Source of the DNA: an uncultured Algibacter sp.
GTDB lineage: Bacteria > Bacteroidota > Bacteroidia > Flavobacteriales > Flavobacteriaceae
Direction: 5' to 3'
DNA length: 64,000 nt
Assembly: GCA_947502405.1 (NCBI GenBank)
Contig: CANMZT010000001.1
Coordinates: 186,001-250,000, forward strand
Part shown: in pieces, positions 1 through 64,000 of the stretch
Layout: each line of letters begins with the position of its first letter
Numbering within the stretch: position 1 is the first letter of the stretch
Program-made: the position numbers and the translations under genes
Notes under the pieces: generated by a model
Seen by the model: only the letters and a program-made list of their open reading frames with translations
The model's database searches: none
Told to the model about the DNA's origin: nothing

Positions 1-197
1 ATAAAGATTCTGTTGTTAAACATATAGATTCTAAGGTTTATCAGGATTTGTTAGATCAAGGAATTATTGCTGATGGTATGCTTCCTAAGCTTGAGAATTG
101 TTTTGATGCTTTAAAAAATGGCGTTCATAACATAAACATGGGTAACACATCGATGTTGACTCAAGTAAATGATAATTTTACAACAATAACATTATAA
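1..197 (+). CDS. argB: Acetylglutamate kinase, C-terminal fragment
   Basis: The window opens inside a gene whose frame runs from base 3 to a TAA at 195-197. About 64 residues are visible, including an LDQGIIADGMLPKLENC stretch and a GVHNINMGNTSML-type end. This matches the C-terminus of acetylglutamate kinase, where the loop with DGMLPK is part of the nucleotide-binding half. The enzyme phosphorylates N-acetylglutamate (or, in many Bacteroidetes, N-succinylglutamate) in arginine synthesis. The deacylase gene starts one base after the stop, so the two are co-transcribed. The identification rests on the C-terminal motif and on argE-argH following; the N-terminus lies outside the window. Confidence 0.85.
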   Translation, partial: KDSVVKHIDSKVYQDLLDQGIIADGMLPKLENCFDALKNGVHNINMGNTSMLTQVNDNFTTITL

Positions 198-198
198 C

Positions 199-1266
199 AT
201 GGTGGTACAAGATTTAACAAATGAAGCGATATCACTTTTAAAAAGGCTGATAGAAACACAATCGTTTTCTTCTGAAGAGGATGTTACTGCATCGCATATT
301 GAAGATTGGTTTAAGAACTATGATATTGACTATAAGCGCACCAAAAACAATGTTTGGGCAGTTAATAAATATTTTGAAGAGGGCAAACCAACATTATTGT
401 TAAACTCGCATCATGATACGGTTAAACCAAATTCTGCGTACACTAACGATCCATTTAACGCATTTGTGGAAGATGGCAAGTTATATGGTCTAGGGAGTAA
501 CGATGCTGGAGGTTGTTTGGTGTCTTTAATAGCAACATTTACATATTTTTATAATCACGAGAATTTAAAATATAATTTAATTATTGTCGCTTCCGCGGAA
601 GAGGAAAGTAGTGGTCCTAACGGGTTAAATAGTATGTTGTCTATCATCCCGAAAGTTGATGTGGCAATCGTTGGAGAACCTACTTTAATGAATCTTGCAG
701 TAGCTGAAAAAGGTTTAGTGGTTTTTGAAGCGGTTATAGAGGGTACACCAAGTCATGCGGCACATCCAAATGATAATAACGCCATTTATAATACGATTGA
801 CGCCTTACAATGGTTTAAAGATTTTAAGTTTGAAAAAGGTTCTAAGGCTTTAGGTGATGTAAAGTTAACGGTAACACAAATTAGTGCAGGCTCGCAACAT
901 AACGTGGTTCCTGGGCATGTAGATTTGGTTATTGATGTTCGTGTGAATGATGCGTATAGTAATGCTGAAATTGCAGAAATTTTACAAGAAAAAGCTCCGG
1001 TTACTAAAATTACACCACGTAGTTTACGGTTAAACTCATCATCCATTCCTGTAGAACATGATTTAGTAAAAGCAGGAATAGCAATGGGAAGAACAACTTA
1101 TGGGTCGCCAACATTATCAGACCAAGCTGCGTTATCTTGTCCAAGTTTAAAATTAGGACCAGGAGATAGCACACGTTCGCATTCGGCAGATGAATTTATT
1201 TATGTAAACGAAATAGAAGAAGGTATTAAAATATATGTTGAATTGTTAAACCGTGTTATCGTTTAG
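199..1266 (+). CDS. argE: M20 family peptidase, acetylornithine deacetylase-like (ArgE)
   Basis: This 355-residue protein is an M20 metallo-hydrolase. Metal-binding motifs are visible: SHHDTV at residues 70-75, GLGSNDAGG around 98-105 with the bridging Asp, and the EEE triplet near 135. The lid-domain loop with AAHP is around residue 188. In this operon position it should remove the acyl group from N-acyl-ornithine or N-acyl-citrulline. Bacteroidetes often use succinylated intermediates, and the sequence alone cannot tell which acyl group is used. The ATG follows the argB stop with one base between, and argH follows after an 88-base gap carrying an inverted-repeat element. Confidence 0.88.
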   Translation: MVVQDLTNEAISLLKRLIETQSFSSEEDVTASHIEDWFKNYDIDYKRTKNNVWAVNKYFEEGKPTLLLNSHHDTVKPNSAYTNDPFNAFVEDGKLYGLGSNDAGGCLVSLIATFTYFYNHENLKYNLIIVASAEEESSGPNGLNSMLSIIPKVDVAIVGEPTLMNLAVAEKGLVVFEAVIEGTPSHAAHPNDNNAIYNTIDALQWFKDFKFEKGSKALGDVKLTVTQISAGSQHNVVPGHVDLVIDVRVNDAYSNAEIAEILQEKAPVTKITPRSLRLNSSSIPVEHDLVKAGIAMGRTTYGSPTLSDQAALSCPSLKLGPGDSTRSHSADEFIYVNEIEEGIKIYVELLNRVIV

Positions 1267-1271
1267 CAGTT

Positions 1272-1343
1272 CTGTCATTCCTGCGAAGGCAGGAATCCAA
1301 GAAATAAAACAAAATAAATTTCCGCCTTCGCGGAAATGACAAA
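1272..1343. repeat. Miniature inverted-repeat element in the argE-argH gap
   Basis: The gap begins with GTCATTCCTGCGAAGGCAGG and ends with CCGCCTTCGCGGAAATGAC. The outer words GTCATT and AATGAC are inverted copies, and each half contains its own small hairpin (CCTGCGAAGGCAGG and CCGCCTTCGCGG). The layout, small inverted-repeat ends around a short AT-rich core, is that of a miniature non-coding element. It could act as an attenuating hairpin within the arg operon. Confidence 0.6.
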
Positions 1344-1354
1344 AAAACTTTAAA

Positions 1355-2629
1355 ATGAAACTCTGGGACAAAGGCATATCAATCGATAAAAAAATAGAAC
1401 AGTTTACTGTTGGAAACGACCGTGAAATTGATATTCATATTGCAAAGTATGATGTTATAGCATCTAAAGCACATGCTAAAATGCTTCAAAAAATCGGGAT
1501 TATCACTGTTGAAGAATTGGTTGATTTATTAAGAGGATTAAAAACCTTAGAGTCACAAATTGAAGACGGTACATTTGTTATCGATGAGCAGTTTGAAGAT
1601 GTGCATTCTAAAATAGAGTTTGAGTTAACTAAATCTTTAGGCGAAGTTGGAAAAAAAATCCATACGGCGCGTTCAAGAAATGATCAAGTTCTTGTAGCTT
1701 GTCATTTATATTATAAGGATAACTTAAGTTTAATTAGAACTAAAACTAGAACACTTTTTGATACGCTTTTAAACTTATCCGACACTTATAAAGACAAGGT
1801 TTTACCAGGTTATACGCACTTACAAGTGGCAATGCCATCATCATTTGGTTTATGGTTTTCTGCTTATGCAGAGTTAATGATTGATGATGTTTTTTTATTG
1901 GATGCCGCTATTAAAACAGTAGACCAAAACCCTTTAGGTTCTGCGGCTGGTTACGGAAGTTCATTTCCTATTGATAGAGAATTAACAACCAAAGAAATGG
2001 ACTTTGCTACATTAAAATACAATGTGGTGGCAGCACAAATGGGACGTGGTAAAAACGAACGTACTATTGCTGCGGCTTTGGGGAGTTTGTGTAATACATT
2101 ATCCCGTTTTGCTATGGATGTTTGTTTATATATGAGTCAGAATTTTGGCTTTATCTCATTCCCTGATGAATTAACTACGGGCAGTAGTATTATGCCACAT
2201 AAAAAGAATCCTGATGTATTTGAATTGATTCGCGGAAAGTGTAACAAAATACAAGCGTTACAAGGTGAAATGGTTTTAATTACTAATAATCTGCCAAGTG
2301 GCTACCACAGAGATTATCAATTATTGAAAGAAAACATGATTGCTGCTTTTGAGGAGTTAAAAGATATTTTGGATATTTTTAATTACTCCATTCAACAAAT
2401 TATCGTGAAAGATGTGGATATTCATGATGATAAATACAAATACTTATTTACTGTAGATAATATAAATACGTTGGTTGTTGAAGGGCAAAGTTTTAGAGAA
2501 GCTTATCAAAAAATTGGAGGACAAGTGCAAGATGGTACTTATGTTCCTGATACTTCTAAAAAACACACGCACGTTGGTAGTATTCATAATTTAAGTTTGG
2601 ATAAGATTAGAGCTAAGTTTCCCAAGTAA
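1355..2629 (+). CDS. argH: Argininosuccinate lyase
   Basis: This 424-residue cytosolic enzyme splits argininosuccinate into arginine and fumarate, the last step of arginine synthesis. The superfamily signature GSSIMPHKKNPD lies at residues 276-287 and contains the flexible loop with the catalytic Ser. HTARSRNDQV at 103-112 and GYTHLQ near 152-157 are the other conserved blocks. It is shorter than the roughly 460-residue E. coli protein, mainly at the C-terminus. It is the last gene of the arginine operon, since the next gene is on the opposite strand. Confidence 0.96.
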   Translation: MKLWDKGISIDKKIEQFTVGNDREIDIHIAKYDVIASKAHAKMLQKIGIITVEELVDLLRGLKTLESQIEDGTFVIDEQFEDVHSKIEFELTKSLGEVGKKIHTARSRNDQVLVACHLYYKDNLSLIRTKTRTLFDTLLNLSDTYKDKVLPGYTHLQVAMPSSFGLWFSAYAELMIDDVFLLDAAIKTVDQNPLGSAAGYGSSFPIDRELTTKEMDFATLKYNVVAAQMGRGKNERTIAAALGSLCNTLSRFAMDVCLYMSQNFGFISFPDELTTGSSIMPHKKNPDVFELIRGKCNKIQALQGEMVLITNNLPSGYHRDYQLLKENMIAAFEELKDILDIFNYSIQQIIVKDVDIHDDKYKYLFTVDNINTLVVEGQSFREAYQKIGGQVQDGTYVPDTSKKHTHVGSIHNLSLDKIRAKFPK

Positions 2630-2659
2630 TTTTAAGCAAATCAACTTACTAACTTTTAT

Positions 2660-3394
2660 TTATTTAGAAACAGCTGCTGCTGCACCAATAATACCTGCAT
2701 GATTACCAAGTTCTGCTGGCTTTACAGGTGTTTCTATTCTGATTTGTTTTTCATACTTATCGAAATGTTTTGAGACGCCACCGCCCAAAATGATTAAATC
2801 TGGACAAACAATGGTCTCTACCAATTCTAAGAATGTATTTAACCGTTTTCCCCATTCAGTAAAGCTTAAGTCTTCTTTTTTACGGATGGAATCTGCGGTA
2901 TAATGTTCTATTTTTTTATATTTTTTGTAGGGTATTTGTCCAAGTTCAGAATTAGGAATAAGTTTACCGTTAAAAAATGCGCCACTTCCTATGCCAGTGC
3001 CAACGGTTATCATGAGCACTAAACCTTGTTCATTTTTACCGATACCATAATTTATAACTGCATAACCAGCAGCATCAGCATCATTTATAACAGTAACAGG
3101 TAAGCCGCAAGCATCCGAGAATAGTTTTTGTATATCTAAATTTAACCACGATTTGTTGAGGTTGCTCACAGATTTACAAACACCATGTTTTACAATAGTT
3201 GGGAAGCCACAGCCTACAGGACCGTTATAATCAAAGTGATTTGTAATTTCCTTAAATACTTTGGCCATTTCTTCGGGTTTGCGAGATGCTGGCGTAGGGA
3301 TTCTAAAACGTTCGGTTACGAGCTCACCAGTTTCTATATTTACTAGGCCTCCTTTCATGCCTGAACCTCCAATATCTATTCCTAAAATTTCCAT
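2660..3394 (-). CDS. ROK family kinase, polyphosphate glucokinase-like
   Basis: A 244-residue ROK-family protein. The N-terminal phosphate loop GIDIGGSGMKGG (residues 5-16) and the NDADAAG motif that positions the catalytic Asp are present, as is a glycine-rich GTGIGSGAFFNG loop. The short length, without the usual ROK zinc-binding CxCxxxxC motif, fits the polyphosphate/ATP-glucomannokinase subgroup, which phosphorylates glucose with polyphosphate or ATP. The gene stands alone, convergent with argH (30 bases between stops). Phosphate donor and sugar cannot be read from the sequence. Confidence 0.8.
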   Translation of the reverse strand: MEILGIDIGGSGMKGGLVNIETGELVTERFRIPTPASRKPEEMAKVFKEITNHFDYNGPVGCGFPTIVKHGVCKSVSNLNKSWLNLDIQKLFSDACGLPVTVINDADAAGYAVINYGIGKNEQGLVLMITVGTGIGSGAFFNGKLIPNSELGQIPYKKYKKIEHYTADSIRKKEDLSFTEWGKRLNTFLELVETIVCPDLIILGGGVSKHFDKYEKQIRIETPVKPAELGNHAGIIGAAAAVSK

Positions 3395-3462
3395 TTGTTT
3401 TGGTTGTGTACATTCAAATGTACTAAAAAGATAGTTTTGATGTGCTACCTTGGCAGATAAAA

Positions 3463-3560
3463 CCGCGTTAGGGATAGCAGTGGAAAGCCCACAGCTTTTG
3501 CGCCTTAGCGCACAAGCGAGGACTTGTAACGAATAGCCCGACCCTTGTGGTAACGCCCAA
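3463..3560 (+). repeat. Dispersed intergenic repeat, copy 1 (subtype A)
   Basis: One of nine copies in this window of a roughly 90-160 bp element. It starts at GCGTTAGGGAT (3465) and ends with AAGCCCGACCC/TTGTGGTAACGCCC at 3558, so the ends GCGTTA and TAACGC are inverted. Subtype A copies carry GTGGAAAGCCCACAGC and GCGAGGACTTGTAACG in the middle. It lies between the ROK kinase gene and the leuB terminator, and no open frame is conserved between copies. Confidence 0.8.
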
Positions 3561-3587
3561 ATAAAAATTTTAAAAATAGGATATTAA

Positions 3588-3615
3588 AAAAGCGCATTTG
3601 TTACAATGCGCTTTT
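3588..3615. terminator. Bidirectional rho-independent terminator after leuB
   Basis: A perfect 11-bp hairpin, AAAAGCGCATT at 3588-3598 and AATGCGCTTTT at 3605-3615, with a 6-base loop. A-runs and T-runs flank it on both strands. It lies 58 bases past the leuB stop on the minus strand and should end the leuA-leuB transcript. Confidence 0.85.
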
Positions 3616-3672
3616 AAGGACACTCCTGAAAAAAATGTAAAGTTTAATTTGTTTGGTGACTAACTCAAATAA

Positions 3673-4791
3673 TTAAATAATCGTGGATTGCCCTAAATGT
3701 ATATTAGTAAAGTTTAGATTAGTTTCATCTGGATTTTGTATAAAATCTTCTATAAAATCGCCCACTTTTGTTGTGGTTATATTGTCGTATTTGGTGTTTA
3801 AATCTGGTGTGGTAATGTGCAGTTTTAGCGATTTATCTACACCTTCTCTTACCAATGCGGCTTCTTCATAAAGCCCGAAATGATCGAGTAACATGGCCGC
3901 TGATAAAATGGAAGCTATTGGGTTGGCAATACCTTTGTTTGCTGCTTTGGTGTAAGCTCCATGGATAGGTTCAAACATGGCATGTTTATCACCAATTGAT
4001 GCAGACGCTAACAATCCAATAGAACCTACAATAACACTGGCTTCTTCTGATAGAATATCGCCAAACATATTTTCGGTTAAAATAACATCAAATTGCCTTG
4101 GTTTTATAATGAGTTCCATGGCCGCATTATCGATGTACATGTAGTTAACCTTCACGTTTGGATATTGCGGTGCAATTTCTTTTACCACACGTCTCCATAG
4201 GCGTGAGCTTTCTAGTACGTTAGCTTTATCAACAAGTGTTAGTTTACGTTTTCTCGACAAGGCAGCTTTAAAAGCTTGGTGTGCGATACGTTCAATTTCA
4301 AAACGTTCGTATTTACAAACATCTGAAGCAATGTTGCCATCATCACTTAAATAGCGCTCACCAAAATAAATACCGCCTGTTAACTCACGATATATAAGAA
4401 TGTTAGTGTCTTTAATTTGCTTAATTTTAAGTGAAGATTTGTTTAATAAATCTTCATAGGCAATAATGGGTCTTATGTTGGTGTGTAAGCCAAGTTCTTT
4501 ACGGATTCCGAGAAGTCCTTGTTCTGGACGTATTTTGGCATCAGGGTCTTCATCATACCTTGTATCTCCAATGGCACCAAATAAAACAGCATCTGCTTTT
4601 TTGCACATGCTTATAGTTTCTTCTGGTAATGGATGTCCTGTTTTGTCAATTGCACTGGCTCCAATCAACCCTTTTTGAAATGTAAATATGTGGTTAAATT
4701 CCATGGCTATAGCTCTCAAAACCTTTACGGCTTGTGAAGTAACCTCTGGACCTATACCATCGCCTTGTAAAAGGGCAATATTTAATTTCAT
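3673..4791 (-). CDS. leuB: 3-isopropylmalate dehydrogenase
   Basis: A 372-residue NAD-dependent beta-decarboxylating dehydrogenase that oxidises 3-isopropylmalate to 2-oxoisocaproate in leucine synthesis. LLQGDGIGPEV at the N-terminus is the NAD-binding start. The catalytic Tyr is in the RELTGGIYFGER block, the Lys is in LVDKANVLESSRLWR, and the metal-binding Asp residues are in NMFGDILSEEASVIVGSIGL. The GSAPDI loop of isocitrate dehydrogenases is replaced here by the leucine-type EPIHGAY motif. It follows leuA after 46 bases on the same strand. leuC and leuD are not in this window. Confidence 0.95.
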   Translation of the reverse strand: MKLNIALLQGDGIGPEVTSQAVKVLRAIAMEFNHIFTFQKGLIGASAIDKTGHPLPEETISMCKKADAVLFGAIGDTRYDEDPDAKIRPEQGLLGIRKELGLHTNIRPIIAYEDLLNKSSLKIKQIKDTNILIYRELTGGIYFGERYLSDDGNIASDVCKYERFEIERIAHQAFKAALSRKRKLTLVDKANVLESSRLWRRVVKEIAPQYPNVKVNYMYIDNAAMELIIKPRQFDVILTENMFGDILSEEASVIVGSIGLLASASIGDKHAMFEPIHGAYTKAANKGIANPIASILSAAMLLDHFGLYEEAALVREGVDKSLKLHITTPDLNTKYDNITTTKVGDFIEDFIQNPDETNLNFTNIHLGQSTII

Positions 4792-4837
4792 CAGTTTTGT
4801 TTTTGTTATTTCCTAAAAGTCGGAAATCATTTTTTGT

Positions 4838-6013
4838 TTAAGCAGAAGTAATCTCGTTGTATACCTTGCTGTTTTCTATTATTTGATGGATATCGTTATC
4901 ATCAACTTCTTTTTTCTTATCAGCAAAATCTAGGAAATTCGTGTAGATTTCATCCAATTGAAGCTTAGTTAATTCGTATCCAATATTTTTTGCTCTATAG
5001 GCTAGTGCCGCTCTTCCGCTTCTTGCTGTTAACACAATAGCAGATTCTGTTACACCAACATCTTTAGGGTCTATAATTTCATAAGTTTCACGATTTTTTA
5101 TTACACCGTCCTGATGGATTCCAGAACTATGCGCAAATGCATTAGCACCAACAATAGCCTTGTTTGGTTGCGTGTAAATACCCATACTATCTGATACTAA
5201 TTGACTAATGCCGTATAACATCTCGGTTTGAATACCAGTATCAAGATTTAAATAAGGGTGTTGTTTTAAAATCATTACCACTTCCTCTAAAGCGGTATTT
5301 CCAGCACGCTCACCAATACCATTAATTGTACATTCAATTTGACGCGCACCATTTATTACACCTTCAATAGAGTTAGCCGTAGCTAATCCTAAATCGTTGT
5401 GACAGTGGCAAGATAAAATAGCCTTATCAATCCCTTTTACGTTTTCTTTTAGGTATTTAATTTTTGCACCATATTCGTGAGGAAGACAATAGCCCGTGGT
5501 ATCTGGGATATTTAAAACTGTTGCTCCAGCTTTAATAACTGCTTCGCAAACTCTAGCTAAATAGGCGTTATCTGTTCTACCAGCATCTTCGGCATAAAAC
5601 TCTACATCTTCAACAAACGATTTCGCATAACTCACAGCTTTAACTGCACGTTCTATAATAGCTTCTTGAGTGGATTTAAATTTAAATTTTATATGAGATT
5701 CCGATGTACCAATTCCAGTGTGGATTCTAGCAGTTTTAGCATGTTTTAATGCTTGTCCAGCTACTTTTATGTCATTTTCAACCGAGCGTGTTAAACCACA
5801 AACCGTAGCATGCTTTACTATTTTAGAAATTTCTTCAACTGATTTAAAATCTCCAGGACTTGACACAGGGAAACCAGCTTCAATAATATCTACACCTAAT
5901 AAATCAAGTTGTTCAGCAATAACTAATTTTTGCTCAGTGTTCAGCTTACAACCAGGGACTTGCTCACCGTCTCTTAGTGTTGTATCGAAAATTTGGACTT
6001 TATTATCAGACAT
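4838..6013 (-). CDS. leuA: 2-isopropylmalate synthase, short form
   Basis: A 391-residue member of the HMGL/DRE-TIM metallolyase family. [13 protein letters not shown] at residues 9-21 holds the metal-binding Asp and catalytic Arg, and [14 protein letters not shown] holds the metal-binding His pair. [12 protein letters not shown]-type residues appear here as [10 protein letters not shown]. It condenses acetyl-CoA with 2-oxoisovalerate. The protein ends soon after the accessory helical region, so it lacks the roughly 120-residue LeuA regulatory domain that binds leucine in the longer enzymes. It is the first gene of the leuA-leuB unit, divergent from the gene at 6163. Confidence 0.92.
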
Positions 6014-6060
6014 TTATTAAAATATATTTTCTTATTCTTATACGAATTTATATTTTGGTT

Positions 6061-6096
6061 TCGTAAAAGCTACTATTCATCTCATTTTTTTTACGA
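6061..6096 (-). promoter_or_regulatory. Inverted repeat in the leuA upstream region
   Basis: TCGTAAAA at 6061-6068 and TTTTACGA at 6089-6096 form an 8-bp perfect inverted repeat with a 20-base spacer, about 50-85 bases upstream of the leuA start on the minus strand. It could be an operator or an RNA hairpin in the leuA leader. No leader peptide rich in Leu codons was found here, so a leucine attenuator of the pheA type is not supported. Confidence 0.35.
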
Positions 6097-6162
6097 TGTT
6101 TAACCAAGGTATTTGGGGTTTAAATAGCTGAAAATCAGAACAATGATACTTATTTTGTGACT

Positions 6163-7707
6163 ATGACAAAAGAGCAAAAAGATAATTTATTCATATTAAT
6201 AAAATCATTGTCTAAATCTGAAAAAAGACAATTCAAACTTTATGTGGGTAGATTGGGGGTTAATGAGGAATCAAAATTCTTGAAACTCTTTAATATTCTT
6301 GACAAACTTTCGGTTTACGATGAAGCGGTAATTCTCAAAAAAGGTATTGTTAAAAAACAACAACTTTCAAACTTAAAAGCGCATTTATACAAGCAGATTT
6401 TAATCAGTTTGCGTTTAAATCCATCACATCAAGATATCCGGATTCAAATCCGTGAACAACTCGATTTTGCAACCATTTTATATCATAAAGGTCTTTACAA
6501 ACAAAGTTTAAAAATTCTAGATAAAGCTAAAAATTTGGCTATTTCAAATGAGGAGAAAAATGTGGCGTATGAGATTGTAGAACTTGAAAAGATAATTGAG
6601 TCTCAGTATATTACCAGAAGTATCAGTAATCGAGCAGATGAGTTAACTATTCAAGCCAAAGAGCTGAGTTTACAAAATGTTTTAGCCAGTAAACTATCTA
6701 ATTTATCACTGCAATTATACGGTTTGTTTTTAAAAACGGGCTATGTAAAGAATGATGAGGAATTCCAAATTATAAATAAGTACTACCATGATAGATTGCC
6801 AAAATACGATATCAACAAACTTGGTTTTCGTGAAAAATTGTGGCTATACAAAGCAAAATTATGGTATAGTTTTTTAACCGTAGACTTTCTTTCTTGTTAC
6901 AAATTTGCTTCAAAATGGGTAGATTTATTCTACGAAAATAAAGATATGATAAAGCTAAACCCTGTCTTTTTCCTTCGTGGGAACCATTATTTATTAGAAG
7001 CTTTATTTTACTTGCGGCAGTATGGTAAGTTCAAAGAAACTTTATCAAAACTTGAAACTATAACTCAGGAAAAATGGTTTCCCTTGGATGATAATAATGA
7101 GTCTTTAGCCTTTCTATACATCTATAACAATAAGTTTAACTTGCACTTTATTGAAGGTAGCTTTGTCGACGGTTTACATTTAATCGATGAGGTTTTAGAA
7201 AAGCTAAAAAACTATAAAAACCGTATAGACGAGCATCACATTATGGTGTTTTATTACAAAATGGCCAGTATGTATTTTGGAGCTGGTGACAGTCGAAAAT
7301 GCATCTACTATCTCGATAAAATTATAAGTAATAAATCGTTGCAAATGCGTGAAGATTTGCTCTGTTTTTCTAGAATATTAAATTTGGTGGCTCATTACGA
7401 GGCAGGTTTAGATTATAATTTGGATGTGTTGATTCGAAGTACCTACAAGTTCCTAATTAAAATGGAAGACCTCTACGAAGTGCAAAAAGAGTTCATTAAA
7501 TTTCTACGAGGTTTGGGCGACATATACCCGCATGAAGTAAAGGGCGAATTTACCAAGTTGCATAAAAAACTTAAAGAGTTTGAGAACGACCCGTACCAAA
7601 GTCGTGCATTCTTGTATCTAGATATTATTTCATGGCTAGAATCGAAGATAGAAAACAGACCCATTGGCGACATTATCCGCGATAAATTTAAAGCAACAAC
7701 TGTGTAG
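6163..7707 (+). CDS. Uncharacterised helical-repeat protein
   Basis: This 514-residue protein is not recognised by name. It has no signal peptide or membrane segment, is rich in Lys, Leu and Tyr, and consists of successive amphipathic helices (for example around residues 15-60 and 95-130, with TPR-like FxxGxYxxSLxxLDxA spacing). That suggests a cytosolic TPR/alpha-solenoid scaffold. Conserved alpha-helical proteins of this size and composition are common as single genes in Flavobacteriaceae. A GTG two codons earlier (6157) is also possible; the ATG at 6163 gives the start MTKEQKDN and is preferred. It is divergent from leuA. Confidence 0.7.
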   Translation: MTKEQKDNLFILIKSLSKSEKRQFKLYVGRLGVNEESKFLKLFNILDKLSVYDEAVILKKGIVKKQQLSNLKAHLYKQILISLRLNPSHQDIRIQIREQLDFATILYHKGLYKQSLKILDKAKNLAISNEEKNVAYEIVELEKIIESQYITRSISNRADELTIQAKELSLQNVLASKLSNLSLQLYGLFLKTGYVKNDEEFQIINKYYHDRLPKYDINKLGFREKLWLYKAKLWYSFLTVDFLSCYKFASKWVDLFYENKDMIKLNPVFFLRGNHYLLEALFYLRQYGKFKETLSKLETITQEKWFPLDDNNESLAFLYIYNNKFNLHFIEGSFVDGLHLIDEVLEKLKNYKNRIDEHHIMVFYYKMASMYFGAGDSRKCIYYLDKIISNKSLQMREDLLCFSRILNLVAHYEAGLDYNLDVLIRSTYKFLIKMEDLYEVQKEFIKFLRGLGDIYPHEVKGEFTKLHKKLKEFENDPYQSRAFLYLDIISWLESKIENRPIGDIIRDKFKATTV

Positions 7708-7715
7708 TTTTTTTA

Positions 7716-7804
7716 GGCGCAACCCACAAGGGGTCGGGCTTTCACTACTCAATCCCTCCTACGTCGGGGATTTCAAACATGCCGTTCAATCCCTTGCGTG
7801 GGGC
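7716..7804 (-). repeat. Dispersed intergenic repeat, copy 2 (subtype B, degenerate)
   Basis: Same family as the copy at 3463, in the opposite orientation: GGCGCAACCCACAAGGGGTC on the left and GCCGTTCAATCCCTTGCG on the right. It carries the subtype B middle (AATCCC..., GGGGATTTCAAACATGCC). Its terminal GCGTTA has drifted. It lies eight bases after the stop of the gene ending at 7707. Confidence 0.7.
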
Positions 7805-7863
7805 TTGTTTGCTTGAGTTTATGCTTTTACCGTTGTAAAGTGGTTTTCTGGGGAGGTTCGTTT

Positions 7864-7934
7864 AACGTGTTTGTATAAATTAGTTGCGAGGATTTTCGTA
7901 AGAAGGCGAGTGCTAGCAATCAATTATACACGTT
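7864..7934. repeat. Long imperfect hairpin overlapping a gene end
   Basis: AACGTG (7864-7869) pairs with CACGTT (7929-7934), TATAA (7874-7878) with TTATA (7924-7928), and TTGC (7884-7887) with GCAA (7916-7919), with unpaired bases on the left arm between blocks. The TAA stop of the minus-strand gene (TTA at 7924-7926) lies inside the right arm. Two stem boxes with extra-helical bases, joined to a gene stop codon, resemble the layout of integron-type recombination sites. No integrase is nearby and the canonical GTTRRRY core was not found, so the resemblance is only structural. Confidence 0.5.
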
Positions 7935-8991
7935 CTTGTGGTGCGTTATTATATAACTTAACAATGCTTTTAATTTCGAAATATTTGTATTCGTTATCGA
8001 TGATTCTTTTATAAATCTCAGGTTTGTCTTCAAATAACTCTAGATATTTTTCTTTTTTATCTACAGTAATAAATTTCTTGAAGTCTTTAGTCAAATAACT
8101 TTCTCCTTTATTTAAATCACGATACATTGAAATTTCTCCATCAATGATTTCAACAAGGTGTTTTAACTTTTTTTTTATTTGAATATTTTTATATGTTCTA
8201 TCATTAATTTTGAACTCAATTAATTCTCTAGGGTCATAGCTTGATTCTGTTTCGTTTTTTGAAATGAAATTGACTTTGTCACTTAAAATAAATCTTCCAT
8301 TCATTTTTATTGAACCAAAAATTGTATCTTTTTCTTTCTTTATTACATAACCTTGAGCATACCCGCTTTTTAATGTAGTATCTATGCGTTTTTCAAAGTC
8401 AGATTTATTATCGATTGAGATATTCGCTAAATCTACAAGTAACTCTATGTCCTCAAATGTATAATTGTTCTTTTTAATGAGTTTGTACAAAGTATGTTCT
8501 TTTCCTAAAATCTGATAAAAACTCCACTTGAAATTGGAAGAATAAAATTCCAATTGACCAGTACCTTGTATATCTCCAAATATATTGCTTATAAATCCAC
8601 TTCCTTTAATGTTCGTATCAACATCAATAGGATAAATTTTATCATTGTATTGTAGAAAAACTTTTCTTGTATAATTCAAAGTAAATCTCGATTTCAAATG
8701 TGATTCTTTGTAATATGAGACTTTACCTTTTTTTATTTCCAAAAGAAATTCTGGAATGCTTGTTTTGATAGATGCAAACTTGAAATATCCTCGCGTAAAA
8801 CCTTTAGCCTCATTTGCTCTAAACTTCTGTTTGCCATATTTGTTTTTTATGTAGACTGTTGTATTGGTTTTCCATTCAATTTTTCCATAAATAGTGTCGT
8901 TTTCATTTGTTACTAAATAATCTTGTGAAAAACAAAGGGATGTGAAAATCCCAAATATCAACACAATTATTGTTCGAAAATATTTATTCAT
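7924..8991 (-). CDS. Exported protein with two repeated beta modules, function unknown
   Basis: The ATG at 8989-8991 starts MNKYFRTIIVLIFGIFTSLCFSQ, a clear signal peptide cut after FSQ, so it is preferred over an in-frame ATG 26 codons upstream at 9069. The mature protein of about 330 residues has two related modules, one starting YLVTNENDTIYGKIEW and one starting GYVIKKEKDTIFGSIKM. Both have a DTIxGxI core followed by KF/KVNF strands. Proteins of this type are common but uncharacterised in Flavobacteriia. Hairpins bound the gene on both sides (7864-7934 and 9019-9067), and no neighbour shares its strand, suggesting a stand-alone inserted gene. Confidence 0.65.
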   Translation of the reverse strand: MNKYFRTIIVLIFGIFTSLCFSQDYLVTNENDTIYGKIEWKTNTTVYIKNKYGKQKFRANEAKGFTRGYFKFASIKTSIPEFLLEIKKGKVSYYKESHLKSRFTLNYTRKVFLQYNDKIYPIDVDTNIKGSGFISNIFGDIQGTGQLEFYSSNFKWSFYQILGKEHTLYKLIKKNNYTFEDIELLVDLANISIDNKSDFEKRIDTTLKSGYAQGYVIKKEKDTIFGSIKMNGRFILSDKVNFISKNETESSYDPRELIEFKINDRTYKNIQIKKKLKHLVEIIDGEISMYRDLNKGESYLTKDFKKFITVDKKEKYLELFEDKPEIYKRIIDNEYKYFEIKSIVKLYNNAPQERV

Positions 8992-9018
8992 AAATTTTTT
9001 AGATTTTCGTTTCGATGC

Positions 9019-9067
9019 GTTTGGTTTTAATGCACCACTATATATTGCTGGACATGCGCCACCAAAC
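9019..9067. repeat. Hairpin upstream of the exported-protein gene
   Basis: GTTTGGT at 9019-9025 and ACCAAAC at 9061-9067 are perfect inverted copies. The interior also contains related words (AATGCACCAC and GCTGGACATGCGCCAC). It lies directly upstream of the exported-protein start and is the other border of the suspected single-gene island 7805-9070. Confidence 0.45.
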
Positions 9068-9170
9068 AAATTTAGTTGAAAATTTTTACAAAATCAAGTA
9101 TTTTACTTGTAGTTTACAAAGTTTGGTTTGTCTGCTAATACCACAAAATCAAAAATACTTTCCCTAAAAA

Positions 9171-9201
9171 TTTGCAGATTAACTTTTCTATACGATATTT
9201 G
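9171..9201 (+). promoter_or_regulatory. Promoter of the SAM riboswitch/metY transcript
   Basis: TTTG at 9171-9174 fits the -33 box and GATATTTG at 9194-9201 matches seven of eight bases of the Bacteroidetes -7 box TAnnTTTG, with 19 bases between. Transcription would start about 25 bases before the riboswitch P1 stem. Confidence 0.55.
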
Positions 9202-9232
9202 CAGTCACAAAGTTCAAAAACGTATTGAAATG

Positions 9233-9351
9233 TTATCAAGAAAGGTGGAGGGATTAGACCCGATGAAACCTTAGCAACCCTTTAAACTTATTAAAGAAGG
9301 TGCTAAATTCTACTTAAACCCCAATTCATTTATTGGTGTTTGGATAGATAA
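9233..9351 (+). ncRNA. SAM-I (S-box) riboswitch upstream of metY
   Basis: The conserved S-box core is directly readable: TTATCAAGAAAGGTGGAGGG (9233-9252), then GACCCGATGAAACC, TTAGCAACC, and AAGGTGCTAAATTC. The P1 helix is TTATC (9233-9237) with GATAA (9347-9351). The segment AACCCCAATTCA...TTGGTGTT forms the terminal stem. Binding of S-adenosylmethionine should reduce expression of metY and possibly the genes behind it. The expression platform is not obvious: there is only a weak TACAGTCTGTA hairpin with a following T/A run around 9361-9390, 90 bases before the metY ATG. Confidence 0.93.
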
Positions 9352-9476
9352 CCCAAAAAATTACAGTCTGTAGTTTTAAAAAAAATTCTTTATAACATTT
9401 TTCTATTTAGTTCACTTATTACAAGTGCATTTGAATTTTTGGTTTTTAACAATTAACTAAAAAAAACATTAGAAAA

Positions 9477-10751
9477 ATGAGCGATCAAAAATTAGCAACA
9501 AACGCATTACACGCAGGGCATGATGTAGCAACAAACGGTGGGGCAAGAGCTGTACCAATTTATCAAACTACATCTTATGTGTTCAATAATTCAGACCACG
9601 CAGCAAACTTGTTTTCTTTACAAGAATTAGGGTTTATTTACACACGTTTAAACAATCCAACCAATCAAATTTTACAAGAGCGTTTAGCGGCTGTAGAAGG
9701 TGGTATTGGCGCTGTAGTGTTTGCTTCAGGAACGGCAGCAATTTCTACAGGATTGTTAACGCTTTTAAAAGCGGGCGATCATATTGTAGCTTCAAGTAGT
9801 TTATACGGTGGTACGTACAATTTATTAAGTGTTACACTTCCAAGATTGGGTATTACAACAACATTTGTAGATGCATCAAATCCTGATAATTTTAAGGATG
9901 CTGTACAGGATAATACCAGAGCGTTTTTTGTGGAGTCTTTAGGAAATCCAAAACTAGATGTACTAGATTTAGAAGCTATTTCAGTACATTCAAAAGCAGC
10001 AGGTGTGCCATTTATAGTTGATAATACGGTAGCAACACCAGCTTTGTTAAACCCATTACAACATGGTGCTAATATTGTAATTCACTCACTAACAAAATAC
10101 ATTGGCGGACAAGGTACATCCCTAGGTGGTGCTATTATAGATGGCGGAACCTTTGATTGGGCGAATGGTAAATTCCCAGAATTTACAGAACCATCAGCAG
10201 GATACCACGGTTTAAAATACCATGAAACTTTAGGTGCAGCTTCGTATACCTTTAAGTTAATTTTAGAAGGTTTAAGAGATTTTGGTGGTGCTATGAGTCC
10301 AACAAACGCATTCAACATTATTCAAGGTTTAGAAACATTGCCTGTTAGAATCAAACAGCACAGTGAGAACGCTTTAGAATTGGCAAAATGGCTAGAAGCA
10401 CAAGACGAAGTAGCTTGGGTAAACTATCCAGGGTTAGAAAGTAGTAAGTACAATGCTTTGGCTAAAAAATACTTGCCAAAAGGCCAAAGTGGGATTGTAA
10501 CTTTTGGACATAAAGGCGGATTTGATGCTGCAAAAACCATTGCAGACGAAACACAAATTTTCTCTTTACTAGCGAATATTGGCGATACAAAATCGCTAAT
10601 CATCCATCCATCAAGTACCACACACCAACAATTAGACGAGGCAGAACAAGCATCAGCAGGTGTATCTCCAGATTTAATACGTTTGTCTGTAGGTATTGAG
10701 GATATTGAAGATTTAAAAGCAGATTTAAAACAAGCATTTGCTAAAATATAA
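9477..10751 (+). CDS. metY: O-acetylhomoserine sulfhydrylase
   Basis: A 424-residue PLP enzyme of the Cys/Met metabolism family that makes homocysteine from O-acetylhomoserine and sulfide. The PLP Lys lies in HSLTKYIGGQGTSLGG near residue 205. FASGTAAISTGLLTL and NNPTNQILQERLAAVEGG are the conserved N-terminal blocks. The start NALHAGHD and the 50-residue insertion with YHETLGAASY are typical of the MetY subgroup rather than cystathionine gamma-synthase. It is controlled by the SAM riboswitch ahead of it, and the MetX-containing fusion that makes its substrate follows. Confidence 0.95.
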   Translation: MSDQKLATNALHAGHDVATNGGARAVPIYQTTSYVFNNSDHAANLFSLQELGFIYTRLNNPTNQILQERLAAVEGGIGAVVFASGTAAISTGLLTLLKAGDHIVASSSLYGGTYNLLSVTLPRLGITTTFVDASNPDNFKDAVQDNTRAFFVESLGNPKLDVLDLEAISVHSKAAGVPFIVDNTVATPALLNPLQHGANIVIHSLTKYIGGQGTSLGGAIIDGGTFDWANGKFPEFTEPSAGYHGLKYHETLGAASYTFKLILEGLRDFGGAMSPTNAFNIIQGLETLPVRIKQHSENALELAKWLEAQDEVAWVNYPGLESSKYNALAKKYLPKGQSGIVTFGHKGGFDAAKTIADETQIFSLLANIGDTKSLIIHPSSTTHQQLDEAEQASAGVSPDLIRLSVGIEDIEDLKADLKQAFAKI

Positions 10752-10763
10752 TTGATTGAAACG

Positions 10764-10796
10764 AGACCTGTCAGATTTTTAAAACCTGACAGGTCT
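10764..10796. terminator. Hairpin after metY (AGACCT repeat, copy 1)
   Basis: AGACCTGTCAGATTTT and AAAACCTGACAGGTCT form a 16-bp hairpin with one mismatch. A nearly identical perfect hairpin stands after cysM (33598-33632). The location just behind a stop suggests a terminator, but it lacks a long T-run and the fusion gene follows on the same strand, so partial read-through or mRNA end protection is also possible. Confidence 0.55.
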
Positions 10797-10816
10797 AAAA
10801 CACACGAGTAAGTATT

Positions 10817-10856
10817 CCTCCCTGAGCCTGCATTGAGCGGTGTCGAAATGGGGAGG
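10817..10856. repeat. Inverted repeat in front of the MetX fusion gene
   Basis: CCTCCC (10817-10822) and GGGGAGG (10850-10856) are inverted, around TGAGCCTGCATTGAGCGG and TGTCGAAA. The GC-rich hairpin ends 20 bases before the ATG at 10876, in an otherwise AT-rich leader. It may be a remnant of a dispersed element or affect translation of the fusion. Confidence 0.45.
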
Positions 10857-10875
10857 TTAGGAGGGGCTTCTTTTT

Positions 10876-13800
10876 ATGAAACACGAATTAAAACATATCA
10901 CAATTACCAATTACACCACAGAAAGTGGCGCACTTAACCCTACAATAAAATTAAGCTACCAAGTATTTGGAAAACCGTTGGGCGAGGCGCCAATTGTGTT
11001 GGTAAATCATGCGCTTACAGGAAATAGTGAGGTTGCTGGCGATAATGGCTGGTGGAAAGATTTGATTGGTGATGATAAGGTAATTGATACGAAACTGTAC
11101 TCGGTGTTGGCCTTTAACATTCCTGGAAACGGTTTTGATGGTTTTGTAATTGACAACTATAAAGATTTTGTAGCTCGTGATGTTGCGAAATTGTTTTTAC
11201 AAGGATTAACGGCACTAAAAACTGGTAAATTATTTGCCACTATTGGTGGTTCTTTAGGTGGTGGTATTGCATGGGAAATGGCAGTATTGCAACCTGATTT
11301 TACTGAGCACTTGGTGGTTGTAGCTACCGATTGGAAATCTACCGATTGGTTGATTGCCAACTGCCAAATACAAGAACAATTTTTGTTAAATTCTAAACAT
11401 CCTGTTCACGATGCACGCATGCATGCCATGTTATGTTACCGCACACCAGAGTCGTTTAAGGAGCGTTTTAAGCGTTCTAAAAATGATGATTTAGAGATTT
11501 TTAATGTCGAAAGTTGGCTGTTGCATCATGGTAAAAAGTTGCAGGAACGGTTTCAATTATCGGCTTATAAATTGATGAATCAGTTGTTGAAGTCTATAGA
11601 TGTAACCAAAGGTAGAGCTAGCAACTTTAACGTGCTGGAAAATATTGAAGCGAAGATTCATATTGTAGGTGTAGATTCCGATTTGTTTTTTACCGCAGAA
11701 GAAAACCGCGAAACACACAAACAGTTAGCGTTAACGCATCCTAATGTAACATACAATGAAATTCATTCTGTACACGGACACGATGCGTTTTTAATGGAGT
11801 ACGACCAACTTGAAAAAATTGTAGAAGGCATTTTTGTGCCACATTCTAAAAGAAAACCAATGAAGATATTAAAATTTGGAGGTAAATCTTTAGCCAATGG
11901 AAAAGGCTTAGAAACGGTACTTTCAATTATTAAAAATAAAGTAGCTGCAGGTGATAGAATTAGTGTTGTGGTTTCAGCACGAGGTTCAGCAACTGATGAT
12001 TTGGAATCCATATTAAATAAAGCGCTAAAAGGTAAGTCTTATCAAGAAGAATTGGAGGCATTTAAAGCATATCAATCAGAGCCATCAAAAACCATTGATT
12101 TTTCTGAGGAGTTTTCAGTTTTAGATAAGTTGTTTGAAGGGGTTAGTTTGCTTAGAGATTATAGTAAAAAGACTAAGGATAATATTTTGTCACAAGGTGA
12201 ATTATTGTCTGTTAAACTAATTGCAAACTTATTAAACGAACATGGGGTAAATGCAAAAGTTGCTGATGCCCGCGATTTAATTAAAACGGATGATACTTTT
12301 GGTAACGCCCAACCTTTATCAAAAGTTTCAAAAGAAAACACACAATCTTACTTTAATGTAAATAAAGAAGTGGTAAATATTGTTACGGGTTTTATTGCTT
12401 CTAATTTAAAAGGTGAAACTACTACTTTAGGAAGAAACGGTAGTAATTACACAGCTGCATTAGTTGCAAATTATTTAGATGCTGAAGAATTACAAAACTA
12501 CACCCATGTTAGTGGTATTTATACTGCCGACCCAAGTTTGGTGCCCGATGCAAAACAAATTAGAGAGTTGTCTTTTAGTGAAGCTAACGAATTAGCAAAC
12601 TTTGGAACTTCGGTATTGCACGCTAAAACGATTATTCCTTTAGTAGAAAAAAATATTAATCTACGTATTTTGAATACGTTTAATGCAGATGATCAAGGTA
12701 CACTTATCACAGCTAAACCTAGTACTAAAGAAGTAACCTCATTGTCCATTTTGGATAATGTAGCGTTGTTGAATTTAGAAGGCCGAGGTTTACTGGGTAA
12801 AATTGGGGTTGATGCACGTATTTTTGGTGCCCTAAGTAGCCATGGTATTAGTGTGAGTATTGTGTCTCAAGGGTCTTCAGAACGCGGTATTGGGTTAATT
12901 ATTGATGCAGACCAAGCAACACAGGCAGTCATTGCTTTAGAGCGAGAGTTTGAAAGCGATTTCTACTCGCAAGATGTGAATAAAATTGATGTTATTGATG
13001 ATGTTGCGGTAATTTCCATTATAGGTATTGAGTTGAGTTCGTTTCATAAACCGTTTAATGCGCTAATCCGAAATCAAATTACACCTTTGCTTTTCAACAA
13101 CACGGTTACTGGAAAGAATGTAAGTTTGGTAGTGAAAAAAACTGAATTGCATAAAGCCGTAAATGTGATTCATGGTGAAGTATTCGGGATTTCAAAAAAG
13201 ATAAACATTGCGATTTTCGGTCATGGAGGTGTAGGTGGAGCTTTGATTAATCAGATTTTAAAGTCGAAAGATGAAATAGAAAAACGTAAAGGGGTAAATT
13301 TGAATGTTTTTGCGATTTCGAATTCAAGAAAACTCATTTTAAATAAAAATGGGGTTCAATCAAATTGGCAAGATGCTATAAAGCACAGCTTTAATAACAG
13401 TTCTATTGAAGATATTATAACCTATGCTAAAAATCATCATTTAGAAAATTTAGTTGCTGTGGATAATACAGCGAGTAATGTGTTTTATAAAAATTACATA
13501 CCGCTGATTGAGGCAGGTTTTGATTTGGTATCGAGTAATAAAATAGCGAATACCATTTCGCATGAGTTTTATACTGAATTAAGAGAAAACTTAAAGCAAC
13601 ACAATAAAGAGTATTTATACGAAACTACAGTTGGTGCAGGTTTACCGTTAATTGATACAATTAAATTATTACACGAATCTGGTGAAAATATCACGCGCAT
13701 TAGAGGGGTGTTTTCAGGGACGTTGAGTTATTTATTCAATAATTTTTCGGTGGAAGACAAACCGTTTAGTGCCATTATCAAGGAAACGGTAGATAAAGGG

Positions 13801-14274
13801 TTTACAGAACCCGACCCACGTGAGGATTTTTCTGGAAATGATGTGGCTAGAAAGTTGTTGATTTTAGCAAGAGAATTGGATTTACAAAATGAGTTTGAAG
13901 ATGTAGAAGTGCTAAATTTAATCCCAGAAGCGTATCGTGATATTTCGGTGGAAAACTTTTTATCGCAACTAGAGGTGTTGGATGCACAGTATCAAAAATT
14001 GAAGGACGACCAAAAAGAAGGACATGTGTTACGTTACGTTGGCGATTTATCTGGAGATTTATCGCAAGACAAAGGTAATCTGGAAGTAAAGTTAGTATCC
14101 ATTCCTGAAGATAGTACCTTAGGACATGTAAAAGGGAGTGATGCCATTTTTGAAATTTTTACCGAAAGTTATGGCGAGCAACCTATCGTCATTCAAGGTG
14201 CTGGTGCTGGTGCGGAAGTAACAGCGCGTGGTGTTTTTGGGGATATTTTGAGGTTGAGTAAGCATGTTAATTAG
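10876..14274 (+). CDS. Triple fusion: homoserine O-acetyltransferase / aspartokinase / homoserine dehydrogenase
   Basis: The 1132-residue protein has three modules. Residues 1-325 are an alpha/beta-hydrolase homoserine O-acetyltransferase: oxyanion motif NHALTGNS, nucleophile Ser126 in GGSLGG, Asp near 267-269, and His302 in GHDAFL. Residues 329-770 are an aspartokinase (KFGGKSLANGKG, TTTLGRNGSNYTA at 515-525) with two ACT domains. Residues 775-1132 are a homoserine dehydrogenase (NAD-binding GHGGVGG, catalytic GVFSGTLSYLFN, GFTEPDPREDFSGNDVARK). It would turn aspartate into aspartyl-phosphate and, with aspartate-semialdehyde dehydrogenase made elsewhere, reduce the semialdehyde to homoserine and acetylate it. 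An internal ATG at 11860 exactly begins the kinase module. Confidence 0.93.
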   Translation: MKHELKHITITNYTTESGALNPTIKLSYQVFGKPLGEAPIVLVNHALTGNSEVAGDNGWWKDLIGDDKVIDTKLYSVLAFNIPGNGFDGFVIDNYKDFVARDVAKLFLQGLTALKTGKLFATIGGSLGGGIAWEMAVLQPDFTEHLVVVATDWKSTDWLIANCQIQEQFLLNSKHPVHDARMHAMLCYRTPESFKERFKRSKNDDLEIFNVESWLLHHGKKLQERFQLSAYKLMNQLLKSIDVTKGRASNFNVLENIEAKIHIVGVDSDLFFTAEENRETHKQLALTHPNVTYNEIHSVHGHDAFLMEYDQLEKIVEGIFVPHSKRKPMKILKFGGKSLANGKGLETVLSIIKNKVAAGDRISVVVSARGSATDDLESILNKALKGKSYQEELEAFKAYQSEPSKTIDFSEEFSVLDKLFEGVSLLRDYSKKTKDNILSQGELLSVKLIANLLNEHGVNAKVADARDLIKTDDTFGNAQPLSKVSKENTQSYFNVNKEVVNIVTGFIASNLKGETTTLGRNGSNYTAALVANYLDAEELQNYTHVSGIYTADPSLVPDAKQIRELSFSEANELANFGTSVLHAKTIIPLVEKNINLRILNTFNADDQGTLITAKPSTKEVTSLSILDNVALLNLEGRGLLGKIGVDARIFGALSSHGISVSIVSQGSSERGIGLIIDADQATQAVIALEREFESDFYSQDVNKIDVIDDVAVISIIGIELSSFHKPFNALIRNQITPLLFNNTVTGKNVSLVVKKTELHKAVNVIHGEVFGISKKINIAIFGHGGVGGALINQILKSKDEIEKRKGVNLNVFAISNSRKLILNKNGVQSNWQDAIKHSFNNSSIEDIITYAKNHHLENLVAVDNTASNVFYKNYIPLIEAGFDLVSSNKIANTISHEFYTELRENLKQHNKEYLYETTVGAGLPLIDTIKLLHESGENITRIRGVFSGTLSYLFNNFSVEDKPFSAIIKETVDKGFTEPDPREDFSGNDVARKLLILARELDLQNEFEDVEVLNLIPEAYRDISVENFLSQLEVLDAQYQKLKDDQKEGHVLRYVGDLSGDLSQDKGNLEVKLVSIPEDSTLGHVKGSDAIFEIFTESYGEQPIVIQGAGAGAEVTARGVFGDILRLSKHVN

Positions 14275-14285
14275 TTGTCTAGGGT

Positions 14286-14750
14286 ATGAAAAACATAATT
14301 TTAGTATTAATCTTGATATTTCTGATTTGTTTTGTTTCGTGTAATGAATATAAAATTTCAGAATTAAATAATCAGATTTCTAAACTTGAAATTCAAAATA
14401 AAAAACTGACTGATTCAATTTCAAAATCGTTATACTACAAAGTTTTAGGCTCAAATATTATCGGGCTTACAGCTAAATCTGAATTTACTATAAATGAAAA
14501 GAGTGAAGTCAAATTCCTTTTTAATTATCCTGAAAAGTTGTTGACTTATAATGTCTATACAACCAGTATCGATGGAAAACCTGATGAGCTGATTTACAAA
14601 AATCTCACGGATAATGAATTCATTTATAATTTTGTTCCGAATAAAGTAGGAGAACATGATATTAAATTAGTTGCAGTTTTTAAAATGAATAATAAGGAAA
14701 ATGAAGAAATACACGTTCCGACCAATTTATCTGTTACTGTCAAAAAATAA
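14286..14750 (+). CDS. Small lipoprotein, function unknown
   Basis: A 154-residue protein with a hydrophobic signal and a lipobox (LICFVSC, Cys near residue 20), followed by a short coiled coil (about 25-50, with the heptad-like ISELNNQISKLEIQNKKL). The rest resembles a small Ig-like beta domain. It is not recognised. It starts 11 bases after the fusion gene stop and would be translated from the same transcript, but has no evident role in methionine synthesis. Confidence 0.6.
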   Translation: MKNIILVLILIFLICFVSCNEYKISELNNQISKLEIQNKKLTDSISKSLYYKVLGSNIIGLTAKSEFTINEKSEVKFLFNYPEKLLTYNVYTTSIDGKPDELIYKNLTDNEFIYNFVPNKVGEHDIKLVAVFKMNNKENEEIHVPTNLSVTVKK

Positions 14751-14833
14751 AAATATAAACTATAAGAATTTTAGCCACAATTTTAGCGGATTCGACTAAA
14801 TCTTAGTTTTAAGAATTAACCTTTACAAAAAAG

Positions 14834-14956
14834 AGCGTTAGGGATTGAACGGCATGTTTGAAATCCCCGATCCCGATAGCTATCGGGAGAGGGATTGAGT
14901 AATGAAAGCCCGACCCACTTGCCCTGAGGAACTCGAAGGGTGTGGGTAACGCCCAA
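14834..14956 (+). repeat. Dispersed intergenic repeat, copy 3 (subtype B, full length)
   Basis: GCGTTAGGGATTGAACGGCA starts at 14835 and the element ends with GGTAACGCCC at 14954. Its middle holds a perfect 18-base palindrome TCCCGATAGCTATCGGGA at 14871-14888 and a second hairpin-like block ACCCACTTGCCC...GGGTGTGGGT. It sits directly in front of metZ, ending 22 bases before the preferred start codon. Confidence 0.85.
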
Positions 14957-14977
14957 ATAAAACATAAAAAAATTAAA

Positions 14978-16144
14978 GTGAAGCATAAAAAATTTGAAAC
15001 CAACGCGATAAGAACGCAGAGTGAGCGCTCTCAGTTTTCGGAACATTCGGTGCCGTTGTACTTAACTTCGGGATTTGTATTTGAGGATGCCGAGGAGATG
15101 CGCGCTTCGTTTGCCGAGGAGAAGCAGCGCGATTTGTACAGCCGCTACAGCAACCCGAATACCAACGAATTTGTGGAGAAAGTGTGCGCCATGGAAGGCG
15201 CGGAAGCGGGGTTTGCCTTTGCGAGCGGTATGGCGGCGGTGTTTTCTACATTTGCCACCTTGCTGGATGCGGGCGACCATGTGGTGTCGTGCAGTTCGGT
15301 ATTTGGGGCAACCCACGGATTATTTACCAAATATTTCCCGAAATGGAATATTGAGTGCTCGTATTTTAGCATTAACGATGTAGATGCGGTTGAGGATTTG
15401 ATACAACCCAATACCAAATTTATTTATGCGGAAACGCCAACCAATCCGGGAGTTGATGTGTTGGATATGGAGGCGTTGAGTGTGATTTGTAAAAAGCACA
15501 ATTTGCTATTGGTAATTGATAACTGTTTTGCGACGCCGTATTTGCAAAATCCGATAAAGTTTGGTGCGGATTTGGTAATACATTCGGCTACTAAATTAAT
15601 GGATGGCCAAGGGCGCGTTTTGGGCGGTGTTACGGTTGGTAGAGCAGACTTGATTCGTGAGATTTATTTGTTTTCTAGATTAACGGGGCCATCTATGAGT
15701 CCGTTTAACGCATGGGTGTTGTCTAAATCTTTAGAAACCTTAGCGGTTCGGGTGGATAAACACTGTGAAAATGCATTGAAACTTGCTGAGTTTTTAGAGG
15801 CGCACCCCAAAGTGAAATGGGTAAAATATCCGTTTTTAAAGTCGCACCCAAAGTATGAAATTGCTAAAAAGCAAATGCGCTTAGGGGGCAATATTGTAGC
15901 GTTTGAGGTATCAGGTGGTTTAGATGGCGGACGTACATTTTTAGATGCTATACAAATGTGTTCGTTATCGGCAAATTTAGGCGATACGCGAACTATTGTA
16001 ACGCATCCTGCAAGTACGACGCACGCTAAAGTGGAAGCTGAGGTTAAGGCTGCAGCAGGCATTACGGATGGTATGGTGCGCGTTTCGGTTGGTTTGGAAC
16101 ATGTGGATGATATTATTGCCGATTTGAAACAGGCTTTGGGGTAA
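14978..16144 (+). CDS. metZ: O-succinyl/acetylhomoserine sulfhydrylase-type enzyme
   Basis: A PLP enzyme of about 389 residues in the Cys/Met metabolism family. The PLP Lys is in HSATKLMDGQGRVLGG, and SRYSNPNTNEFVEKVCAMEGAE and FASGMAAVFSTFATL are the standard N-terminal blocks. The sequence resembles MetZ, which makes homocysteine directly from an O-acyl-homoserine. The GTG at 14978 (MKHKKFETNAIRTQ) is preferred: an earlier in-frame GTG at 14942 lies inside the dispersed repeat. Bases 15061-15360 are much richer in G+C than the rest of the gene (40 of 60 at 15181-15240 against 21 of 60 at 15481-15540). Confidence 0.88.
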   Translation: MKHKKFETNAIRTQSERSQFSEHSVPLYLTSGFVFEDAEEMRASFAEEKQRDLYSRYSNPNTNEFVEKVCAMEGAEAGFAFASGMAAVFSTFATLLDAGDHVVSCSSVFGATHGLFTKYFPKWNIECSYFSINDVDAVEDLIQPNTKFIYAETPTNPGVDVLDMEALSVICKKHNLLLVIDNCFATPYLQNPIKFGADLVIHSATKLMDGQGRVLGGVTVGRADLIREIYLFSRLTGPSMSPFNAWVLSKSLETLAVRVDKHCENALKLAEFLEAHPKVKWVKYPFLKSHPKYEIAKKQMRLGGNIVAFEVSGGLDGGRTFLDAIQMCSLSANLGDTRTIVTHPASTTHAKVEAEVKAAAGITDGMVRVSVGLEHVDDIIADLKQALG

Positions 16145-16196
16145 AGGATGAACTGCAATTAGAATACTACTATTCTGTACGGATACGCTTTAAAAT

Positions 16197-16229
16197 AAAA
16201 AAGACATACAAATTAATGTATGTCTTTTT
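16197..16229. terminator. Rho-independent terminator after metZ
   Basis: AAAAAAGACATACA and TGTATGTCTTTTT form a perfect stem with a six-base loop (AATTAA), ending in a T-run, 52 bases after the metZ stop. A-runs on the left side make it usable from both strands. Confidence 0.85.
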
Positions 16230-16306
16230 CGTTTTAATTAATAAATTCCCTTTTTCATAATTAATTAAATCTTAAGATATCTGTTAGTTTATTCTAAGAA
16301 TAAAAT

Positions 16307-16341
16307 AAAAAGGAGTAGTTAAAGAAGCACTACTCCTTTTT
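16307..16341. terminator. Rho-independent terminator of the spondin-domain gene
   Basis: AAAAAGGAGTAGT and ACTACTCCTTTTT pair perfectly around a nine-base loop. It ends 17 bases from the stop of the minus-strand gene at 16359, so it should terminate that transcript. Confidence 0.85.
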
Positions 16342-16358
16342 CAATTTGAGGCAAAAAA

Positions 16359-17729
16359 CTAGTTTACAACCTCAACACTAACATCAACCAAATTATATCC
16401 GCCTCTGTCGTCTAAAAACTGAGTAACACCAGCTGCAGAGTTTATCACACCTTTACCAAACTGAACATCGTTTAGTTGTTTTACACGTCTCACGGTATTG
16501 TCTGCATCATCACTTACAGACGCATTACCGTTCATAGGCTGTCCGTTACCAAAACCTACAGATTGATCTTCTTCAGTACCAGAATCATATAGATAATTTT
16601 TATTTATATTGAATTCTGATTTTACAGAACCATCTTCGTTGAATAATTCTATGCCTGCTTGATTATTTGAGATAAACCAATCGTTAGACGAGATAAACAT
16701 TGTAGCGAAGTTTAAACGTTGCCCAGGAGCTGCTTCAATTTCAAAAGTAAGTGCCTCACCAGGAGCTGCAGGCGTGCTATTTCTCACAGCAGTTACGTTC
16801 TCCATAGCGTTTAAATAATCATAAGTAATACTTGGGTCTCCATCTTCTGCTAATTCTTCCAAACCGTTGGCAGTAGTAATAGCAGAGCCATTAGTAAATA
16901 GAGGTGATTGCTCTCCGTTATGTACATAAGCTACACCTGGAGATAACACAGACCATGATGATGACAATCTTAAAGGTGCGCCCGTACTTCCTTTTTCAGT
17001 AAACCAATTATAAATTGCCGCTGGAGATCCATCTTCTGCTAAACTTTCAAAACCATTAGCTTTAAGTGGTGCACCTACTTCGTATAATGCGTTGTCTTGT
17101 GTATGTACTACTAAAATACCTGGTGTAACAAAACCTGGGTTGTGAAGTGCCTCTCTGTTTGCTTTAGTTATTTTAAGTGTAAAATACTTATTAGAAGCAT
17201 CATAAGATAAATAAGCAGACATGTAGTTTAAAATATTTCTGCCTGTATCTCTTACCAAGTTATTGTCATCTGCTGGACCAGAATTTGGTGCCGCTTGTCT
17301 TGGAGCTGTATAAATGGTATTTGGAAAGTCTGTTAAAAACGCTTCGTCTTCTTCGCTTCCTGCGTCAAATACTTTTACATAGCTAGAGATATCTCCTGTT
17401 TTTGGAGTATCACCATCCCATAATTTAATACCTTGAGTTTGAGTTCCAAAAAACCAGTCGTTACTTTGTGCAAACATATTTGCAAAACTTAAGTATGTGC
17501 CTTTAGTAGCTTTAAAGTTTACTTCAAAAGTAGATCCTGTAGTAGTTAATGGCCCCTCGCCAATTTTCTTTACATTTAAGTAATTCATTGCATTTTTAAT
17601 AGTTACTCTAAATGTTGTTTTTTCTACAATTTCTGGACCCATTTCTATTACGCCTTCTTCTGAATCAGGTGTACAAGATGTTAATCCTAAAATTGCCAAT
17701 AATGCTGCAGATAAAATTGTTTTTTTCAT
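16359..17729 (-). CDS. Secreted lipoprotein with two spondin-N-like domains
   Basis: A 456-residue protein starting MKKTILSAALLAILGLTSC, a signal peptide with a lipobox Cys at residue 19. Two related domains follow, about residues 40-230 and 300-455. Both carry the spondin-N pattern: a TFRVTIKNA or LTFEIEA strand, the LSFANMFAQSNDWFF / LNFATMFISSNDWFI block, and an acidic FDAGSEEDE / YDSGTEEDQ loop. Spondin-N domains bind extracellular matrix or glycans in animals; bacterial homologues are uncharacterised. The stretch between the domains repeats a third partial unit (residues 215-300). It is monocistronic, with its own terminator. Confidence 0.8.
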   Translation of the reverse strand: MKKTILSAALLAILGLTSCTPDSEEGVIEMGPEIVEKTTFRVTIKNAMNYLNVKKIGEGPLTTTGSTFEVNFKATKGTYLSFANMFAQSNDWFFGTQTQGIKLWDGDTPKTGDISSYVKVFDAGSEEDEAFLTDFPNTIYTAPRQAAPNSGPADDNNLVRDTGRNILNYMSAYLSYDASNKYFTLKITKANREALHNPGFVTPGILVVHTQDNALYEVGAPLKANGFESLAEDGSPAAIYNWFTEKGSTGAPLRLSSSWSVLSPGVAYVHNGEQSPLFTNGSAITTANGLEELAEDGDPSITYDYLNAMENVTAVRNSTPAAPGEALTFEIEAAPGQRLNFATMFISSNDWFISNNQAGIELFNEDGSVKSEFNINKNYLYDSGTEEDQSVGFGNGQPMNGNASVSDDADNTVRRVKQLNDVQFGKGVINSAAGVTQFLDDRGGYNLVDVSVEVVN

Positions 17730-18296
17730 TTTTTCTATTTTTAAAATATGTTATTAATTATTGATGGTGCAAATAGACAAACAAAGTGTTGTTTCATTAC
17801 TACGAACTTTGGTAAACGGGAAAAATGACCCTTAAAAAGGAATTAATTGATGTAATTTAATTTTTTTACATCCCTTTATTTATGGAGATTTACAATGTAT
17901 TAAGGTATATGAAGCATTATTAGGGTGCTTATGTGTGTAGTATTAGATATAATGTTATGCTTTTTGAAATATATTGCTAGAGTAATATGGTATTTAACCA
18001 TATAGTTGGAATGTAAAAGTGTGATTTTGTATTAGCAGATGGAAATAGACTTAATTAGAAGTAAACATGAAAATATAACTAACCACATTTACATTCTATT
18101 ACTATTTAGGTTAAGAAAAATACAAATAGAACTGAATTTTCAGTGCTATTTATACTGACTTGCAAATACAAACAGTGAACTGTATTTAATGTTTGAGAAA
18201 ACGAATTTTATTTTGGTAAAATGAATGCTTATTCTTAAAAATTACTTCAATGCGAGCTGTAGAGTAAGAAGAGCAGAAAGTAATTAACACAAAAAA
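17730..18296. other. Gene-free stretch between two minus-strand genes
   Basis: About 570 bases of AT-rich sequence with no coding frame of note, no member of the repeat families and no recognised RNA. The part next to 17730 must hold the promoter of the spondin-domain gene; a TCTATTTG read on the minus strand near 17766-17773 matches seven of eight -7 box bases. Confidence 0.5.
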
Positions 18297-18341
18297 TGCA
18301 ATACTAGGCTTTTGTAATATTAACAAGAGCCTGGTGTTGCA
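18297..18341 (-). terminator. Terminator hairpin of the YceI/DUF5777 operon
   Basis: TGCAATACTAGGCTTTTGT and ACAAGAGCCTGGTGTTGCA pair as a long stem with a few G-T or mismatched positions around a seven-base loop. It lies 11 bases past the stop of the minus-strand gene at 18353. Confidence 0.7.
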
Positions 18342-18352
18342 TTATTATAAAA

Positions 18353-19240
18353 TTAAAATTGAATGTGGTATATGGCATTAAAGCCAAAAAAGAAATTACC
18401 ATCTCTGGTGTTAAAATTTCTAACGGTTTGTGTTATAAAACCTTCTTCGTTAAAAATCATATTATTAGTCATGGTAAATTGTAATAGCAAATCACTAACC
18501 TCCCAATTTACACCAAGCGCAAAAGCACCATAAGTCTTTACAGATGTTAAAGGATTAGCTACATAGTAATATTCTGAAACAATTGACACATGGTTATTAA
18601 GTTTGTAACGCGGACTAAACCCAACTGCGAAATGATTATGATTATCCTCACTAAAATTAGAGGATGTGCGGTGTATAAATGTTGGTGAAATTTGAAATGA
18701 GAAGTTTCTTGTGAATTTTCGGGCAATTAAAAGTTGAGTGGTAAATGCTAGCTTATCATAAAAATTATCTCTTTGTTCTATACCAACTATAGACCGTGTT
18801 CTGTAGGTGGCAGATTGCATAACAGATACACCAAAAGGTAAACCGCTATTATCTGTTTTTTGATGAACTAAACGTTGTTTTAAATAAGCATCCACGATGC
18901 CATTTGGTGTGCCAATTCCTAATCCTAAGGTAAGATTATCAGAAATACCATAGTCGGCGCCAAAACGAGCACACATTCTATCGGCTGCAAACGAGTTACT
19001 CGTTTCTTGTTCTACATTCCAATACCTGCTCATAAACGATAATTCGAGTGTGTTTTTTTTACGAGTTTCAAGAGAATGTCCAATAGAAATACGCGTACCT
19101 TTAAAAGTAGACATTACGTTTTTACTACTATCAGTTTCAATTTTATTTAGTTTATCAAGTAAACTCTGGCTAAATAGCGTTATTGGCGCAAGTGTAAATA
19201 TTAAAATAAAACGTTTCACTTTATATATCATACAATACAT
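18353..19240 (-). CDS. DUF5777-family outer-membrane beta-barrel protein
   Basis: A 295-residue protein with a signal peptide (KVKRFILIFTLAPITLFSQS) and then alternating amphipathic strands ending in a C-terminal aromatic residue (YHIQF), as in outer-membrane barrels. The ISIGHSLETRKKNTLELSF and ADYGISDNLTLGLGIGTPNG blocks match the DUF5777 family. An ATG three codons in (19231) is equally plausible. It is the last gene of a three-gene unit with an OB-fold protein and a YceI protein; such trios are frequent in Bacteroidetes and may take part in lipid or quinone handling at the envelope. Confidence 0.75.
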   Translation of the reverse strand: MYCMIYKVKRFILIFTLAPITLFSQSLLDKLNKIETDSSKNVMSTFKGTRISIGHSLETRKKNTLELSFMSRYWNVEQETSNSFAADRMCARFGADYGISDNLTLGLGIGTPNGIVDAYLKQRLVHQKTDNSGLPFGVSVMQSATYRTRSIVGIEQRDNFYDKLAFTTQLLIARKFTRNFSFQISPTFIHRTSSNFSEDNHNHFAVGFSPRYKLNNHVSIVSEYYYVANPLTSVKTYGAFALGVNWEVSDLLLQFTMTNNMIFNEEGFITQTVRNFNTRDGNFFFGFNAIYHIQF

Positions 19241-19760
19241 ATTTAAAACTAAATTTAACTTCTATTTTTTTTGAAATGTTTGGAGACAACAAAGCAGGAA
19301 CTTCGATACTATAATCATCTATAAATACATCAAGGTTGCCATCAATATTATATGAAGCTTTATCCTTAGTTATTGTTGCTTTAATTTCTACCGGCTTGGT
19401 TATGTTTTTTAAAGTAAAATCGCCTTTAATTATTTTAGTTTGTGTTATTGAATCTGGATTAAAGTCTTCAATAACACCTTCAAAAGTGGCTTTAGGGTAA
19501 AGGTCAGATTCAATATAGCTTTCATTAAAATGTTCGTGCATCAAGCTTTTTTCAAACACAAAAGCTCGCATTAAAATTTGAACAGCTATTTCATTTGTTT
19601 TAGGATTAAATAAACTTAGAGTTTGTGTGTTTTTAGCCTTAATGTTTTCTACCGCAGTATAAGAAAAAAAGGTAACCATACCTTGTCTTTCAATAAATTC
19701 GGTGTTTTGAGAAAAACCTTTAACCCAAATAAATAAACTTATTAATAGTATTTTCTTCAT
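19221..19760 (-). CDS. YceI-family periplasmic protein
   Basis: A protein of about 179 residues. The ATG at 19758-19760 gives MKKILLISLFIWVKGFSQ, a signal peptide, and is chosen over an upstream TTG. The mature part has the lipocalin-like YceI pattern: FFSYTAVENIKAKNT, a central HEHFNESYIESDLYPKATFEG motif and GDFTLKNITKPVEIKA strands. YceI proteins bind polyisoprenoids or other lipids in a beta-barrel cavity; the ligand here is unknown. It follows the OB-fold gene by eight bases and overlaps the DUF5777 gene. Confidence 0.88.
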   Translation of the reverse strand: MKKILLISLFIWVKGFSQNTEFIERQGMVTFFSYTAVENIKAKNTQTLSLFNPKTNEIAVQILMRAFVFEKSLMHEHFNESYIESDLYPKATFEGVIEDFNPDSITQTKIIKGDFTLKNITKPVEIKATITKDKASYNIDGNLDVFIDDYSIEVPALLSPNISKKIEVKFSFKYVLYDI

Positions 19761-19768
19761 GAATTTAG

Positions 19769-20194
19769 CTAAATAATTACGCAATTTAATAATATAATAT
19801 CTAATAAATGTCCTTTAACAATGCCTTTAACTACAATATTTTGCCCAACTTTTAAATGTTCTATTTTAATATCTTCTTTTTTTTCTAGTTCGCACATAAT
19901 ATGAAAGGTTTCATCTTCATGATTAATATATAAAGTATATACATTATTTTTAAAGTGAACCTCCTTAAGGATTCCTTTCACTATAATCACTTTATCTATT
20001 AAGTCTGCTAAATTGTTGATTTTATAGTTATCTAAAAGTAACTCAGAAGTAAGTGTTTTATAAGCGCGTTTATCATTAATAGACTCTTGGTGTTTGCGGT
20101 TTACATAAAATATATAAACAACTAAAAGCATTACCACTATTATAGCGGTACCTTTTAAATATTTTATGGTTTTGTTTTTGTGTAAATGCAACAC
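19769..20194 (-). CDS. Membrane-anchored OB-fold (tRNA_anti-like) protein
   Basis: A 141-residue protein with a transmembrane anchor at residues 13-30 (GTAIIVVMLLVVYIFYV) and a C-terminal OB fold around residues 55-135, with LIDKVIIVKGILKEVHFKNN and VGQNIVVKGIVKGHLLDIIL strands. The start is GTG at 20192-20194. Proteins of this type accompany YceI genes in flavobacteria. It is the first gene of the operon, divergent from the LytTR regulator gene. Confidence 0.7.
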   Translation of the reverse strand: MLHLHKNKTIKYLKGTAIIVVMLLVVYIFYVNRKHQESINDKRAYKTLTSELLLDNYKINNLADLIDKVIIVKGILKEVHFKNNVYTLYINHEDETFHIMCELEKKEDIKIEHLKVGQNIVVKGIVKGHLLDIILLNCVII

Positions 20195-20259
20195 GTGTTT
20201 ATTTTTAATTTATGATGCAATTTAAGTTATATTACATTCTCAAATAACAAGTAATATGG

Positions 20260-20290
20260 TAAAATGGAAATTTAGTGTTTAAAATGGAAA
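20260..20290. promoter_or_regulatory. Direct repeat pair, candidate LytTR operator
   Basis: TAAAATGGAAA occurs at 20260-20270 and again at 20280-20290, exactly 20 bases apart. Two direct repeats on one helix face are the known arrangement of LytTR binding sites. It lies between the OB-fold gene and the LytTR gene, and could control either or both. The link is inferred from position and spacing. Confidence 0.5.
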
Positions 20291-20368
20291 CATCTAAGGT
20301 TGTAGTTTTTAATATTTACAAACTATTAAATTATTTTAGCCTTGTTAGTTTTAAGTAAAAAAAAACGA

Positions 20369-21490
20369 ATGAAAAATTATAATATATATTTAGTTACAGC
20401 AGTACTTTTTTCGGCATTATATGTTGTTTTAGCATATGTTTCAATTCAATTAATTACTAAGGAAAGTACATTGATTTTATTAGATAACGAATTGCAATCT
20501 ATTAAAGCAAGATCAAAACAGCTTGCAATTATTAGTGCTGATGCATTTAAAATGGGAGTTGAAAAGCCGAGAATTGTAAATGATATTCAAAAGGGTATTG
20601 AAAATTTAGATGAAAGTAATTCGTTTATTTCTGTAATCGATTGGTCTGGTAGAATTATTTGCTATCCTGATAGAACAAAAGTAGGTACTATTGATACTAA
20701 AACAAATGCTATGGGTGGTAATATGAAAACGGACATAAACGCCACGGATTTATATAAACTTATCAATGATGACCAAACTATAGAGAATAATATTCAGGTT
20801 GCTAAACTGGAGTCTATTCCCGAGTCAGATCTAATCGTAGTAAGTCATATAAATGCATCACTCATCAAGAGTAAATTAGATGTTTTTAAAAGCAGATTCA
20901 GTTTCGTTTTTCTAGTATTAGGTTTAGTTTTACTGCTTATGCTGTTAGGTATAACCCGCCTTTTAAAGAATCATTATCAAGATATATTAGAGCAAAAATC
21001 TTCAGAATTGCAAGATAGTGTTGTAAACCTATCCAAACTTAATTTATCTTTAGAGAACTATCAAAAAAATATTGCAGAACAAAAAAAGGAAGAAGCAAAA
21101 GAAGTACAAAATGCCATAGACGATATTGGAGACTCAGCTATTAAAGACTTACCTAAAAAACGCCTATTAACTTATGTGCGAAACGAATTAATGCCAATTG
21201 CTATTGAAGATATATCATATATATATCTAGAAAATACAATTACATATATTATTAGAAAAGATGGTAAGCGTTTTACAGCCAACGATAGCCTAGATCAAAT
21301 ATATTCCTCATTAGATAATAAGCTATTTTTTAGAGCAAATAGGCAAATTATAGTATCAATTTATGCTATAGATAAGATTATAAAATTTGGAAATAATTCT
21401 TTGAAAATCGAAACAAAACCATCCTCAGAAATAGATATTATTATTGGGAAAAATAAAGCTTCTGCGTTTAAGCAATGGTTAGATTTATAA
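20369..21490 (+). CDS. Membrane-bound LytTR-domain sensor-regulator
   Basis: A protein of about 373 residues starting at ATG 20369 (MKNYNIYLVTAVLFSALYVV), preferred over an upstream TTG. It has a membrane segment at about 5-25, an extracytoplasmic cache-like domain (SVIDWSGRIICYPDRTKVGT motif), a second membrane segment (FVFLVLGLVLLLMLLGI), a coiled coil, and a LytTR DNA-binding domain at about 255-370 (ISYIYLENTITYIIRKDGKRFTANDSLDQIY, FFRANRQIIVSI). It would bind DNA from the membrane without a separate kinase. The neighbouring YceI operon is the likely target. Confidence 0.85.
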   Translation: MKNYNIYLVTAVLFSALYVVLAYVSIQLITKESTLILLDNELQSIKARSKQLAIISADAFKMGVEKPRIVNDIQKGIENLDESNSFISVIDWSGRIICYPDRTKVGTIDTKTNAMGGNMKTDINATDLYKLINDDQTIENNIQVAKLESIPESDLIVVSHINASLIKSKLDVFKSRFSFVFLVLGLVLLLMLLGITRLLKNHYQDILEQKSSELQDSVVNLSKLNLSLENYQKNIAEQKKEEAKEVQNAIDDIGDSAIKDLPKKRLLTYVRNELMPIAIEDISYIYLENTITYIIRKDGKRFTANDSLDQIYSSLDNKLFFRANRQIIVSIYAIDKIIKFGNNSLKIETKPSSEIDIIIGKNKASAFKQWLDL

Positions 21491-21556
21491 TTAAAATAAA
21501 TAAGTTTCCGGTAATTTCTTTTAAATAATCTCGACTGTATACTGCAAATTGAGAGT

Positions 21557-22843
21557 ATGAAATTGAAGAACCTTTGTGTAATTATAGTTGTCTTATGTTT
21601 TGGATGTCTATCAGCACAAACCAAATTTAAAGTAGAAAGCCTAAACTTTGAGGGGCTTAAAAAAACCAAAGCTAGTTTTTTAACAAGAATAGCTAAGGTA
21701 AAAGCAGGACAAGAAACCGATAGCACCATTGTTATTACAGATATTGAACGCTTTAAACGTCTAGATGGTATCGCCTTTGCAGATTATAAAGTAGAACCTA
21801 CAGGAGATGCTAGTTACAGAATAACCTACACCATTGAAGAGAACTTCAGTATTATTCCTGGCGTGCGTGTAGGGCAAGCCGCAGATGATAGTTTTTCTTA
21901 CCGCTTTTCAGCATTTGAATTCAACGGTTTAGGGCGTAACATTATTTTTGGAGGCTTTTTTAAAAAGGAAGTGTTCAATGCGTTTGGTGTGTTTTTAGAG
22001 CATCCGTATTTGTTTACAAACAAATTAGGTTTAGGTGTAAATTATATGGATGACAGTACACAACAACCTATTTTTTTTGACTCAAATGCTATTAATGATG
22101 GCACCGACTATGTGTTTACAAATAAGGGTTTTGAAACTATTTTGTTTTATGAATTAAACTTCAATAATAGATTTGAGTTTGGTGTAAGAACTTCAGAAGA
22201 AAGCTATGTATTAATACCCGATGAGGATGTAGAGTCCACCAATTCAGCAGAGCCAAATATTAGGAGAACAGCGTTTAGAGGCTCTCATGAATTTGTAGAT
22301 TTAGATATTGAATACCAAAATGTTTCAGGGTTCAGAAATCTTTTTGAAACTACTGTATTTAGTAAAAGTAACGCCTTTTTACAAACAGATTTCATCATAA
22401 ATAACACCACGCAGTATTTTAAAAGAATTGGTAGCAAAGGTAATTTTGCGAGTCAGTTACAATTGCAATTCAGCAACCCCATAGAAAACAGTGCTTTTGC
22501 ACCGTTGGTTATAGATAACCAATTAAATACGCGAGGTGTAGGTAATATTACAGACAGGGGTTCTGTCATTGTTGCCTTAAACAGCGAGTATCGCCATACG
22601 CTTTTAGAAAAAGGTTGGTTTGTGTTACAAGGCAATGGCTTTGTAGATGTAAGTGGTGTGCAACGTCCTGATGCTAATTTTGGAGATGTGTTTTCTCAAA
22701 ATACAACCCGTGTATATTCAGGTTTGGGTGTGCGTTTTATTCATAAATATATTTTTAACGCAGTATTACGCTTTGATTATGGCATTAATGTAACCGGTAA
22801 CGGCGCCAATGGTTTTGTGTTTGGTATAGGGCAGTATTTTTAA
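21557..22843 (+). CDS. Omp85/BamA-like outer-membrane surface-antigen protein
   Basis: A 428-residue protein with a signal peptide (CVIIVVLCFGCLSAQ) and one POTRA-like domain at about 25-100 (FKVESLNFEGLKKTKASFLTRI, DIERFKRLDGIAFADYKVE). The rest is a beta-barrel with FEFNGLGRNIIFGGFF and RFDYGINVTGNGANGFVFGIGQYF, ending in a C-terminal Phe. The barrel and single POTRA resemble small BamA/TamA relatives that insert proteins into the outer membrane. The gene follows the LytTR regulator by 66 bases on the same strand. Confidence 0.8.
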   Translation: MKLKNLCVIIVVLCFGCLSAQTKFKVESLNFEGLKKTKASFLTRIAKVKAGQETDSTIVITDIERFKRLDGIAFADYKVEPTGDASYRITYTIEENFSIIPGVRVGQAADDSFSYRFSAFEFNGLGRNIIFGGFFKKEVFNAFGVFLEHPYLFTNKLGLGVNYMDDSTQQPIFFDSNAINDGTDYVFTNKGFETILFYELNFNNRFEFGVRTSEESYVLIPDEDVESTNSAEPNIRRTAFRGSHEFVDLDIEYQNVSGFRNLFETTVFSKSNAFLQTDFIINNTTQYFKRIGSKGNFASQLQLQFSNPIENSAFAPLVIDNQLNTRGVGNITDRGSVIVALNSEYRHTLLEKGWFVLQGNGFVDVSGVQRPDANFGDVFSQNTTRVYSGLGVRFIHKYIFNAVLRFDYGINVTGNGANGFVFGIGQYF

Positions 22844-22867
22844 ACCTACTTTTAGTTTTAGTGCAAC

Positions 22868-22889
22868 TGCTAAATTATCTATATTAGCA
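22868..22889. promoter_or_regulatory. Palindrome at the Rrf2 gene start, likely autoregulatory operator
   Basis: TGCTAA (22868-22873) and TTAGCA (22884-22889) are perfect inverted arms 10 bases apart, ending two bases before the Rrf2 ATG. The -7-like TATATTAG (22880-22887, seven of eight bases) overlaps it, so a bound repressor would block initiation. The operator reading is an inference. Confidence 0.5.
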
Positions 22890-22891
22890 CA

Positions 22892-23305
22892 ATGCTTTCT
22901 AAAAAGACAAAATACGGATTAAAAGCCTTAACATTTATTGCAAGAAGCGGCGATGACGTTCCCGTTCAAGTGAGTGTAATTGCTAAAAGCGAGCAAATCC
23001 CTCAAAAATTTTTAGAGAGTATTCTGTTAACCCTTCGTAAATCAGGCATTTTAGGTTCTAAAAAAGGGAAACATGGCGGTTATTATTTGAGAAGCGAACC
23101 ATCTGAAATAAAAATGACCGATGTTATGCGTGTTCTTGAGGGACCAATTGCCATGGTACCTTGCGTAAGTTTAAACTACTATGAAAAGTGTGATGACTGC
23201 CCTGACGAACATAAATGCAGTGTGCATAAACTTATGATTGAAGTAAGAGATAGCACCCTTAAAGTCTTCAGAAATACAACATTAGCAGATCTTTCCGGAG
23301 TTTAA
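22892..23305 (+). CDS. Rrf2-family transcriptional regulator
   Basis: A 137-residue winged-helix protein: MLSKKTKYGLKALTFIA at the start, the SVIAKSEQIPQKFLESIL recognition region, and the GSKKGKHGGYYL wing. Four cysteines follow in the pattern C-n9-C-n2-C-n5-C, starting near residue 89 (VPCVSLNYYEKCDDCPDEHKC), which in the IscR branch bind an iron-sulfur cluster. The CymR branch of the same family controls cysteine genes and lacks these cysteines. The sulfate-assimilation operon starts 600 bases downstream, so control of sulfur or Fe-S metabolism is the best guess. Confidence 0.9.
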   Translation: MLSKKTKYGLKALTFIARSGDDVPVQVSVIAKSEQIPQKFLESILLTLRKSGILGSKKGKHGGYYLRSEPSEIKMTDVMRVLEGPIAMVPCVSLNYYEKCDDCPDEHKCSVHKLMIEVRDSTLKVFRNTTLADLSGV

Positions 23306-23309
23306 TTTT

Positions 23310-23418
23310 TTGGGCGTTACCCACACCCTTCGAGTCCCTCAGGGCAAGTGGGTCGGGCTTTCACTAGTCGCTCCTCCTGCGTCGGGAGCTCCACATGCCG
23401 TTCAATCCCTAACGCGGG
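23310..23418 (-). repeat. Dispersed intergenic repeat, copy 4 (subtype B)
   Basis: Reverse orientation: GGGCGTTACCCACACCCTTC at 23312 and CCCTAACGCGGGC ending at 23418. The middle differs from copy 3 (GTCGGGAGCTCCACATGCCG), showing sequence drift within a preserved architecture. Confidence 0.8.
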
Positions 23419-23836
23419 CTAGTTTGCTAGCATCTTTCCACATCGAATAACAGAAATCTTATTTGGATACATTCATGCTTGTTTTCAGATAATTAAGTGT
23501 TTTACAAAAGCCATGTTTCATTCAGAAAACCACTGAAAGCAAAATATATTTTGATTGAAAGTATACTAAGTAGCAAAGGAGGCGAAATCTCATGCTTCAG
23601 AGATGTATCATTGCTCTCCCGAATAATTATCAGAATCACTCTGTAGACATAGCAAGTTGTTGTTTATCAGATGTCAACAAATCCAATGAACACGAATATA
23701 TATAAAAAGTTTTTCATTATAGATTACACAAACGCTGATACCATTTCATAAATGATATTAAAACAAGGGGTTTTTGAAAGTTTTCTTCAAAAAATTCGTC
23801 GAAATACATCAAAATCCTAAAAAGTTCATACTGGGG
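23419..23836. other. Gene-free stretch before the sulfate-assimilation operon
   Basis: About 400 bases of AT-rich sequence with no coding frame of note. The only structure noticed is at 23572-23616: AGCAA pairing with TTGCT, and ATCTC with GAGAT inside, next to alternative GGAG/CTCC pairing. The promoter of the next operon lies beyond it. Confidence 0.5.
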
Positions 23837-23837
23837 T

Positions 23838-23866
23838 TTGCTATGTAAAAAAAAGTATTACTTTTG
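23838..23866 (+). promoter_or_regulatory. Promoter of the sulfate-assimilation operon
   Basis: TTG at 23838-23840 and a perfect Bacteroidetes -7 box TACTTTTG at 23859-23866, separated by 18 bases. Transcription should start near 23873, about 37 bases before the first ATG. Confidence 0.75.
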
Positions 23867-23867
23867 T

Positions 23868-23892
23868 AATCCCTACTAAATTGATAGGATTA
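23868..23892. promoter_or_regulatory. Operator-like palindrome at the sulfate-operon start site
   Basis: AATCC (23868-23872) and GGATT (23887-23891) are inverted arms around the predicted transcription start. CTAAATT at 23876-23882, six bases, then ATTA at 23889-23892 repeats exactly the pattern CTAAATT-N6-ATTA found at 22870-22886 in the Rrf2 gene palindrome. It is therefore a candidate site for that regulator. Confidence 0.5.
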
Positions 23893-23909
23893 ATATAAAA
23901 TAACGACAA

Positions 23910-24167
23910 ATGATTGCGCAAATGCTAGTTAAAAGTAAACAGAAGTCCACTTACAAGGAGGATAGTGTTGGAGAAAAACCAATAAGAAGTGTTGCAAAAG
24001 CACTTAGTTGGAGAGTGGTGGGAACTTTAGATACTTTAGTAGTTTCTTATGTGTTAACTGGTGAAATTTCAATTGCAGCATCAATAGCTTCAATAGATTT
24101 TTTAACCAAGTTAGTATTATACTTTTTTCACGAGCGTATTTGGAACGCTATAAAATGGGGGAAATAA
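23910..24167 (+). CDS. DUF2061 small membrane protein
   Basis: An 85-residue protein matching DUF2061: SVAKALSWRVVGTLDTLVVSYVLTG near residue 25, then SIAASIASIDFLTKLVLYFFHERIWNAIKWG. Two hydrophobic segments (about 34-48 and 52-72) suggest a hairpin in the inner membrane. The family often sits next to sulfate-activation genes, but its function is unknown. It is the first gene of the operon, 10 bases before cysH, so it should be made with the sulfate-reducing enzymes. Confidence 0.85.
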   Translation: MIAQMLVKSKQKSTYKEDSVGEKPIRSVAKALSWRVVGTLDTLVVSYVLTGEISIAASIASIDFLTKLVLYFFHERIWNAIKWGK

Positions 24168-24177
24168 ACTAAAAGAT

Positions 24178-24798
24178 ATGTTTACAGAAGATCAAATAAA
24201 AGAATTAAATAAAAGTTTTGAGAAAGCATCGCCATCTGAAATTATTCAGAAAGCTTTTGAGCTTAATAACAATGCTGTAGTAACTACTAACTTTAGACCA
24301 TATGAAGCTGCAATCCTTCATGCGGTAAGTAAAGTAGAATCAAATATTCCTGTAGTGTGGTGCGATACAGGTTATAACACACCACAAACATACAAGCATG
24401 CAGAACAAGTTATTAAAGATTTAAGTTTGAATGTGCATTTGTATGTACCAAAGCAAACATCTGCTCATAGAGATGTAGTTATGGGCATACCTAGTATAGA
24501 TGCTCCAGAACATGCTGAATTTACAGAGCAAGTAAAATTAGAGCCTTTTAAAAGAGCGATGGACGAGCATAAACCAAATGTGTGGTTTACTAACTTGCGT
24601 CAAGGGCAAACAGCATTTAGAAATAGTATTGGCATTTTTAGTTTAAGTAAAGACGGGGTTTTAAAGGTAAGTCCGTTTTACTTTTGGTCTGACGAAAAAT
24701 TAGACACCTATTTAGAGGAAAATAATTTACCAAACGAATTTAAATATTTCGATCCAACAAAAGCATTAGAAAATAGAGAGTGTGGTTTACACGCTTAA
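24178..24798 (+). CDS. cysH: Phosphoadenylyl (or adenylyl) sulfate reductase
   Basis: A 206-residue enzyme of the PAPS/APS reductase family that releases sulfite from activated sulfate with thioredoxin as reductant. The PP-loop region holds VVWCDTGYNTPQT, and the mobile catalytic Cys is in the C-terminal RECGLH motif (residues 200-205). The CC...CxxC pairs that bind an iron-sulfur cluster in assimilatory APS reductases are absent, which by family rule points to PAPS as substrate. No APS kinase (CysC) is found in this operon or fused to CysN. It is followed by cysD after 10 bases. Confidence 0.9.
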   Translation: MFTEDQIKELNKSFEKASPSEIIQKAFELNNNAVVTTNFRPYEAAILHAVSKVESNIPVVWCDTGYNTPQTYKHAEQVIKDLSLNVHLYVPKQTSAHRDVVMGIPSIDAPEHAEFTEQVKLEPFKRAMDEHKPNVWFTNLRQGQTAFRNSIGIFSLSKDGVLKVSPFYFWSDEKLDTYLEENNLPNEFKYFDPTKALENRECGLHA

Positions 24799-24808
24799 AT
24801 AAGACATT

Positions 24809-25714
24809 ATGAATAAAGATACATCACATATCAACTCGTTAGAAAACGAAGCGATTTACATCATAAGAGAAGTAGCAGCACAGTTTGAAAAACCTGTATT
24901 GTTATTTTCTGGAGGAAAAGACTCGATAACGTTAGTGCGTTTAGCAGTAAAAGCATTTTACCCAGCTAAAGTACCGTTTCCTTTAATGCATATTGATACG
25001 GGACACAACTTCCCTGAAACGATTGAGTTTAGAGACCGTTTGGTAAAAGAATTAGGTTTAGAGTTGATTGTAAGAAACGTACAAGATTCTATCGATCAAG
25101 GAAAAGTTAAAGAGGAATCTGGGCGTTACGCTAGTAGAAACATGTTACAGACTACAACACTTTTAGATGCTCTGGAAGAGTTTAAGTTTGATGCAGCTAT
25201 AGGTGGTGCACGTCGTGACGAAGAAAAAGCGAGAGCAAAAGAGCGTATTTTCTCTGTTCGTGATGATTTCGGACAATGGGATGAGAAAAACCAAAGACCG
25301 GAATTGTTTGATATGTTGAATGGCGAGATAGATCATGGTCAAAACGTACGTGTGTTTCCAATTTCAAACTGGACAGAATTAGATGTTTGGTCTTATATAG
25401 AAAGAGAAAATATTGAAATACCATCAATTTACTTTGCACACAAACGCAAAGTATTCTTAAGAGACGGTATGATTTGGTCAGCTGATGATGAGGTTGTTTA
25501 CAGAGACGAACACGAAGAAGTTATAGAAGAAATGGTGCGTTTTAGAACTGTTGGCGATATGAGTTGTACGGCAGCGGTATTATCAGACGCAGTATCAATC
25601 GATAAAGTTGTAGAAGAAATTAGAGATTCTTCAATTTCAGAACGTGGTGCTCGTATTGACGATAAACGTTCAGAAGCAGCCATGGAAAAACGTAAACAAC
25701 AGGGGTATTTTTAA
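24809..25714 (+). CDS. cysD: Sulfate adenylyltransferase subunit 2
   Basis: The 301-residue catalytic subunit of ATP sulfurylase. LLFSGGKDSITLVRLA (residues 31-46) is the PP-loop that binds ATP, and GGARRDEEKARAKERIFSVRD holds the conserved arginines. With CysN it makes adenylyl sulfate from sulfate and ATP, driven by GTP hydrolysis. The C-terminal RKQQGYF tail is typical. It is separated from cysN by 127 bases containing an inverted heptamer repeat. Confidence 0.96.
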   Translation: MNKDTSHINSLENEAIYIIREVAAQFEKPVLLFSGGKDSITLVRLAVKAFYPAKVPFPLMHIDTGHNFPETIEFRDRLVKELGLELIVRNVQDSIDQGKVKEESGRYASRNMLQTTTLLDALEEFKFDAAIGGARRDEEKARAKERIFSVRDDFGQWDEKNQRPELFDMLNGEIDHGQNVRVFPISNWTELDVWSYIERENIEIPSIYFAHKRKVFLRDGMIWSADDEVVYRDEHEEVIEEMVRFRTVGDMSCTAAVLSDAVSIDKVVEEIRDSSISERGARIDDKRSEAAMEKRKQQGYF

Positions 25715-25735
25715 AATTTTCTTTAGAAAATTTTG

Positions 25736-25764
25736 CCTTTAGCTATTGGCTTTTAGCCTTTAGC
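25736..25764. repeat. Degenerate 7-bp tandem repeat, left arm (cysD-cysN gap)
   Basis: Four heptamers in register: CCTTTAG, CTATTGG, CTTTTAG, CCTTTAG. Read on the other strand they are CTAAAGG, CTAAAAG, CCAATAG, CTAAAGG, the same family as the right arm at 25804-25838. Confidence 0.65.
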
Positions 25765-25803
25765 AAAACTAAAAAGAATTAAAAATAGGCAAGCGGAGAT
25801 TAG

Positions 25804-25838
25804 TCAACAGCTAAAAGCCAAAAGCCAACAGCCAATAA
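25804..25838. repeat. Degenerate 7-bp tandem repeat, right arm (cysD-cysN gap)
   Basis: Five heptamers in register: TCAACAG, CTAAAAG, CCAAAAG, CCAACAG, CCAATAA. They end three bases before the cysN ATG. With the left arm they form long inverted ends around a 39-base core. Confidence 0.65.
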
Positions 25839-25841
25839 AAA

Positions 25842-27089
25842 ATGGAAGTATTAAAAATAGCAACAGCAGGAAGTGTAGATGACGGAAAAAGTACCTTAAT
25901 AGGACGTATTCTTTATGATACAAAATCCTTAACTACAGATAAGTTAGAAGCCATTGAAAAAACTAGTAAGCAACGTGGATACGATTACCTAGATTTTTCA
26001 CTAGCTACTGATGGTTTAGTTGCAGAAAGAGAACAAGGTATCACAATTGATGTCGCACATATTTATTTTTCAACTAAAAAGAAAAGTTACATTATTGCAG
26101 ATACTCCTGGTCATGTTGAATATACAAGAAACATGGTGACTGGGGCTTCAACATCACAAGCATCTATCATTTTAATCGATGCTAGAAAAGGGGTTATTGA
26201 GCAAACCAATCGTCATTTCTTCATCAATAATTTATTAAGAATTAAAGATGTGGTTGTGGCTATCAATAAAATGGACTTGGTAGATTATTCAGAAGACGTT
26301 TATAATAAGATTAAAGCTGATTTTTCAGAATTAATGAAAAAACGTGATTACCAAGATCAAAAAATATCATTCATACCAGTAAGTGCATTAAAAGGAGACA
26401 ACGTTGTAAATAAATCTGATGCCATGCCTTGGTACAAAGGCGAAGCATTATTGGAGCACTTAGAACAATTAGATAAGGCAGATATTTTTAATGTGGGTAC
26501 ACCACGTTTTCCAGTGCAGTATGTTATTCGTCCTAAAACTGAAGATTATCATGATTTTAGAGGGTATGCTGGTAAAGTCTATGGCGGCGATTTAAGTGTT
26601 GGCGACGATATTATTGTGTTGCCATCAAAAACAAGATCCAAGATTAAGGATATTTATTTCTACGATGAGAAGTATGAAACGGCATCAAGACGTTCATCGG
26701 TAACCATCACTTTAGAAAATGATATCAATGTAAGTCGTGGCGATATGATTGTTAAGGAAAACGATTTACCAACAATAGATAAGCAATTTACAGCTAATGT
26801 ATGTTGGATGGATTCTGAGCAACTAAACCCAGGCGGTAAGTATATTGTTCAGCATGGTATCAATAAAGTATTAGCAAAAGTAGACCGAATCAATCATAAA
26901 ATAAACCCTGATTATTCTGGTTTTGAAAAGGATGTTACAGGTTTAGGTATAAATGATATTGCTTCAGTAACATTTAAATTAAATAAGCCAATTTTTTACG
27001 ATCAGTTTAAAAATCATAGAACAAATGGATCTTTCATTTTAATTGATCCACAGTCAAATAATACTGTTGGAGCAGGATTTATCCAATAA
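25842..27089 (+). CDS. cysN: Sulfate adenylyltransferase subunit 1 (GTPase)
   Basis: A 415-residue translation-factor-type GTPase. GSVDDGKSTLIGRILY (residues 10-25) is the P-loop, EREQGITIDVAHIYF switch I, DTPGHVEYTRNM switch II, and NKMDLVD the guanine motif. It activates the CysD adenylyltransferase. The protein ends after the beta-barrel domains (AGFIQ), without a fused APS kinase domain. The sulfite reductase gene starts 14 bases downstream. Confidence 0.96.
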   Translation: MEVLKIATAGSVDDGKSTLIGRILYDTKSLTTDKLEAIEKTSKQRGYDYLDFSLATDGLVAEREQGITIDVAHIYFSTKKKSYIIADTPGHVEYTRNMVTGASTSQASIILIDARKGVIEQTNRHFFINNLLRIKDVVVAINKMDLVDYSEDVYNKIKADFSELMKKRDYQDQKISFIPVSALKGDNVVNKSDAMPWYKGEALLEHLEQLDKADIFNVGTPRFPVQYVIRPKTEDYHDFRGYAGKVYGGDLSVGDDIIVLPSKTRSKIKDIYFYDEKYETASRRSSVTITLENDINVSRGDMIVKENDLPTIDKQFTANVCWMDSEQLNPGGKYIVQHGINKVLAKVDRINHKINPDYSGFEKDVTGLGINDIASVTFKLNKPIFYDQFKNHRTNGSFILIDPQSNNTVGAGFIQ

Positions 27090-27103
27090 AAAAAGAGAAA
27101 AAA

Positions 27104-29209
27104 ATGCGAAGTTTTGAAACGGAAATAGAGAATCCAATAGTTCAAAAGGATATTGTAGAATTAGCTCAAAAAATTGAGTTGTTCCATAATGGTAAAATAG
27201 ATGAAGAAAAATTTAGAAGTCTTCGTTTAGCACGTGGTGTTTACGGTCAACGTCAAGAAGGCGTACAAATGATTCGTATTAAAGTACCATATGGGAAACT
27301 AAAAAGTAACCAATTACGCAGAATTGCAGCGGTTTCTGATGAGTATTCTCGTGGGCGTTTGCATATTACAACACGTCAGGATATTCAAATTCACTATGTG
27401 GATTTAAACAGAACACCAGAGCTTTGGGCAGAATTAGAAAAAGATGAAGTTACGGTGCGTGAAGCTTGTGGTAACGTGGTAAGAAATGTTACAGCATCTG
27501 AAACAGCAGGTATTGATATTGACGAGCCATTTGATGTGTCGCCTTATGCAGATGCGTTATACAAGTTCTTTTTACGTAACCCAATTTGTCAAGAAATGGG
27601 CCGTAAATTCAAAGTGTCTTTTTCGTCTACAGATGAAGATACAGGTTTATCTTATTTGCACGACATAGGTTACATCGCCAAATTAAAGGATGGTGTTCGT
27701 GGTTTTAAAGTTATGGTGGGCGGTGGCCTAGGTTCTCAGCCTCGTCATGCCGATGTATTGTTTGACTTTGTGGAGACTGACAAAATCATTCCAATCATGG
27801 AAGGTGTTCTAAGAGTTTTTGACCGTTATGGCGAGCGTAAAAGTCGTGCCAAAGCACGTATGAAATTCTTATTAAAAGATATCGGATTAGAAGCGTTTAG
27901 AGAGTTAATAGCTGAAGAACAAAAAGCGATTGAGTTTAAAAGCGTTGCTATTGATGCTGATGCTTACGTAGCGTCTACACCAGTTGAAATTACTGAGATT
28001 CCTCAAGTAACTATTAAAGACCAACAAGCGTTTGAAACTTGGAAGTCTACCAACCTAATCCCTCAAAAACAAGACGGTTTTGTAGGTATTGGTATTAAGG
28101 TGTTATTAGGCGATTTTTACACAGATAAAGCACGCTTATTAGCTGATTTAGTAGATAAATATGCTGCTGGAGAAGTGCGTTTAACATTACGCCAAAACAT
28201 TGTAATTCCTTTTGTAAAAAGAGAATTAGTACCGTTTTTCTATAATGAATTAGAAAAATTAGGTTTTGTTGAAGCTGGATATAACAAGGCAGTTGATATT
28301 ACGGCATGTCCAGGAACAGATACTTGTAACTTAGGTATTGCTAGTAGTACTGGTATTGCAGAAGAGTTAGAGCGTGTTATTAAAGCAGAGTACCCACAGT
28401 ATCTTAAAAATGAAGATTTAGTTATAAAAATTAGTGGTTGTATGAATGCCTGCGGACAGCACAATATGGCAAATATTGGTTTTCAAGGGATGACAGTTCG
28501 TACACCAGATAAATTGGTGGCACCTGCATTACAAGTGTTGCTTGGTGGTGGAAACCAAGGTGATGGAAATGCAACATTTGCTGACAAAGTTGTGAAAGTA
28601 CCAAGTAAAAGAGGGCCTGAAGCATTACGTAGAATTTTAAATGATTACGAAGCCAACGCTAACGGAAAACAATTTGTGGAGTACTACAAAGAAAAAGGTG
28701 AAAAGTATTTCTATAATTTCTTAAATGATTTACAAGACGCTACTAATTTAACCCAAGCTGATTTTATTGATTGGGGAGAAGAAGAAAAGTACGTTAAAGC
28801 GATAGGAATTGGAGAATGTGCAGGCGTTGTTATTGATTTAATTGCCACCTTATTCTTTGAAAGTGAAGAGAAAATTGAAAATGCGAAGGAATCTTTTGAA
28901 AACGGTGTGTATTCTGGAGCTATTTATTATGCTTACCAATCTTTAGTGAATTCTGCAAAAGCCTTATTGTTAGCAGAAAATAAAAAGACAAACACACACG
29001 CCGGAATTATTAAAGACTTTGATGAGTTATTTATTACCAGTGGAAAAATAGATTTAGGAACGTCTTTTTCAGAATTGATATATCAAATCAATAAATTTGC
29101 ACCAACTGACGATTTTGCTTCAAAATATATTGAAAACGCAAATCTGTTTTTAGGAAAAGTTAGAGCGTTTAGAGAAGCGCAACAAGAACTAGAGCAAAAG
29201 GCAGTTTAA
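27104..29209 (+). CDS. Ferredoxin-type sulfite reductase with C-terminal HEPN domain
   Basis: A 701-residue siroheme and Fe4S4 enzyme of the nitrite/sulfite reductase family. It has two half-repeats with ferredoxin-like domains (MIRIKVPYGKLKSNQLRRIA, GIGIKVLLGDF), RGRLHITTRQDIQI, and cluster/siroheme cysteines 402, 408, 446 and 450 in ACPGTDTC and GCMNAC. It reduces sulfite to sulfide. Residues 570-690 form an extra helical domain of the HEPN type, with the YYAYQSLVNSAKALLLAE block and a THAGIIKDFDELF motif. Neighbours supply siroheme (cobA and the next gene) and a ferredoxin-NADP reductase. Confidence 0.92.
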   Translation: MRSFETEIENPIVQKDIVELAQKIELFHNGKIDEEKFRSLRLARGVYGQRQEGVQMIRIKVPYGKLKSNQLRRIAAVSDEYSRGRLHITTRQDIQIHYVDLNRTPELWAELEKDEVTVREACGNVVRNVTASETAGIDIDEPFDVSPYADALYKFFLRNPICQEMGRKFKVSFSSTDEDTGLSYLHDIGYIAKLKDGVRGFKVMVGGGLGSQPRHADVLFDFVETDKIIPIMEGVLRVFDRYGERKSRAKARMKFLLKDIGLEAFRELIAEEQKAIEFKSVAIDADAYVASTPVEITEIPQVTIKDQQAFETWKSTNLIPQKQDGFVGIGIKVLLGDFYTDKARLLADLVDKYAAGEVRLTLRQNIVIPFVKRELVPFFYNELEKLGFVEAGYNKAVDITACPGTDTCNLGIASSTGIAEELERVIKAEYPQYLKNEDLVIKISGCMNACGQHNMANIGFQGMTVRTPDKLVAPALQVLLGGGNQGDGNATFADKVVKVPSKRGPEALRRILNDYEANANGKQFVEYYKEKGEKYFYNFLNDLQDATNLTQADFIDWGEEEKYVKAIGIGECAGVVIDLIATLFFESEEKIENAKESFENGVYSGAIYYAYQSLVNSAKALLLAENKKTNTHAGIIKDFDELFITSGKIDLGTSFSELIYQINKFAPTDDFASKYIENANLFLGKVRAFREAQQELEQKAV

Positions 29210-29218
29210 ATTATAGAA

Positions 29219-29983
29219 ATGAGTAGTATAACCCCAAAATTAACTGTTGTAGGTGCAGGTCCTGGAGACGAAGATTTAATAACGCTTAAGGCAATTAAAG
29301 CTATTGAATCTGCAAATGTTATCCTTTACGATGCATTAATCAACGAATCTTTACTAAACTATGCTTCGGAAGATGCCGAACTTATTTTTGTGGGGAAACG
29401 CAAGGGGTGTTATGCATTTCAACAAGAACAAATTAATGATTTGATTGTTGTAAAAGCCAAAGCAAAAGGACATGTAGTGCGATTAAAAGGAGGTGATCCT
29501 TTTATTTTTGGAAGAGGTGCTGAGGAGATTGATTATGTACGCCAATTTGGATTGGAAACTTTTATGGTGCCAGGTATTTCATCATCCGTTGCAGTACCAG
29601 CGTATCAAGGTATTCCATTAACTAAGCGTGGTGCTTCCGAAAGTTTTTGGGTAATTACGGGTACTACCAAAAAGCACCAATTGTCTACAGATGTGGCTTT
29701 GGCGGCAAAATCTACAGCTACAGTTGTAATTTTGATGGGCATGGGTAAACTTGCAGAAATCGTCAAGATTTTTTCTAAAGAAGGAAAAGGAGAAACAGCT
29801 ATTGCCGTAATTCAAAATGGTACAAGAGACGATGAAAATGTTGGGATTGGTACCATAAATACTATTGAAAGCATAGTTGAGGATAAACAATTAGCTAATC
29901 CTGCAATTATCATTATAGGCGATGTAGTTAAGGAAAGAGCAGTATTAAGTTCAGTTTACTGTGAAGTAAGTAAGAATAGGTAA
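29219..29983 (+). CDS. cobA: Uroporphyrinogen-III C-methyltransferase
   Basis: A 254-residue SAM-dependent methylase that turns uroporphyrinogen III into precorrin-2, the first step of siroheme synthesis. GAGPGDEDLITLKA at residues 12-25, VRLKGGDPFIFGRGAEE near 90 and the VPGISSSVAVPAYQGIPLTKRG block are the family signatures. It is 9 bases after the sulfite reductase and overlaps the next gene by one base, so siroheme and apo-enzyme are made together. Confidence 0.95.
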   Translation: MSSITPKLTVVGAGPGDEDLITLKAIKAIESANVILYDALINESLLNYASEDAELIFVGKRKGCYAFQQEQINDLIVVKAKAKGHVVRLKGGDPFIFGRGAEEIDYVRQFGLETFMVPGISSSVAVPAYQGIPLTKRGASESFWVITGTTKKHQLSTDVALAAKSTATVVILMGMGKLAEIVKIFSKEGKGETAIAVIQNGTRDDENVGIGTINTIESIVEDKQLANPAIIIIGDVVKERAVLSSVYCEVSKNR

Positions 29984-30561
29984 TGGAAAGAAATAATTTA
30001 TATCCTATTTTTTTAAAAGCGAAAAGCCTAAATGTTTTGATTGTTGGCGGTGGAAATGTAGCTGAAGAAAAACTAACGTTCTTATTAAAATCGAGTCCAG
30101 ATGCGCACGTTACCATGGTATCGCCAATGTTTCGTGAAGGCACTATAGAACTTGCAAAAAAAGGTTGTGTAACATTGGTTGAAGATGTTTACCAAAAAAA
30201 GTATTTATTTGGCAAGCATATGGTTGTGGCTACGACTGATGTGCCTGAAGTAAATGTTCAGGTTTGGAAAGATTGTAGGGCGGAAGCCAAATTAGTAAAT
30301 GTAGCAGATAACCCGCCATATTGCGATTTTTATATGGGTGGTATTGTAACCAAAGGGAATGTGAAAGTAGCGATTAGCACCAATGGAAAGTCGCCAACCA
30401 CGGCTAAACGTTTACGTCAGTTTTTTGAGGATGTTATTCCTGAAAATGTAGACGATTTAGTGAAGAATTTAAACGAGTACAGAAAAACAATAAAAGGTGA
30501 TTTTGAAGAAAAAGTGGAAACACTAAACGAATTCACAAAAGGATTAATAAGTAAAAAATAA
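29983..30561 (+). CDS. Precorrin-2 dehydrogenase / sirohydrochlorin ferrochelatase-type siroheme synthase
   Basis: A 192-residue protein of the CysG N-terminal/Met8p family. The Rossmann motif VLIVGGGNVAEEKLTFLL is at residues 16-33 and VNVADNPPYCDFYMGGIV is the catalytic strand. It oxidises precorrin-2 to sirohydrochlorin and may insert iron. It starts on the last base of the cobA stop (TAATG). The protein is smaller than the 457-residue CysG because the methylase is a separate gene. Confidence 0.9.
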   Translation: MERNNLYPIFLKAKSLNVLIVGGGNVAEEKLTFLLKSSPDAHVTMVSPMFREGTIELAKKGCVTLVEDVYQKKYLFGKHMVVATTDVPEVNVQVWKDCRAEAKLVNVADNPPYCDFYMGGIVTKGNVKVAISTNGKSPTTAKRLRQFFEDVIPENVDDLVKNLNEYRKTIKGDFEEKVETLNEFTKGLISKK

Positions 30562-30566
30562 AACAG

Positions 30567-30627
30567 TCTTTAGCTTTTTGCAGTAGCAATTGGCGAATGG
30601 CTAAAAGCAAATAGCTAAAAGCAAATT
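30567..30627. repeat. Degenerate 7-bp tandem repeat (siroheme-FNR gap)
   Basis: A left block with AGTCTTT, AGCTTTT and TGC, then in register GCGAATG, GCTAAAA, GCAAATA, GCTAAAA, GCAAATT. The left block reverse-complemented reads GCAAAAAGCTAAAGACT, so the two halves are inverted. It fills most of the 71-base gap between the siroheme gene and the reductase gene. Confidence 0.6.
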
Positions 30628-30632
30628 TTAAA

Positions 30633-31688
30633 ATGATAAAAACAGATATAATTGTAATTGGAGCAGGACCAACAGGATTGTTCACTGTGTTTGAAGCAGG
30701 ATTATTGAAACTAAAATGTCATTTAATTGACGCATTACCACAACCAGGTGGACAATGTTCAGAATTATATCCTAAAAAGCCTATTTATGATATTCCTGGG
30801 TTTCCAGAGATTTTGGCTGGAGATTTAACCGATAATTTGTTAGAACAAGGTAAGCAGTTTGAACCTGGGTTTACCTTGGGTGAGCGTGCTGAAACTATTG
30901 ATAAACAAGAAGACGGTACATTTATAGTTACCACAAATAAAGGGACGCAACACCAAGCGCCAGTTGTGGCAATTGCAAGTGGATTGGGAAGTTTTGAACC
31001 TAGAAAACCACAACTTGAAAACCTTGCTAAGTACGAGGATAAAGGTGTGGAATATATGATTAAAGAGCCAGAAATGTATCGCGATAAAAATGTGGTTATT
31101 GCTGGTGGTGGCGATTCTGCTTTAGATTGGAGTATCTTTTTAGCTGATGTTGCTAAAAGCGTAACTCTTGTGCATAGACGTAATGAATTTAGAGGGCATT
31201 TAGATTCTGTTGAAAAGGTTCAGGAGTTAAAAAATGCGGGTAAAATTAAACTTATTACGCCTGCTGAGGTTACTGATATTTTAGGTGATGGAAAAGTTGA
31301 AGCTATAGAAATTACCAAAAAGGATGAGGCGCCTGTAAGATTAGAAACAGATCATTTTATTCCGTTATTTGGATTGTCACCTAAACTAGGGCCTATTGCA
31401 AATTGGGGCTTAGAGATTGAGAAGAATGCTATTAAAGTGAACAACGCTTTAGATTATCAAACTAATATTCCAGGTATTTTTGCTATCGGTGATGGTAATT
31501 ACTATCCTGGAAAATTAAAATTGATTTTGTGTGGTTTTCATGAGGCTACCATTATGTGTCAAGCGGCATATAAAATTATAAATCCTGGTAAGAAATTTGT
31601 TTTAAAGTATACTACTGTTAGTGGTGTAAATGGGTTTGATGGTACTAGAAAAGAAGCACCAAAAGCTGTGGTACAAGCCATTAATTAA
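30633..31688 (+). CDS. Thioredoxin reductase-like ferredoxin-NADP reductase
   Basis: A 351-residue flavoprotein of the type found in Bacillus (FNR2). The FAD motif GAGPTGLFTVFEAG is at residues 8-21, the NADPH motif GGGDSALDWSIFL around 159-171, and the FAIGDGNY block at the C-terminus. The CxxC pair of true thioredoxin reductases is absent, so it should pass electrons from NADPH to ferredoxin. As last gene of the operon it would feed the ferredoxin-dependent sulfite reductase. Confidence 0.9.
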   Translation: MIKTDIIVIGAGPTGLFTVFEAGLLKLKCHLIDALPQPGGQCSELYPKKPIYDIPGFPEILAGDLTDNLLEQGKQFEPGFTLGERAETIDKQEDGTFIVTTNKGTQHQAPVVAIASGLGSFEPRKPQLENLAKYEDKGVEYMIKEPEMYRDKNVVIAGGGDSALDWSIFLADVAKSVTLVHRRNEFRGHLDSVEKVQELKNAGKIKLITPAEVTDILGDGKVEAIEITKKDEAPVRLETDHFIPLFGLSPKLGPIANWGLEIEKNAIKVNNALDYQTNIPGIFAIGDGNYYPGKLKLILCGFHEATIMCQAAYKIINPGKKFVLKYTTVSGVNGFDGTRKEAPKAVVQAIN

Positions 31689-31714
31689 GTTTTAAAACTG
31701 ACTTTGGCGGATAT

Positions 31715-31810
31715 GCCCGCGTTAGGGATTGCAGTGGAAAGCCCACAGCCCGACGCAGGAGGTGCGAGGACTTGAAACGTAAAGCCCGACCCCTTGTGGG
31801 TAACGCCCAA
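31715..31810 (+). repeat. Dispersed intergenic repeat, copy 5 (subtype A)
   Basis: GCGTTAGGGATTGCAGTGGA starts at 31719 and TAACGCCC ends at 31808. It carries the subtype A middle (AAAGCCCACAGCCC, GCGAGGACTTGAAACG). Directly behind it is the terminator hairpin at 31833. Confidence 0.8.
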
Positions 31811-31832
31811 AAAGAAAAATATATAAAAACAT

Positions 31833-31864
31833 AATCCTGCAAGGTGTAAAAGCTTTGTAGGATT
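31833..31864 (+). terminator. Terminator-like hairpin at the end of the sulfate operon
   Basis: AATCCTGCAAG and CTTTGTAGGATT pair over 11-12 positions (with G-T pairs), followed by TTTAATGTTT. It lies 145 bases after the reductase stop and would end the operon transcript. Confidence 0.7.
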
Positions 31865-31927
31865 TAATGTTTCATAACGATGAGATTTACAGAGATAAGT
31901 TTTACTTTTATCAACTGAAATTTAAAG

Positions 31928-31939
31928 GTCACTTGTGAC
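31928..31939. promoter_or_regulatory. GTCAC/GTGAC palindrome upstream of cysE
   Basis: GTCACTTGTGAC, five-base perfect arms with a two-base centre, 27 bases before the cysE ATG. It could be an operator. No binding protein can be named. Confidence 0.35.
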
Positions 31940-31965
31940 TTGTAAGAGCCAATAGATATTATTAC

Positions 31966-32709
31966 ATGAAAAGTTATAACGTTTGCTTAAAAGATACGGT
32001 TAAAACCTTTACCAAACGCTTGTTTTACTCTTTGTTTGATTGTGATCAAGAGGAGGAACACGGTGCTTATTTGGAAAAAACGTTTTTGAAGATTCTTACG
32101 ACTTTAGAGATAGAAAACGGATCTGCTATTTGGGAGAGTTTTAAAGCTGAATTACCTGAGATTAGAAAAAAACTGGATTTGGATGCTATTGCGTTTGAGC
32201 AGAACGACCCTGCATCACATTGTTTACAAGAAATTTATTTGGCCTACCCTGGGTTTCATGCGATATCAATCCACAGGTTGAGTCATGCGTTGTACAAGCG
32301 AGATGTGTATATTTTGCCTAGAATGATGAGTGAATATGTGCATGGTATTACGGGTATTGATATTCATCCTGGTGCTACTATTGGCGAATCGTTTTATATA
32401 GATCATGGTACTGGAATTGTAATAGGAGAAACTGCTATTATTGGGAAGGATGTGAAAATTTATCAGGGTGTTACGCTGGGAGGAATCTCTGTTTCTAAGG
32501 AGATGGCGTCTACAAAACGACATCCAACCATAGAAGATAATGTGTGTATTTACGCAAATGCTACAGTTTTGGGTGGCGATATTGTTATTGGCTCTGGAAG
32601 TACCATTGGTGCTAATGTATGGATTACGCAGTCTGTCCCAGAAAACTCATTGGTAACCTACCAAACAGAAATTAAAATAAGACCGAAAAAGAATGGCATA
32701 CGAGAATAG
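31966..32709 (+). CDS. cysE: Serine O-acetyltransferase
   Basis: A 247-residue enzyme that makes O-acetylserine from serine and acetyl-CoA. The N-terminal helical domain is followed by a left-handed beta-helix of hexapeptide repeats (from about residue 130: GIDIHPGATIGESFYIDHGTG, IGETAIIGKDVKIYQGVTLGG). The active-site His residues lie in DHGTG and KRHPTI. The coding region overlaps the start of cysM by 17 bases, showing tight coupling of the two steps of cysteine synthesis. Confidence 0.95.
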   Translation: MKSYNVCLKDTVKTFTKRLFYSLFDCDQEEEHGAYLEKTFLKILTTLEIENGSAIWESFKAELPEIRKKLDLDAIAFEQNDPASHCLQEIYLAYPGFHAISIHRLSHALYKRDVYILPRMMSEYVHGITGIDIHPGATIGESFYIDHGTGIVIGETAIIGKDVKIYQGVTLGGISVSKEMASTKRHPTIEDNVCIYANATVLGGDIVIGSGSTIGANVWITQSVPENSLVTYQTEIKIRPKKNGIRE

Positions 32710-33583
32710 TATTATTGGCCAAATAGGGAATACGCCTTTAGTTGAGGCAACGCATTTACTTAATAAAAAAGGTGTGCGCTTGTTTTTGAAACTAGAAGGC
32801 AATAACCCTGGTGGAAGTGTTAAAGACAGACCCGCTTTTAATATGATAAATGAAGCTTTAAAGCGCGGTGATATTAAAAAAGGCGGCACTTTGGTTGAAG
32901 CTACAAGCGGCAATACAGGGATTGCTTTGGCTTTTATTTCGAAGCTTTTAGGGTTGAATATGGTGTTGATTATGCCTGAGAATTCTACTGAAGAGCGTGT
33001 AAAAACGATGCGTGCTTATGGTGCTGAGGTCATTTTAACATCTGCAGATATTGGTATTGAAGGCTCTCGCGATTTAGCGTTTAAGCTTCGTGATGAAAAG
33101 GGATATACCTTGTTGAATCAGTTTGAGAATGATGATAACTGGAAAGCACATTACAAAACTACAGGGCCTGAGATTTGGAGAGATACCGGAGGTAAGATTA
33201 CGCATTTTGTAGCTACTATGGGGACTACGGGAACTATTATGGGAACATCAAGATTTTTGAAAGAACAAAATCCAGATATTCAAATTGTTGGCGCACAACC
33301 TGCTGATGGAGCTAGAATTCCTGGAATTAGAAAATGGTCGCCAGATTATGTACCTAAGTTTTTTGACCGCTCTAGGGTGGATACTGTTATTGATGTGTCT
33401 GAAGATGATGCTAAAAGCACAACTATAAAGTTAGCCAAAGAAGAAGGTGTTTTTGCTGGCATGAGTAGCGGAGGCTCCATGTATTGTGCTTTAAAAACAG
33501 CCGAATCTATTGATGAAGGTGTTATTGTTGCCATTATTTGTGACAGAGGCGATAGGTATTTGTCATCAACGTTATTTGAGTAA
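32693..33583 (+). CDS. cysM: Cysteine synthase (O-acetylserine sulfhydrylase)
   Basis: A 296-residue PLP beta-elimination enzyme that makes cysteine from O-acetylserine and sulfide. The PLP Lys is in NPGGSVKDRPAFNMI (residue about 44), and the phosphate loop is SGNTGIALA. The shape of the protein (GIRKWSPDYVPKFFDRSRVD, short C-terminus) is nearer to CysM than to CysK. The start overlaps cysE. It may also accept thiosulfate, as CysM does, but this cannot be read from the sequence. Confidence 0.93.
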   Translation: MAYENSIIGQIGNTPLVEATHLLNKKGVRLFLKLEGNNPGGSVKDRPAFNMINEALKRGDIKKGGTLVEATSGNTGIALAFISKLLGLNMVLIMPENSTEERVKTMRAYGAEVILTSADIGIEGSRDLAFKLRDEKGYTLLNQFENDDNWKAHYKTTGPEIWRDTGGKITHFVATMGTTGTIMGTSRFLKEQNPDIQIVGAQPADGARIPGIRKWSPDYVPKFFDRSRVDTVIDVSEDDAKSTTIKLAKEEGVFAGMSSGGSMYCALKTAESIDEGVIVAIICDRGDRYLSSTLFE

Positions 33584-33597
33584 AATATGACTTTGAC

Positions 33598-33632
33598 TAG
33601 ACCTCACAGGTTTTTGAAACCTGTGAGGTCTA
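33598..33632. terminator. Hairpin after cysM (AGACCT repeat, copy 2)
   Basis: TAGACCTCACAGGTTT and AAACCTGTGAGGTCTA pair over 16 bases without mismatch around a three-base loop (TTG). It resembles the hairpin after metY. With no long T-run on either strand it may be a recurrent stem-loop that also serves as terminator or mRNA end. Confidence 0.7.
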
Positions 33633-33670
33633 ACAGAATATCAAGATATATTAATACGATAAAAGTCTTG

Positions 33671-33690
33671 TTAAGTTTATAGATACTTAA
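33671..33690. promoter_or_regulatory. Inverted repeat upstream of metH
   Basis: TTAAGT (33671-33676) and ACTTAA (33685-33690) are perfect inverted arms eight bases apart, 22 bases before the metH N-module ATG. It is a possible operator; AT-richness makes chance occurrence plausible. Confidence 0.3.
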
Positions 33691-33711
33691 ACAGCTAGAA
33701 AAAGAATAAAA

Positions 33712-34713
33712 ATGTCAAACATACATAAAGCTTTAAAAGAGCGTATTTTAGTTTTAGATGGTGCTATGGGTACCATGCTACAAGCCTATAAATTTACTGA
33801 GGAAGATTTTAGAGGCGAGCGCTTTAAAGATTACCCAACACCATTGCAGGGTAACAACGATTTGTTGTCTATTACACAGCCAGAAGCTATAAAAACCATT
33901 CACGGAAAGTATTTTGAGGTTGGTGCAGATATTGTGGAAACCAACACGTTTTCGGGAACTACCATTGCTATGGCCGATTACCAAATGGAAGATTTGGTGT
34001 ATGAGCTAAATTACCAATCGGCTAAAATAGCAAGGGAAGTTGCAGATGAATTTACAGCTAAAGAGCCACACAAACCACGTTTTGTAGCAGGTTCTATTGG
34101 GCCAACCAACCGAACAGCAAGCATGTCGCCAGATGTAAATGATCCTGGATACAGAGCTGTAACTTTTGATGAATTACGTATTGCATATAAACAACAAGTG
34201 GAAGCTTTAGTTGATGGTGGTGTAGATTTATTGTTAGTTGAAACCGTGTTTGATACCTTAAATGCAAAAGCTGCATTATTTGCTATTGAAGAGGTGAAAG
34301 CAGAACGTAATATGGACATACCAATAATGCTAAGTGGCACAATTACGGATGCGTCTGGAAGAACATTGTCAGGACAAACAGCCGAAGCGTTTTTAATTTC
34401 TGTATCTCATGTGCCTTTATTATCTGTTGGGTTTAATTGTGCTTTGGGTGCAAATTTATTGCAGCCACATTTAGAAGCGATAGCTAATAAAACAGACTTT
34501 GCTGTTTCTGCACACCCTAATGCAGGATTGCCTAATGCTTTTGGGGAATATGATGAAACGCCAGAGGAGATGGGTGCGCAAATTGAAGAGTACTTGAAAA
34601 AGAATTTAATAAATATTATTGGTGGATGTTGTGGAACGAGTCCAGAGCATATTCGAGTGATTGCAGATATTGCGGCTAAGTATGAACCAAGACGGTTAAT
34701 GGTTATTAGTTAA
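33712..34713 (+). CDS. metH: Methionine synthase, homocysteine-binding module (split MetH, N-part)
   Basis: A 333-residue protein equal to the first module of cobalamin-dependent methionine synthase. [14 protein letters not shown] is the family start, and the zinc ligands are in VGFNCALGA (one Cys) and [11 protein letters not shown] (two Cys). It activates homocysteine for methylation by the second protein encoded at 35102. In flavobacteria the modules are normally separate genes, so the split is not a fresh disruption. The last residues (NRLMVIS-like end) are encoded by a heptamer repeat. Confidence 0.93.
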
Positions 34714-34721
34714 TGGTTATT
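34694..34721. repeat. Degenerate 7-bp tandem repeat, left arm (metH gap)
   Basis: Four heptamers in register: GGTTAAT, GGTTATT, AGTTAAT, GGTTATT. They cover the end of the first metH gene and the start codon of the S23 gene. Confidence 0.65.
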
Positions 34722-35099
34722 GGTGGTTTGAAAATGAAAAAAATGAAATCATATATTGAACTTGATGTTTGGATTGAAGCTCGAAAATTAGTTAGTCTTG
34801 CGTATGTTTTAACCAAAGATTTTCCTAGTGAAGAATTATACGGAATAACTAATCAAATAAGAAGATGTTCTGTTTCTGTTCCTTCAAATATAGCAGAAGG
34901 TTGCGGAAGACAAACACCTAAAGATATTATCCGGTTTTTATATATATCAAGAGGTTCTTTATATGAATTAGAAACACAGTTGTTTCTCTCGAATGATTTA
35001 GAATTCCTTTCTAAGGAAAACTTAGATGTTTTATTATCTCAAATAGAAACTTGTAAAAAGTTGCTTAATGGATTTATCAACTATTACAAGAAATTATAA
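34713..35099 (+). CDS. Four-helix-bundle protein of the S23/IVP family
   Basis: A 128-residue protein matching the S23 (23S rRNA intervening-sequence protein) family: [47 protein letters not shown], and [22 protein letters not shown]. It folds as a four-helix bundle; the function is unknown although it was first seen inside rRNA insertions. The ATG at 34713 overlaps the metH stop, and an ATG at 34734 is equally likely. It stands between the two metH modules, with heptamer repeats on both sides in inverted orientation, suggesting insertion as a unit. Confidence 0.85.
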
Positions 35100-35101
35100 G
35101 T

Positions 35102-37801
35102 ATGAGTGAGTCTAATAACCAAAAACAAATAACTATTAACCAAAGTAAGTACATGAAATTGTCTGGTTTAGAGCCTTTGATTCTAAACGAAAACAGCAAT
35201 TTTATAAATGTAGGTGAGCGTACAAACGTAGCTGGTTCTAGAAAGTTCCTGCGATTAATCAAGGAAGAAAAATTTGATGAAGCCTTAGATATTGCACGTC
35301 ATCAAGTGGATGGTGGTGCTCAGATTATCGACATTAATATGGATGATGGTTTGATAGATGGTAAAGAAGCGATGGTACGTTTCTTAAACTTGATAGCTGC
35401 CGAACCTGATATTTGTCGTGTGCCCATCATGATAGATTCATCCAAATGGGAAATTATTGAGGCTGGTTTGCAAGTGGTGCAAGGTAAGTGTGTGGTAAAT
35501 TCTATTTCACTTAAGGAAGGCGAAGAAAAATTTATTTGGGAAGCAACGCAGATAAAGCGTTATGGTGCTGCAGTAATAGTAATGGCTTTTGATGAAGTTG
35601 GGCAAGCCGATAATTATGAGCGTAGAATAGAAATTGCGAAACGCTCTTATGATGTTTTAGTTAACAAAGTTGGGTTCCCATCAGAGGATATTATTTTTGA
35701 CTTAAATATTTTTCCTGTAGCTACAGGAATGGAAGAACATCGTAGAAATGCCATAGATTTTATTGAAGCTACACGTTGGGTTCGTGAAAATCTAGAAAAT
35801 GTAAGTGTGAGTGGTGGTGTAAGTAATGTGTCCTTTTCATTTAGAGGTAACGACACAGTACGCGAAGCGATGCACTCTGTGTTTTTATACTACGCCATTC
35901 AAAATGGGATGAATATGGGTATTGTAAACCCTGCAATGTTGGAGGTTTATGACGATATTCCAAAGGATTTATTAGAGCACGTTGAAGATGTTATTTTAGA
36001 CAGACGCGATGATGCTACCGAACGTTTATTAGACTTTGCCGAAACTGTAAAGGGATCAGCAAAAGAACGAACGGTTGATTTGTCGTGGCGCGAAAACCCA
36101 TTGCAAGATAGAATTACTCATGCTTTAGTTAAAGGGCTTGATGCTTTTATTATTGAAGATATTGAGGAAGCACGATTAGCTGCCAATAAACCTATTGAAG
36201 TCATTGAAGGTAATTTGATGATCGGTATGAATGTGGTGGGTGATTTATTTGGTGCAGGAAAAATGTTCTTGCCTCAGGTGGTTAAATCGGCACGTGTGAT
36301 GAAAAAAGCGGTAGCCTATTTAAATCCGTTTATTGAAGCAGAGAAATCAGATAAGTCAGAACCTGTAGGGAAAATACTTATGGCCACCGTAAAAGGTGAT
36401 GTGCATGATATTGGTAAAAATATTGTAAGTGTGGTGCTGGCCTGTAATAACTACGAAATTGTAGATTTAGGCGTCATGGTACCACCAGAAAAAATTATAG
36501 AAACCGCTATTAAAGAGCGTGTTGATGCTATTGGATTGTCTGGATTAATTACACCATCTTTAGATGAAATGGTGTATTTAGCTAAAGAGATGCAAAACAA
36601 AAATTTAGAAGTACCGCTATTAATTGGTGGTGCCACCACATCTAAAGCGCATACAGCAGTTAAGATTGATACGCAATACGAAAATGCTGTAGTTCATGTA
36701 AACGATGCATCAAGAGCTGTAACTGTGGTGGGCGATTTGTTAAATAAGAAAACATCAAACGCTTATGTAGCTAAGATGAAGGCAGATTATGATGAATTTA
36801 GAACCAAGTTTTTAAAACGTGGTAAGGAAAAATCATATATTTCGATTGAAGAGGCAAGAAGCAAAAAATATAAAATTGATTGGAATACTTTCGAAATTGT
36901 AAAGCCTAAGGAAATGGGCGTACAAATTTTAAAGCAATTAAGCTTAAAGGAGTTGCTACCATTTATAGATTGGAGTCCGTTTTTTAGAAGCTGGGATTTA
37001 CATGGTAAATATCCAGATATTTTAAAAGATGATGTGGTAGGCGAACAGGCTACACAGTTGTTTGAAGATGCCGAAGAAATGCTACAGCATATTATAGCAA
37101 AACAGTTATTAAAGCCTAAAGCGGTATTTGGTTTATTTGAAGCTAATGCTATTAATGAAGATGATATCTCAGTTCAGAAAAAAGGTGAAGAAATTGCTGT
37201 GTTTAGAACCTTGCGTCAGCAATTAAAAAAGCGAGAAGGTCTGCCTAATCATGCTTTAGCTGATTTTATTGCACCAAAAGATTCTGGCAAAACAGATTAT
37301 ATAGGTGCTTTTTGTGTGGGTATTTTTGGTGCTCAAGAATTGGCCGAAAGTTATAAATCAAAAGATGATGATTATAATGCGATTATGGCGCAAGCCATAG
37401 CAGACCGTTTTGCTGAGGCGTTTGCTGAATATTTGCATAAGCAAGTAAGAACTAAGCATTGGGGCTACGCCGCTGATGAAGATTTAAGTAATGCTGATTT
37501 GATAAAAGAAAGTTACAAGGGTATTCGTCCGGCGCCAGGTTATCCTGCTTGTCCAGACCATTTGGAAAAGGAAACTATTTGGGAGTTATTAGAGGTTGAA
37601 AAACTAATTGGTGTAACCTTAACCGAAAGTTTAGCCATGTGGCCAGCAGCTGCCGTTTCGGGTTATTATTTTGCAAATAAAGAGTCGAAATATTTTGGTT
37701 TGGGTAAAATTACCGATGACCAAGTAACTGATTATGCTGAAAGAAAAGGCATTACCAAAGAGAAAGCTAGAAAATGGCTGCACCCTAATTTGGCAGGATA
37801 G
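35102..37801 (+). CDS. metH: Methionine synthase, folate/cobalamin/activation modules (split MetH, C-part)
   Basis: An 899-residue protein with, in order, the methyl-tetrahydrofolate-binding TIM barrel (about 20-300: [31 protein letters not shown]), the cobalamin helical cap (about 320-430), the B12-binding domain with [17 protein letters not shown] around 425-441 (axial His), and the SAM-dependent activation domain (about 590-899, [16 protein letters not shown]). It methylates homocysteine from methyl-tetrahydrofolate. An in-frame ATG at 35153 (MKLSGLEPL) is probably the ancestral start: the first 17 codons are made of heptamer repeat sequence. Confidence 0.95.
35114..35144. repeat. Degenerate 7-bp tandem repeat, right arm (metH gap)
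   Basis: In register: AATAACC, AAAAACA, AATAACT, ATTAACC, AAA. Reverse-complemented this reads GGTTAAT, AGTTATT, TGTTTTT, GGTTATT, matching the left arm at 34694-34721. It codes for residues 5-14 of the protein encoded at 35102. Confidence 0.65.
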
Positions 37802-37802
37802 C

Positions 37803-37900
37803 TCGCGTTAGGGATTGAACGGCATGTTTGAAATCCCCGATCCCGATAGTTATCGGGAGAGGGATTGAGTAGTGAAAGCCCGACCCTTGTGGTAACGCCA
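37803..37900 (+). repeat. Dispersed intergenic repeat, copy 6 (subtype B)
   Basis: GCGTTAGGGATTGAACGGCA starts at 37805, TAACGCC ends at 37899. The palindromic core TCCCGATAGTTATCGGGA is at 37841-37858. It is nearly identical to copy 3 over the first 70 bases but has a shorter right part. It starts immediately after the metH stop codon. Confidence 0.85.
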
Positions 37901-37955
37901 AAAAAAATAAACATAGAATAGTTTTCGCTATAGCGATAATGACAAATAAGAATAG

Positions 37956-38909
37956 ATGAAAGTAACAGAGCACATAAAAAACGCGAACGGTAAAACGTTG
38001 TTTTCGTTTGAGATTATTCCACCTAAAAAAGGAAAGAATATACAGGAATTATATAATAATATAGATCCTTTGATGGAGTTTGAGCCACCGTTTATTGATG
38101 TGACAACTTCTAGAGAGGAGTTTGTTTATATTGAAAAAGAGGGGTTGTTTGATAGAAAGATAACAAGAATGCGACCCGGGACTTTAGGTATTTGTGCCGC
38201 AATAAAGCATAAATACAATGTAGATACTGTACCTCACGTGCTTTGTGGTGGTTTTACCAAAGAAGAAACGGAGTATTTGCTAGTGGATTGTCATTATTTG
38301 GGTATTAATAATGTGATGGCTTTACGAGGTGATGCCATGAAAGGTGAGCAATATTTTAAAGCTACAAAAGGAGGTCATTCTTATGCTACACAACTTGTAA
38401 ATCAAATACAGAATTTAAATTCGGGAAGGTATTTACATGATGTTATAGATGTTGATGATAAAGCTGATTTTTGTATTGGAGTTGCGGGGTATCCTGAAAA
38501 GCATTTGGAAGCCCCATCAATGAAAACCGATTTAAAGCGCTTAAAAGAAAAGGTTGAAGCTGGTGCTGATTATGTGGTTACGCAGATGTTTTTTGATAAC
38601 CAGAAGTATTTTGACTTTGTTGAGGCTGCAAAAAAAGAAGGGATTACAGTGCCTATTATTCCTGGTATAAAACCTATTGCTGTAAACCGACATTTACAAT
38701 TATTGCCGCAGGTTTTTAAAATTGATTTACCTGAATCATTAATTCAGGAAGTAGAAAAATGCAAAGATAATAAGCAGGTGAGGCAAGTTGGCGTTGAGTG
38801 GTGTATACAGCAATCTAAAGAGTTATTGGATGCTGGAGTTCCTGTATTGCATTACTATTCTATGGGTAAGAGTGATAATATAAAAGCGATTGCGTCTGAG
38901 TTGTTTTAA
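37956..38909 (+). CDS. metF: 5,10-methylenetetrahydrofolate reductase
   Basis: A 317-residue FAD-dependent TIM-barrel enzyme that supplies methyl-tetrahydrofolate to MetH. FSFEIIPPKKGKN near residue 16, NNVMALRGDAMKGE around 119-132 and DYVVTQMFFDNQKYFDFV near 204 are the family blocks. It is 155 bases behind metH, with a repeat copy and a TCGCTATAGCGA palindrome (37925-37936) between, and probably shares its transcript. Confidence 0.95.
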   Translation: MKVTEHIKNANGKTLFSFEIIPPKKGKNIQELYNNIDPLMEFEPPFIDVTTSREEFVYIEKEGLFDRKITRMRPGTLGICAAIKHKYNVDTVPHVLCGGFTKEETEYLLVDCHYLGINNVMALRGDAMKGEQYFKATKGGHSYATQLVNQIQNLNSGRYLHDVIDVDDKADFCIGVAGYPEKHLEAPSMKTDLKRLKEKVEAGADYVVTQMFFDNQKYFDFVEAAKKEGITVPIIPGIKPIAVNRHLQLLPQVFKIDLPESLIQEVEKCKDNKQVRQVGVEWCIQQSKELLDAGVPVLHYYSMGKSDNIKAIASELF

Positions 38910-38943
38910 TAATTACATTACTTTTACAGCGTAAAACCTATTT

Positions 38944-40044
38944 ATGCGCCAAATAATTTTATGTGTTTTTTGTATTGCATTCAGTTTTTCTTTTGCACAG
39001 GATAAGTCGCATACTTCGTATGTTGATGTTAATTATTTTCGGGGTAATATTGCACTACACAATAACGAAATCTTGCATTTAATTCAAGGACACCCAGAAG
39101 GTGTTATTTTGAGTTGGAATAAAAAAACCTACGGTTTTGAAGATTGGGAACAGCGTTTTAATTATCCTGATTACGGTGTATCTTTTGCTTACCAGGGGAT
39201 GAAGAATCCTGTTTTAGGAGATAATTATTCTCTTTATGCGCATTATAATTTTTACTTTTTTAAGCGAAACTTAATGTTTAGAATTGGTCAAGGGATGGCT
39301 TATAATACGAACCCTTATGACCGAGAAACCAATTTTAAGAATGTAGCATTTGGTACTAAATTTGGGAGTAGTACTTATGTGATGTTGAATTACAAAAAAG
39401 AGCGTATTTTTAATAAGTTCGGTTTACAGGCAGGGTTTTCTTTAATTCATTATTCTAATGCGAATGTAAAATCACCAAATAATGGGACTAATTCTATTAC
39501 ATTTAATGTTGGATTGAATTATAATTTAGAAGATTCTGATTTAGAATATCAAACGACTTTAGATAAACAAGCAGATCAAGAATTTTCAGAGCCTATAAAA
39601 TATAATTTAGCGTTTAGAGCTGGAATAAATGAAAGTGATATTGTTGGAAGCGGGCAATACGCTATGTATGTGGTTTCTGCTTATGCTGATAAACGCATTA
39701 ATAAATCGAGTGCATTTCAGGTTGGTACTGATGTGTTTTTCTCTAATTTTTTAAAAGAATTTATTTATTACCGAAGCGTTGCATTTCCGGATGATGGTTT
39801 AACAGGAAAAGAAGATCACAAGCGTATAGGTGTTTTTGCAGGTCATGAGCTATTTATAAATAAAACATCCTTGATTACGCAATTGGGATATTATATCTAT
39901 TATCCTTTTGATTTTGAAGGTCGGGTTTATACTAGAATTGGGCTGAAACGTTATGTGTATAAAAATTGGTTTGCGGCTTTAACTTTAAAATCTCATGGCG
40001 CAAAGGCAGAAGGTGTTGAATTTGGAATAGGAATTAGGTTATAA
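38944..40044 (+). CDS. PagL-like acyloxyacyl hydrolase, outer-membrane barrel
   Basis: A 366-residue protein with a signal peptide (ILCVFCIAFSFSFAQ). It is a barrel of repeated amphipathic strands of the lipid A deacylase family: QGHPEGVILSWNKKTYGFEDWE, the conserved FGLQAGFSLIHYSNANVKSPNNG block with a His-x-Ser/Asn motif near residue 172, and GIGIRL at the end. PagL-type enzymes remove an acyl chain from lipid A in the outer membrane. It follows metF by 34 bases but has no evident link to methionine. Confidence 0.75.
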   Translation: MRQIILCVFCIAFSFSFAQDKSHTSYVDVNYFRGNIALHNNEILHLIQGHPEGVILSWNKKTYGFEDWEQRFNYPDYGVSFAYQGMKNPVLGDNYSLYAHYNFYFFKRNLMFRIGQGMAYNTNPYDRETNFKNVAFGTKFGSSTYVMLNYKKERIFNKFGLQAGFSLIHYSNANVKSPNNGTNSITFNVGLNYNLEDSDLEYQTTLDKQADQEFSEPIKYNLAFRAGINESDIVGSGQYAMYVVSAYADKRINKSSAFQVGTDVFFSNFLKEFIYYRSVAFPDDGLTGKEDHKRIGVFAGHELFINKTSLITQLGYYIYYPFDFEGRVYTRIGLKRYVYKNWFAALTLKSHGAKAEGVEFGIGIRL

Positions 40045-40054
40045 AACTAAAAGT

Positions 40055-40480
40055 ATGGAACAAAGATTAACCATTGTTGGACTTGGAGTTAATGATTTAC
40101 AGACAGCTTCTGATTTTTATGAACATAAATTTGGGTGGAAGAAAACAAAATCGAGTAATGAAAATATTGTCTTTTTTCAATTGAATGGCATATTATTATC
40201 GCTTTATCCAAGAGAGAAATTGGCTGAAGATGCAACGGTAGATTCTGAAGGTTCTGGTTTTAAAGGTTTTACTATGGCTTATAATACAAGAACTAAGGAT
40301 GAGGTTGATGTGTTGATTGATACCCTTGAAAAGAAAGGTGTTAAAATTGTGAAACGACCAGAAGAAGTGTTTTGGGGTGGCTATAGTAGCTATGTTGCTG
40401 ATATGGATGACAACCTATGGGAAATAGCTTATAATCCTTTTTTACCTTTGGATGAATATGGTAATGCTTTTGATAAATAA
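40055..40480 (+). CDS. VOC-superfamily (glyoxalase-like) protein
   Basis: A 141-residue cytosolic protein with two beta-alpha-beta-beta-beta modules of the vicinal-oxygen-chelate fold: RLTIVGLGVNDLQTASDFYEHKFGWKK, and the GYSSYVADMDDNLWEIAYNPF end that carries the metal-site Glu. It belongs to the glyoxalase/bleomycin-resistance superfamily; the substrate cannot be inferred. It starts 10 bases after the preceding gene. Confidence 0.85.
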   Translation: MEQRLTIVGLGVNDLQTASDFYEHKFGWKKTKSSNENIVFFQLNGILLSLYPREKLAEDATVDSEGSGFKGFTMAYNTRTKDEVDVLIDTLEKKGVKIVKRPEEVFWGGYSSYVADMDDNLWEIAYNPFLPLDEYGNAFDK

Positions 40481-40485
40481 TACCT

Positions 40486-41232
40486 ATGAAACTTTTAAAA
40501 TACATAGTGTTTTTTGTTTTCTTTTTTGCTTGTGATAGCGAAGATGCAGGCGACTGTTTTCAAAAAGCTGGAACTATCATACAAAAAGAAGTTTTTGTGA
40601 ACGATTTTGATAAAATTTTAGTAAACCGAGATATTGAATTAATTCTTAAAGAAGATGCTATTCAAGGTGTGATTATCGAAACAGGAGAAAATTTGATGAA
40701 TGATGTTATTGCAGAAGTTGTTGACGGACGATTGATTTTAACCGATAATAATACATGTAATTACGTTAGAGATTACGGCATTACAAAAGTATATATAAGC
40801 TCTCCGGATATTACTCAAATTAGAAGTTCTACACAATATGATATTAGCTCTGAAGGTGTTTTAACCTACCCAAGTTTAACTATTTTATCTGAAGATTTTT
40901 CAGCTTCTGGTTCCTTCAATGTTGGTGATTTCAGGTTGCAGATTGATAATGACGATTTTAGAGTAGTATTTAATAACTTATCTGTGGCTTATGTTTCTGG
41001 AGAAACAGAAAATTTGAGTGTTACCTTTGCTGCAGGAACTTCCAGATTTGAAGGACGTAATTTAGTAGCCCAAAATGTTACCATTTCTAATAGAGGTTCT
41101 AACGATATGATTGTAAATCCGCAACAAGAAATAAAAGGTAAAATTTCAGGAATTGGTGACGTTATTTCTGTTAACCGACCACCAATAGTTGATGTTGAAG
41201 AAGTTTACAGAGGGCGATTAATTTTTGAATAA
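40486..41232 (+). CDS. DUF2807 lipoprotein (head GIN domain)
   Basis: A 248-residue protein starting with a short lipoprotein signal (IVFFVFFFAC, Cys near residue 16). The rest is a right-handed parallel beta-helix of the DUF2807 type: FDKILVNRDIELILKEDA, ITKVYISSPDITQIRSSTQYDIS, and a SNDMIVNPQQEIKGKISGIGDV end. Such adhesin-like domains sit on the periplasmic face of the envelope. Its last 15 bases overlap the end of ackA, which is read from the other strand. Confidence 0.8.
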   Translation: MKLLKYIVFFVFFFACDSEDAGDCFQKAGTIIQKEVFVNDFDKILVNRDIELILKEDAIQGVIIETGENLMNDVIAEVVDGRLILTDNNTCNYVRDYGITKVYISSPDITQIRSSTQYDISSEGVLTYPSLTILSEDFSASGSFNVGDFRLQIDNDDFRVVFNNLSVAYVSGETENLSVTFAAGTSRFEGRNLVAQNVTISNRGSNDMIVNPQQEIKGKISGIGDVISVNRPPIVDVEEVYRGRLIFE

Positions 41233-42405
41233 ACCTACAGACTGTTTTGCTATTTCTAGTTCCTCATTAGTCGGGATTACTAATATTTTTACCTTGGAAC
41301 TTTCTTTGCTAACCACAGTCAATTTATCAGGCCTAATTTTGTTCTTTTCTATATCAACAGAAATACCTAAATAATCTAAATCTTCGCATACACGTTGTCG
41401 CATTTCAATAGAGTTTTCACCTATACCAGCTGTAAAAACAATAGCATCTAACCCATTTAAAATTGCCGCATAGCTTCCTATATATTTTTTAATCCGATAA
41501 GCATTCATTTGTAATGCTAATTGGCAAGATTTATTACCTTTTTCAGCTTCAGCTTGAATATCTCTTAAATCGCTAAATCCAGTGAGCCCTAACATTCCAC
41601 TTTTCTTTTGGAGTAATGTATTGATTTCACTAAAACTATAACCAAATTTATCAGCTAAATGAAATATAATAGACTGGTCTATGTCACCAGAACGTGTTCC
41701 CATAATCAATCCATTTACAGGAGAAAATCCTAGAGAATGGTCGATACTTTTACCATCTTTAATCGCAGTCATGCTACAACCATTTCCTAAGTGAATAGTG
41801 ATGATTTTTGAATGTTCTTTACCTAGAAACTCGATAGCTTTCTCAGAAACATATTTATGACTAGTGCCATGGAATCCATACAACCGAATGTTATGCTCAT
41901 CTGAAAATTTGTTTGGGATAGCATATTTGTATGCATATTCCGGAATAGATTGATGGAATGCAGTATCAAAAACTGCAACTTGTTTAGCGTTAGGAAAAAT
42001 AGCTTCAGCTACTTCAATACCTTCTAAATTAGCAGGGTTGTGTAAAGGTGCTAAAGAGGATAATGCTTTAATTTTATCTTTTACAGTTGGTGTAACCTCT
42101 GTAGTATCTGTAAAATGTTTGCCACCATGTACTACTCGATGCCCTACTATATTTATAGCATCAGTAGATTTTATAATGCCTGTATCCGTATCTAAAAGTT
42201 GCTTGGATAATAATTCTAGTCCTACTTTATGATTCGGAATAGCTTCTATAACTTTAATTGTGTTTTTGTTTGTTTTGAATGTGAATATAGCATCTTCAAA
42301 CCCAATACGCTCAATAAGTCCAGAACATAAAATTGTAGCTTCTGGCATTGAAAAGAGTTGAAATTTTAATGATGAACTTCCTGAGTTTAAAACGAGTACT
42401 TGCAT
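41218..42405 (-). CDS. ackA: Acetate kinase
   Basis: A 395-residue enzyme that makes ATP and acetate from acetyl-phosphate. VLVLNSGSSSLKFQLF (residues 3-18) is the ATP-binding start, HLGNGCSMTAIKDGKS is the central signature, and the catalytic region includes GTRSGDIDQSI and TAGIGENS. It follows pta by one base on the minus strand, the classic acetate overflow pair. Confidence 0.96.
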   Translation of the reverse strand: MQVLVLNSGSSSLKFQLFSMPEATILCSGLIERIGFEDAIFTFKTNKNTIKVIEAIPNHKVGLELLSKQLLDTDTGIIKSTDAINIVGHRVVHGGKHFTDTTEVTPTVKDKIKALSSLAPLHNPANLEGIEVAEAIFPNAKQVAVFDTAFHQSIPEYAYKYAIPNKFSDEHNIRLYGFHGTSHKYVSEKAIEFLGKEHSKIITIHLGNGCSMTAIKDGKSIDHSLGFSPVNGLIMGTRSGDIDQSIIFHLADKFGYSFSEINTLLQKKSGMLGLTGFSDLRDIQAEAEKGNKSCQLALQMNAYRIKKYIGSYAAILNGLDAIVFTAGIGENSIEMRQRVCEDLDYLGISVDIEKNKIRPDKLTVVSKESSKVKILVIPTNEELEIAKQSVGLFKN

Positions 42406-42406
42406 A

Positions 42407-44497
42407 TTAAAGATCTTGTGCTTGAATTGCAGTTATAATTACGGTGCTGTAAATATCATCAGCAGTACAGCCTCTACTTAAATCGTTAACAGGTTTGTTA
42501 AGGCCTTGTAACATTGGGCCAATAGCTAATGCCCCAGTTTCACGTTGCACAGCTTTATAAGTGTTATTCCCTGTATTTAAATCGGGGAATATTAATACAC
42601 TTGCTTGTCCTGCTACTTCAGAATCAGGTAGTTTGCTTTGTCCTATACGCATATCTACAGCTGCATCGTACTGAATTGGACCTTCAATTTTAATGTGTGG
42701 TGCTTGTTTTTTAACAATTTCTGTAGCCTCTCTAACACGTTCCACATCTTCTCCTTTTCCTGAAGCTCCAGAAGAGTATGATAACATCGCTACTTTTGGA
42801 TCTACACCAAAATTTTCAGCAGATTTTGCTGAAGAAATTGCAATTTCAGCCAATTGTTGTGCATTTGGATTTGGATTAATAGCACAATCTCCAAAAATAG
42901 ACACACGATCTTCTAAACACATAAAAAAGACTGATGAAACTATGTTTACACCAGGTTTTGTTTTTATAAATTGTAATGCTGGTCTAAGTGTATGAGCTGT
43001 AGTATGAACTGCACCGGAAACCATACCATCTGCATGTCCTTTATAAATCATCATGGTGGCGAAATAAGATACATCAGACATGGCATCACGAGCCATATCC
43101 AAATTGACATTTTTATGTTTTCTTAATTCATAGAACGTTTCTACATAGTCTTTGAAATGTGGAGATTTTTGAGGAGAAACAATATTAATATCCTCTAAGT
43201 TAAGAGGAATGTCAAGTTTTTCAACACGTTCTCTAATTTTGTCCTCATCTCCAATTAAAGTTAAATCTACCACATGCGCGTCAATCAATCTAGCGGTAGC
43301 TCTCAAGATACGTTCATCGTAGCCTTCTGGAAGCACAATGTGTTTCTTGTCTTTTAAAGCACGCTGTAGAAGGTTATATTGAAACATTCTTGGTGTAAAA
43401 ATACCAGATTCGAATGTGATTAAATCATTTGCAAGTTTATCAGTATCTACATGTTTTTCGAATGTAGCGATTGAGGTCTCGATTTTTTCAGTGTTTTCAG
43501 CATAAATTCTAGATCGAATCTTTCCAATTTTATTAGTTACTTGAAAAGTTCCTTGATTAACACTAATTATAGGAACTACACTTGATAGTCCTTCAATTAG
43601 TTTCATAATAGAATCTTCTGGAGTTAATCCGCCAGTTAAAATAATGCCTGAAATTTTAGGGTAGTTCTTAGAAATATTTGCCTGAAGTGCACCTAAAATA
43701 ATATCAGCTCTATCTCCAGGAGTAATAACCAGTGCGTTTTCTTTTAGATGGGTTAAATAATTACGGAGTTGCATAGCACCAACACTGAAATTTTCAGACT
43801 GATTGTTAATCATATCTTCTCCAAATAAGAACGTGCCTTTAAGGTTTTTTACAATTTCTTTAATTGTTGGGCTTGCTAGACTTTTAATTTTTGGAATAAC
43901 TGTAATATCAGTTCCGCTGTTAATACGTCCTTTTAAAAGGGTTTTTAATTCAGAAACATTATCAGGATCAATTTTGTTAGTCATTATAGAAAGCACATCA
44001 ACTTCTTCTTTAAAAGTATCATGAGCTAATTGAACATTATCAACAATTTCATCAAGAGGTTTTCCATCTCCTTGCGAAACTATTATTGCTGGTAAGCCTA
44101 GATTTTTGGAAATTAAAAGGTTGATATCTAATTCTAAACTAGAGTTTTCATGAGAAAAATCAGTGCCTTCTACTAAAATGATATCAAAACGTTCTTCAAG
44201 GTATTTGTATTTTTTGATAATCTCGTCAATTACATCACCAGATTTACCTTTATTATATAAATCTAATACTTGACTCCTTGTGAAAGCGTATGTTTTTTTG
44301 TAGTTAATATCTATTTCAAAATAGGAAACCACTGTGTTTATGTGGTTATCCATTTCACCTGCTTTGGTATCTTCAATTATAGGTCTGAAATAACCAACTT
44401 TGGCGGTTTTTCCTAATAGCATACGCATTAAGCCTAGTACAACAACAGATTTTCCACTATTGGGTTCTATAGTTGCTACATAAATTCCTTTACTCAT
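42407..44497 (-). CDS. pta: Phosphate acetyltransferase, long form
   Basis: A 696-residue enzyme converting acetyl-CoA and phosphate to acetyl-phosphate. The N-terminal 230 residues form a P-loop NTPase-like domain (VATIEPNSGKSVVVLGLMR), then a DRTGG domain (about 240-350), then the catalytic PTA domain from about 370 (LPEGYDERILRATARLI, MVSGAVHTTAHTLRPALQ, SYSSGASGKGEDVERV). The long form is often allosterically controlled by its N-terminal domains. It is the first gene of the pta-ackA unit. Confidence 0.96.
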   Translation of the reverse strand: MSKGIYVATIEPNSGKSVVVLGLMRMLLGKTAKVGYFRPIIEDTKAGEMDNHINTVVSYFEIDINYKKTYAFTRSQVLDLYNKGKSGDVIDEIIKKYKYLEERFDIILVEGTDFSHENSSLELDINLLISKNLGLPAIIVSQGDGKPLDEIVDNVQLAHDTFKEEVDVLSIMTNKIDPDNVSELKTLLKGRINSGTDITVIPKIKSLASPTIKEIVKNLKGTFLFGEDMINNQSENFSVGAMQLRNYLTHLKENALVITPGDRADIILGALQANISKNYPKISGIILTGGLTPEDSIMKLIEGLSSVVPIISVNQGTFQVTNKIGKIRSRIYAENTEKIETSIATFEKHVDTDKLANDLITFESGIFTPRMFQYNLLQRALKDKKHIVLPEGYDERILRATARLIDAHVVDLTLIGDEDKIRERVEKLDIPLNLEDINIVSPQKSPHFKDYVETFYELRKHKNVNLDMARDAMSDVSYFATMMIYKGHADGMVSGAVHTTAHTLRPALQFIKTKPGVNIVSSVFFMCLEDRVSIFGDCAINPNPNAQQLAEIAISSAKSAENFGVDPKVAMLSYSSGASGKGEDVERVREATEIVKKQAPHIKIEGPIQYDAAVDMRIGQSKLPDSEVAGQASVLIFPDLNTGNNTYKAVQRETGALAIGPMLQGLNKPVNDLSRGCTADDIYSTVIITAIQAQDL

Positions 44498-44518
44498 TTT
44501 AATGTTTTTGTAGGTTTA

Positions 44519-44550
44519 CAAAAATAGTTATTGCTAATGTTATACAGCAA
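44519..44550 (-). promoter_or_regulatory. Promoter of pta-ackA
   Basis: Read on the minus strand, a TTG (44548-44550) and a perfect -7 box TATTTTTG (44526-44519) are 21 bases apart, 22 bases before the pta ATG. Confidence 0.65.
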
Positions 44551-44674
44551 GTTAACTATGTTTTTTACTATATAACACGACAAAATTAATGTCTTCTAAA
44601 TCTTAGTAAGATGATATTTATCATACTTCAAAATAAAATCAAATAATTAATAAAACTACAACGATATAGTTTTT

Positions 44675-45571
44675 TTATTTAGAAGTTAAATCACTAAAAA
44701 GTGTTTCTAAACTTGTGTTTTTTTGATTTAATTGCAAAATTTTGAGTTGATTATCATACGCAAAATCAAACACATAAGAGCGCATATCTTCAGAGGTTTT
44801 AAAAGTGATTTCATAAACAAAATCATAAGTGTTTATCACTTTTGATACTTTGGGGAGTTTAAGTAAAAAAGCGTCTTCAACTCTGTGATCAAACTCAACA
44901 ATAACTACTTGTTTTTTTTCGTCTCTAAGGTCTTTCAGTTTCTTGTCTGCTACAATTTCACCTTTATTAATAATAATAACACGATCGCACATGGCTTCCA
45001 CCTCCTGCATAATATGAGTAGATAAAAATACTGTTTTTGTTTTCCCTATGCTTTTAATTAAATTTCGAATATCAATTAATTGATTTGGATCTAAACCTGT
45101 TGTGGGTTCATCTAAAATTAATACTTCTGGGTCATGTAAAAGGGCATTTGCTAAACCAACACGCTGGCGATAACCTTTTGATAGCTGTCCAATTTTTTTT
45201 TGAGACTCAGGTGTTAATCCAGTTAAATCGATTACTTCATTAATACGCTGCTGGCTTACACCATAGATATTAGCATTAAAGCTTAGGTACTCTTTAATAT
45301 ATTGTTCTAAGTAAAGCGGATTGTGTTCTGGAAGATATCCAACACTTTGCTGTACCTCCTTTGCATTGGTGTTTACATTATAACCATTTACTTTAATAGT
45401 TCCGTTACTGGCAGTTAAATAGGTCGTTAAAATTTTCATCATTGTAGATTTACCAGCGCCGTTAGGTCCTAAAAAACCAACAACTTCTGGCTTGTCAACT
45501 TTAAAAGAGATATTATTTAAAGCTTTTTGCTTGCCATAAACTTTTGAAACGCTACTAACTTCAATAGACAT
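44675..45571 (-). CDS. gldA: Gliding-motility ABC transporter ATP-binding subunit GldA
   Basis: A 298-residue ABC ATPase. Walker A is GPNGAGKST (near residue 35), the signature is LSKGYRQRVGLANALLHDP, Walker B is VLILDEPTTGLDP, and the H-loop is FLSTHIMQE. The sequence closely follows GldA, the ATPase that with GldF and GldG is required for gliding in Flavobacterium. GldF and GldG are not in this window. It stands alone, divergent from the pheA operon. Confidence 0.88.
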   Translation of the reverse strand: MSIEVSSVSKVYGKQKALNNISFKVDKPEVVGFLGPNGAGKSTMMKILTTYLTASNGTIKVNGYNVNTNAKEVQQSVGYLPEHNPLYLEQYIKEYLSFNANIYGVSQQRINEVIDLTGLTPESQKKIGQLSKGYRQRVGLANALLHDPEVLILDEPTTGLDPNQLIDIRNLIKSIGKTKTVFLSTHIMQEVEAMCDRVIIINKGEIVADKKLKDLRDEKKQVVIVEFDHRVEDAFLLKLPKVSKVINTYDFVYEITFKTSEDMRSYVFDFAYDNQLKILQLNQKNTSLETLFSDLTSK

Positions 45572-45678
45572 ATTTAAAATAATTTGCTCAAAAATAATTG
45601 AATAACTAACGTAATGGTAGATTTACTATAAAATCTTTAAATTTTTTTAGAAAAATAAAAAAAAGGTTTTATAGTATT

Positions 45679-45707
45679 TTGATTTCTTAAAATAATAATT
45701 ACTTTAG
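45679..45707 (+). promoter_or_regulatory. Promoter of the pheA attenuator transcript
   Basis: TTG at 45679-45681 and TACTTTAG at 45700-45707 (seven of eight bases of TAnnTTTG) are 18 bases apart. Transcription would start near 45714, only a few bases before the leader peptide ATG. Confidence 0.6.
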
Positions 45708-45717
45708 CCGTGTAATT

Positions 45718-45798
45718 ATGAGAACAACAGCATATTATACATACTTTAACTTTTTTTATTTCTTTTTTAGCAAAGAAATCGAGACGTTGTATGTATAA
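45718..45798 (+). CDS. Leader peptide of the aromatic operon (26 codons, Tyr/Phe-rich)
   Basis: ATG at 45718 and TAA at 45796-45798 bound a 26-codon frame starting MRTTAYYTYFNFFYFFFSKE. Ten of the twelve codons at positions 6-17 are Tyr or Phe (four Tyr, six Phe), then a charged SKEIE end. It overlaps segments 1 and 2 of the attenuator. Slow translation of the Phe/Tyr run would report low charged tRNA-Phe and tRNA-Tyr. The reading frame and codon content are seen directly; the control role is inferred from the position in front of the pheA operon and from the hairpins. Confidence 0.85.
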   Translation: MRTTAYYTYFNFFYFFFSKEIETLYV

Positions 45799-45851
45799 TT
45801 GAAAACAATATATTTTAATGCAAGTCTCGATGAAAATCGAGACTTTTTTTT
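45734..45851 (+). promoter_or_regulatory. Transcription attenuator of the pheA operon
   Basis: Segment 1 ATTATACATAC (45734-45744) pairs perfectly with segment 2 GTATGTATAAT (45789-45799). Segment 2 also contains ATCGAGAC (45778-45785), which pairs with segment 3 GTCTCGAT (45824-45831) and continues as TTG with CAA, giving the antiterminator. Segment 3 AAGTCTCGAT (45822-45831) pairs with segment 4 ATCGAGACTT (45836-45845) around a GAAA tetraloop and is followed by eight T (45844-45851), giving the terminator. Stalling in the Phe/Tyr run would mask segment 1, free segment 2 to pair with 3 and allow read-through into pheA. Confidence 0.88.
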
Positions 45852-45909
45852 GTTTAACTATTGGTAAAGCAAAATAAGAAGTAAAGTAATTTGAATTAAT
45901 AACTGAATT

Positions 45910-46737
45910 TTGATAAAAACAGTAGCCATACAAGGTGTAAGAGGATCGTTTCATCACATCGTATCTCAGGAGTTTTTTAATAAACCTGTTGATAGTATTG
46001 AGTGTATGACATTTGATAGGGTGGTAGATGCTTTAAGCAACAAAGAATGTGATGCTGCCATTATGGCTTTGGAGAATTCTATTGCGGGTTCAATAATTCC
46101 TAATTATGCATTAATTGATAAATATGGTTTGCATATTGTTGGTGAGCATTATTTAGATATTCAGCATAATTTAATGGCATTGCCAAATCAAAGTATTGAA
46201 GATATTAAAGAGGTGTACTCGCATCCTATGGCATTGTTGCAATGTAAAGAGTTTTTTAAAAAGCACCCACATATTAAATTAGTTGAGGATAAGGATACTG
46301 CAGAAGTTGCTGAACGTATTTCTGAAAACCAAACAAAAGGTATTGCTGCTATTGCTAGTGTAACTGCTGCAGAAATTTTTGAATTGAATATTCTAGCACA
46401 TAGCATCCAGACCATTAAGCATAACGAAACACGTTTTGTAATTGTTAAAAGAACTAATTCTGAAGTACCAGAGCTAGAAATTAACAAAGCTTCAATAAAA
46501 TTTGAAGCCAATCATAAACGCGGAAGTTTGGCTACCATATTAAATGTTATGAGCGATTGTAAATTGAATTTAACCAAAATTCAGTCGTTACCAATTGTTG
46601 AAACACCATGGAAGTACGCTTTTTTTGTGGATGTTACTTTTGAAACTTATGCAGATTTTAAAAAGGCTAAATCTGTTATAGATATTATGGGAGAAGGGTT
46701 TAAAGTTTTAGGAGAATATAAAAATGCGAAGCTATGA
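45910..46737 (+). CDS. pheA: Prephenate dehydratase
   Basis: A 275-residue enzyme turning prephenate into phenylpyruvate. The N-terminal catalytic domain carries VAIQGVRGSFHHIVSQEFF and the ALENSIAGSIIPNY block; the TRF motif appears as NETRFVIVK near residue 178. A C-terminal ACT domain (about 195-270, FEANHKRGSLATILNVMSDCKLNLTKIQS) gives feedback control by Phe. The start codon is TTG at 45910. The stop overlaps the aminotransferase start by four bases (ATGA). Confidence 0.95.
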   Translation: MIKTVAIQGVRGSFHHIVSQEFFNKPVDSIECMTFDRVVDALSNKECDAAIMALENSIAGSIIPNYALIDKYGLHIVGEHYLDIQHNLMALPNQSIEDIKEVYSHPMALLQCKEFFKKHPHIKLVEDKDTAEVAERISENQTKGIAAIASVTAAEIFELNILAHSIQTIKHNETRFVIVKRTNSEVPELEINKASIKFEANHKRGSLATILNVMSDCKLNLTKIQSLPIVETPWKYAFFVDVTFETYADFKKAKSVIDIMGEGFKVLGEYKNAKL

Positions 46738-47879
46738 TTGAGGTTGCAAACAGATTGCAAACGGTTGAAGAATACTACTTCTCAAAAAAATTAAGAGAGG
46801 TTAATTTACTTATTGCAAACGGTAAGCCTATCATTAATTTAGGTATAGGTAGTCCAGATTTACAGCCGCCAAAAAAGGTGCTATCTGCGATTTCTGCGAG
46901 TTTTGAGAATCCTATTGCGCACAAATACCAAAGTTACCAAGGACTTCCTGAACTTAGAGATGCAATTTCTAGGTTTTATAAAGAACATTTTTCGGTAAAC
47001 TTAAGTTCGGGTACAGAAATTTTACCTTTAATGGGAAGTAAGGAAGGGATTATGCATATTTCTATGACCTATTTGAATGAGGGTGATGAGGTGTTAATTC
47101 CTAATCCTGGATATCCAACATATCAATCAGTCACAAAATTAATTGGCGCAAAAGGAGTTTTATATGAATTGGATGAAGCTAATAATTGGATGCCTGATTT
47201 TAAAGCTTTAGAAAAAACAGATTTAAGTAAAGTGAAGCTTATGTGGGTAAATTATCCGCATATGCCAACTGGTGCTAAACCAAGTAAAACAGTTTTTGAG
47301 GAGTTAGTAGCTTTTGGAAAACGGAATAATATTTTGATAGTAAATGATAATCCATACAGTTTTATATTAAACGATAACCCAACAAGTATTTTAAGTGTTG
47401 ATGGTGCTAAAGATGTGTGTTTAGAACTAAACTCTTTAAGTAAAACATTTAATATGGCAGGTTGGCGAGTAGGTATGGTTGTAGGAGCTAGGGAGCATAT
47501 TAGTAATATTTTGAAAGTAAAAAGTAATATGGATTCTGGTATGTTTTACGGCATACAAAAAGGCGCTATTGAAGCTTTAAAATGCTCAAATATGTGGTTT
47601 GCAACATTAAATAATGTTTACAAACAACGTAGAGATTTAGTTTGGAAATTAGCCGATGCATTAAATTGTACTTATGATAAAGAAGCTTCTGGACTCTTTG
47701 TTTGGGCAAAGTTGCCTGCTTATTTAAAGGCTGAAGAGTTTATAGATTTGGTATTAAAAGAGAACCATATTTTCATTACACCAGGAACTATTTTTGGAAC
47801 TAAAGGTGAAGGTTATATTAGGTTTTCTTTATGTGCATCAACCGAAGTTTTAGAAGAAGCCATAGCAAGAGTAAAATAG
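46734..47879 (+). CDS. PLP-dependent class I/II aminotransferase (aromatic)
   Basis: A 381-residue aminotransferase of fold type I. The PLP Lys is in LSKTFNMAGWRVGMVVG near residue 236, NLGIGSPDLQPP at the N-terminus binds substrate, and NDNPYSFILN holds the conserved Asn/Tyr. Between pheA and tyrA it most likely transaminates phenylpyruvate and 4-hydroxyphenylpyruvate, or prephenate. It overlaps pheA by four bases and ends one base before tyrA. Confidence 0.88.
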   Translation: MIEVANRLQTVEEYYFSKKLREVNLLIANGKPIINLGIGSPDLQPPKKVLSAISASFENPIAHKYQSYQGLPELRDAISRFYKEHFSVNLSSGTEILPLMGSKEGIMHISMTYLNEGDEVLIPNPGYPTYQSVTKLIGAKGVLYELDEANNWMPDFKALEKTDLSKVKLMWVNYPHMPTGAKPSKTVFEELVAFGKRNNILIVNDNPYSFILNDNPTSILSVDGAKDVCLELNSLSKTFNMAGWRVGMVVGAREHISNILKVKSNMDSGMFYGIQKGAIEALKCSNMWFATLNNVYKQRRDLVWKLADALNCTYDKEASGLFVWAKLPAYLKAEEFIDLVLKENHIFITPGTIFGTKGEGYIRFSLCASTEVLEEAIARVK

Positions 47880-47880
47880 T

Positions 47881-48732
47881 ATGAAAAATATATACGCCAT
47901 AGGAGTCGGTTTAATTGGAGGGAGTCTTGCTATTGATATTAAGAAACAAAATCCAGATGTTGTTATTCATGGTATAAGTAGAAAAGATACCACGTTGAAT
48001 ACCGCTTTGGAATTAGGTTTAATTGATAAAAAGGCAACTTTAGATGATATTAAAGATGCAGATTTGGTAATTGTGTCTATTCCAGTTGATGCTACAGTGA
48101 AATTGTTGCCTACTATTTTAGATAAAATATCAGATACTGGTTTGGTAGTTGATGCAGGTTCTACAAAAGAAGCGATTTGTAAGGTTGTTGAAAACCATCC
48201 AAAACGAAGAAATTTTTTAGCAATGCACCCTATTGCTGGTACTGAACATTCTGGACCAACAGCAGCTATTGAAGGTTTATTTAAAGGAAAAACTAATATT
48301 GTTTGCGAGGTTGAAAAAACAACGTTTAAGCTTCAAGAAAAGGCTTTAAAATTGTTTACTGATATTGGTATGCGAATTAGGTATATGAATCCTGTGGAGC
48401 ATGATAAACATATTGCGTATGTGTCTCATCTTTCTCATATCAGTTCGTTTATGTTAGGAAAAACGGTTATTGATAAAGAGAAAAACGAACGTGATATTTT
48501 TGATATGGCTGGCAGTGGATTTGCATCTACGGTTCGATTAGCTAAGAGTTCTCCTGAAATGTGGACGCCTATTTTCAAACAGAATAAAAATAATGTTATT
48601 GAAACTTTAGAGGAATATATTAATAACCTGAATCGTTTTAAAGATTTGATGAAAGATGATAACTTTGATGCGATTTTTGATGAGATGAAAAGTACCAATC
48701 ATATAAAGGATATATTGAATGGGATAATTTAA
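47881..48732 (+). CDS. tyrA: Prephenate dehydrogenase
   Basis: A 283-residue NAD(P)-dependent enzyme. GVGLIGGSLAIDIKKQNP at residues 8-25 is the Rossmann motif, AMHPIAGTEHSGP around 116-128 contains the catalytic His, and AYVSHLSHISSFMLG is the helical-domain block. It converts prephenate to 4-hydroxyphenylpyruvate for tyrosine. There is no C-terminal ACT domain, so tyrosine feedback is not evident here. The next gene lies 240 bases downstream, after a heptamer repeat and a dispersed repeat. Confidence 0.94.
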   Translation: MKNIYAIGVGLIGGSLAIDIKKQNPDVVIHGISRKDTTLNTALELGLIDKKATLDDIKDADLVIVSIPVDATVKLLPTILDKISDTGLVVDAGSTKEAICKVVENHPKRRNFLAMHPIAGTEHSGPTAAIEGLFKGKTNIVCEVEKTTFKLQEKALKLFTDIGMRIRYMNPVEHDKHIAYVSHLSHISSFMLGKTVIDKEKNERDIFDMAGSGFASTVRLAKSSPEMWTPIFKQNKNNVIETLEEYINNLNRFKDLMKDDNFDAIFDEMKSTNHIKDILNGII

Positions 48733-48742
48733 GATTTTTACA

Positions 48743-48775
<33 letters not shown>

Positions 48776-48808
48776 AAAGAGTGGTGAAGGAATAGTGCTT
48801 GTAGATAT

Positions 48809-48898
48809 GCCCGCGTTAGGGATTGAAGTGGAAAGCCCACAGCGACGAAGGAGCGAGGACTTGTAGCGTAAAGCCCGACCCTTGTGGTAACGCCCAAA
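48809..48898 (+). repeat. Dispersed intergenic repeat, copy 7 (subtype A)
   Basis: GCGTTAGGGATTGAAGTGGA starts at 48813 and TAACGCCC ends at 48895. The middle has AAAGCCCACAGC and GCGAGGACTTGTAGCG, the shortest subtype A copy seen. Confidence 0.8.
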
Positions 48899-48971
48899 TA
48901 AATTGAGTATAGAACAACAAAAATTAAATAGTAAATATAAAATAGCTTAAGCAGCTAAATATTAAGTAAAA

Positions 48972-50054
48972 ATGGAAAACAATAAAGAAATGAGAACCTG
49001 GTTAGATGATTTAGGATTAGATCATCCTTTAGTAATTGCGGGTCCTTGTAGTGCCGAAACAGAAGAACAAGTTTTAAGAATAGCTCATGAGCTAAAAGAC
49101 ACAGATGTAAGCTATTTCAGAGCTGGTATTTGGAAACCAAGAACACGCCCAGGAAATTTTGAAGGTGTTGGCGCTTTAGGTTTAAAATGGTTGCAAAAAG
49201 TTAAGGAAGAAACAGGAATGAAGGTTTGTACCGAGGTAGCTAATGCAGCGCATGTAAAATTAGCTTTAGAGCATGATGTTGATTTATTATGGATTGGAGC
49301 CCGATCTACAGTTTCTCCATTTATTATGCAAGAAATAGCAGATGCTTTGCAAGGTACAGATAAGCCAGTTTTAATTAAAAACCCAGTAAACCCTGATTTA
49401 TCTTTGTGGTTAGGTGGTATAGAAAGAATATACAGTTCTGGTGTTAAAAATATTGGTGCAATTCATAGAGGGTTTTCTACATACCAGAAAACGAAATATA
49501 GAAACATCCCGGAGTGGCAAATGGCTATTGAATTTCAAAACAGATTCCCAGATATTCCTTTAATTAACGACCCGTCTCATATCACAGGAAAACGTGATAT
49601 GGTTTTTGATGTGTCTCAAACGGCATTGGATTTAAATTTTGATGGATTAATGATTGAAACGCATTATGATCCTGATAATGCTTGGAGTGATGCTGCGCAA
49701 CAGGTAACACCTGATACTTTGGTTCAAATTATGAAGGATTTGAAAATTAGAAAAGAGTCTAATCAAGAGGAAGAGTATAATAGTGCGCTTAATAATTTGA
49801 GAGCTCAGATTGATGTTGTTGATAATCAAATTATTGAATTGTTAGGGCAACGTATGAAAGCCTCTGATGGTATTGGTGAGCTTAAGAAAAATAAAAATGT
49901 TGCTGTTTTACAGTCTAAACGCTGGAACGAGATTTTAGGTAAAATGGTACTTGAAGGAGAGCAACATGGTTTGAGCGAAGAATTTATATTAAGAATGTTT
50001 AAAGCGGTTCATCAAGAATCTATTAATCATCAAGAGAAGATTATTAATGGATAA
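48972..50054 (+). CDS. Bifunctional DAHP synthase / chorismate mutase
   Basis: A 360-residue fusion. Residues 10-260 are a KDO8P-type DAHP synthase (LVIAGPCSAETEEQVLRIA, FRAGIWKPRTRPGNFEG, LINDPSHITGKRD). Residues 270-355 are an AroQ-type chorismate mutase (LNNLRAQIDVVDNQIIELLGQRMKASDGIGELKKN). It condenses phosphoenolpyruvate with erythrose 4-phosphate and isomerises chorismate. The mutase probably also serves as a prephenate-sensing feedback domain, as in Bacillus. It closes the aromatic operon and ends in a terminator. Confidence 0.95.
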   Translation: MENNKEMRTWLDDLGLDHPLVIAGPCSAETEEQVLRIAHELKDTDVSYFRAGIWKPRTRPGNFEGVGALGLKWLQKVKEETGMKVCTEVANAAHVKLALEHDVDLLWIGARSTVSPFIMQEIADALQGTDKPVLIKNPVNPDLSLWLGGIERIYSSGVKNIGAIHRGFSTYQKTKYRNIPEWQMAIEFQNRFPDIPLINDPSHITGKRDMVFDVSQTALDLNFDGLMIETHYDPDNAWSDAAQQVTPDTLVQIMKDLKIRKESNQEEEYNSALNNLRAQIDVVDNQIIELLGQRMKASDGIGELKKNKNVAVLQSKRWNEILGKMVLEGEQHGLSEEFILRMFKAVHQESINHQEKIING

Positions 50055-50073
50055 TATGAACTTTTAGCTATAA

Positions 50074-50104
50074 AAAAAGCCTCCGTTTTTGGAGGCTTTT
50101 TTTA
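50074..50104. terminator. Rho-independent terminator after DAHP synthase
   Basis: AAAAAAGCCTCC and GGAGGCTTTTTTT pair perfectly around GTTTTT. It is 20 bases after the DAHP synthase stop and also serves the convergent gene ending at 50122. Confidence 0.9.
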
Positions 50105-50121
50105 TGGTTTTTTTATCAAAA

Positions 50122-50571
50122 TTATTTATTTCTTTTGAAGATATAGCGGGTAATGAAAATACCTTGGTTGTCGCCTTTACCACCAGAGCTTTCAACACCA
50201 CTAGTAACGAAAGCTAGTTCCCAGCCTTCTTCAATCATGGTATTAATTTTAGATTCTATTATCGCATCATTAGCTGCAATGTTTTGAAAACGAATACCAC
50301 CAATGTTATAGAAGTTTAGCAGTTTAGTTTCGTCAAAACCTTTTACTCTAATCTCTCCACGCTTGGACTTGTTACGTGTGTTATCTTCTTCAGTTTGAGT
50401 TGAAGTAAACTCTTTGTAATCTTTGGTATCGTTAGCGCTAATAATTCTAGAACGCCCTAAACCATTAGGAACAATAGATTCTACACTAGTTACTACTTTG
50501 TACTCTACTTGTGCATTTGTTTCAATAAAAGAAAATAAAGAAACTGCTAATACGATTAATAATTTTTTCAT
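50122..50571 (-). CDS. Small exported protein, function unknown
   Basis: A protein of about 149 residues. The ATG at 50569-50571 gives MKKLLIVLAVSLFSFIETNA, a signal peptide, and is preferred to an in-frame ATG at 50604. The mature part has VEYKVVTSVESIVPNGLGRSR, an acidic/serine stretch and a C-terminal KINTMIEEGWELAFVTSGVE block that resembles small DUF4177-like domains, but the match is weak. It is monocistronic and convergent with DAHP synthase. Confidence 0.65.
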   Translation of the reverse strand: MKKLLIVLAVSLFSFIETNAQVEYKVVTSVESIVPNGLGRSRIISANDTKDYKEFTSTQTEEDNTRNKSKRGEIRVKGFDETKLLNFYNIGGIRFQNIAANDAIIESKINTMIEEGWELAFVTSGVESSGGKGDNQGIFITRYIFKRNK

Positions 50572-50644
50572 GTTGTTGATTTTGATTAAGATTAATAAAA
50601 GCAAGATTAACCAATATCTATGCCAAAAAAAATTTTTTTAGCTT

Positions 50645-50652
50645 TACTTTTG
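50645..50652 (+). promoter_or_regulatory. -7 box of the rsgA promoter (near-leaderless)
   Basis: TACTTTTG matches TAnnTTTG perfectly and ends eight bases before the rsgA ATG, so the transcript would begin at or very near the start codon. No clear -33 TTG was found. Confidence 0.5.
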
Positions 50653-50660
50653 GAAAAATT

Positions 50661-51611
50661 ATGACAGGACACGTTTATAAATCTACTGGAAGTTGGTATA
50701 CCGTAAAAACTGATTTGGGGCATACCTATGAGTGTCGTATTAAAGGTAAATTTCGTATTAAGGGTATTAAAAGTACTAACCCAATTGCTGTTGGTGATGT
50801 TGTAGATTTTGAGCTAGAAACCCATAATAATGAAGAAACAGGTGTTATTTATAAGATTCATGATAGGGTTAATTACATTGTTAGAAAATCGGTAAACTTA
50901 TCTAAACAAACGCATATTATAGCAGCTAATTTAGATCAGGTGTTTTTAATGATTACTATAGATAATCCCCCAACATTTTCCAGTTTTATTGATCGGTTTT
51001 TAGTTACTGCAGAGGCATATTCTATTAGAACTGTTTTACTCTTTAATAAGCTGGATACTTATGATGAAGAGACACTTAATGAGGTTAGATATTTAGCACA
51101 TGTATACCGACAAATTGGTTACGAATGTATCGGTGTTTCTGCCAAAACAGGAAAAAACATAGATAAGGTTAAGGCGCTTATGCATAATAAAACCAGTATG
51201 TTCTCTGGTCATTCAGGGGTTGGTAAATCTACTTTAGTAAACACCATAGAGCCTTCATTAAATATTAAAACAAAAGAAATTTCCATGCAACATAGTCAGG
51301 GGCAACACACCACAACTTTTGCTGAAATGTTCGATTTAAGCTTTGATGCGAAAATTATTGATACTCCCGGAATAAAAGGTTTTGGTGTTGTAGACATGGA
51401 TAAGGAAGAAGTAGGGGATTATTTTCCTGAAATTTTTAAGCTAAAACAAGATTGTAAATTTAATAATTGTTTGCATTTAAAAGAACCTAAATGTGCGGTT
51501 AAAACAGCCTTAGATAATGATGAAATTGCCTATTCACGATACAAAAGTTATATACAAATTTTAGAAGGTGAAGATGAGCATTACAGAACTGATATTTGGG
51601 ATAAAGAATGA
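50661..51611 (+). CDS. rsgA: Ribosome small-subunit-dependent GTPase A
   Basis: A 316-residue circularly permuted GTPase that assists maturation of the 30S subunit. An OB-fold at 1-65 precedes the GTPase domain, where the motif order is changed: FNKLDTYDEE, GVSAKTG, then GHSGVGKSTLVN (P-loop near 188) and DTPGIKGFG. The zinc finger C-terminus has CKFNNCLHLKEPKC. Its stop overlaps the dtd start by four bases (ATGA). Confidence 0.95.
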   Translation: MTGHVYKSTGSWYTVKTDLGHTYECRIKGKFRIKGIKSTNPIAVGDVVDFELETHNNEETGVIYKIHDRVNYIVRKSVNLSKQTHIIAANLDQVFLMITIDNPPTFSSFIDRFLVTAEAYSIRTVLLFNKLDTYDEETLNEVRYLAHVYRQIGYECIGVSAKTGKNIDKVKALMHNKTSMFSGHSGVGKSTLVNTIEPSLNIKTKEISMQHSQGQHTTTFAEMFDLSFDAKIIDTPGIKGFGVVDMDKEEVGDYFPEIFKLKQDCKFNNCLHLKEPKCAVKTALDNDEIAYSRYKSYIQILEGEDEHYRTDIWDKE

Positions 51612-52060
51612 AAGTAGTTATTCAAAGAGTGGCTAAGTCTAGTGTTACTATTGATGGTGAAAGAGTAGCGTCTATTGAAAACGGACTTTTAGTTTTACTA
51701 GGCATTATAAATAAAGATACTGAAGATGACATTAAATGGTTATCCAATAAAATTGTAAACCTTAGGATTTTTGGAGATGAAAATGGCATCATGAATAAAT
51801 CTTTGATTGGTGTAGATGGTGATATTATTGTGGTAAGTCAATTTACACTACATGCATTAACAAAAAAAGGGAACCGCCCAAGTTACATTCAAGCAGCAAA
51901 ACCAGATGTGGCTATTCCGTTATACGAAAGTTTTGTAAAGCAATTGGAAAATGATTTAGGTAAACCTGTACAAACTGGACGCTTTGGAGCTGATATGAAA
52001 GTAGATTTATTAAATGACGGACCAGTAACCATTATAATTGATACAAAAAACAAATTGTAA
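51608..52060 (+). CDS. dtd: D-aminoacyl-tRNA deacylase
   Basis: A 150-residue protein that hydrolyses D-amino acids mischarged on tRNA. VVIQRVAKSSVTIDG starts the fold, VSQFTLHALTKKGNRPSY is the Ser-Gln motif block near residue 77, and GRFGADMKVDLLNDGPVT is the C-terminal GP motif block. It overlaps rsgA at its start and the next gene by one base. Confidence 0.95.
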   Translation: MKVVIQRVAKSSVTIDGERVASIENGLLVLLGIINKDTEDDIKWLSNKIVNLRIFGDENGIMNKSLIGVDGDIIVVSQFTLHALTKKGNRPSYIQAAKPDVAIPLYESFVKQLENDLGKPVQTGRFGADMKVDLLNDGPVTIIIDTKNKL

Positions 52061-52575
52061 TGGCTTCATTATTTGGTCATGCCATTGTAGGTTTTACTAT
52101 ATCAAAAGTTATTGATAATAAAAAACTTAAGTGGTTGCTTATTGCTGCTATTGTGTCTACAATTTTGCCAGACTTTGATGTTGTTGGTTTTAAATTTGGT
52201 ATAAACTACAGTCATCCCTTGGGGCATCGTGGTTTTACCCATTCTATTAGTTTTGCCATTATTTGGGCTTTTATACTCACGTTTACTTTAGGTAGAAAAC
52301 ACAAGGTTATATGGTTTGTTGTTATTCTGCTATCTACAGTATCTCATGGTATTCTTGATGCTATGACTTCTGGAGGCGAAGGTGTTGGTTTTTTTATACC
52401 ATTTAACAACGATAGATTTTTCTTTTCTTTTAGAGAAATATTGGTTTCGCCCTTAGGAATTAAAAACTTTTTTTCCTCTTGGGGAATAAAAGTGCTTTTT
52501 AGCGAATTTAAATACATTGTACTACCTTGTTTCCTTATATTTCTTGTGCGATTTTTAACTAAAAAATTATATTAG
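52060..52575 (+). CDS. Inner-membrane metal-dependent hydrolase (YdjM family)
   Basis: A 171-residue protein with about four membrane segments. The family motifs are GHAIVGFTISK at the start, ILPDFDVVGF, HPLGHRGFTHSISFA around residue 57 (several His) and STVSHGILDAMTSGG near 94. The His/Asp motifs probably hold a metal in the membrane. The substrate is unknown. It overlaps the dtd stop by one base (TAATG). Confidence 0.85.
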   Translation: MASLFGHAIVGFTISKVIDNKKLKWLLIAAIVSTILPDFDVVGFKFGINYSHPLGHRGFTHSISFAIIWAFILTFTLGRKHKVIWFVVILLSTVSHGILDAMTSGGEGVGFFIPFNNDRFFFSFREILVSPLGIKNFFSSWGIKVLFSEFKYIVLPCFLIFLVRFLTKKLY

Positions 52576-52665
52576 CATTTTAGCTTAAAAAATGATTTAT
52601 CTCATAGAAATAGAAGTAGAGTTCATTTACTTTTAAACTTTCTATGTGGTTTTAAAGTATCAAAA

Positions 52666-54573
52666 ATGAATTTAAAGTACTGCCTAAACATTGTATTATT
52701 TCTTATCATAACAAATACATTCTCTCAACAAGAATTTAAAACGAGTTTCACTATTCCTGAAAATCTAACAGAGAATGCAAATGCAGTTGTAAGATATAGC
52801 CAAACCAATATTACTCTAGAAACTTACAGTGAAATGTATATCACGGAAAAAAGAATAATTACAGTGCTCAATAAATCGGGAGATGATGCAGTGAATGCCT
52901 TTGTTTATTATGATAATAATGTAAAAATAAAAGAATTAGAAGCCATCGTTTATAATGCTGCTGGAATTCAAATTAAAAAAATAAAGAAGAATGATTTTAA
53001 GGATGTTAGCGCTGTAGACGGTGGTACATTATATTCAGATTCTAGGGTTAAATATTTGGAATATACCCCAATTGGGTATCCCTATACTTTAGAGTTTACT
53101 TGCAAAACACTAAATAATAACACTGCGTTTATACGCCCATTTATGCCGCTTAATGAGTATTTTGTGAGTATTGAAAACAGTTCTTACCAAATTAATTACC
53201 CTGCTGATATTACTATAAGAACCAAGCATAAAAATTTCCAAACTTTTAATATAGAAAACGAAAAGGGCGAAGGTTTACTTAAATACACCGCAAAAAATAT
53301 TTTAGCCATTAAACCTGAAAAATATGCACCTGCATTTTTTGATATTGCTCCAAAAGTTTTATTGGCATCAAATGAGTTTGCTTTGGAGGGTGTGCATTCC
53401 CAAGTAACGAGTTGGAATGATTTCGGTAAATGGATGTATCAAGATTTAATAAAAAGCACACACGATTTGCCTGCAAGTACGGTGAGTATGATTCAAAATT
53501 TGGTAAAAGATGAACCGAATAACATTGAAAAGGCAAAAAAAATATATCAATACGTTCAAGATAAAACACGTTATATAAGCGTACAAGTTGGTATTGGAGG
53601 CTGGAAGCCTTTTAATGCTTCAGAGGTTGATAGATTGGGTTATGGTGACTGTAAAGGTTTGACAAATTACACTATGGCTTTATTGAAAGCAGTTGGAGTA
53701 GAATCAAACTACACAGTAGTTTATGCAGGAGAATCTCAAAGAAGCTTAGAGAAGGATTTTGCTGCAATGCAAGGGAATCACGTCATATTAAATATTCCTA
53801 CAGAAGATGACAATATTTGGTTGGAGTGTACAAGCCAAAAACTACCTTTTGGTTTTATTGGAGACTTTACTGATGATAGAGATGTTTTAGTAATTACCCC
53901 TGAAGGAGGAGAAATAAAGCATACAAAAAAATACCATGTTAATGAAAGCTCTCAAATTATATCAGGAAAATATAAGGTGTCAAATGAAGGGGCGATTAAT
54001 GCTGAAGTAAAAGTAAACTCAAAAGGGATTCAATACGATAATAAATATTGGTTAGAAACCGAAACTCAAAGGGATTTAGATAAGCATTATAAGAAACGTT
54101 GGCGTTATATAAATGGACTATCCATAAGTAGTATGGATATTGAAAATGATAAAAAGGATATCGAGTTTATTGAGCACGTTTCATTTGAAGCTCCTAATTA
54201 TACTAAAATAGTAGGAGACAGAATGTTGCTAACCATTAATGCATTCAATAGAAATACTCACGTGCCTGATCGTTACAGGAACAGAAAATTTCCGCTTAAA
54301 GTGAATAGAGGGTTTAAAGATGTTGATGAAGTTGAAATTGAAATTCCTTCAGATTATAAAGTAGAATCGATGCCTAAGAATAACCTCATAGAAAATAAAT
54401 TTGGAAGCTACAAAACTGAAGTTATTGTTAAAAGTGATAATACGCTTGTATACAAAAGGGAGTTTGTAATAAATGATGGAGAGTTTCCTAAAGAGGATTA
54501 TGAAGATTTTAGAGCATTTTATAAAATAGTATCAAAGCAAGATAATGCTAAAATTGCCTTGATTAAAAAGTAA
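52666..54573 (+). CDS. Exported DUF3857 and transglutaminase-like protein
   Basis: A 635-residue protein with a signal peptide (CLNIVLFLIITNTFSQ). Residues 45-230 match DUF3857. A transglutaminase-like domain lies near 280-395, with Cys in VDRLGYGDCKGLTNYTMALL and His in GNHVILNIPTEDDNIWLECTS. The last 200 residues match DUF3858. Cysteine-protease-like action on peptides or proteins in the periplasm is possible; the third catalytic Asp may be replaced by the Glu in WLECTS. No partner gene is evident. Confidence 0.82.
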   Translation: MNLKYCLNIVLFLIITNTFSQQEFKTSFTIPENLTENANAVVRYSQTNITLETYSEMYITEKRIITVLNKSGDDAVNAFVYYDNNVKIKELEAIVYNAAGIQIKKIKKNDFKDVSAVDGGTLYSDSRVKYLEYTPIGYPYTLEFTCKTLNNNTAFIRPFMPLNEYFVSIENSSYQINYPADITIRTKHKNFQTFNIENEKGEGLLKYTAKNILAIKPEKYAPAFFDIAPKVLLASNEFALEGVHSQVTSWNDFGKWMYQDLIKSTHDLPASTVSMIQNLVKDEPNNIEKAKKIYQYVQDKTRYISVQVGIGGWKPFNASEVDRLGYGDCKGLTNYTMALLKAVGVESNYTVVYAGESQRSLEKDFAAMQGNHVILNIPTEDDNIWLECTSQKLPFGFIGDFTDDRDVLVITPEGGEIKHTKKYHVNESSQIISGKYKVSNEGAINAEVKVNSKGIQYDNKYWLETETQRDLDKHYKKRWRYINGLSISSMDIENDKKDIEFIEHVSFEAPNYTKIVGDRMLLTINAFNRNTHVPDRYRNRKFPLKVNRGFKDVDEVEIEIPSDYKVESMPKNNLIENKFGSYKTEVIVKSDNTLVYKREFVINDGEFPKEDYEDFRAFYKIVSKQDNAKIALIKK

Positions 54574-54763
54574 TAAAATTATTTTTAATGCAAGTTACTA
54601 CTACTTAATATTTAAGTTAACCATTTTAAATATTATGTGCATACTTCCCTTTTTTGAAATAAAAACAATATAATTGTGGCAAATTATTATTCGATTTTGA
54701 AGCAATCTTATAATGAAATAGTTGCTAAAGAGATTGATTAGATATTACTAACACGCATATAAA

Positions 54764-55090
54764 ATGAACATTCAAAACGCCCAAAAAGAAGTAGATAATT
54801 GGATTAAAGAACACGGTGTTCGGTATTTTAACGAGCTTACAAATATGGCACAACTTACGGAAGAAGTAGGAGAGGTTGCTAGAATAATAGCTAGACGTTA
54901 TGGAGAACAAAGCGAAAAAGAGAGTGATAAAGATAAAGATTTAGGCGAGGAATTAGCCGATGTTATGTTTGTAGTTTTATGTTTAGCAAATCAAACAGGT
55001 GTAGACTTACAAAAAGCCTTTGACAAAAGAATGGATAAAAAAGGAAAACGAGACCACGATAGGCACCATAATAATGAAAAATTGAAATAA
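54764..55090 (+). CDS. MazG-like nucleotide pyrophosphohydrolase
   Basis: A 108-residue all-helical protein with the MazG metal-binding pattern: EEVGEVARIIARR around residues 30-42 and LGEELADVMFVVLCLANQ around 65-82 (two ExxE/ExxD pairs). Such enzymes hydrolyse nucleoside triphosphates, often non-canonical ones. It precedes aroA by 120 bases. Confidence 0.9.
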   Translation: MNIQNAQKEVDNWIKEHGVRYFNELTNMAQLTEEVGEVARIIARRYGEQSEKESDKDKDLGEELADVMFVVLCLANQTGVDLQKAFDKRMDKKGKRDHDRHHNNEKLK

Positions 55091-55173
55091 CTATTTTAGA
55101 ATAGTATGTCTACAATTTAGCTTAACTCCTGAAAAAAACATTAAATTACTTAGTATTAATCTCTATTATCAAG

Positions 55174-55181
55174 TAAATTTG
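55174..55181 (+). promoter_or_regulatory. -7 box of the aroA promoter
   Basis: TAAATTTG matches TAnnTTTG perfectly, 29 bases before the aroA ATG at 55211. A -33 TTG was not found at the expected place. Confidence 0.5.
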
Positions 55182-55210
55182 CAACTTCTTTAAATTCGAA
55201 TTTTAAGAAC

Positions 55211-56434
55211 ATGCAAGTTACTCTTCAAAAATCTGAAATAGCTAAACAATCATCTGTACAAATAACAGGGTCAAAAAGTGAGTCGAACAGACTGTTGTTA
55301 CTTCAAGCCTTGTACCCGGAGTTTAAACTCAAAAATGTGTCTAATTCTGATGATAGTAACTTGATGACAAATGCATTAAGTTCTGATTCAGAAGTAGTAG
55401 ATATTCATCATGCAGGAACAGCAATGCGTTTCTTAACTGCCTATTTTTCAATTCAAGAAGGTCGAGAAACTGTACTTACGGGTTCTAAACGAATGAAAGA
55501 GCGTCCAATTAAGATTTTAGTTGAAGCTTTACAAGAATTAGGGGCGCAAATTAGTTATGAGGAAAATGAAGGTTTTCCACCAATTAGAATTAAGGGAAAA
55601 AAACTTGTAAAAAATAGAGTGTCATTAAAGGCTAATGTAAGTAGTCAATACATTTCTGCTTTATTGCTTATAGGGTCTAAATTAGAAAACGGTATTGAAC
55701 TAAACCTTGAAGGTGAAATCACATCCATTCCTTATATCAAAATGACACTAAGCCTGTTAGATGAAATAGGAGTAGAATCAACATTTCAAAACAATACCAT
55801 AATAGTAAAACCTATAACCCAAAGCCCAAAGCCTAAAACTCTAACAGTAGAGTCTGATTGGTCCTCAGCATCCTATTATTTTAGTATTGCAGCGTTAAGT
55901 GCGGTTGGTACAGAAATTACTTTGGCGGCTTATAAACAGAATTCACTTCAAGGGGATTCTGTATTAGTTGATATTTACAAACATTTTGGAGTGTCTACTG
56001 TGTTTAATAAAAATACAATTACCTTAAAAAAGGAAAAATCAAATTTAGAGCCGTTGTCTCTAGATTTAAAAAATGCACCAGATATAGCGCAAACTATAGC
56101 TGTAACTTGTTTTGCCTTAGGTATACCATGTGATTTGATTGGTTTGCATACTCTAAAAATTAAGGAAACAGATAGGTTAGTAGCTTTAAAAACAGAAATT
56201 GAAAAGTTAGGTGGCGATGTTAAAATTACAGACAAGTCTTTACATTTAGCAGCTTCTAAAGATGTTAAGCCTATGGTTTCGATAGCTACTTATAATGATC
56301 ATAGAATGGCCATGGCATTTGCCCCATTAGCACTAAAAACACCAATAATTATTGAAGATGCTATGGTGGTTTCAAAATCATATCCAACCTTTTGGGAAGA
56401 TTTAAAGGCTATTGGTTTTGCCGTAAAAGCATAG
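55211..56434 (+). CDS. aroA: 3-phosphoshikimate 1-carboxyvinyltransferase (EPSP synthase)
   Basis: A 407-residue enzyme joining phosphoenolpyruvate to shikimate 3-phosphate. ITGSKSESNRLLLLQAL (residues 18-34) holds the conserved Lys and Arg, HHAGTAMRFLTAYF the phosphate-binding loop, DWSSASYYFSIAALS the second half motif, and KETDRLVALKTEIEKLGG with NDHRMAMAFAPL the C-terminal blocks. The segment ITQSPKPK around residue 204 is encoded by a short heptamer repeat (55821-55834), a small insertion in a loop. It stands alone. Confidence 0.95.
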   Translation: MQVTLQKSEIAKQSSVQITGSKSESNRLLLLQALYPEFKLKNVSNSDDSNLMTNALSSDSEVVDIHHAGTAMRFLTAYFSIQEGRETVLTGSKRMKERPIKILVEALQELGAQISYEENEGFPPIRIKGKKLVKNRVSLKANVSSQYISALLLIGSKLENGIELNLEGEITSIPYIKMTLSLLDEIGVESTFQNNTIIVKPITQSPKPKTLTVESDWSSASYYFSIAALSAVGTEITLAAYKQNSLQGDSVLVDIYKHFGVSTVFNKNTITLKKEKSNLEPLSLDLKNAPDIAQTIAVTCFALGIPCDLIGLHTLKIKETDRLVALKTEIEKLGGDVKITDKSLHLAASKDVKPMVSIATYNDHRMAMAFAPLALKTPIIIEDAMVVSKSYPTFWEDLKAIGFAVKA

Positions 56435-56493
56435 AGCTACAAACTGTATATGTAGTTTAAAATTTAGTTGTAAGCCAGTAATGAAAACGCTAT

Positions 56494-56650
56494 TTGCGTT
56501 AGGGATTGCAACGGCATCCTTTTTAAAATTTTCAAAATAATACTTTGATTTTGAAGCATATAGTTAGAGTGTATCTATTTTTATTTCCAGAAACCTAAAA
56601 GGTTTTAAAAAGATATAGTGGAAAGCCCGACCCTTGTGGTAACGCCCAAA
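56494..56650 (+). repeat. Dispersed intergenic repeat, copy 8, interrupted
   Basis: GCGTTAGGGATTGCAACGGC starts at 56496 and the right end AAGCCCGACCC...TAACGCCC closes at 56647. Between them, about 56519-56612, is roughly 90 bases of AT-rich sequence unlike any other copy, ending near an AAACCTAAAAGGTTT palindrome. It looks like a copy split by an insertion. Confidence 0.7.
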
Positions 56651-56696
56651 GTATTTAAAATTTTAAGGTTTTTTTCAATAATAATCTAGCATTTAC

Positions 56697-56728
56697 TTGA
56701 CAACCCCTATTCTCAGATTGTATATTTG
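56697..56728 (+). promoter_or_regulatory. Promoter of queA
   Basis: TTG at 56697-56699 and a perfect -7 box TATATTTG at 56721-56728, with 21 bases between, 66 bases before the ATG. Confidence 0.75.
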
Positions 56729-56794
56729 CAATCGTTTGTAAATTTCTAACTAATTATAAACGATTAAATAAATAATTTAATAAACTCATTTTAA

Positions 56795-57844
56795 ATGAAA
56801 TTATCACACTTCGGCTTCGAATTACCAGAAGAATTATTAGCAGAATATCCTGCTGAAAATAGAGATGAATCGCGTTTAATGGTGCTTAATAGAAAAGAGC
56901 AAACCATTGAACACAAAATGTTTAAAGATGTAATCGACTATTTTGATGAGGATGATGTTTTGGTACTTAACAATACTAAAGTATTTCCTGCAAGACTTTA
57001 CGGTAATAAAGAAAAAACAGGAGCTAGAATAGAGGTTTTTTTATTGAGAGAGTTAAACGAAGAGCAACGTTTATGGGATGTTTTGGTAGATCCTGCACGT
57101 AAAATTCGTATTGGAAACAAACTGTATTTTGGTGAAGATGAAACTTTGGTAGCAGAGGTTATTGATAATACTACATCAAGAGGGCGTACATTACGTTTTT
57201 TATATGATGGGTCTTACAGAGAATTTCGTATAAAGCTTAACGAGTTAGGAGAAACGCCACTGCCAAAATATATAAAAAGAGATGTAGAGCCTGATGATGA
57301 GCAGCGTTATCAAACCATTTATGCAAAAAACGAAGGTGCAGTAGCGGCTCCAACCGCAGGCCTTCACTTTTCAAGACATCTGCTAAAACGCTTAGAAATA
57401 AAAGGTGTTAATTTTGCAGAGGTTACGCTTCATGTTGGTTTAGGAACTTTTAATCCTGTAGAGGTAGAAGATTTGTCTAAGCACAAAATGGATAGCGAAG
57501 AGCTAACTATAGATGCAAAAGCTGTAGAAACTGTAAACAGAGCATTAAAAGAAAAAAGACGTGTTTGCGCCGTAGGTACTACTGCTGTTCGTGCTGTAGA
57601 AAGTGCGGTATCTTCAAGTGGTCAGTTAAATGAGTTTGAAGGATGGACCAATAAATTTATTTTCCCACCTTACGATTTTAGTATTCCAAACGCTATGATA
57701 ACCAATTTTCATACACCAAAATCTACGCTGTTAATGATGGTTTCTGCGTTTGCAGGACACGATTTTATTAAACGCGCTTACGATGAGGCTATTAAAGAAG
57801 GTTACAAATTCTATAGCTACGGCGATGCTATGTTAATCATATAA
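56795..57844 (+). CDS. queA: S-adenosylmethionine:tRNA ribosyltransferase-isomerase
   Basis: A 349-residue enzyme that adds the epoxycyclopentane ring of queuosine to tRNA using the ribosyl group of [27 protein letters not shown] starts the protein; [20 protein letters not shown], the [13 protein letters not shown] block near 190, and the [19 protein letters not shown] end are family signatures. It has its own promoter and terminator. Confidence 0.96.
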
Positions 57845-57862
57845 TATTGAGTATTTAATATC

Positions 57863-57890
57863 AAGAGCCTCTTTTTTAAGAGGCTTTTTT
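57863..57890. terminator. Rho-independent terminator after queA
   Basis: AAGAGCCTCTT and AAGAGGCTTTTTT pair around TTTT, with a terminal T-run, 19 bases after the queA stop. Confidence 0.88.
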
Positions 57891-57902
57891 ATTTCAATTA
57901 TT

Positions 57903-58012
57903 TGGGCGTTACCACAAGGGTCGGGCTTTTCACTAAAAGTCATCGCTTGTGTGCTAGGGCGCAAAAGCTGTGGGCTATCCGTTACTCCAGATAGTTATCG
58001 GGACTAATGCAA
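57903..58012 (-). repeat. Dispersed intergenic repeat, copy 9 (subtype A)
   Basis: Reverse orientation: GGGCGTTACCACAAGGGTCG at 57904, the subtype A block GCGCAAAAGCTGTGGGCT, and an altered right end near GGGACTAATGC. It is close to copy 1 read backwards (both have a GCGCAAAAGCTGTGGGC block). It lies between the queA terminator and rlmN. Confidence 0.75.
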
Positions 58013-58070
58013 AGGCTAACTTCAAATACAATTCAAAACATCCAAATTCGTAATTCGTAATCCGATTCAC

Positions 58071-58078
58071 TATTTTTG
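58071..58078 (+). promoter_or_regulatory. -7 box of the rlmN promoter (near-leaderless)
   Basis: TATTTTTG matches TAnnTTTG perfectly and ends eight bases before the rlmN ATG at 58087, predicting a transcript that starts at the start codon. Confidence 0.5.
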
Positions 58079-58086
58079 CAAAACTT

Positions 58087-59127
58087 ATGGCAACAAGTAA
58101 AAAAGACATACGCGCATTAACCAAAGAGCAGCTCAGAGATTTTTTTGTAAAACAAGGCGATAAAGCGTTCAGAGGAAATCAAGTTTACGAATGGTTGTGG
58201 CAAAAATCAGCACATACTTTTGAGGATATGACCAATATCTCAAAAGAAACACGCCAAATGTTACAAGATCATTTTGTGATTAACCATATTAAGGTTGATC
58301 AAATGCAGCGCAGTTCTGATGGGACCATAAAAAACGCAGTCCGATTGCATGATGATTTAATAGTAGAATCTGTCTTAATTCCAACAAAAACAAGAACCAC
58401 AGCCTGTGTTTCCAGTCAAGTAGGCTGTAGTTTAGATTGTAAGTTTTGTGCAACAGCACGATTAAAACGCATGCGAAACCTTAATCCAGATGAGATTTAC
58501 GACCAAGTTGTAGCCATAGATAACGAAAGCAGATTATATCATAACAGGCCATTAAGTAACATTGTATTTATGGGTATGGGAGAGCCACTCATGAACTATA
58601 ACAACGTAATAAAAGCTATAGATAAAATTACATCAGAAGACGGTTTAGGCATGTCTCCAAAACGAATTGTGGTTTCAACCTCAGGTGTGCCTAAGATGAT
58701 AAAAAAAATGGCAGATGACGAGGTTAAGTTTAAACTAGCCGTGTCTTTACATTCAGCAATTGATGAGGTAAGAACATCCATTATGCCATTTAACGCAACC
58801 TTTCCGCTTATCGATTTAAGAGAAGCGCTTAAATACTGGTATGCAAAAACAAAAAACAGAATTACTTACGAGTATGTAGTTTGGGATGGGATTAACGATA
58901 AGAAAAAAGATGTTGATGCACTTGTTGAGTTTTGCAAGTTTGCACCAAGTAAAGTTAACCTTATCGAATATAATCCAATTGATGATGGTGAGTTTCAACA
59001 AGCGAGTTCTAGAGCCTTAGATATGTATGTAAAAGTATTAGAGGATAATAATATAACAGTAACAGTAAGACGAAGCAGAGGGAAAGATATTGATGCTGCA
59101 TGTGGGCAATTAGCGAACAAAAGCTAG
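58087..59127 (+). CDS. rlmN: 23S rRNA (adenine2503-C2)-methyltransferase
   Basis: A 346-residue radical-SAM enzyme that methylates A2503 of 23S rRNA (and A37 of some tRNAs). The cluster motif CxxxCxxC is in GCSLDCKFCATARLKRM near residue 117. GMGEPLMNYNNV and VSTSGVPKMIKKM follow, and the methyl-carrying Cys near the C-terminus lies in DIDAACGQLAN. An N-terminal helical domain occupies 1-95. Confidence 0.96.
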   Translation: MATSKKDIRALTKEQLRDFFVKQGDKAFRGNQVYEWLWQKSAHTFEDMTNISKETRQMLQDHFVINHIKVDQMQRSSDGTIKNAVRLHDDLIVESVLIPTKTRTTACVSSQVGCSLDCKFCATARLKRMRNLNPDEIYDQVVAIDNESRLYHNRPLSNIVFMGMGEPLMNYNNVIKAIDKITSEDGLGMSPKRIVVSTSGVPKMIKKMADDEVKFKLAVSLHSAIDEVRTSIMPFNATFPLIDLREALKYWYAKTKNRITYEYVVWDGINDKKKDVDALVEFCKFAPSKVNLIEYNPIDDGEFQQASSRALDMYVKVLEDNNITVTVRRSRGKDIDAACGQLANKS

Positions 59128-59182
59128 TACGTACACTTTACAATTACCATAAAAGAAGGAATTCATTTATCCATTTAAGTCT

Positions 59183-59190
59183 TATCTTTG
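59183..59190 (+). promoter_or_regulatory. -7 box upstream of the polyprenyl synthetase
   Basis: TATCTTTG matches TAnnTTTG perfectly, 20 bases before the proposed TTG start at 59211, predicting a short leader of about 14 bases. Confidence 0.5.
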
Positions 59191-59210
59191 CATTTCTTTA
59201 AGTCAATCAC

Positions 59211-60188
59211 TTGAAAGTAGTAGAACAAATAAAGCAGCCCATAGGTTATGAAATGGATCTTTTCGAACAAAAGTTCCAACTTTCCATGTCTAGTAAAGTG
59301 GCTTTATTAAATAGGATTACGCATTATATTGTAAACCGTAAAGGGAAACAAATGCGTCCTATGTTTGTGTTTCTAGTTTCTAAAATGGTTTCCAATGGGG
59401 AAGTGAGCGAGCGTACTTATAGAGGTGCATCTGTTATCGAGTTAATTCATACAGCAACTTTAGTGCATGATGATGTGGTAGATGATAGTAACCGCAGAAG
59501 AGGTTTTTTCTCAGTAAATGCGCTTTGGAAAAATAAAATAGCTGTTTTAATTGGCGACTTTCTACTCTCAAAAGGATTATTACTATCTATTGATAATAAC
59601 GACTTCGATTTACTAAAAATCATATCCATTGCCGTTAGGGAAATGAGCGAAGGAGAACTTCTTCAAATAGAAAAAGCTCGCAAACTAGATATAACTGAAG
59701 AGGTTTACTACGAGATTATCAGGCAAAAAACAGCAACCCTAATTGCTGCTTGTTGTAGTTTAGGAGCAGCATCAGTAAAGCCACAATCTCAGCATGTTGA
59801 AACCATGCGTAAATTTGGAGAACTCATAGGTATGGCATTTCAAATAAAAGATGATTTATTTGATTACGGAGATACTCAAATTGGTAAGCCAACAGGAATC
59901 GATATTAAAGAGCAAAAAATGACTTTACCTTTAATTTATGCGCTTAATAATGCTAATAAAAAGGATAAAAAGTGGCTTATTAATTCGGTAAAAAACCACA
60001 ATAAAAACGCTAAACGCGTTAAAGAAGTTATTGCTTATGTTAAAGATAATGGTGGTTTAGATTACGCAATTTCTAAAATGAAAGCATTTCAAGAAGAAGC
60101 ACTTCAATTACTTGAAAACTACCCAGAATCAGACTATAAAAATTCACTAAAACTTATGGTGAATTATGTGATTGATAGAAAAAAGTAA
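59211..60188 (+). CDS. Polyprenyl diphosphate synthase
   Basis: A 325-residue trans-prenyltransferase. The first Asp-rich motif is HDDVVDDSNRRRG around residues 83-95, the second is KDDLFDYGD near 218, and GKQMRPMFVFLVSKM is the conserved Arg block. It makes the long prenyl chain of quinones or a lipid carrier. The start is taken at TTG 59211, which keeps the MKVVEQIKQP N-terminus; the next ATG is 13 codons inside (59250). Confidence 0.92.
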   Translation: MKVVEQIKQPIGYEMDLFEQKFQLSMSSKVALLNRITHYIVNRKGKQMRPMFVFLVSKMVSNGEVSERTYRGASVIELIHTATLVHDDVVDDSNRRRGFFSVNALWKNKIAVLIGDFLLSKGLLLSIDNNDFDLLKIISIAVREMSEGELLQIEKARKLDITEEVYYEIIRQKTATLIAACCSLGAASVKPQSQHVETMRKFGELIGMAFQIKDDLFDYGDTQIGKPTGIDIKEQKMTLPLIYALNNANKKDKKWLINSVKNHNKNAKRVKEVIAYVKDNGGLDYAISKMKAFQEEALQLLENYPESDYKNSLKLMVNYVIDRKK

Positions 60189-60326
60189 TTGTTTTTATCT
60201 ATAGGTATTGTTGTGTATAGATTCAATTCTTTGTGCTTAACATAATCTTTATTATTCTTGATTAAGGTCTAAATTTTGTGAATTGAATAGATTTAAGTCT
60301 TAATTGTTAGGCCAAAATATAGTATG

Positions 60327-60647
60327 TTATCTCCGAAAAGAGCTAAACTTTACTAGATTCCAAAGTATAAAAAGTCCAATAAGCCCTATCGTGGCGTATC
60401 CGTAAAAAACAGCTATTAGTAGAAATAGGCTAACTATTAGGGCAATTATTTTAATTACACGATAAGATTTAGTTTGAGATTTTAATTGTTTTTTACTTAA
60501 TAATTGATTCAAATGGATTTCATCTGATTTTTTTATGTAATATTTAATTTCAGATTCATCAAATCCATTTGCTGTCATGTCCTTAATTATTTCGTCTTTG
60601 GATAATCCTTTCGCTCGCAATGATATGCTGTAGTCGAGTTTATTCAC
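60327..60647 (-). CDS. Small membrane protein, function unknown
   Basis: A 106-residue protein. The first 45 residues are a charged helical domain (KGLSKDEIIKDMTANGFDESEIKYYIKKSDE), followed by hydrophobic segments at about 65-82 and 84-98 and a basic C-terminus (KFSSFRR). The N-terminal part has the look of a short helix-turn-helix-like module attached to a membrane hairpin. It is not recognised, and stands alone between convergent and divergent genes. Confidence 0.6.
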   Translation of the reverse strand: MNKLDYSISLRAKGLSKDEIIKDMTANGFDESEIKYYIKKSDEIHLNQLLSKKQLKSQTKSYRVIKIIALIVSLFLLIAVFYGYATIGLIGLFILWNLVKFSSFRR

Positions 60648-60850
60648 TTTTTATAATAATATCAATAATACAAAGGTAAGTTTGCATTGTTAAACGAAAG
60701 TAGACGAAATGTTTTACAAAGTCAATTTAAAAATTAATGAGTATATGATTTTCATCCCTCTTATCTCATGAAATTCACTTAATTTGAAAAAAAATATAAC
60801 TTCAGGCAACCCTTTTAAAACTTTTTGCGTCTTTATAAATAGAGAACTAA

Positions 60851-61426
60851 ATGAAGTCTTTTTTGAAAGTCATACAATTGCATAAAAACGAAAATGCTTT
60901 AATAAAAAAAGCGATTAAAAATAATCGTGAAGCGCAACATGTATTGTTTGAAATGCATTCGCCCAAAATGTTAAGTGTATGTAGATATTATATAAAGGAT
61001 ATTCAACAAGCCGAAGAAGCTATGTTGAATGGGTTTTATAAGGTGTTTAAAAGTTTAAAATCCTATAAAGGAGATGGAAGTTTTGAAGGTTGGGTTAGAC
61101 GTATCATGATTCGAGAGTCTATTTCATATTTAAGGCAAAAAAAAAGCGTTGAATTTGTTTCAGATGAAGATGTAAGTACTAATGCATATAGTAATAGTAT
61201 TCAAACCAATTTAGAAATTAACGATATTCAAAAGTTAATAGATAATTTACCCGAAGGGTACCGTATAGTGTTTGTAATGTATGCTATTGAGGGTTATAAG
61301 CATCATGAAATTTCAGAACTTTTAAATATTAGTCAAGGTACTTCCAAATCGCAACTTTTTAAAGCACGCAAAATGCTTCAAGAACAAATAAAAAAAATAA
61401 ATAAAACAAGCTATGGCACCCATTAA
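60851..61426 (+). CDS. RNA polymerase sigma factor, ECF type
   Basis: A 191-residue sigma-70 family protein. Region 2 is at about 25-95 (REAQHVLFEMHSPKMLSVCRYYI, FEGWVRRIMIRESISYL), and region 4 at about 130-180 (LPEGYRIVFVMYAIEGYKHHEISELLNISQGTSKSQLFKARKML). There is no region 1.1 or 3. It overlaps the next gene by 14 bases, which is typical of a sigma factor and its regulator. Confidence 0.9.
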   Translation: MKSFLKVIQLHKNENALIKKAIKNNREAQHVLFEMHSPKMLSVCRYYIKDIQQAEEAMLNGFYKVFKSLKSYKGDGSFEGWVRRIMIRESISYLRQKKSVEFVSDEDVSTNAYSNSIQTNLEINDIQKLIDNLPEGYRIVFVMYAIEGYKHHEISELLNISQGTSKSQLFKARKMLQEQIKKINKTSYGTH

Positions 61427-62177
61427 ATTTGAAGACGATTTTAAAGAAAAGCTGGATAAGCGCACCATAGCACCATCAACTGATGCTTGGGAAAAATTAT
61501 CTAAGCGTTTAGATAATCAAGAAGAGTCAAACACTAGAAAATCGTATTGGTGGTTTGGTGTAGCGGCTAGTATTATAGGCGTTTTATTTATAGTCTCTCA
61601 GCTTTTAAATGATGATGTTAATATAGACGAACCAACAGTAGTTGAAACTCCAGAACAAATTACTGAAAGTGAAACCATAACGATTGCTGCTGATAATAAT
61701 GAAGTTATAGAGATGGAAGAAAAAAGTATGCTTCTCAATGAAAACAAAGACATTCAAAAAGAAGTAGTAGAACAAAATCAATCCATTAAACAAGAAAATA
61801 AAAATGAGCCTATTGTTTTAGCATACGAAAAGGAACTAGTTCAAGAGAAAGTTAAATCTAAAAAAGAAATAGATATAACTAGTAAGGAATTAACTTTTGA
61901 AGAGCAAAAAATACAAGATGTTGTCGCAAAGGTTCAACTCATGAAAGCAGAAAATAATATGGTTACAGATGCTGATATTGAAGTATTATTGTTAGCTGCT
62001 CAAAAAGAAATTCAACTTAATAGACTTAATAATGAAACAACTGGTGTGGTTGATGCTAATGCTTTACTTCAAGACGTTGAAGCGGAGTTGGATCAATCCT
62101 TCAGAACTAAGATTTTTGATGCCTTAAAATCAAGTTATAATTCGGTAAAAACTGCAGTTGCCCAACGTAACAATTAA
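61413..62177 (+). CDS. Probable anti-sigma factor, single-pass membrane protein
   Basis: A 254-residue protein. Residues 1-45 are charged and could bind the sigma factor (FEDDFKEKLDKRTIAPSTDAWEKLSKRL), and one membrane segment lies at 47-65 (WWFGVAASIIGVLFIVSQLL). The rest is an acidic, glutamine-rich, partly coiled-coil periplasmic tail. The overlap with the sigma factor gene and the layout support an anti-sigma role, but no zinc-anti-sigma motif (HxxxCxxC) was seen. Confidence 0.65.
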   Translation: MAPIKFEDDFKEKLDKRTIAPSTDAWEKLSKRLDNQEESNTRKSYWWFGVAASIIGVLFIVSQLLNDDVNIDEPTVVETPEQITESETITIAADNNEVIEMEEKSMLLNENKDIQKEVVEQNQSIKQENKNEPIVLAYEKELVQEKVKSKKEIDITSKELTFEEQKIQDVVAKVQLMKAENNMVTDADIEVLLLAAQKEIQLNRLNNETTGVVDANALLQDVEAELDQSFRTKIFDALKSSYNSVKTAVAQRNN

Positions 62178-62251
62178 ATTCAATCAAATAGTAAAATCAT
62201 TAATCAAAAGCTGCTGAACACATATTCAGCACACAAAAAAAACGAACAGTT

Positions 62252-63331
62252 ATGCAAACAATTACTAAGTATTTAGTGTTATTAATATTATGCTTAAATC
62301 TTCATTGTGTTTATGCTCAAGATACTATCGCTAATGTAAATAATAAACACAAAATAGAGGAGCTTAAAAAACTCCGTGACGATATTAGAAATCAAGAAAA
62401 AGAGTTTTTAAAAGCAGAAGTAGAAGCTATTAATCGTCGTCTAGAAAATGCCGATATATCAAACGAAGAAGCTGAAATATTCAAAAAGGAAGCTGCAAAA
62501 AAGCGAGCGTTAAATATAGAGAATCGTATAGCAATAGTCAGTAATAAAATTTCACTTTTACAACGGAATGAAGAAGGTTATAACGCCAATGAAGATGAAG
62601 AATTATCAAAAATCGGTATCAGTATTGGTGGAGAAGAAGGGAGTTTTGCAGGGATTAATATCACTAATAAAAACAAACCTAAAAAGTATGACTTAAGAAC
62701 AACTAGTGATTTTGTTATAGCTTTTGGATTGAATAATGCCATAATTGAAGGCGAAAATCTTGATGATTCTCCATATAAATTTGGCGGCTCTCGTTTTTTT
62801 GAAATAGGTTGGGCGTGGAAAACGCGTGTATTTAAAAACTCAAATTTTTTAAGATTCAAATACGGGTATTCCTTTCAGATAAACGGCTTAAAGCCCAAGG
62901 ATAATAATTATTTTGTGCAAGATGGTAATCAAACCATGTTAGAAGAATTTCCTGAAGACTTAAAAAAGTCAAAGCTATCTATTACCAATTTAGTATTCCC
63001 TGTTCATTTTGAGTTTGGGCCTTCAAAAAAGATTGATAAAGACACCTATTTTAGATATTCTACAGATAATCAATTTAAAATAGGAATTGGAGGTTATGCA
63101 GGTTTTAATATTGGCTCACGCCAGAAATTAAAATATGAATTAGATGGGGAACGTACTAAAGACAAACAAAAAAAATCATTTAACACAACAAATCTAGTTT
63201 ACGGGTTAAGTACTTATATCGCTTTTGATGAGGTTGCATTTTATGTAAAGTATGATTTATCACCAATTTTTAAAGACCAAGCTGTAGACCAAAATAATAT
63301 TTCTCTTGGTGTTAGGTTTGATATGGATTAG
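62252..63331 (+). CDS. Outer-membrane beta-barrel protein with N-terminal coiled coil
   Basis: A 359-residue protein with a signal peptide (YLVLLILCLNLHCVYAQ). Residues 30-110 are a charged coiled coil (ELKKLRDDIRNQEKEFLKAEVEAINRRLENA), and residues 145-359 form a barrel with repeated strands (FEIGWAWKTRVFKNSNFLRFKYGYSFQ, NISLGVRFDMD at the end). It resembles PorT-like outer-membrane proteins of Bacteroidetes. It is 74 bases after the anti-sigma candidate and may be a target or sensor of that pair. Confidence 0.72.
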   Translation: MQTITKYLVLLILCLNLHCVYAQDTIANVNNKHKIEELKKLRDDIRNQEKEFLKAEVEAINRRLENADISNEEAEIFKKEAAKKRALNIENRIAIVSNKISLLQRNEEGYNANEDEELSKIGISIGGEEGSFAGINITNKNKPKKYDLRTTSDFVIAFGLNNAIIEGENLDDSPYKFGGSRFFEIGWAWKTRVFKNSNFLRFKYGYSFQINGLKPKDNNYFVQDGNQTMLEEFPEDLKKSKLSITNLVFPVHFEFGPSKKIDKDTYFRYSTDNQFKIGIGGYAGFNIGSRQKLKYELDGERTKDKQKKSFNTTNLVYGLSTYIAFDEVAFYVKYDLSPIFKDQAVDQNNISLGVRFDMD

Positions 63332-63354
63332 AAATCAGTATTTGAAAATAAAAT

Positions 63355-63387
63355 AAAAACCGAAACTTTTATAACTTTCGGTTTTTT
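63355..63387. terminator. Bidirectional terminator between convergent genes
   Basis: AAAAACCGAAA and TTTCGGTTTTTT form an 11-bp stem around CTTTTATAAC, with A- and T-runs on both sides, between the barrel gene (+) and the aminotransferase gene (-). Confidence 0.87.
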
Positions 63388-63431
63388 AAGTTTTAAAAGT
63401 ATCAAGTCAACTCAAATTAATTAAGTGGCCT

Positions 63432-64000
63432 TTAATAATTTTTGATTATTTGTTTGAGTTCAGTAACAACACGTTCAGCATTCTCTTTGCTAAAACATAA
63501 AGGAGGTTTTGTTTTGATAACATTATTATATGGGCCGTCTGTACTTACTAAAATATGTTTATTTCTTAATTCATTTTTAATGTAGTTAGCCAATTCTGTA
63601 TCGGGTGTTTTTGTGTTTGCTTTCACGATTTCAAAACCAATAAATAATCCAGAACCCCTTACATCTCCAATACAAGGGTGGTTTTGCATTAAGTTTTTTA
63701 AAAGTGACATATAATAATCTCCAACAATTCTAGCGTTTTCTTGTAGTTTTTCTTCTTGAATAACATCCAATACGGCAGAGGCTATAGCACAAGAAACAGG
63801 GTTTCCACCAAACGAACTAAAAAACTCAACACCTTTTTCAAAAGAAGCTGCGATTTCTTCGGTACAAACTAATGCGCCCATAGGATGCCCATTTGCAATT
63901 GGTTTGCCTAAAATAACCATATCTGGTTTTACACCATGAGCTTCAAAGCCCCAAAAGTGATGCCCTAATCGACCAAAACCTGTTTGTACTTCATCACTTA
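63432..64000 (-). CDS. Class III aminotransferase, C-terminal part (runs off the window)
   Basis: The reading frame continues through the right edge of the window, since the codons before the internal ATG at 63920 are open and read DEVQTGFGRLGHHFWGFEAHG. That motif is the class III aminotransferase signature; the PLP Lys is in VILGKPIANGHPMGALV. SFGGNPVSCAIASAVLDVI and VRGSGLFIGFEIV follow. Class III enzymes include ornithine, 4-aminobutyrate and alanine-glyoxylate aminotransferases. The substrate cannot be set without the N-terminus. About 190 residues are visible. Confidence 0.88.
   Translation of the reverse strand, partial: SDEVQTGFGRLGHHFWGFEAHGVKPDMVILGKPIANGHPMGALVCTEEIAASFEKGVEFFSSFGGNPVSCAIASAVLDVIQEEKLQENARIVGDYYMSLLKNLMQNHPCIGDVRGSGLFIGFEIVKANTKTPDTELANYIKNELRNKHILVSTDGPYNNVIKTKPPLCFSKENAERVVTELKQIIKNY

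Follow-up and report, generated by a model that had tools for sequence, protein, structure and literature searches.

The window, i.e., the whole 64,000-nucleotide stretch of DNA that was analysed, carries on its plus strand a set of aromatic biosynthesis genes headed by pheA, in front of which lie a promoter, a short open reading frame rich in Phe and Tyr codons and a series of complementary segments. The closest named records to the locus are those of Algibacter and other Flavobacteriaceae. The features are as follows, the arms being named for their predicted roles.

45679-45707, plus strand: Bacteroidetes-type promoter, with TTG at 45679-45681 and the -7 box TACTTTAG (TAnnTTTG-like) at 45700-45707
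45718-45798, plus strand: leader peptide ORF of 26 codons, MRTTAYYTYFNFFYFFFSKEIETLYV, with the sensor block at codons 6-17; kept by relatives
45734-45744, plus strand: arm 1 (protector, 5' side), within the sensor codons; 11 bp, perfect, with 45789-45799
45778-45789, plus strand: arm 2 (antiterminator, 5' side), 45778-45785 plus TTG 45787-45789
45789-45799, plus strand: arm 2' (protector, 3' side), overlapping the leader stop codon
45821-45831, plus strand: arm 3, common to the antiterminator (with arm 2) and the terminator (with arm 4)
45836-45845, plus strand: arm 4 (terminator, 3' side), after a GAAA loop at 45832-45835; terminator -14.0 kcal/mol
45844-45851, plus strand: T tract of the terminator, eight T, two of them stem-paired
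45910-46737, plus strand: pheA, prephenate dehydratase (Pfam), with a TTG start; ACT domain match under Pfam's cut-off
46734-47879, plus strand: aminotransferase class I/II (Pfam)
47881-48732, plus strand: tyrA, prephenate dehydrogenase (Pfam)
48972-50054, plus strand: DAHP synthase fused to chorismate mutase type II (Pfam), after a gap of 239 nt

The aromatic operon and its leader

Regarding the structural genes, the first-pass annotation of this DNA, made from the letters alone, had proposed an operon of pheA, an aminotransferase, tyrA and possibly DAHP synthase. Pfam agrees with this content, and the order pheA-aminotransferase-tyrA-DAHP synthase recurs in 29/59 of the relatives' clusters examined. 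Because the gene order recurs in relatives, the DAHP synthase/chorismate mutase gene probably belongs to the same operon. DAHP synthase serves both end products and is present in 52 of the 59 clusters; in the window's version it is usually a fusion with chorismate mutase. No hairpin-plus-T terminator was seen by eye in the gap between tyrA and DAHP synthase. The same gap contains, at 48744-48775 of the plus strand, a tandem repeat of the 7-base unit gacagga in about 4.5 copies.

The limits of the leader ORF (ATG 45718, TAA 45796-45798) were obtained by direct reading. Tyr or Phe occupies codons 6, 7, 9, 10 and 12-17, i.e., 10/12 codons of the sensor block, and a further Tyr stands at codon 25. 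Among the ORFs of the window (ATG start, 10-60 codons) it is the sole one to reach at least 8 F/Y per 12 codons, and 40 dinucleotide-shuffled windows gave 0.025 such ORFs per window at this threshold and none at 9 or more. The sequence of arm 1, attatacatac, matches the reverse complement of 45789-45799 exactly. Arm 2 pairs with arm 3 over 8 bp (45778-45785 with 45824-45831), a helix that TTG 45787-45789 and CAA 45821-45823 lengthen past the bulged G45786. The terminator stem comprises 45822-45831 and 45836-45845, and 58 nt separate the end of the T tract from the pheA TTG start (45910). The fold of 45711-45853 has a predicted energy of -31.8 kcal/mol (z -3.73), which is equalled by 0/200 dinucleotide shuffles. 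The first-pass annotation had described a 26-codon leader with ten Tyr/Phe codons, two mutually exclusive pairings and a GAAA-loop terminator with eight T; direct reading gives the same ORF and codons, both pairings were located, and the terminator is as described, with two of the T sitting in the stem. Viewed as a trp-type attenuator, the locus thus presents a short frame rich in end-product codons (frame and codons both read), an intrinsic terminator between the leader and the first gene, an antiterminator sharing an arm with that terminator, and a protector pairing over the sensor codons, which is partial in equilibrium folding. Its stop codon is placed such that a terminating ribosome would cover arm 2 and a stalled one would not, in a manner dependent on the footprint.

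On the upstream side, the pattern TTG-N15-21-TAnnTT[TA]G precedes the leader in 69/83 near relatives, against 1.0 expected from shuffles. It had been proposed that this promoter starts the RNA at the leader ATG. The promoter itself stands, its boxes being present and conserved; the start has to be moved, since ten bases lie between the -7 box and the ATG, and the leader RNA probably begins a few nucleotides upstream of the ATG. The upstream gene, at 45571-44675 on the minus strand, is divergent and encodes an ABC-transporter ATPase (Pfam), in line with the earlier remark that no plus-strand gene upstream needs a terminator here. Regarding translation of the leader, Shine-Dalgarno sequences are described as unrecognised by ribosomes of the class Bacteroidia in a report on Flavobacterium johnsoniae (PMC9976891).

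Conservation, covariation and range of the leader

The near-relative set comprised 90 pheA loci, namely 10 of the genus and the best 80 of 577, and is therefore biased toward close kin; omission of L011-L014 as duplicates left 86 distinct loci. In 84/86 of them a short F/Y-rich ORF precedes a terminator, so that the conservation of the short frame in Flavobacteriaceae, which the first-pass annotation had named as a check, is borne out. One of the two misses, L010, has a leader (MTKSYSYFSNWFYFFFSKKSETLYV) on reading, and in the other, L077, the contig begins within the leader. The terminator of the near relatives is close to AGTCTCGAT-GAAA-ATCGRGACTT plus a T tract. In L033, L042, L070 and others, the T tract leads directly into the pheA start, where the hairpin might also influence pheA translation. 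At the pheA start beside the T tract, 46 of the 84 near loci have ATG and 32 have TTG.

A covariance model, R1, built from 52 non-redundant near leaders, matches 219/299 family genomes at E 0.01, the weaker matches possibly including other hairpins, and is without a match in 80/299. Forty mid or weak matches were fetched from among the matches listed, which extend to near E 5e-5, and 39/40 lie upstream of pheA with an F/Y-rich ORF, one of these 39 (L121) having the same leader as L090. L194 and L202 carry the leader on reading though they are not among the R1 matches listed. Diverged family peptides, e.g., MTKTYFWNGFYFYFFFKGGTGLF, remain F/Y-rich. Antisense R1 matches were rejected as real elements, their stem coming from the palindromic terminator.

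In the near relatives (n=52), the terminator 3:4 is paired in 100% of cells, arm 1:2' in 93.5%, and the consensus-extended 2:3 helix (45778-45785 plus 45787-45792) in 90.5%; the pair 45779/45830 forms in 16/52 and fails in 36/52. Variation in the arms of these relatives is mostly one-sided. Covariation of 1:2'+3:4 is slight, its score being reached by 1/500 shuffles, and no 2:3 covariation beyond shuffles was found among them (97/500 reach the score) because arm 3 is nearly invariant there. In diverged leaders, arms 2, 3 and 4 change together, e.g., from CGAGACT/AGTCTCG to CGGGACT/AGTCCCG, and L141, L147 and L148 show joint alterations of the three arms in other ways. As the covariance-model alignment of the diverged leaders (A4) misplaces arm 2 in some rows, an alignment-free swap test was chosen, in which each arm is scored against its own partner and against the partners of other leaders. 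The sample was 27 leaders thinned below 75% identity, with L073 left out (contig edge). None of 20,000 permutations reached the observed score for 1:2', 2:3 or 3:4 (6.5, 5.1 and 6.8 sd, respectively); relatedness remains in this test, but related partners also raise the swapped scores. Single-sequence shuffle tests gave weak signals, with 16/122 leaders at 1/200 or better and 51/122 at 10/200 for 2:3, and 12/38 of the diverged set at 10/200 for 1:2'. L121, as a repeat of the L090 leader, and L160, which is not pheA, were dropped from the single-sequence and swap tests. By the swap test, all three stems covary across the diverged leaders, which answers the earlier call for covariation in these stems.

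Beyond the family, the PheA of the window matches 72/247 class genomes, its own included, and the upstream regions of 60 among the other 71 were taken as a class sample. An ORF with at least 6 F/Y in 12 codons precedes pheA in 41/60 loci (2.35 expected from shuffles), and at 7 or more the count is 37/60 against 0.25 expected. Eight of the 60 loci are from the same family and 8/8 have the leader; outside the family the leader is found in 33/52. A terminator is present in 37 of the 41 leader loci, none being listed for L212, L222, L226 and L232. The other 19/60 are without such an ORF; two of them, L205 and L207, combine a terminator with a shorter frame, TYFWFY, and among 10 of the 19 viewed downstream, 7/10 lack a DAHP synthase within about 5.9 kb. 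Order-level matches of a second model, R2 (96/246 genomes), were rejected as a leader count because weak matches take in other hairpins; the two strongest further R2 matches in the own genome, L312 and L313, have no Phe/Tyr-rich leader. Outside the class, a Phe/Tyr leader was found in 2/20 pheA loci examined. These two, L315 and L316, are of the same phylum, and their pheA is closer to that of the window (45% and 44% identity) than the other 18 (39% or less); perhaps they reflect transfer of gene plus leader, or contamination.

Two leader-terminator modules stand in series before pheA in L217, L222 and L241. Those of L217 lie at about -316..-187 and -161..-31 before pheA, and the tandem modules of L217 and L222 are in GC-rich sequence. 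Both hairpins of L241 score well; the second hairpin of L217 (12.8) and those of L222 (13.4 and 15.8) are weak, and these pairs are complete only with a laxer finder. L195 has a second F/Y-rich ORF with just a weak hairpin (13.7) that starts slightly upstream of that ORF. It is possible that tandem attenuators give graded or stricter control. Tandem attenuators are reported for mgtCBR of Salmonella (PMC3641672).

The proposed switch and its alternatives

Conservation, covariation in diverged leaders, geometry and predicted folds agree with the trp-type logic put forward in the first-pass annotation, and the pheA leader very probably controls the aromatic operon as a ribosome-mediated attenuator of the trp/pheL type. 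This verdict comes from comparative evidence, i.e., sequence, conservation, covariation, geometry and predicted folds, from which we infer the start, the stalling, the termination and the amino acids sensed. In the proposed mechanism, RNA polymerase would start a few nucleotides before the leader ATG, and a ribosome would load on the leader without a Shine-Dalgarno sequence. When Phe-tRNA and Tyr-tRNA are plentiful, the ribosome would reach the stop codon and cover arm 2, arm 3 would pair with arm 4, and transcription would end near 45851. When either charged tRNA is short, the ribosome would stall in codons 6-17, disrupting arm 1 and leaving arm 2 just beyond its leading edge; the free arm 2 would pair with arm 3 ahead of the synthesis of arm 4, and transcription of the operon would proceed. 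With no translation, the arm 1:arm 2' hairpin would tend to withhold arm 2, favouring termination.

The geometry of the leaders was compared in 116 of 122, six being dropped (arm 2 off its usual place, or no ORF found). Counted from the first base of the last sensor codon, arm 2 begins after 11-15 nt (5th-95th percentile). With a leading edge of +12, a ribosome stalled at the last sensor codon covers no arm-2 nucleotide in 84/116 leaders; with +15, it covers at least one in 115/116 (two in 69, none in 1). At the stop codon, a ribosome would mask 6 or more of the 8 arm-2 nucleotides in 115/116 leaders if its footprint is -18..+15, in 113/116 if it is -17..+13 and in 83/116 if it is -15..+12. 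Grouped in 3-nt bins, 107 leader stops fall after the arm-2 start (bins 6 to 24) and 9 before it (bins -9 and -6). Eight of the nine early stops come directly after the sensor block (L024, L033, L037, L042, L044, L070, L123 and L128), and the six early-stop leaders printed (L024, L033, L042, L070, L123 and L128) largely retain the downstream RNA, untranslated; the tail thus seems to be preserved for its RNA and not for its peptide. These leaders are natural mutants that separate peptide from RNA constraints.

Folding of the window leader with arm 4 unmade and a ribosome placed on the last Phe codon gives the 2:3 helix at -16.2 kcal/mol. Once arm 4 is present, the terminator (-17.3 kcal/mol) wins over the antiterminator by about 1 kcal/mol, and therefore the switch must be kinetic. 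With a ribosome at the stop codon, the terminator forms at -14.0 kcal/mol. Folding was extended to 121 of the 122 leaders, one with no ORF found being dropped. The 2:3 helix is predicted in 121/121 in the stalled state before arm 4, and the terminator in 121/121 without a ribosome and likewise in 121/121 with a ribosome at the stop codon. As 2:3 is still predicted in 73/121 when arm 4 is unmade and no ribosome is present, the protector is not absolute. Shuffled arm-2 zones reach 5 or more pairs with arm 3 as well, in 57% of trials, so the count of 121/121 says little by itself; the informative figure is the energy: real arm-2 zones average 8.5 kcal/mol more stable than shuffled ones, and in 118/121 at most 1/20 shuffles are equally stable.

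Regarding the amino acids sensed, codon counts from the motif to the stop of the 84 near leaders are 415 for Phe, 275 for Tyr and 46 for Trp, and 39 class leaders contain 186 F against 153 Y codons. The excess of F over Y in both sets, together with the use of Phe codons by the pheL leader of Escherichia coli, would suit a switch that senses Phe only, its Tyr codons being near-neutral replacements. Such a switch is nevertheless unlikely, since in the class leaders about 45% of the F+Y codons are Tyr, whether or not the cluster contains tyrA, a share that appears to be above a neutral expectation. The Tyr share there is 0.44 in the 22 loci whose cluster contains tyrA and 0.47 in the 17 where it is absent, L218 and L231 of the 41 being omitted (ambiguous or cut) and L221 being cut at 4.2 kb. 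Because the share is nearly equal in the two groups, the Tyr codons do not follow tyrA, and an origin of these codons in the presence of tyrA was rejected. Dual sensing of Phe and Tyr is the preferred reading and is plausible.

It is very unlikely that the leader peptide itself acts, as an arrest peptide sensing a metabolite, or that attenuation is translational instead of transcriptional. Near relatives keep the residues of the peptide rather well, which counts for this alternative; however, the diverged leaders preserve F/Y richness and not sequence, F and Y interchange, and the untranslated tail retained by early-stop leaders makes the C-terminal residues look RNA-constrained. A hairpin hiding the pheA start could operate at the several loci where the T tract abuts it, but a T-tract terminator comes with all 84 near leaders. 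Also very unlikely is that pheA is preceded by an intrinsic terminator and no more, or by a structured RNA that is not translated (riboswitch, protein-bound leader), with the F/Y frame as a T-rich by-product: a window that is AT-rich (34% GC) and a locus with no Rfam gathering hit leave some room for it, but an F/Y run of such density is absent in the 40 shuffled windows and persists in diverged leaders with other nucleotides, GC-rich sequence included, arm 2 lies at an almost constant distance from the last sensor codon, a ribosome of the widest footprint at the stop codon would cover most of arm 2 in 115/116, the upstream side has no plus-strand gene needing a terminator, and Rfam gives no T-box or riboswitch match at the locus.

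Known systems and implications

The attenuator of E. coli pheA consists of a Phe-rich leader, a terminator and competing pairings upstream of the gene, and the attenuator proposed for the window resembles it in all three. It differs in that its leader mixes in Tyr codons, in that its operon adds the aminotransferase, tyrA and DAHP synthase/chorismate mutase, and in that initiation without a Shine-Dalgarno sequence is expected. The Rfam family Phe_leader (RF01859) aligns over its full length (1-125) at 45731-45851 with 25.1 bits (E 0.04) against a cut-off of 55, and by Rfam's rule the leader therefore falls outside this family. Neither the window leader nor seven test loci gave a hit above the cut-off of any Rfam family, and a search for T-box and riboswitch families at the pheA leader gave no match. 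Bacteroid-trp RNA (RF01692) is known in the same phylum (Weinberg et al. 2010, PMC2864571) and has been likened to the E. coli trp leader (PMC6414381); it belongs to another operon with other sensor codons, and it has no match at 45600-45950 up to E 10. The 'pheA' motif of Weinberg et al. is listed for Actinobacteria (PMC2864571).

Other elements of the own genome were noted in passing. At L310 (C20:26234-26361, minus strand), Bacteroid-trp scores over the Rfam cut-off, with a Trp-rich leader, MKSILNKTWWWCFRN. Upstream of hisG, at L311 1265-1318, a His-rich short ORF, MTFTQTHHHFYICSQAK, is followed by what looks by eye like a terminator hairpin, and this leader is probably a his attenuator. 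The presence of these Trp-rich and His-rich leaders in the genome speaks for the attenuator reading of the pheA locus. On its plus strand, the window contains a SAM riboswitch (S box) at 9230-9354 (74 bits) and a Flavo-1 RNA motif at 56491-56636 (47.5 bits), a motif to which PMC9723704 could assign no function.

In the literature, Guerin et al. 2021 reported 'strong clues' for leader-peptide attenuation at amino-acid operons of Flavobacterium psychrophilum, as well as a conserved structured 5' element of pheA in this species and other Flavobacteriaceae with no Rfam hit (PMC9723704). By comparison of descriptions, that element is very likely the same as the one described here. The description of the pheA element in PMC9723704 contains neither a leader sequence nor arms, covariation or a distribution outside the family. 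The first-pass annotation knew of no described example for this operon in Flavobacteriaceae; this has to be amended insofar as the element was briefly reported (PMC9723704), and it holds for the anatomy and mechanism, for which the papers searched gave no account. Among open-licence literature, no paper with a leader sequence or mechanism for a Bacteroidetes pheA was found. A transcriptome paper on Bacteroides thetaiotaomicron mentions long 5' UTRs with short ORFs that recall leader peptides, pheA not being named (PMC7366714), and the main texts of two F. johnsoniae papers (PMC6847099 and PMC9976891) contain neither 'leader peptide' nor 'attenuat'. Thus, within the literature searched, the kind of leader is known and the element has been glimpsed; what is added is its anatomy, three-way covariation, geometry, spread and tandem forms.

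The switch appears to be common among the relatives of this marine bacterium and hardly described there. Counts of loci, as distinct from a tree, incline us slightly to the view that a Phe-plus-Tyr attenuator is ancestral in Bacteroidia, reading two end products, tandem in some lineages and served by ribosomes independent of Shine-Dalgarno sequences. If this is true and the device works, transcription and translation would be tightly coupled in Bacteroidia. As ribosome-mediated attenuation needs a ribosome that paces RNA polymerase, this coupling could be tested directly with a short reporter. The early stops, tandem modules and diverged arms are ready-made natural mutants. The leader element could become an Rfam family, and it offers a testable device for phenylalanine and tyrosine synthesis in a large phylum whose amino-acid regulation has been little studied.
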